Source: Methanothrix sp.
GTDB lineage: Archaea > Halobacteriota > Methanosarcinia > Methanotrichales > Methanotrichaceae
DNA length: 32,441 bases
Direction of reading: 5' to 3'
Assembly (NCBI RefSeq): GCF_024518575.1
Contig: NZ_JANIHG010000017.1
Coordinates: 1-32,441 of the forward strand
Each line of letters begins with the position of its first letter. Position 1 is the stretch's first letter. Positions 1 to 32,441 of the stretch are shown here, piece after piece. A program made the position numbers and the translations under genes. The notes under the pieces are model-generated. The model searched no databases and was not told the origin of the DNA. It saw only the letters and a program-made list of their open reading frames with translations.

Positions 1-2
1 TG

Positions 3-1871
3 GAGAAGAAACCTGCAGGTGAGAGCATCGATCTGGCTACCACGAAGATGCTGCTCGAGGCACGCAGGGCTGGAATGGAGACTGCGTGGGATCGTCTCAA
101 CAAACAGCAACCGCAATGCGGATTTGGACAGCTCGGAATATGCTGCCGCAACTGCAACATGGGGCCGTGCAGGATCGATCCCTTTGGGGAGGGGCCTGAT
201 AAGGGCATATGCGGTGCGACAGCGGATATCATTGTGGCGCGCAACCTCCTGAGGATGATAGCTGCAGGTGCTGCAGCGCATGCAGACCATGCAAGGGACG
301 CAGTCATTGTCTTCAAAGAGGCAGCCGAGGGGAAGGCGAGAAGCTATCGGATCAAAGATGAAGCGAAGCTGAGAGCGCTTGCAGCCGAGTACAGCATCTC
401 GGACTGGAAGAAGAACGGGGATGTTGCAGATCTCGCAAAAGCCCTGCTCTCAGATTTCGGAAAGCAGCAGGGATCTGTAACACTCACGCGCAGAGCGCCG
501 GAGAAGCGCCAGAAGATCTGGGAGGGTCTGGGCATAATCCCCAGGGGCATCGACAGGGAGATCGTGGAGTGCATGCACCGCACCCACATAGGCGTGGACA
601 ACGACCCGCTTCACATCCTTCTGCACGGGTTGAGGACCAGCATCGCCGATGGCTGGGGCGCGTCGATGATTGCGACAGAGGTGCAGGACATCCTCTTCGG
701 GACGCCGTCGCCGAGAACCACAGAAGCAAACCTCGGCGTGCTTAAAGAGGATGAGGTCAACATAATAGTCCACGGGCATGAGCCGATCCTCTCTGAGATG
801 ATAGTGGAGGCTGCATCAGATCCGGAGATGATCAAGCTCGCAAAGAGCCTCGGAGCGAACGGCATCAACGTCGCCGGAATATGCTGCACAGGTAATGAGG
901 TGCTCATGCGTCATGGTATTCCTGTGGCAGGGAACTTCCTCCAGCAGGAGCTCGCCGTGATCACAGGCGCTGTCGATGCCATGGTGGTTGATGTGCAGTG
1001 CATCATGCCGTCGCTCGGAAGCCTCGCCGCATGCTATCACACGAAATTCATCTCGACCTCTCCAAAGGCAGAGTTCCCCGGAACCCTGAGAATGGAGTTC
1101 AGCGAGGAGAGGGCAGCAGAGATAGCAAAGGAGATCGTGAGAACAGCGGTCGAGAACTACAGGAACAGGGACAGGAGCAGGGTGATCATACCCAGAGAGA
1201 AGAGCGAGTGCATGGTCGGGTTCAGCGTCGAGGCGATACTGAACGCGCTCGGTGGGACACCGCAGCCGCTGATAGATGCAATAGTAAAAGGATCGATAAA
1301 GGGCATCGCAGCGGTCGTCGGCTGCAACAACCCCAAGGTCCCCCACGACTACGGACATGTCAACCTCGTCAGGGAGCTGATCAGGAACAACGTTCTCGTC
1401 GTGACGACAGGCTGCAACGCGATAGCCTGCGCAAAAGCAGGGCTGCTCAGGCCTGAGGCTGCAAAGGAGGCCGGCGACGGCCTCAGGGGCATCTGCGAAT
1501 CCCTGGGTGTTCCTCCTGTCCTGCACATGGGATCATGCGTTGACATCAGCAGAATTCTCGTGGTGGCAGCTGCGATCGCAAACAGGCTTGGCGTGGACAT
1601 AAGCGATCTACCGGTTGCAGGTGCTGCTCCAGAGTGGATGAGCGAGAAGGCGGTCAGCATCGGAGCATATGTGGTTGCCTCCGGAGTGTACACGGTCCTG
1701 GGCACGGTTCCGCCTGTTCTCGGAAGTCCCGTGGTCACCAGAATCCTGACGAAGGACCTCGGCGATGCTGTTGGAGCGACGTTTGCGGTCGAGCCTGATC
1801 CGTTCAAGGCAGCCAAACTCATCATCGAGCACATAGATGATAAGAGGAAGGCGCTGGGTCTGAAGGTGTGA
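3..1871 (+). CDS. cooS: Anaerobic CO dehydrogenase catalytic subunit, CooS type (5' partial)
   Basis: Catalyses reversible oxidation of CO to CO2 at a Ni-Fe-S C-cluster. The reading frame is open to the left window edge, so the true start is outside; the ATG at 48 is internal, because the codons before it (reading ESIDLATTK) already look like CooS. Near the N-terminus a cysteine-rich stretch (QCGFGQLGICCRNCNMGPC) supplies the cluster B/D ligands. The expected C-cluster ligands are present in order: the His in HGHEP, the Cys residues in ICCTGNE, DVQCIMP, VVGCNNP and TTGCNAIAC, and the Cys in HMGSCVD. The 622 codons seen are close to the usual 630 or so residues, so few are missing. The product is the monofunctional CooS type rather than the CdhA subunit of the ACS/CODH complex. 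Two bases separate its stop from the next ATG, indicating an operon with the ferredoxin and formate dehydrogenase genes. Confidence 0.96.
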   Translation, partial: EKKPAGESIDLATTKMLLEARRAGMETAWDRLNKQQPQCGFGQLGICCRNCNMGPCRIDPFGEGPDKGICGATADIIVARNLLRMIAAGAAAHADHARDAVIVFKEAAEGKARSYRIKDEAKLRALAAEYSISDWKKNGDVADLAKALLSDFGKQQGSVTLTRRAPEKRQKIWEGLGIIPRGIDREIVECMHRTHIGVDNDPLHILLHGLRTSIADGWGASMIATEVQDILFGTPSPRTTEANLGVLKEDEVNIIVHGHEPILSEMIVEAASDPEMIKLAKSLGANGINVAGICCTGNEVLMRHGIPVAGNFLQQELAVITGAVDAMVVDVQCIMPSLGSLAACYHTKFISTSPKAEFPGTLRMEFSEERAAEIAKEIVRTAVENYRNRDRSRVIIPREKSECMVGFSVEAILNALGGTPQPLIDAIVKGSIKGIAAVVGCNNPKVPHDYGHVNLVRELIRNNVLVVTTGCNAIACAKAGLLRPEAAKEAGDGLRGICESLGVPPVLHMGSCVDISRILVVAAAIANRLGVDISDLPVAGAAPEWMSEKAVSIGAYVVASGVYTVLGTVPPVLGSPVVTRILTKDLGDAVGATFAVEPDPFKAAKLIIEHIDDKRKALGLKV

Positions 1872-1873
1872 TC

Positions 1874-2380
1874 ATGAAGGAGATACTTGTCCGCCCTGAG
1901 AGGTGTGTGGGCTGCCGCTCATGCGAGATCGCCTGCGCTGTGGAGCACTCCCAGAGCAGGGATCTCCTCAAGGCATTATCAGAGATGCCGCAGAGGCGGC
2001 TCTACGTGGAGCACGTTCCGGAGTACTCGCTCGCTGTGCCAATGCTCTGCAGGCACTGCGAGGATGCGCCATGTGTTGCAGTCTGTCCCACAGGAGCTCT
2101 GACGCAGGACGCGCTCACAGGAGTGGTGCGCCATAACAGAGATATCTGCATCGGGTGCTGGACGTGCGCCTCTGTCTGCACGTACGGTGTGATAGGGAGG
2201 GACAGAAGGGCGCGTGTTGCGATAAAATGCGACAGGTGCCCGGATCGGGAGGTTCCGGCCTGCGTCAGTGCCTGCCCCACACGCGCTCTGATCTACGGGG
2301 AGGTTGAGGAGGTATCCAGAGCGAGGAGGGCCGCACCAGCTCTCAAGTTTGCGCAGGGCGTGGCTGCAAGCAGCCGGTGA
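1874..2380 (+). CDS. Four-cluster 4Fe-4S ferredoxin, CooF/HycB-like
   Basis: Electron-transfer protein of about 168 residues with four cysteine groups: CVGCRSCEIAC at residues 11-21, CRHCEDAPCVAVCP, CIGCWTCASVC and CDRCPDREVPACVSACP. This is the DmsB/HycB/CooF pattern, able to hold four 4Fe-4S clusters. The ATG at 1874 is chosen over the GTG at 1868 because AAGGTG (1863-1868) sits at normal SD distance from it. It follows cooS by two bases and overlaps the formate dehydrogenase gene, so it is the obvious electron carrier between the two. CooF is the known partner of CooS in CO-oxidising bacteria; the assignment here rests on motif and position. It has no membrane segment or signal peptide, so it should act in the cytoplasm. 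Confidence 0.88.
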   Translation: MKEILVRPERCVGCRSCEIACAVEHSQSRDLLKALSEMPQRRLYVEHVPEYSLAVPMLCRHCEDAPCVAVCPTGALTQDALTGVVRHNRDICIGCWTCASVCTYGVIGRDRRARVAIKCDRCPDREVPACVSACPTRALIYGEVEEVSRARRAAPALKFAQGVAASSR

Positions 2381-4380
2381 TGCGGATGACTGCCAGGATA
2401 CCCACGGTCTGCCCCTACTGCGCCGTGGGTTGCGGGTTTTACATCACCCGGAATGGCATGGAGTACATGCAGGACCACCCTGTAAACGAGGGCGCTCTGT
2501 GCCCGAAGGGGAACGCAGCCCTTGATGTTCTGAATCACGTGGATAGGCTGCGGTACCCGATGATGAGAATCGGAGATGACTGGATCAGGGTATCCTGGAG
2601 CGAGGCGCTCGACAGGGTCGCAGAGGAGATGCAGAGGGCTTTGAGGGAGAAAGGCCCAGGAGCCCTCGCATTCCTCGGGTCTGCGAAATGCACCAACGAG
2701 GAGAACTATATTTTCCAGAAGATCGCGCGCCTCATGGGAACAAACAGCATCGATAACAGCGCAAGACGCTGCCACTCGCCAACGATCATCGCGCTGCGCC
2801 GGATGCTCGGAACCCCTGCGATGACCAATCCGGTATCAGATCTCGCGCTATCAGATTGCATTTTTATTATAGGATCAAACCTGGCCGAGAACCATCCTGT
2901 GGTTGCGAGATGGATACTCAGGGCGAAGGACAGGGGAGCGGCTGTGATTGTCGCGGATCCGAGGGTGACACCAACAGCATGGCTCGCAGATCTTCACCTC
3001 CAGCTGAATCCGGGAACAGACATCGCGCTCATCAACGGCATGATCAACGTCATACTCAACGAGGGGCTGGAGAACAGCTCTTTCATAAAGGAGAGGACCA
3101 GCGGATTTGAGGGGCTTGATCTCAGCGATTACACGCCTGAGAGGGTATCCTCAATAACAGGCCTGCGTGCAGGAGATATTGTCAGAGCCGCGAGGCTTTA
3201 CGCGAAAGCCGGTGCATCCTCAATAGTGTACTGCATGGGCATCACCCAGCACTCATGCGGAACAGAGAACGTGACCGCATGCGCGAACCTCGCCCTAGTC
3301 TGCGGGCATGTTGGGAGGCCCGGCGCCGGCATACTTCCACTCCGCGGTCAGAACAACGTCCAGGGGGCGTGCGACATGGGGGCCCTGGCGGATTTCTATC
3401 CCGGCTGGAGATCTGTTGACGATTCCAGGGCGATCGATGAGCTCAGGCGTCTATGGAATGCGAGAGCCCTTCCGCTGGGGCGCGGGCTGACCGCTGATAT
3501 GATGCCTGAGGCTGATCTCAGGTTTCTGTACGTGATGGGCGAGGATATCGTGAACTCACATCCCGCGGTATCACGTAGGAGGGAGAGGCTGAAGAGGGGC
3601 TTCATGGTCGTGCAGGACATCTTCATGACAGATACCGCAAGGATTGCTGATCTCGTGCTCCCGGCGGCTGCGTGGGCGGAGAAGGAGGGGACATTCACAT
3701 CCACAGAGCGGAGGGTTCAGTGGGTATCCCGAGCACGAGAGGCTCCTGGAGAGGCGAGGCCAGATCTCTGGATCCTCTCGGAGGTGGCGGCGCGCCTCGG
3801 GTTCGATCTTTCTCCTGAGCCGGAGGAGGTCCTGGCGGAGATAAACCAGGCGGTTCCCGCGTACCGCGGCATCAGCAGGAGCAACGCAGGAGCGCGCGGT
3901 GGGATCATCTGGCCGTGCCCGCATCCAGATCATCCGGGGACTCCTGTTCTCCATACGGAGAGATTCTCCACTCCAGATGGAAGGGCGAGGATCTCTCCAG
4001 TCCATCACCCTGCTCTTGAACGCACATCCCCACAGCATCCGCTGATCCTCATCACAGGACGTGTTGTCCTCCACTACAACGCAGGATCGATGAGCATGAG
4101 GAGTGAAGGGCTTGTGAAAAGGGAGCCAGAGATTCGCATCGATGTGCATCCCGAGGATGCCGCGCGGTTCGGCGTGGCCGATGGGGATGCCGTCATGATC
4201 GAGACGCGGTGGGGCAGGGCACGGGCGCGGGCGAAGCTCACCCCAAGACAGAAGCGCGGGACTCTCTTCATGCCCTTCCACTTCCCGGAGACGAACCTGG
4301 TGGCATCAGAGATTATTGATGAGAAATCGATGATGCCAGAGCTCAAGGTTGCGGCCTGCAGAATCTGGAGGGCTGATTGA
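2380..4380 (+). CDS. fdhA: Molybdopterin formate dehydrogenase alpha subunit-like protein
   Basis: Member of the DMSO-reductase molybdopterin superfamily, closest by eye to formate dehydrogenase FdhA/FdhF. An N-terminal 4Fe-4S motif (CPYCAVGC, then CPKGN) is followed by the molybdopterin domains. The metal-ligand position is a cysteine in ARRCHSPT (residue 131, TGC codon at 2770-2772), so it is the Cys form and not a selenoprotein. Other family signatures are GSNLAENHP, LRGQNNVQGACDMG and a C-terminal molybdopterin-binding domain (TGRVVLHYNAGSMS). At 666 residues it has normal length. The start is ambiguous: GTG 2377, ATG 2380 and ATG 2386 are all possible, and 2380 overlaps the previous stop by one base. 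No F420-binding FdhB or transporter FdhC is adjacent; instead ferredoxins flank it. Another CO2-reducing oxidoreductase of the family cannot be excluded. Confidence 0.88.
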   Translation: MRMTARIPTVCPYCAVGCGFYITRNGMEYMQDHPVNEGALCPKGNAALDVLNHVDRLRYPMMRIGDDWIRVSWSEALDRVAEEMQRALREKGPGALAFLGSAKCTNEENYIFQKIARLMGTNSIDNSARRCHSPTIIALRRMLGTPAMTNPVSDLALSDCIFIIGSNLAENHPVVARWILRAKDRGAAVIVADPRVTPTAWLADLHLQLNPGTDIALINGMINVILNEGLENSSFIKERTSGFEGLDLSDYTPERVSSITGLRAGDIVRAARLYAKAGASSIVYCMGITQHSCGTENVTACANLALVCGHVGRPGAGILPLRGQNNVQGACDMGALADFYPGWRSVDDSRAIDELRRLWNARALPLGRGLTADMMPEADLRFLYVMGEDIVNSHPAVSRRRERLKRGFMVVQDIFMTDTARIADLVLPAAAWAEKEGTFTSTERRVQWVSRAREAPGEARPDLWILSEVAARLGFDLSPEPEEVLAEINQAVPAYRGISRSNAGARGGIIWPCPHPDHPGTPVLHTERFSTPDGRARISPVHHPALERTSPQHPLILITGRVVLHYNAGSMSMRSEGLVKREPEIRIDVHPEDAARFGVADGDAVMIETRWGRARARAKLTPRQKRGTLFMPFHFPETNLVASEIIDEKSMMPELKVAACRIWRAD

Positions 4381-4814
4381 TGGGGAAGATATATCTCGAC
4401 CCGGAGAGGTGCATCGGCTGCCGTTCATGCGAGGTCGCATGCGAGAGGGAGCATGGGCATCCAAGGATATCGGTGGACAAGGTGAAAGATCTTGCAGCTG
4501 TGCCTGTATACTGCCACCAGTGTGACACAGCGCCATGCGCCGCTGTCTGCTATACCGGCTCCCTGCGGCTTGATGGCGATATGGTTGTGTTCGATCCCGA
4601 TCTCTGCACTCTATGTGGTCTGTGTTTCGTTGCGTGCCCATTTGGAGCGATAGAGCTTGACTCGGTGATACACCGATGCGATCTCTGCGGTGGCACTCCT
4701 GTATGCGTCATGACATGCCCGACAGAGGCTCTTCAGCTTGAAGATATCGATGCGATCACCGGATCCACCAGATCGAGGGCTGCAGGCGTTCTTGCAGCAA
4801 GGGTGAGGGTATGA
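4380..4814 (+). CDS. Four-cluster 4Fe-4S ferredoxin, HycB/HydN-like
   Basis: A 144-residue electron-transfer protein with four cysteine groups: CIGCRSCEVAC at the N-terminus, CHQCDTAPCAAVC, CTLCGLCFVACP and CDLCGGTPVCVMTCP. It is a shorter paralogue of the ferredoxin upstream of the formate dehydrogenase gene. In the second group the usual Pro after the last Cys is Tyr (CYTG). The ATG at 4380 overlaps the fdhA stop by one base, and GGAGGG at 4367-4372 is a good SD seven bases upstream. Flanking of a formate dehydrogenase by two HycB-like proteins recalls the arrangement in hydrogen-dependent CO2 reductases, in which the hydrogenase partner would here be replaced by CooS. That analogy is inference. 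Confidence 0.87.
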   Translation: MGKIYLDPERCIGCRSCEVACEREHGHPRISVDKVKDLAAVPVYCHQCDTAPCAAVCYTGSLRLDGDMVVFDPDLCTLCGLCFVACPFGAIELDSVIHRCDLCGGTPVCVMTCPTEALQLEDIDAITGSTRSRAAGVLAARVRV

Positions 4815-5191
4815 AGGTAGATGAGAGGAGATGCATCGGCTGCCGGGCGTGCTCGGCGATATCGAGAAGCATATCCATATCAGAGGACGCAGGAATTCGC
4901 AGCATAACGTTTCATTCACATGACGAGAGCCTGACAGAGAGGCTGATCGAGGCATGTCCGGCAGGTGCGATATCATCGGGCATCACAGCTGAGAGCATCA
5001 CGCTGACATTCAGGATGAAGCGATGCAGCGTCTGTGGAGAGCCCTTCGCCACGGAGCGGGAGATCGAGCATGTGGCATCTCTCATCCCTGAGACGCATAA
5101 GAACTGGCTTGATCTCTGCCCCGAATGCCGCAGAGCCGAGCAGCGCAGGTCGCATGCCTGGCACTGTATCCGGATCAGGGGGAGAGTGTGA
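4811..5191 (+). CDS. Small 4Fe-4S protein with C-terminal zinc-ribbon-like cysteines
   Basis: A 126-residue protein. The N-terminus has C8, C11, C14 and a distant C49 followed by Pro, the layout of one 4Fe-4S cluster. The C-terminal half has CSVCGEPF (C72, C75) and CPECRR (C103, C106), a four-Cys set suited to zinc or a rubredoxin-like iron; the CSVCGEPF part resembles the C-terminus of HycF/HyfH-type formate hydrogenlyase ferredoxins. The ATGA overlap at 4811-4814 couples it to the previous ferredoxin gene, and it is the last gene of the operon. It is probably an accessory electron carrier or assembly factor for the CODH/formate dehydrogenase module. No named family is assigned. Confidence 0.75.
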   Translation: MKVDERRCIGCRACSAISRSISISEDAGIRSITFHSHDESLTERLIEACPAGAISSGITAESITLTFRMKRCSVCGEPFATEREIEHVASLIPETHKNWLDLCPECRRAEQRRSHAWHCIRIRGRV

Positions 5192-5615
5192 GGAGGGAAG
5201 CTCTGGAGCGGGCGCGACCACGGAGACCACATCATTTTTCACGAGATCGAACAGCTGCGAATCATAGGAGATCCAGACCGGTTTTTTTCGATATCGATGC
5301 AGTCGTCAACAACACCGGCCTGAAGACCGGAGTCTCCGCTACCCCTAGACCCCAGGGGTTTATGAACTCCGGGTCTTCGCTCTTTGTGGCTGGGAGCAGA
5401 TGCAGGCTGGCCAGCTACATTCACTCGCCTAGAGAACATGGCATAATCAGTGCCTATAGGGGCAGATGGATGAGCGCCTGCAATCAACTGAATGTGCCTC
5501 ACACAGTTCAGCGCACCGCCATTCCACCATCTAGCTTGAAAAGTGGTTTATAGGAAAGGAATCACAGAGATTGTAAGCGCGCCCAGGCTGTGCAGCATAA
5601 AATGAACTGTGAATT
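5192..5615. other. 424-bp gene-free gap
   Basis: No convincing gene on either strand. It contains a degenerate IS200/IS605-like terminal hairpin at 5304-5337 (listed separately) and, near its right end, a TATA-like GTTTATAGG around 5546-5554 that could serve the downstream sensor gene. The minus-strand reading frame at 5239-5502 includes low-complexity Ser/Gly/Arg text upstream of the hairpin and may be a decayed transposon segment, but no TnpB motif survives in it. Confidence 0.5.
5304..5337 (-). mobile_element. Degenerate IS200/IS605-type right-end hairpin (candidate)
   Basis: Read on the minus strand, GGAGACTCCGGTCTTCAGG and the bases after it follow the layout of the right end of TnpB-bearing IS200/IS605 elements, whose well-known form is CCGCTCTTTAGGGCGGGG then AGGAAGTCAC. 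By eye about two thirds of aligned positions agree, and the stem CCGGTCTTCAGGCCGG is self-complementary. The cleaner copy at 20184-20223 in this window provides the comparison. No TnpB catalytic or zinc-ribbon motif is visible beside it, so this would be an old scar. Confidence 0.4.
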
Positions 5616-7526
5616 ATGATGAGACCGCCCGTATCTTCAGCTCTGATTGTGCTCGTGGTGATTGCAGCAGTTGTACCTGCAGCACTTATGGGGCTGCTTT
5701 TCCATATGGAGGTCGGCAGGATATCAGGATCGATCCAGGCGCAGCTTGGAGACATTAACAGCACCACGATAAACTCCTCCTCAGGAGCAACAGATCAGGA
5801 GCTTCTTGTCGCATCCAAGGCCCTGCAGTACGAGGAGTTCTTCAGAAGGATCGCGGAGAGCAACCAGTTCGTGGCAGATTATCTCGCCTCCGGATTCTCT
5901 GAAATCGATCGAGTGGCAGATCCGAACAGCTCCCTCTCACTGACCCTGAGAAGATCGATAAAGAGAAACAACGCGATAGAGCGCATATACCTGGCGACAG
6001 CTGATGGGTGGATTGCCTCATGGCCTGAGGTGGGGGGTACCAGGAAGACTGCCAGGAATGCATCTGAGATCGGTTCATTGAGATGGTACACCGCAGCACA
6101 GGCAGCCGGAGGAACAGTGTGGATCCCCGGAGATGATATGCACCTGATATGCGCAGCGCCTGCTTACCGCAACATCACACTCTACTGCGTTGCTGCATCA
6201 GAGGTATCCCTATCAGAGATCTACTCAGATCTCTCAGGGCTGAGAGGCAGCGGCTATCCATTCATAGTGAACAGAACCGGCGATCTTGTGATGATGCCCA
6301 AGGTCAGGAGGGGGGATACGCCGTGGGACAGTCTTCTCATCACCGGAAACCTCTACAAATCCAACATCTCCGCATTCGCAGATCTCGGCGATCGCATCTC
6401 GAAGGGTAAGAGCGGATCAGATTTTCTGACGATAGATGGCCGGGGCTGGTTTGTGGTCTATTCACCAGTGAAGAGCGTCGGCTGGACTGTTGTTGTTGCA
6501 TACCCCTCGGAGAAGATGATGGTGCCCATCAGCCTCATGGAGAGCAGCTTGAACTCCATCAGCCAGAGATCTGCGGAACTCATGCGCAGCTGCGCAGCTG
6601 AGATCATCTCCAGAGGTCTGCTCCTGATGATCATCTCCGGCGCGGTATTCGGATTGATAGGAATAACTCTCCGCAGGCGGTTCAGAAGATCTGCAGTATG
6701 CATATCTGAGGCTCTGAGGCGCATCGGTGAGGGCGACCTGGATAAGCGCCTGCCTGCAGACTGTGATCTTGAGGGGATCGCGGAATCTGTGGAATCCATG
6801 CGCAAATCTCTCAGGACGATCGTCGACAGGGCCAGGGCCGAGGGGTATGAAAGGGGAACTCAGGATCTGGAGAGTTCTGTACTGAAAACATTCGATCGCT
6901 TCCTCTCCGCAGAATCTCTGCCCCCCATCGAGGGATACGATATCTGCGTTCGCCAGATATCGAGAGGTGGCACATTCCATGACGTTCTGGAGATCCAGCA
7001 TGGGAAGGTCGCTCTGTGTATGGGAAGGGCAGGTGGGGATGCTCTCGAGTCTGCTGTCCTCGCAGCCACCGCCAGGGCGGTTGTTAGAGCGCTCTCGTCT
7101 CAGCATCCGGATGAGGTGATAAAGCGTGCAAATGGCATCATGGCAAAGAGCTCATCGCTCCCCATCTCCTGCTTCTATGCAGTTCTCGATTACAGCTCGA
7201 GAGATATGGTCTACTCAAACGCAGGACATGCGCCGCCATTTGTGGTGAGCCAGGATGGCTCTGTGGATACGCTCTGTGGCGATGGGATACACATGGCGAT
7301 AAGAGACGAGCTCGATCTCGGCTATGAGCAACGATCAATATCAGATGGAGATGTTCTCGTGATATATTCTGAGAGCATGATCGAGGCACAGGGCTTCGAC
7401 CTGGAGCATCTCATAGGCGTTGTCCGTGGATCCAGAGCGAAGAGCGCATCGGAGATAGCAGACGAGATCGAGCGTGCGGCACCGAAGAGGAATGGCTTGG
7501 CGGTCATTGTTATCAAATCAACGTGA
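5616..7526 (+). CDS. Membrane sensor: Cache-like domain, HAMP, degenerate SpoIIE/PP2C-type domain
   Basis: A 636-residue signalling protein. One membrane segment lies at residues 8-28, an extracytoplasmic double-Cache-like region at about 30-325, a second membrane segment at 334-352, a HAMP linker at about 353-405, and a RsbU/SpoIIE-type phosphatase domain from about 436 to the end. The domain keeps the fold signatures NAGHAPPF (535-541) and GDVLVIYS (578-585). However, the metal-binding acidic residues look replaced: GGD is GGT (451-453), the Asp of DxSG is Cys468, the TDG after LVIY is SES (585-587), and the final DD is RN (625-626). It may therefore bind a partner rather than dephosphorylate it. 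ATG 5616 is followed by a second ATG at 5619. It stands alone and converges on the next gene. Confidence 0.8.
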   Translation: MMRPPVSSALIVLVVIAAVVPAALMGLLFHMEVGRISGSIQAQLGDINSTTINSSSGATDQELLVASKALQYEEFFRRIAESNQFVADYLASGFSEIDRVADPNSSLSLTLRRSIKRNNAIERIYLATADGWIASWPEVGGTRKTARNASEIGSLRWYTAAQAAGGTVWIPGDDMHLICAAPAYRNITLYCVAASEVSLSEIYSDLSGLRGSGYPFIVNRTGDLVMMPKVRRGDTPWDSLLITGNLYKSNISAFADLGDRISKGKSGSDFLTIDGRGWFVVYSPVKSVGWTVVVAYPSEKMMVPISLMESSLNSISQRSAELMRSCAAEIISRGLLLMIISGAVFGLIGITLRRRFRRSAVCISEALRRIGEGDLDKRLPADCDLEGIAESVESMRKSLRTIVDRARAEGYERGTQDLESSVLKTFDRFLSAESLPPIEGYDICVRQISRGGTFHDVLEIQHGKVALCMGRAGGDALESAVLAATARAVVRALSSQHPDEVIKRANGIMAKSSSLPISCFYAVLDYSSRDMVYSNAGHAPPFVVSQDGSVDTLCGDGIHMAIRDELDLGYEQRSISDGDVLVIYSESMIEAQGFDLEHLIGVVRGSRAKSASEIADEIERAAPKRNGLAVIVIKST

Positions 7527-7612
7527 AATGCGAATTCACTGGGATCTGCGATCAGAGCTTGCAATCGCTCTGGCCATCTCCAGAGAAGAACTGCTCTCAT
7601 CACGGGAAACCG

Positions 7613-8227
7613 TCAGCAGAACCGGTCTCCATCGATCTCATCCTCTTTTCTCTGGATCCTGGGTTTGCTCGCGGGCGGAGACGTAACTGAGCTGCGCTCC
7701 CTGTCAAGCTCATCCTGTATCGCATCCATCAGCTCTCTCTTCATCTCCTCATCGGTCTCGAGCACCGCGACCGCGGACATCAGGCTCTCCAGAGCTGCAT
7801 GTGCCCTGCTCAGATCCAGGCTCTTGCTCTCGAACGCGATGCCCTCCCTGTATAGGGCGTCTATCTGGTCCGGAGGCAGTTTCAGGGCGGTGGCTGCGCT
7901 TATCGCCCTTCCGTACATCTCCATCGATATGTAGTACTCAAGACCGGTGTGCAGCAGCCGCTCAGCCTCATCCGGGAAGCCTGCGCTCTTCATGATCTGA
8001 GCGGCCCAGAGGTAGTCACCAGCATCCACCAGAATATCGACCGCCCTCTGGATCATGCCATGCTCCCTGCATAGAACCACCGCATATTCTATCTCGTTTG
8101 CCCTCAGCAGGAGATCTATCGCAGGTTCCACAAGCTCATCAGGGAGGCCTCGGAGGTTCTCTATGACATACTCAAGCCTCTGCTCAGGCCCCATCTCATC
8201 AAAACTCTCTCTCAAATCCTTCTTCAT
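7613..8227 (-). CDS. Hypothetical helical-repeat protein
   Basis: A 204-residue protein not recognised as a named family. Residues 1-165 are almost entirely amphipathic helices with repeat-like Ala/Leu spacing (for example YAVVLCREHGMIQRAVDIL and YLWAAQIMKSAGFPDEAERL), which suggests TPR-like or alpha-solenoid packing and a protein-binding role. The last 35 residues are charged and disordered-looking (Ser/Pro/Lys/Asp-rich). It has no signal peptide or membrane segment. The ATG at 8227 has GGAGATG just upstream on its strand as SD. It converges with the sensor gene; no operon partner is evident, since the FBP aldolase gene upstream ends 55 bases away with its own terminator space. Confidence 0.65.
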   Translation of the reverse strand: MKKDLRESFDEMGPEQRLEYVIENLRGLPDELVEPAIDLLLRANEIEYAVVLCREHGMIQRAVDILVDAGDYLWAAQIMKSAGFPDEAERLLHTGLEYYISMEMYGRAISAATALKLPPDQIDALYREGIAFESKSLDLSRAHAALESLMSAVAVLETDEEMKRELMDAIQDELDRERSSVTSPPASKPRIQRKEDEIDGDRFC

Positions 8228-8282
8228 TTACATCTCCTGAAGAAAATGGCTCCCTGACGGGAGCCGCCAATACTGCTCAACA

Positions 8283-9398
8283 TCACTCCGCAGGCTCGAA
8301 CCTCTCAGCGAGCCTCTTCATCACATGTGGGAGAGTTGTGTACTCCATCTCCTCAAGCGGCAGCCTGTGTGGCTCAAACGGCCCATGCGCCCTCATGTAG
8401 TCCGTTATCTCCAGCACCCTCATCCGGGTGAGATCGAAGGCGACATCAGAGAAGAGATCCACAGGCCCTATGAGGAGCCCGTTGCAGAGCTGGAATCCAG
8501 CCGCGATCACCCTTGGCGGGCCGTCGAATCTTGTTGGGTGCGCATCCTCAAAGGCGCATGGCATCAGCGGGCCGTTGTGGGAGCCGCGCATCCATCCCGA
8601 GACGAGATGGCCAAGCGCAAACGGCTCGAGGACCTCACCGAGGGCAGGAAGTCCGGACTGGGCCCTGACGAGCGCGACAGGGTCGTCCTTCCCGACGTAA
8701 GTCCCGGCGGTCTGGTACAGCTTCTCGGTGCTCACCACCGCGACAGGCTCCTCAGATGGGAGCTTGCCCCCGGGCTTGGGATATACCCTCTTTATGACGT
8801 ACCGGCTCTTCGCCCCTATGAGCGCCAGGATGTCGTACATCTCCTCGGGGCTGGACATGAAGACCCTCTTGTGATCGATTATATCCCATATCTCGAAGAC
8901 GAAGCCGTGGTGTAGGGAGGGATCTATAACAAGACCTGCAGTGTTGAAGGGGTCTGCAAACATCCTGAAGATGGGAAGGTTGAACGCCCCAGGCTCGGTC
9001 TTGTCCATCATGAAGGCGACCAGAGGCTCTGCGCCGCGCTCCGTGAACTGCATCTCAGCGACACCAGGCCCCATCCCGCGGACGTTGCCGGAGAACGCAT
9101 CGCAGAGCAGGTCCTGCCCAGCGCCGTAGAGCTTCAGGCTCTTCGCCTCTGCTGTCGCCTTTTCAAACGTCTCCCAGGCTATCGCGTGAATCTCCGCCTC
9201 ATCGGTTCCGAGCCTGTGTGTCATCAGAAGCTCGAGATCGTCGCCACAGGCCATGACCTTGAAGTCTATGAGTGTGCCTACAGATTTCGCCTCTGATAGA
9301 ACCTCCTCAGCCTTCTCAATCAGCGCCGGATGGACAGAGGAGTGCCCTGGCCAGCCGCCCACATCAGCCTTTATAAGGCTCACAGTTACCTTGCTCAT
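8283..9398 (-). CDS. fbp: Bifunctional fructose-1,6-bisphosphate aldolase/phosphatase
   Basis: Archaeal type V FBPase, which condenses DHAP and glyceraldehyde 3-phosphate and then dephosphorylates FBP, driving gluconeogenesis in one direction. The 371-residue protein starts MSKVTVSLIKADVGG. Asp residues for Mg binding appear at D12, in CGDD (D53, D54) and in FADPF. Tyr234 and Lys237 in YVGKDDP match the aldolase Tyr/Schiff-base Lys pair known from the Sulfolobus enzyme. The frame extends upstream to 9551, but homology begins at the ATG of 9398, and a TATA-like box at 9430-9438 lies between them, so the longer start is rejected. The gene is monocistronic as far as can be seen. An acetate- or CO2-fixing methanogen needs it to make hexoses. 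Confidence 0.95.
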   Translation of the reverse strand: MSKVTVSLIKADVGGWPGHSSVHPALIEKAEEVLSEAKSVGTLIDFKVMACGDDLELLMTHRLGTDEAEIHAIAWETFEKATAEAKSLKLYGAGQDLLCDAFSGNVRGMGPGVAEMQFTERGAEPLVAFMMDKTEPGAFNLPIFRMFADPFNTAGLVIDPSLHHGFVFEIWDIIDHKRVFMSSPEEMYDILALIGAKSRYVIKRVYPKPGGKLPSEEPVAVVSTEKLYQTAGTYVGKDDPVALVRAQSGLPALGEVLEPFALGHLVSGWMRGSHNGPLMPCAFEDAHPTRFDGPPRVIAAGFQLCNGLLIGPVDLFSDVAFDLTRMRVLEITDYMRAHGPFEPHRLPLEEMEYTTLPHVMKRLAERFEPAE

Positions 9399-9429
9399 GA
9401 TCAGCACCAATGCTACATGGGAGGGGACC

Positions 9430-9438
9430 ATAAAAAAG
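9430..9438 (-). promoter_or_regulatory. TATA box for FBP aldolase/phosphatase gene
   Basis: Minus-strand CTTTTTTAT lies 32-40 bases upstream of the ATG at 9398, which predicts a transcript with a very short leader. It supports the downstream start codon over the frame's upstream ATG. Confidence 0.45.
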
Positions 9439-9633
9439 TAATCCATATGGCATCGGGAGCAACAGCATGCTGTGCTGGAGATAGAACGCCGCAAGTTCTG
9501 ATAGGAGCAGATCCTCATCTTTGTACCCGCATCACTGAGATCGGCAATCAACTACTCCGGCCTGACGTGTGGGGCTTCTGATACCCCTACACCGCAGGAG
9601 GTTCTACGAGTCGAGCGACCAAGAAAACATCAG

Positions 9634-9960
9634 TTACACCAGATGCATCATCGGGTAATCTTTTTCTGGATCGTACTCAAGAACCGCCCTCAAGCGTGCC
9701 CCTTCATATGCAACCTCAACCTCTGCCCGGATCATTTTTCCGGAGAGCTCTGAGTAGCCGAAGACGTTCTCCCTGAGCATGCCTCTGTCTATGCGCACGC
9801 TCACAGACTCAACATACGGCTGCAGGGATATCGATCGCTCGATCGCCCGCTCCAGCGAGTCCGCTGTATCCTCGCTCACGGGCGTCCCAACGAACTGGTG
9901 GTACAGAGCGCCCAGCTTTATCCCTGCCTCGAATGCTGCTATCTCTCTCGAAGTGTACAA
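9634..9960 (-). CDS. mptD: Archaeal dihydroneopterin aldolase MptD
   Basis: A 108-residue member of the DUF372/MptD family, which releases glycolaldehyde from 7,8-dihydroneopterin in tetrahydromethanopterin synthesis. Recognisable segments are AAFEAGIKLGALYHQFVGTP near the N-terminus, LERAIERSISLQPYV, and the C-terminal YEGARLRAVLEYDPE. No ATG is available ahead of the conserved part. A TTG at 9960 with GGTGGTGGG immediately upstream fits, and it overlaps the end of pssA by 22 bases. Longer versions of this frame run through pssA and are not conserved. It is the last gene of the artA-psd-pssA-mptD operon; a coenzyme gene at the end of a lipid/surface operon is probably a matter of shared growth demand. 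Confidence 0.8.
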   Translation of the reverse strand: MYTSREIAAFEAGIKLGALYHQFVGTPVSEDTADSLERAIERSISLQPYVESVSVRIDRGMLRENVFGYSELSGKMIRAEVEVAYEGARLRAVLEYDPEKDYPMMHLV

Positions 9961-10580
9961 GATCCCACCACCGGCATCATCAGATACACTGCCATCGAGA
10001 TCAGGATGACGATCGCCGAGGCCTTCACGCCAGAAAGATGAAGCGCGAAAAGCGCGGCTGCTCCAGACATCAGACAAACAGGAGCCACCCTCCGGTCCCT
10101 CAGCTTCGGATATGGCAGAGTGCTCACCATTAGGGCCGAGAGAAGGATCATCACTCCAGATGTAAAAATGAGCGAGTCCAGAAGCAGGCTGACACCAAGA
10201 ATAATACCTGCAGCTGTTATGGGGAGTCCCTCGAAGTGCGTCCATTCCGGTGGAGAGATGTTGTACCTTGCGAGCCTGAGCATTCCGCAGAGCACGTAGA
10301 GGGAGCAGAGGATCAGAAGATACGGCTCGCTGTGCATGAAGAACGCCATAGCGGCAGGGGCAACCCCAAAAGATACCAGATCGGCAAGCGAATCCAGATG
10401 AGGGCCCAGCTCGCTCTGCTCGGATCTCCTTGCAACAATGCCATCAGCTCCGTCGAAGAGCGCTGCTGCTATAATCAGGAGCACCGAGAGGCCCCGGAGC
10501 TCGAGGTGCGCTGAAATCATGGCGCTGAAACCTGATATCGCGTTCAGAAGGGAGAGAAGATCCTGCGCTCTGAGCCTCAT
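9939..10580 (-). CDS. pssA: CDP-alcohol phosphatidyltransferase, probable archaetidylserine synthase
   Basis: Integral membrane enzyme, 213 residues from the ATG at 10580, which transfers serine to a CDP-activated archaeal lipid. The CDP-alcohol phosphotransferase signature is intact: DGADGIVARR, then G, then DSLADLVSFG with the three catalytic Asp residues, followed by about six hydrophobic segments. The start at 10580 (MRLRAQDL) gives an ATGA overlap with the end of psd, while the frame's earlier ATG at 10625 lies inside psd. The neighbouring decarboxylase makes serine the likely head group. It shares an operon with archaeosortase. Confidence 0.92.
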   Translation of the reverse strand: MRLRAQDLLSLLNAISGFSAMISAHLELRGLSVLLIIAAALFDGADGIVARRSEQSELGPHLDSLADLVSFGVAPAAMAFFMHSEPYLLILCSLYVLCGMLRLARYNISPPEWTHFEGLPITAAGIILGVSLLLDSLIFTSGVMILLSALMVSTLPYPKLRDRRVAPVCLMSGAAALFALHLSGVKASAIVILISMAVYLMMPVVGSCTLRER

Positions 10581-11164
10581 TCCTTCAGCTCCGCTATAAC
10601 CGTCTGGCCGGCGCGGACGTGCCATCCCTTTTGTGCGGTGATCCTGTATCCTGGCGGGGCTGTGACTATCACTCCTGAACCGAATCTGATCATCCCCATC
10701 CTCTGTCCGCGCTTCAGCCTGTCGCCGGGCGATACCCAGCAGACCACCCTTCTCGCGGCTATTCCGGAGATCTGCTTCATGGTGAAGCGCCCTGTCTCAC
10801 TCTCGATCTCTATGATGCTGTGCGCGTTCTTTAGCGGATGACGGAACGCCGGCGAGTGATCTCCGCTTCGAAACTCAACGCTTCTAACAACCCCATCCAA
10901 AGGAGATCTGTTCACGTGGACATCCATCGGCCCCATGAATATGTAGATATGGTGATCATCTGCCTCAACTATTCTCCCATCCGCCGGCGATAGCATACCC
11001 TCCCCATCAGGAAACCTCTCAGGATCACGGTGGAAGTGTATCATGAAAGCTGTTGTGAGCAAAAAGATCAGTGAAAGCGCGGTGCTCAAGGGGTAAACCA
11101 GGATGGATGCAGCAAACGGAATCGCAACCCATGGAAGCGATCCCTGGGCGAGACCGAACCTCAA
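10577..11164 (-). CDS. psd: Phosphatidylserine/archaetidylserine decarboxylase proenzyme
   Basis: Pyruvoyl enzyme that converts archaetidylserine to archaetidylethanolamine. The short archaeal-type protein (about 195 residues) has two N-terminal hydrophobic segments, FHRDPERFP, SPADGRIV, MDVHVNRSP and, near the C-terminus, RFGSG, where cleavage before Ser would generate the pyruvoyl group. The long frame to 11686 overlaps artA completely and is not the gene. No ATG precedes the conserved region; TTG at 11164, overlapping the artA stop as TTGA and preceded by GGAGG, is the best start. The adjacent synthase gene supports the substrate assignment. Confidence 0.9.
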   Translation of the reverse strand: MRFGLAQGSLPWVAIPFAASILVYPLSTALSLIFLLTTAFMIHFHRDPERFPDGEGMLSPADGRIVEADDHHIYIFMGPMDVHVNRSPLDGVVRSVEFRSGDHSPAFRHPLKNAHSIIEIESETGRFTMKQISGIAARRVVCWVSPGDRLKRGQRMGMIRFGSGVIVTAPPGYRITAQKGWHVRAGQTVIAELKE

Positions 11165-11922
11165 ACCTCCAGCCTCCTGGATGCCCTGAGCTCGGCGAAG
11201 AGATCTTCGATCAGCGCGAGCAGCTCCGGCAGAATCGCAAAGACCATGTACGCTATTAGGAGCAGCACCAGTGTGGATCCCACCTTGGCGATCACGTTGT
11301 GCGCCAGGTAGAAGCTGTCCTGCCCGAACCACTCCTCTCCGTAGGCCAGGAGCACGAAAGCGTTCCTGCCGATATTGAGAGTGTATATCGTCGCAGTGGA
11401 GAGCATGAGAGCCCCAAGCCTTCTCGCCCTTGGGGCTCTGACCGAGAGTATCACGCCTGCGAACAGCGCGATGCTCTCTATGGCTGTGCACGCGAGCACG
11501 ATCTCCACCGATCGGCCGTTGAGGGTCAGCAGGTTCCAGCTCTCCATCGAGACAGGAATGTTCAGTCCGGCAAGCAGCCAGAAGGTCAGAAGCGTCGTCC
11601 ACCTTATCAGGATCTCCGATAAGCTCTGGACCTCTGCGAATGGGAAGTAGAGGAGACCACAGATGGCAGCTGCCATGCTGATCCATTCAGCTGTATCAGA
11701 CATCCCCATGGAGAGGATCCTCCAGCCAAAGTAGAAAGATATCGCAGCAGCTCCGATGACCACCATCACGTTGAAGTAATCCTTTATCGAGGTGTAGTGC
11801 CAAGCCTCCATGAGCCAGTACGCCCCAAGAAACAGCCATCCTGCACCGGAGATCCCGGGGCGTCTTGTGATCGAGGAGATTAGAAGCAGTATCAAGCTGA
11901 GCCAGAGTATGCCGCCTGTCAT
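11161..11922 (-). CDS. artA: Archaeosortase A (exosortase family)
   Basis: Membrane transpeptidase-like protein of 253 residues with about eight hydrophobic segments. The archaeosortase catalytic triad is visible: Cys in LACTAIES, Arg in NIGRNAFVL and His in LAHNVIAK. ArtA processes surface proteins that carry a C-terminal PGF-CTERM-type signal and attaches them to membrane lipid. In Haloferax, PssA and PssD are needed for full ArtA-dependent processing, and here the same three genes form one overlapping operon. It is the first gene of the operon; a TATA-like sequence at 11945-11952 lies 23-30 bases before its ATG, suggesting a leaderless transcript. No CTERM substrate was found in this window. 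Confidence 0.88.
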   Translation of the reverse strand: MTGGILWLSLILLLISSITRRPGISGAGWLFLGAYWLMEAWHYTSIKDYFNVMVVIGAAAISFYFGWRILSMGMSDTAEWISMAAAICGLLYFPFAEVQSLSEILIRWTTLLTFWLLAGLNIPVSMESWNLLTLNGRSVEIVLACTAIESIALFAGVILSVRAPRARRLGALMLSTATIYTLNIGRNAFVLLAYGEEWFGQDSFYLAHNVIAKVGSTLVLLLIAYMVFAILPELLALIEDLFAELRASRRLEV

Positions 11923-11944
11923 TGTTATGATCTTGAAGGACAGG

Positions 11945-11952
11945 TTTATTTA
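11945..11952. promoter_or_regulatory. Shared TATA-like element between artA and the subtilase
   Basis: TTTATTTA on the plus strand is TAAATAAA on the minus strand. It is at leaderless distance (23-30 bases) from the artA ATG and about 90 bases from the subtilase ATG, so it may serve either or both divergent genes. Confidence 0.4.
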
Positions 11953-12042
11953 GCATTATCTCTCAGACAGCCGGATGTGTGAGAAGCGGGATGGCCAGAG
12001 CCTCATGAGGAGATGCCGCCGTCCCTGCGCCCTGGAGGAGCT

Positions 12043-12867
12043 ATGAGACGTGAGCATCTTGCGTTTGTGCCTCTCTCTGTTCTCGCTGCAGCCCTTCTGC
12101 TCTCAGTGCAGTTTGCGCATACAGAGAGCGTGAAGATCGATCCCGCGGTTGAGAGGATGATGAGCAGCGACGAGCCGGTACCTGTGATAGTGATTTTCAG
12201 AGATGGATGCTCCCCCGATCTCGATGGTATAGACGTTCGGTACAGATACCACCTCATAAACGGGATATCCGCGGTCTGCGACAGGGCTGAGATAAAAAGG
12301 CTCGCTGAGGATGATGGTGTGGAGGGGATATACCTGGACGGAGATGTGAGCGTCACAGCCCCGATCCCCTCGCAGGGCGGTGATTCCATCTGTCCATCTG
12401 AGATGGTCGATGCTGAGAGGGTGTGGGCTGAGGGAATTAACGGCTCTGGAGTGATCGTGGCCATCATAGACTCTGGGATCGATAAGAACCATCCAGATCT
12501 CCTGGGCAAGGTCATCGGCGAGAAGAACTTCGTGGAGGGTGAGGACACGACAGAGGATCTTGTCGGGCATGGAACGCTCTGCGCTGGCATCATCGCCGGC
12601 TCGGGAATGGCATCCGGCGGCAGATACAGGGGAATAGCACCCGGAGCGCGGCTTCTGAACGTCAGGGTTATAGGAAGCGATGGCAACGGAAAGGTCTCAG
12701 ATATAATCGCGGGGATCGAGTGGTCTCTCGATAACAACGCCAGGGTTCTGAGCCTGAGCCTGGCAGGGCTGAACCTGGGCGAGACGAATCCTCCGGTCAC
12801 GATGGCCGCGGATAAAGCGATGGATGCCGGAGCGGTGGTATGTGTTGCAGCCGGAAACAACGGTTAA
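12043..12867 (+). CDS. Subtilisin-like serine protease, N-terminal half (split or broken)
   Basis: A 274-residue piece of an S8-family protease. It has a signal peptide (residues 1-27, hydrophobic core at 7-25), a propeptide-like region (about 45-105), and the first part of the catalytic domain with Asp143 (IIDSGID), His176 (GHGTLCAG) and the oxyanion Asn272 (AAGNNG). It stops at a TAA directly after AAGNNG, before the catalytic Ser region. The rest of the domain continues in another frame starting five bases later (next feature). The ATG at 12043 is chosen over 12013 because GGAGGAGCT precedes it. It may be half of a pseudogene or the first chain of a two-piece protease. Confidence 0.85.
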   Translation: MRREHLAFVPLSVLAAALLLSVQFAHTESVKIDPAVERMMSSDEPVPVIVIFRDGCSPDLDGIDVRYRYHLINGISAVCDRAEIKRLAEDDGVEGIYLDGDVSVTAPIPSQGGDSICPSEMVDAERVWAEGINGSGVIVAIIDSGIDKNHPDLLGKVIGEKNFVEGEDTTEDLVGHGTLCAGIIAGSGMASGGRYRGIAPGARLLNVRVIGSDGNGKVSDIIAGIEWSLDNNARVLSLSLAGLNLGETNPPVTMAADKAMDAGAVVCVAAGNNG

Positions 12868-12871
12868 ATTA

Positions 12872-15364
12872 ATGGTTCTCGCTGGTCTGCTGCTCGCCCT
12901 CAGCGGATGCATCGATTCTCCAGGAGATGGCGTGAAGGTCATAACTGTGGGAGCTACAGATTGCCGGGGCCATATAGCAGACTTCAGCGGGTCCGGGCCG
13001 ACAAGGGATGGCAGAACGAAGCCGGACATCGTCGCCCCGGGGGTGAACGTCATCGCATCGGCTCCTTTGGGTCTCAAGGATCTCAAGTATGTTGATACAT
13101 ACTATGCGAGATCATCAGGGACATCGCTCTCAACGCCTGCTGTTGCAGGCGTCGCTGCGCTTCTCCTACAGAAGGATCCCTCGCTGAGCCCTGCAGGTGT
13201 GAAGGCCGCGCTCTTGAAGGGCGCGGTCCGGCTGAACAACACGCTAGGGGAGGAGTACGAGCCTTACTACCAGGGAGCTGGGCTTGTGAACGCCTACAAC
13301 TCATACAGACTCCTGAATGATGATCTGTGCGGTGTTATGCCTGATCGCTGGATGGTGGGTAGATGGGCGTTCATGAGCGGCGGGAAGGCGGTCTCTGCAG
13401 GTCTCGACTCAGGCGCTGACAGGCCGCAGAAGAAGATATACGCGCTCGCCCCAGGCGACGAGGACTGGACCACCAGGTTCGTGTTCTTCACCGACAGAGC
13501 GCGCGAGAACCTGAGCGTTGATGTGAGAGGGGATGTCGCGGGCTGGATAACGGTCATGGATCTGCCGGAATCTCTACCTAAAAACAGCCATGCAGTCTTC
13601 GGCGCGAGCATAGCAGTGCCAAACGGAACCCCACCCGGGGTCTACACCGGAGCGATGGAGATCAGCGAGAAGGGCACACCCATAATCACAGTGCCTGTGC
13701 GTGTTGAGGTCGCTGCGCCCCTGATCACTGCAATGGGAAGCGCATCAGTTGCCGACGAGATCGCGCCTGGATCCTGGCGCTACTACTATCTCGATGTGCC
13801 TCTGGGAACACAGCAGATAAGGAGCAGGCTGAGCTGGTCCGGAAGCTCAGACATGGATCTCTTCCTCCTCGCGCCGACGAGTGAGTACTATCATGAGGAT
13901 GTTTCGAGTGGCATGGAGGAGACCGTTCTCAACAACCCCGCCTCAGGCAGATGGATTCTGGCGGTGCATCAGAGGAATGCGAGCATCTCAGAGAGATACC
14001 TGCTCAGGGTCGAGAGGTCTTTTGTGAGGAGCGAGCCGGCTGCATGGGATGCCGGCGCTGTGATGCCCGGCGGAGAGGCATCTGTGAGCATCCGGCTCCG
14101 GAATGAAGGTCTTCCGCTCAGGAACATCAGCTACAGCGGCATCGTGGAGAACAGCACAGCGTTCAGCATAGACGGTTATGTGAGCGAGAGGCTCTCCTGG
14201 ACCGCGAAGTTCGATGTCCCTGAGGATGTGCGGCGGCTCTCACTCAGACTGCTCTGGGATAACCCGAAGAGCGATCTCGATCTCAGGCTTTACTCGCCGA
14301 ACGGGAGGCTTGCAGCTAGATCAGAGGGTTATGAGAGCATCGAGGAGATCCAGGTCTACGACCCCCCTCCTGGGAGCTGGACTGTCGTTGTCATAGGCTA
14401 TGATGTCTTTTCTGATAAACAGAAATTCACGCTTGTAACAACGCTCCACACCAGAGAGCCATGGGGATGGCTCGATGTTTCAGGTCCAGATGAGATCCAG
14501 CCTGGCACAGCTTCAAACGTCAACCTCACACTCAGAGTGCCTGAGGTCGCGCCCGGAAAAGAGGTCCGCGGGTACCTGGAAATTCGAGGGGACAACAGCT
14601 CCCTCGAGATACCTGTCACCGTCACAGTCGCAGGCGCCACTGTAGAGGGCCTGGATAACATCAGCTTTGAGGACAAAGATCATGATGGATTTGCAGATGC
14701 GCTCTCCATAATGGTCGCGGTGAATGCTGTTGTTCCTGGCGTTTACAGAGCTGAGGGCGGGCTCTTCGACTGTTCTGGCCGAATGATAAAATGGATGAGC
14801 AACTCCTCATATATCAGCGGCACCGGCAATATCGAGCTCAGGGCAGATGGCAGAGAGATCTGGAAGATCGGTGGATGCGGCCCTCTCACTCTCAGAGAGA
14901 TCATCCTCTACGGAGAGGATGGCGATGTTTTGGAGGTGCACAACCAGACAACAATCATCGAGAGAAGCCCCTCCGACTTCCAGCCGCCCCAGGCGTACTT
15001 CAGCAGGAGCTTTGCAGACATGAGCGAACGCATAGGAGGCAGGATAAGCAGCCTCGTTATAGGTGTCGGGGTGACGGTCAACGTCCCCGGAACCTACACG
15101 ATCACGGCCAAGCTCAGGAACGATGATGGCGATGTGATAGGGGAGGTCGCGAACGCGACATCGCTGAGAAAAGGAAACAGCACCGTCGCTCTCAGGTTCA
15201 ACCCGACGAAGTTCGTGATGCTCGGAGAGCGTTCACGCCTCCATCTGACAGACCTCAAACTGATCTCGGGAGATGAGGTCCTGGACAGCATTGATGAAGC
15301 ATGGTCGAGCAGCCCGATGGAGCCGGCCGACTTCACAACAGAGAGGGCGATCGTCTCGATCTGA
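12872..15364 (+). CDS. Subtilisin-like protease, C-terminal half with PPC-like beta domains
   Basis: About 830 residues from the ATG at 12872. After the short sequence MVLAGLLLALSGC, which looks like a lipoprotein signal with a Cys13 lipobox, it resumes the S8 catalytic domain at IDSPGD and carries the Ser nucleophile in GTSLSTPAVAG. Downstream are beta-rich modules: two pre-peptidase C-terminal (PPC)-like domains, recognised by SDMDLFLLAP and KSDLDLRLYSP, and further Ig-like stretches. Many Asn-X-Ser/Thr sites fit an extracytoplasmic protein. There is no PGF-CTERM tail or terminal anchor. No strong SD precedes 12872, so expression would need reinitiation after the upstream TAA or a frameshift. 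It lacks the catalytic Asp and His and is not a complete protease alone. Confidence 0.8.
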   Translation: MVLAGLLLALSGCIDSPGDGVKVITVGATDCRGHIADFSGSGPTRDGRTKPDIVAPGVNVIASAPLGLKDLKYVDTYYARSSGTSLSTPAVAGVAALLLQKDPSLSPAGVKAALLKGAVRLNNTLGEEYEPYYQGAGLVNAYNSYRLLNDDLCGVMPDRWMVGRWAFMSGGKAVSAGLDSGADRPQKKIYALAPGDEDWTTRFVFFTDRARENLSVDVRGDVAGWITVMDLPESLPKNSHAVFGASIAVPNGTPPGVYTGAMEISEKGTPIITVPVRVEVAAPLITAMGSASVADEIAPGSWRYYYLDVPLGTQQIRSRLSWSGSSDMDLFLLAPTSEYYHEDVSSGMEETVLNNPASGRWILAVHQRNASISERYLLRVERSFVRSEPAAWDAGAVMPGGEASVSIRLRNEGLPLRNISYSGIVENSTAFSIDGYVSERLSWTAKFDVPEDVRRLSLRLLWDNPKSDLDLRLYSPNGRLAARSEGYESIEEIQVYDPPPGSWTVVVIGYDVFSDKQKFTLVTTLHTREPWGWLDVSGPDEIQPGTASNVNLTLRVPEVAPGKEVRGYLEIRGDNSSLEIPVTVTVAGATVEGLDNISFEDKDHDGFADALSIMVAVNAVVPGVYRAEGGLFDCSGRMIKWMSNSSYISGTGNIELRADGREIWKIGGCGPLTLREIILYGEDGDVLEVHNQTTIIERSPSDFQPPQAYFSRSFADMSERIGGRISSLVIGVGVTVNVPGTYTITAKLRNDDGDVIGEVANATSLRKGNSTVALRFNPTKFVMLGERSRLHLTDLKLISGDEVLDSIDEAWSSSPMEPADFTTERAIVSI

Positions 15365-15554
15365 CATCACAGCATCCACGCCTGCGACGTACGTGATATC
15401 GTGCTGGAATCATGCTCCGAAGCTGCTTGAAGTCAAATCAGAGCAAGCTCAGCGACCACCCGCTTCATCAAAGGCCAGATTGGTTAAAGCAGAAGACCAG
15501 GCAGAACCGTGGGGAGCGTCCTTATGCGCTCCGCCTTTGCGTCGCCCTGAACCT
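15365..15554. other. Gap between convergent subtilase and rps27ae
   Basis: About 190 bases lie between two converging transcripts. I see no gene. Termination of both units would be expected here, but no clear poly-T run is present. Confidence 0.4.
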
Positions 15555-15704
15555 TCACTTTTTGAACTCGGTGTAGCCGCACCTGCCGCAGCTCATCCTG
15601 TCCTTGTGCTCCGCGAGAAAGACGCCGTTCCCGCACCTCGGACATACGGGCTTTCGGGCCTTTATCGTCTCCCCGCTGAGCTGATAATACCTGTGCACAG
15701 CCAT
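15555..15704 (-). CDS. rps27ae: Small-subunit ribosomal protein S27ae
   Basis: A 49-residue zinc-ribbon ribosomal protein. The sequence starts [11 protein letters not shown] and holds two CxxC pairs, CPRC (C21, C24) and CGRC (C39, C42), ending YTEFKK. The start codon directly abuts the S24e stop. It is the last gene seen of the aIF2-gamma operon. Confidence 0.93.
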
Positions 15705-16004
15705 CTAGCTGGCCTCCTTCTGCTCTGAGGGGACGTTCCTCTTAACTATATGCGGGTTCTCCACCTGCCTCATGCGCTCCTCGCTCTCGTATATCCTCGC
15801 ATGGGCTATGCTCTCCCTCTTCCCAAAGATGCTGTTCATCTTTCTTATGACAACCAGTCCCGGCTTTGAGTCCTTGATTGCTGCAAGCCTCTCCAGGACG
15901 CTCTTCCGTGTTGGCGTAGAACCCTCACTGTGCACAACCCTAAGCACGATCTCCCGCCTCTTCAGCAACGGATTCTCGCGCTCGCTCAAGATCTCTATAT
16001 CCAT
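15705..16004 (-). CDS. rps24e: Small-subunit ribosomal protein S24e
   Basis: A 99-residue archaeal S24e. Recognisable parts are MDIEILSERENPLLKRRE at the start and PTRKSVLERLAAI in the middle, followed by a Lys/Arg-rich segment with IFGKRESIAHARIY. The frame could begin at 16025, but the ATG at 16004 matches family N-termini and has GGTGATCC as SD. It lies between the dephospho-CoA kinase gene and S27ae in the usual archaeal order. Confidence 0.95.
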   Translation of the reverse strand: MDIEILSERENPLLKRREIVLRVVHSEGSTPTRKSVLERLAAIKDSKPGLVVIRKMNSIFGKRESIAHARIYESEERMRQVENPHIVKRNVPSEQKEAS

Positions 16005-16030
16005 AATCGGATCACCTTCCTCCACATCTC

Positions 16031-16567
16031 TTAAACCTTTTCTTTAACGATCATTCTCTTAAGAATGCCTTCGATCTCGTTCTTCTTCTCAGGTGTGACC
16101 ATGACAAGAACACTTCCCACAGACGGCTGGCCGTAGACGACAGCAGATCCAACTGGCGCGTAGAGGATGGCGGGCAGGGCTGCCAGGTCCTCCTCCCCAT
16201 CTACTATGATCTCTGTGGGTGTGCATCCGTTAAGCGATTCGCGGACCGCGTCCAGAAGCTCATCCGTGAGGGTCCCGGGCGGATTCTCGACAGTCACAAC
16301 CCTGTAGCTTCCCTCGAGATGCCTACGCTTGATGCTGTCCTCGACAGGAGACCTCTTTGTCTTGTGATCGACTATCATCAGGTCCGGCGTGAAGGACGCC
16401 TTGAGGATGTAGAACGTGGTTATGTCCCCAACCGCGATAAGCCTCTTCGCGCCTCTAAGATGCTCTGCCATCCTCTCGACGCACTCGACGCCGTGACATC
16501 GGTAGAGGATGCCAAGCGGCTCCTTCAGCTCATCGCGCATCTCCTCAGGAAGTAAAAGAAGTCTCAA
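16031..16567 (-). CDS. GTP-dependent dephospho-CoA kinase (DUF359)
   Basis: A 178-residue archaeal dephospho-CoA kinase of the DUF359 family, which performs the last step of coenzyme A synthesis using GTP; the bacterial CoaE is unrelated. The family pattern is VGDITTFYILKA, PDLMIVDHKTKR and VENPPGTLTDEL. A TTG start at 16567 is preferred, as AAGGTGCGAT lies just upstream; an ATG at 16540 would remove conserved residues and has its purine run too close. It starts one base after the Spt4 stop, so it is cotranscribed with transcription genes. Confidence 0.9.
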   Translation of the reverse strand: MRLLLLPEEMRDELKEPLGILYRCHGVECVERMAEHLRGAKRLIAVGDITTFYILKASFTPDLMIVDHKTKRSPVEDSIKRRHLEGSYRVVTVENPPGTLTDELLDAVRESLNGCTPTEIIVDGEEDLAALPAILYAPVGSAVVYGQPSVGSVLVMVTPEKKNEIEGILKRMIVKEKV

Positions 16568-16568
16568 G

Positions 16569-16754
16569 CTATCGCACCTTCAGAGCGTATCTTCCGGGCA
16601 GCGTTATGCCCAGCTTTGTGGCAACCTCAGAGCCCTTCGGATCTATGACCACCACATATCCGGCCCAGTCCTTGCTCAGCGAGGACGATCCGCAGATCGG
16701 GCAGACCAGCCCCTCCACGATCCTGTGGCACTCACGACATGCCTGCTCGGTCAT
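16569..16754 (-). CDS. spt4: Transcription elongation factor Spt4 (RpoE'')
   Basis: A 61-residue zinc protein that pairs with Spt5 to keep RNA polymerase processive. The zinc ligands are C6, C9, C18 and C21, followed by a KDWAGYVVVIDP segment and a C-terminal GRYALKVR. ATGA overlap with the Rpo7 stop shows translational coupling. Confidence 0.95.
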   Translation of the reverse strand: MTEQACRECHRIVEGLVCPICGSSSLSKDWAGYVVVIDPKGSEVATKLGITLPGRYALKVR

Positions 16755-17365
16755 TCAGCCTCCGCCTTCTGCTCAGCGCTCTCGGCCTTCTTCACAGGCT
16801 CCTTTGCCTCCTGTGTCTCGCCGCGCCGCAGGGCCTCGAGCCACTCGATCTTTCCCAAGCCTGTCTGGCGCATTGTGAGCCCGATCTTGCTTCCCCTCGG
16901 ATCCTTCTCGTTCAGGCTCACAGCAATTATCCTCGCGCGGACCCTGTCTCCCTCAGCCAGGAACTTGTTCGTGTCCTTGCTCACAAGCCTGGCGTTCTTC
17001 TCATCATATGCCATGTACTCATCTGTTATCTGGCTCACGTGGAGCAGACCATCGAACGGCCCTATGCTCACGAACGCGCCGAACTTGACTATCTCGACGA
17101 CCTCCCCCTCTACAACCTCCTGCATCTCGGGCTTGAAGACTATCGCATCGAAGACGACATCGTAATACACAGCGCCGTCGCCAGCTATTATGCGACCCTC
17201 TCCTATGCTGTCAACGCCTAGTATGGCCACTATGGCGCCCAGCGTCCTGTCGACCCTTGCCTCATACTTGGTCCTGAGGGCCATCTCAACCGCGGCATTC
17301 AAGGGGTTGCCCATATCCTCCGGGGGTATCCTCACCACACCCTCAAGCTTCATCCTTCTGTACAT
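16751..17365 (-). CDS. rpoE1: RNA polymerase subunit Rpo7 (RpoE')
   Basis: A 204-residue Rpo7, half of the Rpo4/Rpo7 stalk of archaeal RNA polymerase. The N-terminal RNP-like domain begins MYRRMKLEGVVRIPPEDM, and an S1 RNA-binding domain runs from about residue 80, with GEVVEIVKFGAFVSIGPFDG and LLHVSQI. The tail is Lys/Glu/Ala-rich and longer than usual. The start overlaps the PIN gene stop by one base (TGATG). Confidence 0.95.
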   Translation of the reverse strand: MYRRMKLEGVVRIPPEDMGNPLNAAVEMALRTKYEARVDRTLGAIVAILGVDSIGEGRIIAGDGAVYYDVVFDAIVFKPEMQEVVEGEVVEIVKFGAFVSIGPFDGLLHVSQITDEYMAYDEKNARLVSKDTNKFLAEGDRVRARIIAVSLNEKDPRGSKIGLTMRQTGLGKIEWLEALRRGETQEAKEPVKKAESAEQKAEAE

Positions 17366-17748
17366 CAGAACCTCCCCTGCGCATCGATCTCGAGGTACTG
17401 GCTCTGGCGCAGGTAGATAACCGTGATGCCTCTCTTAGATAACCTTTTCCTGAGTTCCTTATCTCCCGTGAGCACGGCAGCTCCGGTCTCGGATGCGAGC
17501 CTCTCCAGGACGTCATCCGCCTCACCATCTGCATCAATAATTCTGCATCTGGAGAGCAGGCCGAGCGCGACATTCGCGGCGCGTCTGTCTTTCCCCCTCT
17601 CTGCGAGCTTGGAGATCGCCCTTAGCTCCCCGATCACAGCTGTTGGCACAAGGTACTCGAAGTACCCCAGCCTCTCGAGCTCCGAGAATATATCAACTCC
17701 GAACTGCTCCGGCATCATCAGCGCGTTTGTATCCAGGAGGACCTTCAA
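17365..17748 (-). CDS. PIN-domain RNase-like protein (Fcf1/UPF0129 type)
   Basis: A 127-residue single PIN domain. The acidic active site appears as D6 (LLDTNAL), E41 (VIGELRAI), D78/D79 (EADD) and D96 (LTGDKEL), sufficient to bind metal and cut RNA. Its place between aIF2-gamma and Rpo7 is the conserved archaeal position for a PIN protein thought to act in rRNA processing, like eukaryotic Fcf1/Utp24. No antitoxin gene accompanies it, so a VapC toxin role is unlikely. Confidence 0.88.
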   Translation of the reverse strand: MKVLLDTNALMMPEQFGVDIFSELERLGYFEYLVPTAVIGELRAISKLAERGKDRRAANVALGLLSRCRIIDADGEADDVLERLASETGAAVLTGDKELRKRLSKRGITVIYLRQSQYLEIDAQGRF

Positions 17749-17761
17749 GCACCCTCTACCT

Positions 17762-18991
17762 CTAGGAGACTATGGTTCCGACGCCGATCAGGCGCCATCT
17801 GGCCCCGATGCGTCTGCTGACCGCGACCCTGTCACCAACCTCCGCGCAGACAGGCCTCTTGAGCTGCACCTGGACCTGGCCGCTCTCCCTCGCGCTTGTG
17901 ACAACTCCCACAGTCGTAGCTGTGCCCACGTTGAGCATCAGCGGCTCGCTTGTGTGTATCGGCTCAACAGCAGCCTCCTCTGTGGATCCAACCACCCTGT
18001 CCAGGAGCTTCATGTCCATGACGAAGCTGTGCCACACAGGAGGAAGCTTTCCAGGGGCGCCCGCGACCTGCCCAACCAGATTATCGCTCTTCGTTATCGC
18101 GGGGTCGAGATTTGTTCCGACGCCGATCAGGCCACCCGGAGTGACCTCTGCGACGTCCTCGCCGCCTGCCCTCAGGTTCGTCACCTTGGTCTGTATCGGA
18201 ACCCACTGCTTCTTGCCCTCTGCCTCAACGAGCCTTCCAGGGACTATCTCCAGCTTGTCGCCCTTCCGAAGCACCCCCTGGCTCAGGGAGCCGCCGACCA
18301 CCCCGCCAACAAGGTTCTCGACCGCGGCTCCGGGGCGATTGACATCGAACGATCTCGCTATCTTGAGCAACGGCGGCTTCCTGGTGTCCCTCGACGGCGT
18401 GGGGATGTGCTCCTCTATCGCCTGGATCACCATGTCTATGTTTATGTTCTGCTGGGCCGATATCGGAACCACAGGAGCGTTCTCAGCAACAGTGCCCTTG
18501 ACAAATGCCTTTATCTGCCTGTAGTGCTCCAGCACCTCCTCCTTCGAGATGAGGTCTATCTTGTTCTGCACTATTACTATCCTGTCTATCCCCGTTATGT
18601 TCAGGGCCATCAGATGCTCTTTCGTCTGGGGCTGGGGGCATGGCTCGTTGGCTGCTATCACCAGGACAGCCCCATCCATTATCGCAGCCCCGCAGAGCAT
18701 TGTGGCCATAAGCGTCTCGTGCCCCGGTGAGTCCACAAAGGAGACCGTCCTGAGAACGGTGGTGGGGGATCCACAGTGCTTGCATATCTCGTCCACTGTG
18801 TAGCAGTCGGGTGCAGGGCAACTCGGGCACTTCCTGAAGGTAGCATCGGCATAGCCAAGCCTTATCGATATGCCTCTCTTTATCTCCTCGCTGTGCTGAT
18901 CGGTCCATACGCCGGACAGTGCCCTGACCAGTGTGGTCTTCCCATGGTCCACATGGCCGACCATGCCTATGTTAACTTCCGGTTTTGGCAA
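17762..18991 (-). CDS. eif2g: Translation initiation factor aIF2 subunit gamma
   Basis: GTPase of 409 residues that carries initiator tRNA to the ribosome. GTPase motifs are complete: [19 protein letters not shown] and SAQ. A zinc knuckle holds CPSC, then C after PAPD, and CKHC. The TTG at 18991 (LPKPEVNIG) is chosen because GAGGAGATCC precedes it and the TATA box at 19037-19046 would start transcription downstream of the alternative ATG at 19036. It leads the operon that runs through the PIN, Rpo7, Spt4, kinase and ribosomal genes. Confidence 0.96.
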
Positions 18992-19036
18992 TTTTGGATC
19001 TCCTCGAGTATCGATGATGCACCCTACAGCATACAC

Positions 19037-19046
19037 TATATAAATA
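19037..19046 (-). promoter_or_regulatory. TATA box of the aIF2-gamma operon
   Basis: Minus-strand TATTTATATA, a near-consensus archaeal TATA box. It predicts transcription start near 19014, upstream of the TTG at 18991 and downstream of the ATG at 19036. Confidence 0.6.
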
Positions 19047-19061
19047 CTTCACGAAAAGCTC

Positions 19062-19865
19062 TCAGGCATAGCCTGCGTATGCATCTCTTATCTTGCTTCT
19101 TATCTCAGAGACGAATATCCTGTAGCTGTTATGTGTGAAACCCTTCCAGCCTATGAACTCCTCGTAGAGGCCTGCGCCGAACGCCTCCTCATCCGCAGTG
19201 GTGCTTGGCGTACCAAAGCCTCTCAGGATCGAGAAGTTCTCCTCAAGGTACAGGAGCAGGGCCATCTCCGAGTACGGCCTGGGCAGCAGGGGCTGCGTCT
19301 CGATCAGCTCAAGAAATAGCCTCTCGTCCTCCCTCAGATCATCCGGGGTTATGTTCAGTTTTCCGATACGCTCTGAATCGTACGTCCTGATCTCTGAGCC
19401 TGAATCCCTTGTTATATCCTCGAATATCCTGGCCACCTCTAGCTCGTGCTCCAGTGTGAAGAGAAGCATCTTCTCCGTCGCCCTCTCTGCATAGCTCTTG
19501 TTCAGAGATATCATCGAGAACCACAGGCCTCTGTAGTACATGCGCCTGCTCATCGAGATCGAGAAGTCGAGCGCGTTGCTCCTTTCACCAAGCGATGGGA
19601 AGAAGTTGATCGTATCTGTCTCCAAAAATATGTGCTTGTCCGTGTCCTCGCATTGCAGACCCCTCACACGATCGATGCTGGACAGTTCGCGAAACACCTC
19701 CAGGGGATCCTCGAGCCTCCTGTACTCGCTCAGGAGACGATCCCTCTCAGGCTTTGACAGGCATGCAATCCTGCTGCCGACCTTTCCTGCAACGTATCTT
19801 ATCCACTTTATGTACTCCATCTCGAAGAGTGCTCTGTCCATACTCACATCTCGCAGGTTTCTCAT
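19062..19865 (-). CDS. Conserved-looking hypothetical protein
   Basis: About 267 residues, not recognised. It has no signal peptide, membrane segment or cysteine cluster. The sequence is rich in charged helices (MLLFTLEHELEVARIFEDI) with aromatic stretches near the middle (MSRRMYYRGLWFSMISL) and C-terminus. HELEV is not a HExxH zinc motif. Possible starts are 19880, 19865 and 19841; the TATA-like sequence at 19883-19888 is rather close to 19865 and would suit 19841 for a leadered transcript. It diverges from the PC4-like gene, which may share its control region. Confidence 0.6.
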   Translation of the reverse strand: MRNLRDVSMDRALFEMEYIKWIRYVAGKVGSRIACLSKPERDRLLSEYRRLEDPLEVFRELSSIDRVRGLQCEDTDKHIFLETDTINFFPSLGERSNALDFSISMSRRMYYRGLWFSMISLNKSYAERATEKMLLFTLEHELEVARIFEDITRDSGSEIRTYDSERIGKLNITPDDLREDERLFLELIETQPLLPRPYSEMALLLYLEENFSILRGFGTPSTTADEEAFGAGLYEEFIGWKGFTHNSYRIFVSEIRSKIRDAYAGYA

Positions 19866-19882
19866 TCTGTGGGCGCACAAAG

Positions 19883-19888
19883 TATTTA
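19883..19888. promoter_or_regulatory. Divergent TATA-like element
   Basis: TATTTA on the plus strand is TAAATA on the minus strand, between two divergent genes. On the plus strand it would start transcription near 19911, directly before the GGAGGTGA SD of the PC4-like gene. Confidence 0.35.
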
Positions 19889-19924
19889 GCAGGAGCGGAG
19901 ATTTGGGTCTGGGAGGTGAATGTG

Positions 19925-20143
19925 GTGGAGGAGGAGATCGGGAGGATCAGAAAGAATGAGAGCACAGAGGTGGTGATCAGGAAGACGGAGTTCAGGGGAT
20001 CTGTGGGCGTGGACATCAGGGAGTATCTGACCTCTGAGAGATATACTGGATGGTCGAAGAACGGCGTGCGCATACCCATAGAGCTGTGGGAAGAGTTCAA
20101 GGCGATCCTGGACAGGGTCGGGACCGGAGATGGGGGATCCTGA
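19925..20143 (+). CDS. PC4/p15-like transcriptional coactivator domain protein
   Basis: A 72-residue single-domain protein. The pattern KTEFRGSVGVDIREYL, then GWSKNGVRIPIELWEEF, matches the PC4/p15 single-stranded DNA-binding fold seen in archaeal and bacterial small proteins. A GTG at 19925 is chosen because GGAGGTGA (19912-19919) is at SD distance; GTG at 19922 or 19916 is possible. PC4 proteins bind single-stranded or melted DNA; a role in transcription or repair is inferred. It diverges from an unknown gene and is followed by a transposon remnant. Confidence 0.68.
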   Translation: MEEEIGRIRKNESTEVVIRKTEFRGSVGVDIREYLTSERYTGWSKNGVRIPIELWEEFKAILDRVGTGDGGS

Positions 20144-20282
20144 GTCCGCCCAGCCCGGCTCCTTGAGAGCCCGGATTGCGTCCGTGACTTCCTCCCGCCC
20201 TAAGAGCGGGGCTTCCTGCGCTTCGACTTTGTCGAAGCCCTATCGATGCAGTCAAGAGACGTCGAAGGTTTCACAGATCCGG

Positions 20283-20430
20283 TTATCCAGCATCTCCACA
20301 GGCTCTATCCCTCAGTCTGAGGGTGAGTATGTTCAACGCTGCGTTATGATCTCGATCCAGTTTCAGTCCATCGGACAGACATCCTCTGCCGATCGCAACG
20401 CTTAAATCAGGATCTGCCTCAACACCCTCT
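20283..20430 (-). pseudogene. tnpB: TnpB C-terminal fragment
   Basis: Minus-strand translation gives RGCLSDGLKLDRDHNAALNI, matching the end of the TnpB zinc-ribbon/RuvC region (usual form CGLxxDRDxNAAxNI), then a short tail and a TAA at 20283-20285. The usual CxxCG is eroded to CLSDG. The conserved DRDHN carries the last RuvC Asp. Sequence upstream of about 20395 is no longer TnpB-like and merges with the tRNA promoter. Non-functional. Confidence 0.75.
20401..20407 (+). promoter_or_regulatory. TATA box for tRNA-Thr
   Basis: CTTAAAT centred about 30 bases before the first base of the tRNA, a normal archaeal promoter distance. Confidence 0.5.
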
Positions 20431-20433
20431 TGT

Positions 20434-20527
20434 GCCGCCGTGGCTTAGCCCGGTTAGAGCGGCTGATTCGTATGAGCATCTGCTCCGGGATATCAGCAGT
20501 TCATGGGTTCGAATCCCATCGGCGGCT
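20434..20527 (+). tRNA. tRNA-Thr(CGT) with a 19-nt intron
   Basis: Folds as a full cloverleaf: acceptor stem GCCGCCG with CGGCGGC, D arm GCT/AGC, anticodon stem GCTGA with TCAGC, variable loop AGTTC, and T arm ATGGG-TTCGAAT-CCCAT. The anticodon loop is 26 bases, so an intron at the canonical position after base 37 (20473-20491) must be removed, leaving TTCGTAA with anticodon CGT at 20469-20471. The unpaired base after the acceptor stem is T, as is usual for archaeal tRNA-Thr. CCA is not encoded. Confidence 0.93.
20473..20491 (+). other. tRNA-Thr intron
   Basis: Nineteen bases (TGAGCATCTGCTCCGGGAT) between tRNA positions 37 and 38, the canonical archaeal site cut by the splicing endonuclease at a bulge-helix-bulge. 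Confidence 0.85.
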
Positions 20528-20620
20528 TCTGCAACATGATGGCGTATGGGTTTTCTCTGCTTCCATAAGGATAAAAATGAGTGTGTTCTGTACTCCCTAT
20601 TGTAGTGAGCAGCATGTGAC

Positions 20621-20654
20621 CCATGACTCGTATGGTACCATGACTCATATGGTA
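20621..20654 (+). repeat. 17-bp tandem repeat with one mismatch
   Basis: CCATGACTCGTATGGTA is followed immediately by CCATGACTCATATGGTA. Each unit has CCAT...ATGG ends facing each other, and the junction forms the perfect palindrome ATGGTACCAT (20632-20641). It lies between tRNA-Thr and lonB, about 120 bases before the lonB TATA box, and has the look of a paired operator. Confidence 0.6.
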
Positions 20655-20771
20655 TTTTGCACACGATGTCGTTACCGGAAATGCCACTCATCGAATCGGG
20701 CACATAGCCCCCTGCTCCGCAGAACTCTCACCCTGCGGGAATATGCAGGACGCCAGCATGAGGCAAGCATC

Positions 20772-20780
20772 AAATATATA
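20772..20780 (+). promoter_or_regulatory. TATA box for lonB
   Basis: AAATATATA, near consensus, predicts a transcript start around 20803, just before the purine-rich GAGGG SD of lonB. Confidence 0.55.
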
Positions 20781-20817
20781 GATCAGAAGGATAACGATCA
20801 GATTTAGAGGGCAGATA

Positions 20818-22722
20818 TTGAGTATGGAAGAACCGAACGAGTTGCTTGGCAGCATACAGTTCGAGGATACGAGCAGCATCACAGTCCCTGAGAGCCTTAT
20901 AGACCAGGTCATAGGCCAAGAGGAGGCTGTGGAGGTGATAAAGAAGGCGGCACACCAGCGCCGCCATGTGATGCTCATCGGCTCGCCCGGCACAGGCAAG
21001 TCGATGCTGGGAAAGGCCATGAGCGAGCTTCTTCCGGTGGAGGAGTTGCAGGATATCCTGGTCTATCACAACCCGGAGGACAACAACAACCCGCGCATCA
21101 GGGTTGTGCCTGCAGGTCGAGGCAGGCAGATCGTGGATGCGCACAAGATGGAGGCCAGGAAGAAGGTCCAGACCAGGAACATGTTCTTCATGCTCATCGT
21201 CATGGGGCTGATAGTCTACGCTTACTACACCGGCCAGCTCCTCTTCGGGATAATCGCAGCAGCACTGATCTTTCTTTCGATGAGGTATCTCATACCGAAA
21301 GAGGATGTGTTCATACCAAAGCTTCTGGTGGATAACAGCGGCAAGAAGACCGCTCCATTCGTTGATGCAACAGGTGCGCACGCAGGAGCGCTGCTCGGCG
21401 ATGTGAGGCACGACCCGTTCCAGTCAGGCGGCCTCGAGACCCCGAGCCATGAGAGGGTAGAGTGCGGCGCGATCCACAGGGCGCACAAGGGTGTGCTGTT
21501 CATAGATGAGATCAACACGCTCAGACTGGAGTCGCAGCAGAGCCTTCTCACAGCCCTCCAGGAGGGCGCTTACCCGATAACAGGGCAGAGCGAGAGGTCC
21601 TCAGGAGCGCTCGTCCGTACAGAGCCGGTGCCATGCAGCTTCATAATGGTCGTCGCGGGGAACCTGGATGCTGTGCAGGGAATGCATCCCGCGCTCAGGT
21701 CCCGCATCAAGGGCTACGGCTACGAGGTCTACATGAGGGACACGATGGAGGATACTGTGGAGAACAGGGACAAGCTGATAAGGTTCGTGGCCCAGGAGGT
21801 CGTGCGGGACGGGAAGATCCCTCACTTCACGAGGGATGCGGTTGCTGAGATAATCAGAGAGGCGAAGAGGCGTTCCGGCAGAAAGGGGCATCTGACACTG
21901 ATGCTCAGAGACCTCGGAGGGCTGATACGCGTCGCCGGCGACATCGCGAGGTCTGAGGGCGCGCCGCTGACCGAGGCCAGGCATGTCATAGAGGCCAAGA
22001 GGATGGCGAGATCTCTCGAGCAGCAGATGGCCGACAGGTATCTCGAGAGGAGAAAGGAGTACAGCATGTACAAGAGCTCCGGAGACGAGATCGGAAGGGT
22101 GAACGGTCTCGCTGTCATCGGCGACTCTGGCATAGTACTGCCCATAATGGCAGAGGTCACGCCCGCCCAGTCCAAGGAGGAGGGGCGGGTGATCGCGACC
22201 GGCAGGCTTCAGGAGATCGCGAAGGAGGCCGTGACAAACGTCTCAGCTCTGATCAAGAAGTTACAGGGCGAGGACATAACAACAAAGGATGTCCATATCC
22301 AGTTCATCGGCACATACGAGGGCGTTGAGGGCGACAGCGCATCGATATCGATAGCCACAGCGGTCGTCTCTGCTCTTGAGGGAATACCCGTGAAGCAGAG
22401 CGTCGCGATGACCGGCTCGCTCTCTGTAAGAGGAGATGTGCTTCCTGTTGGCGGGGTAACACAGAAGATAGAGGCTGCGGCCCAGGCTGGGATAAAGACC
22501 GTGCTGATACCCAGATCCAACATGGGCGATGTGCTTGTGGACGAGTCCATAAGAGACAAGATAGAGATCATACCTGTGTCCAATATCAGCGAGGTCTTCG
22601 AGTACAGCCTGGCCGGGCAGAGGTCCAAGCTCCTCGAGAAGCTCAAGAGGTTCGCGACGGAGAAGAAGATAGGGATATCCCTGCCTGATGGCATTCCGAG
22701 TCCAGCGATGAGCATACTCTAG
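20818..22722 (+). CDS. lonB: Archaeal membrane-anchored Lon protease LonB
   Basis: ATP-dependent protease that degrades damaged and regulatory proteins at the inner face of the membrane. Residues 55-62 are the Walker A motif GSPGTGKS. An inserted pair of hydrophobic segments lies at about 121-157. Walker B is LFIDEIN. The C-terminal Lon protease domain has the Ser507/Lys550 dyad (EGDSAS, GGVTQK). Length 634 is typical. A TTG at 20818 has GAGGG six bases upstream; the ATG at 20824 is the alternative. The tldD gene follows within a few bases, so both are probably cotranscribed. Confidence 0.96.
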   Translation: MSMEEPNELLGSIQFEDTSSITVPESLIDQVIGQEEAVEVIKKAAHQRRHVMLIGSPGTGKSMLGKAMSELLPVEELQDILVYHNPEDNNNPRIRVVPAGRGRQIVDAHKMEARKKVQTRNMFFMLIVMGLIVYAYYTGQLLFGIIAAALIFLSMRYLIPKEDVFIPKLLVDNSGKKTAPFVDATGAHAGALLGDVRHDPFQSGGLETPSHERVECGAIHRAHKGVLFIDEINTLRLESQQSLLTALQEGAYPITGQSERSSGALVRTEPVPCSFIMVVAGNLDAVQGMHPALRSRIKGYGYEVYMRDTMEDTVENRDKLIRFVAQEVVRDGKIPHFTRDAVAEIIREAKRRSGRKGHLTLMLRDLGGLIRVAGDIARSEGAPLTEARHVIEAKRMARSLEQQMADRYLERRKEYSMYKSSGDEIGRVNGLAVIGDSGIVLPIMAEVTPAQSKEEGRVIATGRLQEIAKEAVTNVSALIKKLQGEDITTKDVHIQFIGTYEGVEGDSASISIATAVVSALEGIPVKQSVAMTGSLSVRGDVLPVGGVTQKIEAAAQAGIKTVLIPRSNMGDVLVDESIRDKIEIIPVSNISEVFEYSLAGQRSKLLEKLKRFATEKKIGISLPDGIPSPAMSIL

Positions 22723-22730
22723 TGATCTGC

Positions 22731-24044
22731 ATGGAGTTCTTCGATACCAGAATCGTCAGGGGCCGGAGGATAAGCATAGTCGTCGACAACTCAAAGGTCG
22801 AGGAGATCTCGGATAGCATATTCCAGGGTGTGGCCGTCAGAGCTCTCGTGGACGGAGCATGGGGCTTTGTGAAGAGCGACAGAATTGAAGACCTGGAGAG
22901 GAGCATAGAGAGGGCCCGGAGGATAGCCAGATCGGTCAACGGTCGTGAGATACTGCAGCTGGCTGAGGGCGAGAGGGGTGTGAGCTGCAGGGTGCCGGTG
23001 AAGAAGGACCCCTCATCGGTCTCCCTTGAGGAGAAGGCAGATCTCGTCAGGGAGATAGAGAGGGCGGCGAGGCTCCCCGGGATATCAAGCACGCGTGTCT
23101 TCTACACAGATATTCTCACTGAGACAGAGTACAGCAGCTCGGATGGAGTATCGCTGAAAAGCTCCGTGACCAGGACCGGCTTCGGGATAAGCGCTGTGGC
23201 CACAAGAGCTGGCCTCCTCCAGTCGAGCAGCGAGATAAGGGCTGGTGTCTGCGGGCTGGAGCTGATCGAGCGGGAGGATCCATTTGAGCTCGCACGCAGA
23301 GCAGCCAGAACAGCTCTCGATCTGCTGGACGCGAGGGTTCCCAAAGGCGGAAGGTTTCCGGTCGTGCTGGACCAGGAGCTGGGCGGGGTCTTCATACACG
23401 AAGCAGTTGGACACGCAGCAGAGGGGGACATAGTTCTCGAGGGCGGGTCGATACTCCAGGGAAGGATCGGAGAGCAGATAGGCTCTGAGCTTGTAACCGT
23501 GAAGGACGATCCCTCTCTCCTGGAGTACGGACACTATCCCTTCGATGACGAGGGCTCTGCAGCGAGGGAGACGGTTCTCGTTGAGAACGGTACGCTGAGA
23601 TCGTATCTTCATACAAGAGAGACTGCTGGAAGGCTGGGTGGAAATCCGCGGAACGCGAGAGCTCAGGGATACAACCGCCCGATAGTGAGGATGTCAAACA
23701 CCTACCTGGCCAACGGCGACTGGAGCCTCGAGGAGATCCTCGAGGAGATGAGGGAGGGGGTATACCTCATAGGGAGCCGCGGCGGGCAGGTCAATACCGC
23801 CGAGGGGATCTTCCAGTTCAATGCAAGGAGAGGCTATCTTGTGAGGAACGGAGAGCTCGCCGATCTCATAAGGGATGTATCCCTCTCGGGCCAGACCCTG
23901 AGCATCCTTAAGGGAGTGAGAGCGGTCGCAGACGATCTCAGGTTCAACAGCGGTGGATGCGGAAAGGGTGGACAGGTCGTGCCGGTGGGAGATGGTGCGC
24001 CACACATCCTGATCGAGGAGGCGGTGGTCGGCGGTGCAGGATAG
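22731..24044 (+). CDS. tldD: TldD-family zinc metalloprotease
   Basis: A 437-residue TldD/PmbA-family protein. The zinc motif is HEAVGHAAEGD (HExxxH), within FIHEAVG. Other conserved parts are GRRISIVVDNSKVEE at the N-terminus and a Gly-rich C-terminus (NSGGCGKGGQVVPVG). The ATG at 22731 is preferred to GTG 22722, which overlaps the lonB stop. In bacteria TldD works with TldE/PmbA to process peptides; a TldE partner is not adjacent here. Grouping with LonB suggests a proteolysis unit. Confidence 0.94.
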   Translation: MEFFDTRIVRGRRISIVVDNSKVEEISDSIFQGVAVRALVDGAWGFVKSDRIEDLERSIERARRIARSVNGREILQLAEGERGVSCRVPVKKDPSSVSLEEKADLVREIERAARLPGISSTRVFYTDILTETEYSSSDGVSLKSSVTRTGFGISAVATRAGLLQSSSEIRAGVCGLELIEREDPFELARRAARTALDLLDARVPKGGRFPVVLDQELGGVFIHEAVGHAAEGDIVLEGGSILQGRIGEQIGSELVTVKDDPSLLEYGHYPFDDEGSAARETVLVENGTLRSYLHTRETAGRLGGNPRNARAQGYNRPIVRMSNTYLANGDWSLEEILEEMREGVYLIGSRGGQVNTAEGIFQFNARRGYLVRNGELADLIRDVSLSGQTLSILKGVRAVADDLRFNSGGCGKGGQVVPVGDGAPHILIEEAVVGGAG

Positions 24045-24219
24045 ATCTACCAGAAGCGTCTTGTGACAAGCTAAGCCTATGTATCAAATCGTTTTGACAG
24101 GGCTGTTCGGGTGCAATCTCCGCTCTTTGGAGTAAGCACGTGAGGGGCGGTTATCAGAGGAGATCAGCAGGCATTTGGTTCAGCTTGTGAGACGCAGGCG
24201 GGTCGCTGAAGACTGTACT
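24045..24219. other. Gap between convergent tldD and cbiO, with a weak IS605-like motif
   Basis: No gene is seen. At 24118-24140 the plus strand has CTCCGCTCTTTGGAGTAAGCACG, which shares CCGCTCTTT and a GGAG-AAG-CACG order with the IS200/IS605 right end but lacks the middle of the hairpin. CTCC and GGAG can still pair around CGCTCTTT-like loop bases. Likely chance or a deleted scar. Confidence 0.25.
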
Positions 24220-25053
24220 TCATCCGTGAATGTGGGTGTGAGCGTGCTCGTCTCTGTGCGTGTGCGGATGTCTGTGGATCAGCCTGCCATGGCGGTGCAT
24301 ATGCTCATGAATGAGGTTCGTCTCCAGGAGCAGATCTATATCGTTCAGAACATCATCGACATCTCTGTCCACAACAATCCTGTGGTTCTCCCCTATGACA
24401 ACTGCTCTCCTGCTTATCTTATCTATGATGTCCAGATCGTGTGTTGCTGTTATGATGGTCTTTCCGCAGCTTGCAAGCTCGTCCAGAAGCTCGATCAGCC
24501 ATAGCTGGCTGCGCGGATCCAGTCCAGCGGTCGGCTCATCGAGAAGCAGGACGTCCGGGTTCGTCGCAAGCACAGATGCTATGCAGACCTTCTTCTTCTC
24601 GCCGCCGCTGAGCGTGTGAGGCGCCCTGTCCCTGAGCTTCGTTATGCCGAGCATCTCCATCAGCTCCTCAACTCTCCCCCTGACCTCTTCCATCGGCATA
24701 TCCAGCTGGAGGGGGCCGAACGCGATCTCGTCAAAGACAGTGGATGAGAAGAGCTGAACATCAGGGTTCTGGAAGACGAATCCAACCCTGCTGCGGAAGA
24801 AACGCTTGAATTCGTTATCTTTGAGCGTGCCGAATATCTCCTCATTCACCTGAGTCCCGAACGCATAGTATCTCCCTGACGTTGGGTATATGAGAGCATC
24901 AATTATTGCAAGGAGCGTCGATTTTCCGGAGCCGTTGGCGCCCAGAAGCGCGACCTGCTCTCCCTGGCTGATCCTCAGATTTATGTTCTCCAGCGCCTTC
25001 AGCCTGCCATTGTAGATGTAAGATACATCCTGCAGATCGAATATCACATTCAT
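24220..25053 (-). CDS. cbiO: Nickel/cobalt ECF transporter ATPase CbiO, His-rich tail
   Basis: ABC ATPase of 277 residues. Motifs in order are Walker A GANGSGKST, Q-loop FVFQNPDVQLF, signature TLSGGEKKK and Walker B VLLLDEPTAGLD. The last 29 residues contain 12 histidines, alternating with other residues, as in metal-binding tails of Ni/Co proteins. The ATG at 25053 matches family N-termini; the ATG at 25068 would make an ATGA overlap with cbiQ and is also possible. With cbiQ it forms the energising half of a transporter supplying Ni for CODH and methyl-coenzyme M reductase or Co for corrinoids; the substrate is inferred. Confidence 0.9.
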   Translation of the reverse strand: MNVIFDLQDVSYIYNGRLKALENINLRISQGEQVALLGANGSGKSTLLAIIDALIYPTSGRYYAFGTQVNEEIFGTLKDNEFKRFFRSRVGFVFQNPDVQLFSSTVFDEIAFGPLQLDMPMEEVRGRVEELMEMLGITKLRDRAPHTLSGGEKKKVCIASVLATNPDVLLLDEPTAGLDPRSQLWLIELLDELASCGKTIITATHDLDIIDKISRRAVVIGENHRIVVDRDVDDVLNDIDLLLETNLIHEHMHRHGRLIHRHPHTHRDEHAHTHIHG

Positions 25054-25064
25054 ATCAAACCATC

Positions 25065-25997
25065 TCATGCGTTCGCGATCCCGCGCGTCAGGAGCAGAAT
25101 GCTGATCACCACCGAGACCCCGAGAGCGATGTAGTCGCGGCTCCTCATGGCGAATTCATAGCTGAGCCTGACATCGCCGCTGAAGCCTCTCGATATCATC
25201 GCCATGTGGACCTTCTCGCTCATGTCGAGCGCCTTTATAAGCATGTAGCCTATCCTCCCGCCGACCCATCTCTGCTCCGCCAGGGTACCTCTGCTCTTGA
25301 TCGTCCTGCTCCTCTTCGCGATGTAGAGATCCCTGATCATCTCCATGAAGAGAAAGATGTACCTGTTGGCCATCTCGAGCGTGAGAACGTAGACCTTCGG
25401 CACTCCGATGGATCTCAGGGATTTGAAGAGCACCTTCTGAGGGGTTGTGAGAAATAGCAGCACGACAGCAGAAACACATGCTGCGACCCGCAGGGTGAAG
25501 AGAACCGCTGCCCTGCTGCCCTGAGATGTTATGTATATGCTCTCCGGAATCGCGAGAGGCCCGATGTGCGCGCCCCGGCCGAGATCCACCAGAGGCAGGA
25601 GGACGTCACCGGGCAGGAAGATGTTGAGCGTCATCGGAATGGCTATCACACCTGTGAAGATCGGTATGAACAACCACACTCTTTTTATAAAAAATGCTAT
25701 ACTTATTGAGCTCAGATATGCAAGAACCAGCGTCGCGAGATAAAATAAAGCTATAATCTCCAGGTTTCTCGTCATGCTTATTGCGAATATCAGGGAGAGC
25801 ATCGAGATCAGCTTGACCCTTGGGTCGAGGCTCTGCAGAAGGCCTCTTCTGGAGGAGATCTCTTCAGTTGTCATCGCCTCCTGGAAGAAGGATATGATGC
25901 TATCTATCGTCTTTTTGACGAAGTCCTTCCTCGCGGGAGGCGGTGGAGCAAACTCCGTGTGAGTTAGACTGACGCTCTTCATCCACTCAGGTATCAT
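25065..25997 (-). CDS. cbiQ: Nickel/cobalt ECF transporter permease CbiQ
   Basis: Transmembrane T-component of about 310 residues with at least five hydrophobic helices. Family features are GLLQSLDPRVKL near the N-terminus and the paired Arg-containing helices that contact the ATPase, SRGTLAE and AMISRGFSGD. The ATG at 25997 is chosen from homology of the region before GLLQ and from a TATA-like box at 26031-26040; longer frame starts run into noncoding sequence. The substrate-binding CbiM/NikM gene is not in the window. Confidence 0.88.
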   Translation of the reverse strand: MIPEWMKSVSLTHTEFAPPPPARKDFVKKTIDSIISFFQEAMTTEEISSRRGLLQSLDPRVKLISMLSLIFAISMTRNLEIIALFYLATLVLAYLSSISIAFFIKRVWLFIPIFTGVIAIPMTLNIFLPGDVLLPLVDLGRGAHIGPLAIPESIYITSQGSRAAVLFTLRVAACVSAVVLLFLTTPQKVLFKSLRSIGVPKVYVLTLEMANRYIFLFMEMIRDLYIAKRSRTIKSRGTLAEQRWVGGRIGYMLIKALDMSEKVHMAMISRGFSGDVRLSYEFAMRSRDYIALGVSVVISILLLTRGIANA

Positions 25998-26030
25998 GAT
26001 GCAACCCGGTATGACTCTTTTGTGGAGACG

Positions 26031-26040
26031 TATTAATATC
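26031..26040 (-). promoter_or_regulatory. TATA-like element for cbiQ-cbiO
   Basis: Minus-strand GATATTAATA lies 34-43 bases ahead of the cbiQ ATG. Confidence 0.4.
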
Positions 26041-26211
26041 TTCCTGAGGCTCACCCAGCTGATCTGGTACCAGATATGCAGGGAGGAGATGCCGTACTGC
26101 TCAGCGGAAATCGCATCAACCCAGGTCTCTGATAACACGAGATGAGCCTGCGTTGATTTGCGTGGACGGCGGATGGCAAGCTTTAAGGCCTGGAGGGTAT
26201 GAGTAGAGGGC

Positions 26212-26853
26212 ATGCGCACAATACCGATCTCGGTTCTGCTCATGCTTTTTCTGCTCGCCGGAGCAGCTCATGCTGGCTGCCCGACTGGGACAGGCGGCGT
26301 GAACTGGCTTGGTGGGTATGATATAGGATCTGATACAGGCACGCCCGTCGGATTTGAGAGGCCGAACATGGGCATGCCGAAGCCCGTGACAAAGCCAGAT
26401 ATGTCAATGCCTGAGCCGGGGCCGGTCAAGACGACCAGCGAGTCGGGCAATGCTTCTGCAGCAAATGAGACCAACAGGACCACAGAGAGCGTCAATACTG
26501 TGGAACAGCGGGCGCAGATCAACCTGAGCGGAAGCTGGAGCTTGAACCTCTCTGACGGCAGACATGTGGAGCTCCTGCTGTATCCTGTGGGCACGGTCTT
26601 TTACGGTACAGGCACACTGATCGAGGGGAACTCGACAATTCCGCTCAAGGCCAGGGGCTCTGTGGGAGATGATGTACGCCTCGACCTGATCCAGGTGTTT
26701 GACGGCGAGAAATACAGAGAGGATGTGCTCTACAAGCTGACCCTGGTGCAGGAGAACAACACGATCTCAGGGAGCTACAGCAGGTTCGGCACCAATGGAG
26801 ATGCAGCTCTCGTGACCGGCACTGGCACCGTCACTGACGTCGTTCATAAGTGA
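26212..26853 (+). CDS. Secreted protein of unknown function
   Basis: A 213-residue protein, not recognised. Residues 1-22 form a clear signal peptide (MRTIPISVLLMLFLLAGAAHA). The mature N-terminus is Gly/Pro/Met-rich and disordered-looking up to about residue 100, with many N-glycosylation sites. The C-terminal half (NLSGSWSLNLSDGRHVELLL onward) is a predicted beta-sandwich or lipocalin-like all-beta domain. There is no anchor or CTERM tail; a Cys follows the signal sequence but without a good lipobox. CTTTAAGG at 26181-26188 is a possible TATA box. Confidence 0.7.
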   Translation: MRTIPISVLLMLFLLAGAAHAGCPTGTGGVNWLGGYDIGSDTGTPVGFERPNMGMPKPVTKPDMSMPEPGPVKTTSESGNASAANETNRTTESVNTVEQRAQINLSGSWSLNLSDGRHVELLLYPVGTVFYGTGTLIEGNSTIPLKARGSVGDDVRLDLIQVFDGEKYREDVLYKLTLVQENNTISGSYSRFGTNGDAALVTGTGTVTDVVHK

Positions 26854-26870
26854 GAATCAACCCATTTGAT

Positions 26871-28388
26871 TCAATCCCTTTTTATGAGTGAGCTGCCGCT
26901 CATAGATTCAGGTTTTTCCATTCCAAGCAGATCGAGCATTGTGGGGGCGACATCCGCGAGGATCCCGTCGTCCCTGAGCATCCTGGCGCGATCACAGCCG
27001 ACCAGGATGAACGGCACCCTGTTGGTCGTGTGCGCGGTATGTGGCTCTCCTGTGCCCCGCTCCACCATCTTCTCCGCATTCCCATGATCTGAGGTTATGA
27101 GAGCAACCCCCCCTCTGGAGAGAACCTCACCGACGACGGTGCCGACGCCGCGATCGACGGCCTCAACAGCACGCACAGCAGCTTCGTATATACCGGTGTG
27201 CCCGACCATGTCAGGGTTGGCGTAGTTCATGATCACAACATCATAGATCCCGGATCTGATGCGCTCCACAACTGTGGATGTGACCTCTGGCGCCGACATC
27301 TCAGGCTTCAGATCATACGTCGGTATCTTGGGAGATGGTATCAGGATCCTGTCCTCGCCGGGAAACGGCTCCTCCCTCCCGCCGTTGAAGAAGTATGTGA
27401 CATGCGCGTACTTCTCAGTCTCCGCTATCCTGAGCTGCCTGAGTCCGGCCCTGCTCAGAACCTCGCCCAGCGTCTCCTTCAGGTACTCTGGCGGAAACGC
27501 GACAGGAGCGTCGATACTTTCATCATACTGCGTCATGCAGACGAAAAACGGTCTGAGATACCTGCGCTCGAACTCCTTGAAATCGGTCTGCACGAAAGCT
27601 CTGGTTATCTGGCGCGCGCGATCGGGCCTGAAGTTGAAGAAGATTATGCTGTCCCCCTCCTGGACAAGCCCATGTGGATCGATCACAGTTGGTTTCAGGA
27701 ACTCATCGGTCTCGCCCCGATCGTATCCCGTGCGAACCGCCTCCTCTGCGCTGGCTGCATGCATCCCAAGACCCTCGGTCATGGCCCTGTAAGCAGCCTC
27801 GGTCCGGTCCCATCTCTTATCCCTGTCCATCGCATAGTAGCGCCCGGATATGGTGGCGATTCTTCCGATGCCGATCTGGGCGAGCTTCTCCTCGAGCTGT
27901 GATACGTAGATCAGTGCGCTCCTCGGTGGAACGTCCCTGCCATCGAGTATGGGGTGCACATAAACCCTCTCGACCCCAAGCTCCTTTGCCATGTCGAGAA
28001 GCGCGAAGAGGTGTGTGATGTGGCTGTGAACGCCGCCATCTGAGAGCAGGCCCATCAGGTGCAGGTTTCTCTTCGAGTCCCTCGCATGCACCATCGCGTC
28101 GACAAGCTGCTTGATATCCTTCAGCCTGTTCTGCTCGATGGCCAGGCTTATGCGCGTGTAATCCTGGTAGACGATCCTTCCCGCGCCAAGGTTCAGGTGA
28201 CCCACCTCGGAGTTTCCCATCTGTCCTCTGGGAAGCCCCACATCGAGCCCTGATGCGCCAAGAGACGTGTGCGGGTAAAGGGACTTGAGCCTGTCCAGGT
28301 TTGGCTTGTGGGCGCCTGCGACCGCATTTCCCTCTCTCTCCTCGGAGATCCCGTAGCCGTCCATTATTATAAGAACCACCGGCCTCAT
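26871..28388 (-). CDS. gpmI: 2,3-bisphosphoglycerate-independent phosphoglycerate mutase
   Basis: Interconverts 3- and 2-phosphoglycerate in glycolysis and gluconeogenesis. The 505-residue protein is the bacterial-size GpmI type rather than archaeal ApgM. Motifs include LIIMDGYG, GLPRGQMGNSEVGH with the phosphorylated Ser, DGRDVPP, DHGNAE and HTAHTTNRVPF. The ATG at 28388 begins the conserved MRPVVLIIMDG; the frame runs on to 28481 without homology. A TATA-like CTAAAAAG box at 28 bases suggests a leaderless transcript. It pairs with FBP aldolase/phosphatase in gluconeogenesis. Confidence 0.96.
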   Translation of the reverse strand: MRPVVLIIMDGYGISEEREGNAVAGAHKPNLDRLKSLYPHTSLGASGLDVGLPRGQMGNSEVGHLNLGAGRIVYQDYTRISLAIEQNRLKDIKQLVDAMVHARDSKRNLHLMGLLSDGGVHSHITHLFALLDMAKELGVERVYVHPILDGRDVPPRSALIYVSQLEEKLAQIGIGRIATISGRYYAMDRDKRWDRTEAAYRAMTEGLGMHAASAEEAVRTGYDRGETDEFLKPTVIDPHGLVQEGDSIIFFNFRPDRARQITRAFVQTDFKEFERRYLRPFFVCMTQYDESIDAPVAFPPEYLKETLGEVLSRAGLRQLRIAETEKYAHVTYFFNGGREEPFPGEDRILIPSPKIPTYDLKPEMSAPEVTSTVVERIRSGIYDVVIMNYANPDMVGHTGIYEAAVRAVEAVDRGVGTVVGEVLSRGGVALITSDHGNAEKMVERGTGEPHTAHTTNRVPFILVGCDRARMLRDDGILADVAPTMLDLLGMEKPESMSGSSLIKRD

Positions 28389-28410
28389 GATGCCAGCTGG
28401 GTTGTCCCCA

Positions 28411-28420
28411 GGCTTTTTAG
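28411..28420 (-). promoter_or_regulatory. TATA box for gpmI
   Basis: Minus-strand CTAAAAAGCC, 23-32 bases before the ATG at 28388. Confidence 0.45.
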
Positions 28421-28501
28421 CGGTTGCGGGTGGGATTACGGCGTACTGTAACGGAAGCTTCAGCACAAAGGTTATCTTCAAAACCTCAGAGTAAAGCCTG
28501 G

Positions 28502-29047
28502 ATGAAGATACTCGTGGTCAACAACTACGGCCAGTTCAATCATCTCATACACAGAAGCATAAGAGAGAAGGTTGAGACCAGGATTGTATCAAACGAGACG
28601 CCTGTTGAGGAGATCGTAGCAGACGGCATGATCCTCGGCGGGGGACCATCGATGGAGCGAGCCGGAAGGTGCTCAGAGTACCTGCGGATGCTGGATATTC
28701 CTGTCCTCGGCATATGTCTTGGGTTGCAGATAATGGCCGTGACCTTCGGGGGTAAAGTCGAGACCGGCAGGATCGGCGGATATGCGAACGTCGAGATAGA
28801 GGTCCTGGATGAGGATGGCATTCTTCGAGGGATCCCGAGGAGGTTCATGGCATGGGCCTCGCATGCGGATCAGGTGACGATCTGCCCCAGAGAATTCAGG
28901 GTCATCGCGCGCTCGTCGATCTGCGAGATAGAGGCGATCTGTCACGAAAGCAGGCCGCTTTACGGCGTCCAGTGGCACCCGGAGGTCGCCCATACAGAGC
29001 ATGGGGAGAAGGTCTTCGATAACTTCCTGGAGATATGCAGGAGATGA
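28502..29047 (+). CDS. guaAA: GMP synthase glutamine amidotransferase subunit
   Basis: A 181-residue class I amidotransferase that releases ammonia from glutamine for XMP amination; archaea keep this as a separate chain from the ATP-pyrophosphatase subunit. The catalytic triad is Cys72 (GICLGLQ), His158 and Glu160 (QWHPEV). ATG 28502 begins MKILVVNNYGQF; the upstream extension is noncoding. It is followed with overlap by the YkgJ-like gene. The partner GuaAB is not in the window. Confidence 0.95.
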   Translation: MKILVVNNYGQFNHLIHRSIREKVETRIVSNETPVEEIVADGMILGGGPSMERAGRCSEYLRMLDIPVLGICLGLQIMAVTFGGKVETGRIGGYANVEIEVLDEDGILRGIPRRFMAWASHADQVTICPREFRVIARSSICEIEAICHESRPLYGVQWHPEVAHTEHGEKVFDNFLEICRR

Positions 29048-29640
29048 TCGATCTCAAGAGGGCGAGCGGGATCTCGGTTGAGGCGCTGGCTGAGAGGATA
29101 AAGGCGATAGGGTTCAGGTGCCAGCGCTGCGGCGACTGCTGCAGCGGCCCGGATGCAGAGGTACTGGTCTTCCCCTCTGAGGTGAGGAGGATCGTATCTC
29201 ATACAAACCAGCCGTGGCAGGAGGTGGTCGAGCCTCCGGCGACCGGCGTCTGGGACAGAGAAGGGAACTTTCACACGCTAGAGTGGATGCTCAGGCGCCG
29301 CGGAAATGGCTGCGCTTACTACGATGCTGCATCAGGATCGTGCAGAATATACCCAGCGCGCCCTGACATCTGCAGGACGTATCCTTTCTATCTTGACGGA
29401 GATGAGCTCCGTGTCTCAGAGTGCAGGGGTCTGGGGATGGAGATGGATGATAACGAGGCGCTGCAAATTGCCCAGGAGCTGAAGAGGCGTCTCATCTCAG
29501 AGATACTGGAGGAGAGGGGGGCCAGATCGAGGTTCTCCGGATTTGCGGCTGCAGACCGACCGGAGAGGCCGACAGGCGTGTGCATAGTTCACGATGGCGA
29601 GGGGGCTCACCGTCTTCCGCTCGGCAGAGGCGAGCACTGA
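29035..29640 (+). CDS. YkgJ-family cysteine-cluster protein
   Basis: A 201-residue YkgJ/UPF0153-type protein. The metal-binding cysteines are CQRCGDCC near residue 30, then GCAYY, SGSCRIY and RPDICRTYPF, the typical CxxCxxCC...C...C...RPxxCR order, which can bind zinc or an Fe-S cluster. Function is not established. It overlaps guaAA by 13 bases; an alternative ATG at 29044 would make the overlap ATGA. Confidence 0.82.
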   Translation: MQEMIDLKRASGISVEALAERIKAIGFRCQRCGDCCSGPDAEVLVFPSEVRRIVSHTNQPWQEVVEPPATGVWDREGNFHTLEWMLRRRGNGCAYYDAASGSCRIYPARPDICRTYPFYLDGDELRVSECRGLGMEMDDNEALQIAQELKRRLISEILEERGARSRFSGFAAADRPERPTGVCIVHDGEGAHRLPLGRGEH

Positions 29641-29913
29641 AACAGGGGGCAGCATACCGGAGGTGGATGCAGAATCGGTAGAATGTGCGAGCTAATCAAA
29701 GGCGACGGGTCGAAGTTTTCACTTTTGGCTTTTCCCGTGATCTGGTCGGGTAGCAGATATGTGATGGAAGAAAAACCCTGCAGCCAAAGGAAATTCACCT
29801 AAGATCGTGATGGCCCTAAAGACATGGTCCATCAAGAAAAGCCGGCAACCGCTTCTGAGATCTAAAAGCTGCGAAGGGCTGGGAGATGCAAGCCTCTGCT
29901 GCAATGTTTAATG
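29641..29913. other. Gap between YkgJ-like gene and csa1
   Basis: No gene, RNA or CRISPR repeat was recognised in this 273-base stretch between converging units. No direct repeats of 25-37 bases with spacers occur. Confidence 0.5.
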
Positions 29914-30876
29914 CTACTGACAGTGATCTCTGTACCTGCATTTCTCCTTTTCAGAGCACTTTCCGGGATCTCTCTCGTAGAATATCATGTCCTGGATGCC
30001 ATCCCTCTCCTCCACAAACCACTGCCTGAGCTCGTCGCTGAGGATAAAAAAGTCCCTCTCTATGTGAGGCGTCGGGTGACCCTTGGGAAAGCTCAGGTAA
30101 ACCGTGCAGCCGATGTTTATCGGCACCTCGTACAGGCTCTCATAGACCAGTGCATATCCTGTAGCGGAGAGCCTGTGGAAGTCCCTCCTCTGGCCGGTCT
30201 TCAGGTCGCAGACCATCATTCCCCCCATGTTTATCGCATCTGCGCTGAGGTTGCTGCTAAGCCCGAGATATCTGCCGTCCAGCTTATGCTCTACGACAAA
30301 GGGGAGGGCATGGTTTATCAGCGAGTCCTCACTTATATATCGGTACTTTCCAAGGTATGTGTAAATCGCAGAGACTATTCTCGAGACCTCGAAGGACCAG
30401 AGCTTTCTGAGGTTCTCGGTAACATCCCTGGGAGCATCAGTTACGCCAAGAGCTAGCATCTGCTTCTCTGCTTCTTCAACAGCCTTTGGCAACCCTTCCA
30501 TGAGTATCTGGGCGAGGGAGGTGCAGACCTCCAGCCCCTGTGAATAGATCAGCCTCTTTGCAGCAGAAAAGAGCTCGGCGATCGCCTGATGGTATATCCG
30601 CCCAGAGACCATCTCCTCGCTTGGAGGCACATCAACCCTCATCACATGTCTCAGGAAAGCATCTCTCCTGGTCTCGCAGTACTTATCTGCGATCTCCCAT
30701 ACCGGCAGGATTATATCATGAGGCGGCGAAAGCTCTGGCCTGTACCAGTTCCAGCCCCTCAGCTCCTCTGCTATACCTCTATCCCTGGCCGCAGGTATGA
30801 GCTTTTTAAGAAGATACTTCCGTTCTTCTTCGGAGAAGAAATACACCTGATTCCTCCCATGCACCTCTATACGCAT
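29914..30876 (-). CDS. csa1: CRISPR-associated Cas4-family protein Csa1 (Cas4a)
   Basis: A 320-residue Csa1, the long Cas4-like nuclease found in type I-A systems. The N-terminal region has LRGWNWYRPEL and VWEIADKYCETRRD, with the first Fe-S Cys. The nuclease core shows VVEHKLDG and CDLKTG (D-x-K). The C-terminus CSEKEKCRYRDHC completes the four-Cys cluster site. It overlaps cas4 by ten bases and is the last gene of the adaptation operon. It should trim or orient prespacers together with Cas4. Confidence 0.88.
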   Translation of the reverse strand: MRIEVHGRNQVYFFSEEERKYLLKKLIPAARDRGIAEELRGWNWYRPELSPPHDIILPVWEIADKYCETRRDAFLRHVMRVDVPPSEEMVSGRIYHQAIAELFSAAKRLIYSQGLEVCTSLAQILMEGLPKAVEEAEKQMLALGVTDAPRDVTENLRKLWSFEVSRIVSAIYTYLGKYRYISEDSLINHALPFVVEHKLDGRYLGLSSNLSADAINMGGMMVCDLKTGQRRDFHRLSATGYALVYESLYEVPINIGCTVYLSFPKGHPTPHIERDFFILSDELRQWFVEERDGIQDMIFYERDPGKCSEKEKCRYRDHCQ

Positions 30877-31451
30877 TCACAGTAGCGCCTGTATTCGCAG
30901 TCTGTACATCTGGCCGGATTTCTGGAGCAGGTTGGTTCCGTTTCGTCCTCAACGATCCTCCGGATCTCAATGATCATCTTCATGGTCCTGCGCCTCAGCT
31001 CATCCGTGATATCTATCCGGACGTTCAGGCGCTCTCTGCTGTAGTGGATAAACCCCCGGCGGACGGTGGTCTTGAAGCAGTCCTCGACGAGAAGCGCGTA
31101 TGCGGCCAGCTGATACTTGTGGTTCAGATATGCTGCGCCGTTATTCGAGTATCCAAATTTGTAGTCCACAGGTATCAGCTCCCTCTCAGTCTTCACAAGA
31201 TAGTCGAGAACGCCGCGAAGACCGAGCGACTGGCTCGCCAGCTCCACCCGGAAGAGCTTCTCCGCCCTGTCCAGCTCCGGATCGTAGAAGACCGCCCCTT
31301 TCCTTCGTTTCTCTCTGGCTGTGATGGACTCATGTGCCTCTCTGCCTGAGTCTAGCTTTTGATCAGGCGGTTTTGGCACGTGAAGGACATGATCGAAGTA
31401 GATTATCTTCGGGCAGTATAGGTACTGCTTCACATCGCTCACTGTTATCAT
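30867..31451 (-). CDS. cas4: CRISPR-associated exonuclease Cas4
   Basis: A 194-residue RecB-like nuclease. It begins MITVSDVKQYLYCPK with the first Fe-S Cys, and has the core VLDYLV, PVDYKFG (D-x-K) and QLAAYALL, then CTDCEYRRYC for the remaining Cys ligands. Cas4 selects and trims prespacers so that they carry the correct PAM. It lies between cas2 and csa1, with a 12-base gap after cas2. Confidence 0.95.
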   Translation of the reverse strand: MITVSDVKQYLYCPKIIYFDHVLHVPKPPDQKLDSGREAHESITAREKRRKGAVFYDPELDRAEKLFRVELASQSLGLRGVLDYLVKTERELIPVDYKFGYSNNGAAYLNHKYQLAAYALLVEDCFKTTVRRGFIHYSRERLNVRIDITDELRRRTMKMIIEIRRIVEDETEPTCSRNPARCTDCEYRRYCECV

Positions 31452-31463
31452 AAATGCTGAGGT

Positions 31464-31742
31464 CTAAATAATTTTCACACTCTCCTCCTCGATCTCGTAC
31501 AGCTCTCCGATGCTCTCCCTCATGCCGAAGCACCTGGAGCACATTGGATACATCTGTATATTCCCCTCCTCGCCCTTCATCAGCTTCTCAAGTCGGAGGC
31601 GCAGCTTATCTCTGGTGTTGTGGTTAAGAAAGCCGTAGAAAGCGCTCTTCTGGATGCGCATGCAGCCGTATTCCATGAGAACCCTGGAGACTCTTGATCT
31701 GAGAAGGTCGTCGCTGATATCGTAAATTATGATCGTGTCCAT
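31464..31742 (-). CDS. cas2: CRISPR-associated protein Cas2
   Basis: A 92-residue ferredoxin-fold protein that bridges Cas1 dimers in spacer integration. The N-terminus MDTIIIYDISDD includes the conserved Asp8 after the first strand. The start follows the cas1 stop by three bases, with GGTGA as overlapping SD. Confidence 0.95.
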   Translation of the reverse strand: MDTIIIYDISDDLLRSRVSRVLMEYGCMRIQKSAFYGFLNHNTRDKLRLRLEKLMKGEEGNIQMYPMCSRCFGMRESIGELYEIEEESVKII

Positions 31743-31745
31743 GAT

Positions 31746-32441
31746 TCACCATCTCGGCGTGAAGGGTTCGTAGCGAGGTCGCTCTCCTCTCAGAAATGTG
31801 GCGACGGAGGATGCCTGCGAGCGGATGATGTTCCGGATAAGCTGGCTCCTCTCCTGGTACTGGATACGCTCATCCAGGCGGTTGTAGAATGCGGATGATG
31901 CGATCTTAATGCCATCCTTTGTCATTCTGCAGTCCTCCTGGAAATGATCCTGAGACATCGTGCGGGCGAGGGAGACGACGACGCGATCCACAACCAGCGG
32001 CCTGAATTCCTCCATCATATCATACACAAGCTTCTCCTGTCCGGAGCGATCTGCATGCAGGAATCCTGCATATGGATCGAGGCCTGCATAGAGAGTCGCT
32101 GCCCACACCTCCTGCTCCAGGAGGTAGTAGCCGAAGTTCAGCAGGGAGTTTATAGGGTCTCTGGCGTCTGGATACTTCCTGCCTGGAAAGCTCCAGCCAT
32201 CTGGGATGAGCTTGGACCAGGTGCACCAGTATATCTCACCAGCATTGCCCTCAAGGCCCATGATCTGCTCACGTGCATCATCGAGCCTGCCTTTGACGAG
32301 ATCCAGCTGTGGTATGATCGCCTCGATCTGGCTGGAGCTGTTGCGGAACTCCTCCCAAAGATCCTTCCTTTCTTCCTTCCACTTCTTGGCGAAGCTCTTC
32401 AGCAGTGATGCCTGGTTCTTCAGCTTTCCGCGGATGAACGC
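31746..32441 (-). CDS. cas1: CRISPR integrase Cas1 (5' partial)
   Basis: Integrase that inserts spacers. The frame is open to the right window edge; the ATG at 32261 is internal, as upstream codons (KLKNQASLLKSF) are Cas1-like. The active-site residues are in place: Glu in EGNAGEIYW, His in FLHADRSG and Asp in KLVYDMMEEFRP. About 231 residues are seen of an expected 320-330, so the N-terminal domain is outside. It is the first visible gene of cas1-cas2-cas4-csa1, and any upstream cas genes are beyond the window. Confidence 0.95.
   Translation of the reverse strand, partial: AFIRGKLKNQASLLKSFAKKWKEERKDLWEEFRNSSSQIEAIIPQLDLVKGRLDDAREQIMGLEGNAGEIYWCTWSKLIPDGWSFPGRKYPDARDPINSLLNFGYYLLEQEVWAATLYAGLDPYAGFLHADRSGQEKLVYDMMEEFRPLVVDRVVVSLARTMSQDHFQEDCRMTKDGIKIASSAFYNRLDERIQYQERSQLIRNIIRSQASSVATFLRGERPRYEPFTPRW

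What the first reader, a model, noticed from the sequence alone, without database searches (positions are those of the whole stretch)
12043..15364. Subtilase split between oxyanion Asn and catalytic Ser, with a lipoprotein-like signal at the break
The first frame ends AAGNNG-stop. Four bases later an ATG begins MVLAGLLLALSGC and runs straight into IDSPGD of the same catalytic domain. The joining segment is 46 bases, about twice the expected loop and out of frame. The second chain could be a lipid-anchored half that complements the secreted first half, or an unusual insertion may have killed the gene.
Basis: partly seen in the sequence, partly recalled or inferred. Interest (0 to 1): 0.6.

Follow-up and report, generated by a model that had tools for sequence, protein, structure and literature searches.

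The report
Ancient split protease with lipid-anchored half
In Methanothrix and related archaea a secreted protein-cutting enzyme is made as two separate chains, broken in the middle of its active site, and the second chain carries its own fat-anchor signal; relatives show that the break is old, inherited and apparently later healed in one branch, so it is neither a sequencing error nor a dead gene.

Summary
The break is real and conserved. Window ORF A (12043-12867) ends AAGNNG-TAA. ORF B runs to 15364 in the +1 frame. All six genomes of the genus (including a single-contig one) have the same break. So do three other Methanotrichaceae genera, one copy in a further genus, and four genomes of a second family of the class at about 35-37% identity. 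Catalytic Asp, His, Asn and Ser are kept. B always keeps hydrophobic-[SAW]-G-C-I-[DN]. In the second family B lies in a different relative frame, with its own ATG and a Shine-Dalgarno site over A's stop. That argues against one programmed frameshift or bypass. That start gives MLQPETTVKLMVLAGLLLALSGC, a better lipoprotein signal. The longest invariant run in the genus (30 nt) coincides with this overlap. Most other Methanotrichaceae have one fused ORF with a hydrophobic relic at the same spot; the tree favours split first, fused later, but does not prove it (AU p=0.078). Best reading: a two-chain subtilase, one half secreted, one lipid-anchored, assembling at the membrane. Assembly and activity are inferred.

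The parts
12043..12867 (+). ORF A: N-terminal half of a subtilase (hydrophobic export signal, propeptide-like region, catalytic half with Asp, His and oxyanion Asn), ending AAGNNG-TAA
   Evidence: Translation; Pfam Peptidase_S8 E 5.9e-28, profile 1-154 of 288; best PDB match 3afg ProN-Tk-SP, residues 40-274, E 2e-40
12043..12126 (+). Likely Sec signal peptide of A (MRREHLAFVPLSVLAAALLLSVQFAHTE)
   Evidence: Read from the translation; inference, no predictor run
12469..12471 (+). Catalytic Asp codon (IIDSGID)
   Evidence: Invariant column D116 of alignment A5; motif present in split forms
12568..12570 (+). Catalytic His codon (GHGTLCAG)
   Evidence: Invariant column H149 of A5
12856..12858 (+). 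Oxyanion Asn codon (AAGN)
   Evidence: Invariant column N245 of A5
12829..12838 (+). Shine-Dalgarno-like GGAGCGGTGG upstream of the GTG start of B
   Evidence: Anti-SD duplex -9.7 kcal/mol; synonymous recodings reach it in 5-7% for most of the genus (14% in G045), but some fused relatives also score about -9: suggestive only
12842..12844 (+). Most likely start codon (GTG) of ORF B, overlapping A by 26 nt
   Evidence: GTG in 10/10 split Methanotrichaceae copies (5 lineages) against 8/37 fused
12841..12870 (+). 30-nt invariant run (TGTGTTGCAGCCGGAAACAACGGTTAAATT) covering the start of B and the stop of A
   Evidence: Longest invariant run in a 2.8-kb gap-free alignment of six species of the genus
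12842..12907 (+). Lipoprotein signal peptide of B (MLQPETTVKLMVLAGLLLALSG)
   Evidence: Hydrophobic core and G-C kept in all nine aligned split sequences
12908..12910 (+). Lipobox Cys, would-be lipidated first residue of mature B
   Evidence: Invariant C23 in alignment A2; SGCID/AGCID/WGCID in 10/10 split against PGLID/PSLID in 28 of 37 fused
12842..15364 (+). ORF B: lipoprotein with the C-terminal catalytic half (Ser), a PPC domain and further C-terminal domains
   Evidence: Pfam Peptidase_S8 E 3.7e-24, profile 164-288; frame read from ATG 12824
13124..13126 (+). Catalytic Ser codon (SGTSLSTP)
   Evidence: Invariant SGTS in A2
13778..13969 (+). PPC domain
   Evidence: PF04151, E 2.1e-12
11161..11922 (-). 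Archaeosortase A gene, divergent neighbour kept across most of the family
   Evidence: TIGR04125 E 2.2e-64; places in 50 genomes

Best explanation
This is a functional two-chain subtilase encoded by two overlapping, probably translationally coupled genes. Chain A is exported by its own signal peptide and carries the propeptide-like region, Asp, His and oxyanion Asn, ending right after AAGNNG. Chain B starts at GTG 12842, is exported as a lipoprotein, is anchored by the Cys encoded at 12908-12910, and carries the catalytic Ser and C-terminal domains. The two chains would assemble outside the cell into one subtilisin fold whose missing bond lies in the loop after the oxyanion Asn, so the enzyme is docked on the membrane at a loop beside its active site. 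Shown: the conserved split, catalytic residues, lipobox and overlap start, and purifying selection. Inferred: separate translation, lipidation, assembly, activity, and that fused relatives arose from split ones.
For: (1) Same split in all six genus genomes, in G002, G004 and G006 (other genera), in one copy of G021, and in all four genomes of a second family that hold the gene. (2) In the second family B sits in another relative frame (+2, not +1), with ATG five bases after A's TGA and the SD-like GGGTGATC (GGAGTGATC in G165) over that stop. (3) The lipobox G-C is invariant in split forms; Cys is lost in 31 of 37 fused ones. (4) GTG at the homologous position in 10/10 split against 8/37 fused. 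(5) The longest invariant run in the genus alignment is exactly the overlap. (6) B catalytic part pN/pS 0.04, B rest 0.18 within the genus; third codon positions vary about tenfold more than first or second in A. (7) Asp, His, Asn and Ser motifs kept in split forms (for G205 the Ser pattern was missed only because it reads SGTSTSTP, same call). (8) A fused relative folds and matches Tk-SP with the hydrophobic segment as a low-confidence loop.
Against: No proteomics, transcript or activity data for either chain. G004's lipobox has Trp before Gly (IWGC), which is unusual. The SD-like signal in Methanotrichaceae does not stand out from some fused relatives. The conserved +1 offset within Methanotrichaceae alone would also fit frameshifting. 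An AU test does not reject all split copies forming one clade (p 0.078).
Confidence: 0.77

Rival explanations
1. Programmed +1 frameshift at GGN-stop: ribosomes slip at the A stop and make one continuous chain AAGNNG-KLMVLAGLLLALSGC-IDSPGD, like the fused relatives.
For: All Methanotrichaceae split copies keep the stop right after Gly and the +1 offset; the shifted product would look like the natural fused proteins of g8 (AAGNLDERLLLLMLVASSVCLGCVESPGD).
Against: The second family has offset +2 with an independent ATG and SD; stop and Gly codons vary (GGT TAA, GGT TGA, GGT TAG, GGA TAA); a slip would need no start codon or lipobox Cys, yet both are kept; no unusual RNA structure (z 0.16).
Confidence: 0.1
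2. Spliced or bypassed insert: an archaeal bulge-helix-bulge mRNA intron or a gene-60-like hop removes the segment and restores a normal loop.
For: The segment is roughly one loop too long, and the window holds a tRNA that appears to carry an intron, so the splicing enzyme is probably present.
Against: The segment keeps a coding-type hydrophobic pattern and G-C, and fused relatives translate it; no stable structure above shuffles; the segment's length varies among relatives but B always stays open with a signal peptide.
Confidence: 0.04
3. Pseudogene or recent inactivation.
For: Interrupted catalytic domain.
Against: Conserved across genera and a second family, strong purifying selection on both sides, catalytic residues kept.
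Confidence: 0.02
4. Two chains are made, but they are not a protease: B is a surface lipoprotein and A a separate protein or decoy, repurposed after the split.
For: No activity data; B carries long non-catalytic domains.
Against: Catalytic motifs of both halves stay intact and the catalytic part of B is the most constrained stretch (pN/pS 0.04).
Confidence: 0.07

Closest known systems
Tk-SP (Thermococcus kodakarensis subtilisin-like protease, PDB 3afg)
   Same: Propeptide plus catalytic domain architecture; best sequence and fold match
   Different: Single chain, no break, no lipobox or hydrophobic segment at the oxyanion loop
Fused subtilases of other Methanotrichaceae (e.g. L018, L020, L015)
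   Same: Orthologous, mostly next to archaeosortase A, hydrophobic segment at the same place
   Different: One ORF; lipobox Cys mostly lost; the Gly of AAGNxG lost; long insert in most
Split genes of archaea such as Nanoarchaeota, and archaeal fusion/fission families (PMC3655853, PMC11237513)
   Same: One ancestral protein encoded as two genes
   Different: Here the cut is inside the active site of an exported enzyme and each half has its own export signal; the fission survey's main text does not mention subtilases
Archaeal lipobox proteins (PMC2945643)
   Same: Hydrophobic core followed by Gly-Cys
   Different: The mature part begins with half a catalytic domain

Membership tests
Peptidase S8 (subtilase, PF00082) | Asp, His, Ser triad and oxyanion Asn in the canonical motifs | tested here: met
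   invariant columns; Pfam hits of both halves
Peptidase S8 (subtilase, PF00082) | One continuous catalytic chain (typical of the family; not a sequence-family criterion) | tested here: not met
   Stop and frame change after AAGN[NS][GE] in 14 copies
Peptidase S8 (subtilase, PF00082) | Proteolytic activity | not testable with these tools
   Needs expression and assay
Archaeal lipoprotein | Signal peptide with hydrophobic core and lipobox G-C | tested here: met
   PMC2945643 reports strict Cys and Gly at -1 in 98%
Archaeal lipoprotein | Lipid attached to Cys after cleavage | not testable with these tools
   Needs mass spectrometry or labelling
Programmed +1 frameshift gene | Conserved frame offset and slippery stop context in all homologues | tested here: not met
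   Offset +1 in one family, +2 in the other; codons at the stop vary
BHB mRNA intron or bypass element | Conserved RNA structure at the junction | tested here: inconclusive
   Single-sequence folds no better than shuffles (z 0.16 and -0.59); covariation not tested

The most novel reading that the evidence does not exclude
An enzyme cut through its own active site has been kept as two separately exported chains for the age of two archaeal families, because the new N-terminus gives a lipid anchor beside the substrate pocket. One branch later re-fused the genes and turned the old signal peptide into a membrane-touching loop, so membrane docking at this loop, and control by the soluble half, is what selection keeps.
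Probability: 0.4. Interest if true: 0.78.

Novelty: new variant of a known kind. Interest (0 to 1): 0.64.

Why it matters
No naturally split subtilisin was found in the papers searched; most subscription literature was out of reach. If it works as argued, it is a natural two-piece protease whose activity depends on assembly at a membrane, and a rare case where gene fission and later re-fusion can be read from a fossil signal peptide. It also warns that such genes will be annotated as frameshifted pseudogenes, and it offers a natural split site for engineering subtilisins.

Tried and rejected
Assembly error or killing insertion: rejected by conservation. ATG 12872 as the start: not conserved. 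RNA structure at the junction: nothing above shuffles. ORF A alone folds with mean pLDDT 78.5 for the best of five models, the other four 46-58, so whether A is stable alone is not settled. The anti-SD energy test in Methanotrichaceae was only suggestive. The first dN/dS figure for A (-690..-18) is inflated by an unaligned indel and is not used. Literature searches for split or two-chain subtilisins found nothing relevant. A sample of 393 genomes across the phylum gave only weaker, ordinary-looking matches outside the two families, but those loci were not each checked for a break.

Full report
What is there. ORF A (12043-12867) is the N-terminal half of a subtilase and stops after AAGNNG; ORF B continues the same catalytic domain in the +1 frame to 15364. 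Pfam splits the Peptidase_S8 profile between them, 1-154 in A and 164-288 in B. The window belongs to a 1.66-Mb genome (G000), and its nearest named relatives are Methanothrix sp. and Methanotrichaceae records.

The break is conserved. Named relatives at 90%, 88% and 47% identity have the same stop after NNG and the same +1 frame. All 50 genomes searched in the family have some match to B, mostly a full-length homologue. Reading each junction gave two states. Split: all six genus genomes (GGT TAA), G002 (GGA TAA), G006 (GGT TAA), G004 (GGT TGA) and one copy in G021 (GGT TAG). Fused: genus g8 with AAGNLDERLLLLMLVASSVCLG[C/G]VESPGD, and the other genera (g2, g4, g6, g10 and nearly all of g9) with AAGNRN-(long insert)-LLLLVPIVLALPPGLIDSPGD or similar. 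A second family of the class (four genomes, 35-37% identity) is also split. There A ends AAGNS[GE]-TGA, and B begins MGANKLVMIGLLAVMLILTSGC or MPTNKLVLIGLLMVMLMVSGC, five bases after the stop, with GGGTGATC (GGAGTGATC in G165) over the stop, in relative frame +2.

GTG at 12842 is in all ten split Methanotrichaceae copies, and in 8 of 37 fused ones, where it is only a Cys-Val codon choice (Fisher p 8e-6, which ignores kinship; by lineage it is 5 of 5, with chance 0.29-0.50 each from synonymous recoding). From GTG, B begins MLQPETTVKLMVLAGLLLALSGC, with a Lys before the hydrophobic core. Across six species of the genus the longest invariant run in 2.8 kb is 30 nt, 12841-12870, which is this overlap.

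Selection. Within the genus, the catalytic part of B has pN/pS 0.04 and the rest 0.18. In A, third codon positions vary at 47% against 4-6% for the first two. The signal segment changes freely among hydrophobic residues (M-V-L-A-G, M-A-F-F-V, A-A-F-F-V) while LLLALSGC nearly always stays, as expected for a signal peptide. G-C is invariant in all split forms, whereas 31 of 37 fused forms lack the Cys. Literature on archaeal lipoboxes gives a strictly conserved Cys and Gly at -1 in 98% (PMC2945643).

History. In the tree of the two catalytic halves, with the junction left out, the second family's split copies branch below Methanotrichaceae, whose split and fused copies are sister groups; the label needs two changes. 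Either the split arose once and was later fused in one branch, or it arose twice at the same place. The hydrophobic segment in the fused proteins, with the Cys still present in six of nine g8 copies, looks like a leftover signal peptide and favours the first. Ordinary subtilases of other relatives have a nine-residue loop there and no such segment. The tree alone does not settle it: forcing all split copies into one clade is not rejected (p 0.078), and the fused group's support is modest (86/71). The G021 split copy sits on a 4-kb contig while a fused copy lies elsewhere in the same 66%-complete genome, so it may be a paralogue or contamination.

Mechanism. The simplest account is two separately translated, separately exported chains that assemble outside the cell. 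A fused relative gives a model with pTM 0.77 whose best PDB match is ProN-Tk-SP; the junction segment is a low-confidence loop. The break therefore falls just after the oxyanion Asn, in the loop that in subtilisin BPN' follows residue 157 (numbering and general knowledge). Lipidation of B's first residue would hold this face of the enzyme at the membrane. In the fused branch a hydrophobic loop stands in the same place, which hints that membrane contact there is the kept feature. Substrate is unknown. The gene is divergent to archaeosortase A in most of the family, which suggests, no more, a role at the cell surface; in the second family archaeosortase lies on other contigs.

Verdict. The dead-gene reading is out, the frameshift reading is unlikely, and the two-chain, lipid-anchored reading is the best supported, with assembly and activity still to be shown.

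Noticed in passing
20434-20527 (+): tRNA of 94 nt whose anticodon ARAGORN cannot read; by eye a tRNA-Thr(CGT) with a roughly 19-nt intron after position 37.
   Followed up: partly
10577-11686 (-): Phosphatidylserine/archaetidylserine decarboxylase domain with a roughly 180-residue N-terminal extension that has no Pfam match, beside archaeosortase A.
   Followed up: partly
L019 and L055 (genome G021): One genome holds both a split copy (short contig) and a fused copy next to archaeosortase A: paralogue or contamination.
   Followed up: partly
L014-L017, L021, L024, L028-L030 (fused genes): Fused subtilases carry a highly variable 30-70-residue insert directly after the oxyanion Asn, followed by a conserved hydrophobic LLLLVPIVLALPPGLIDSPGD.
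   Followed up: partly
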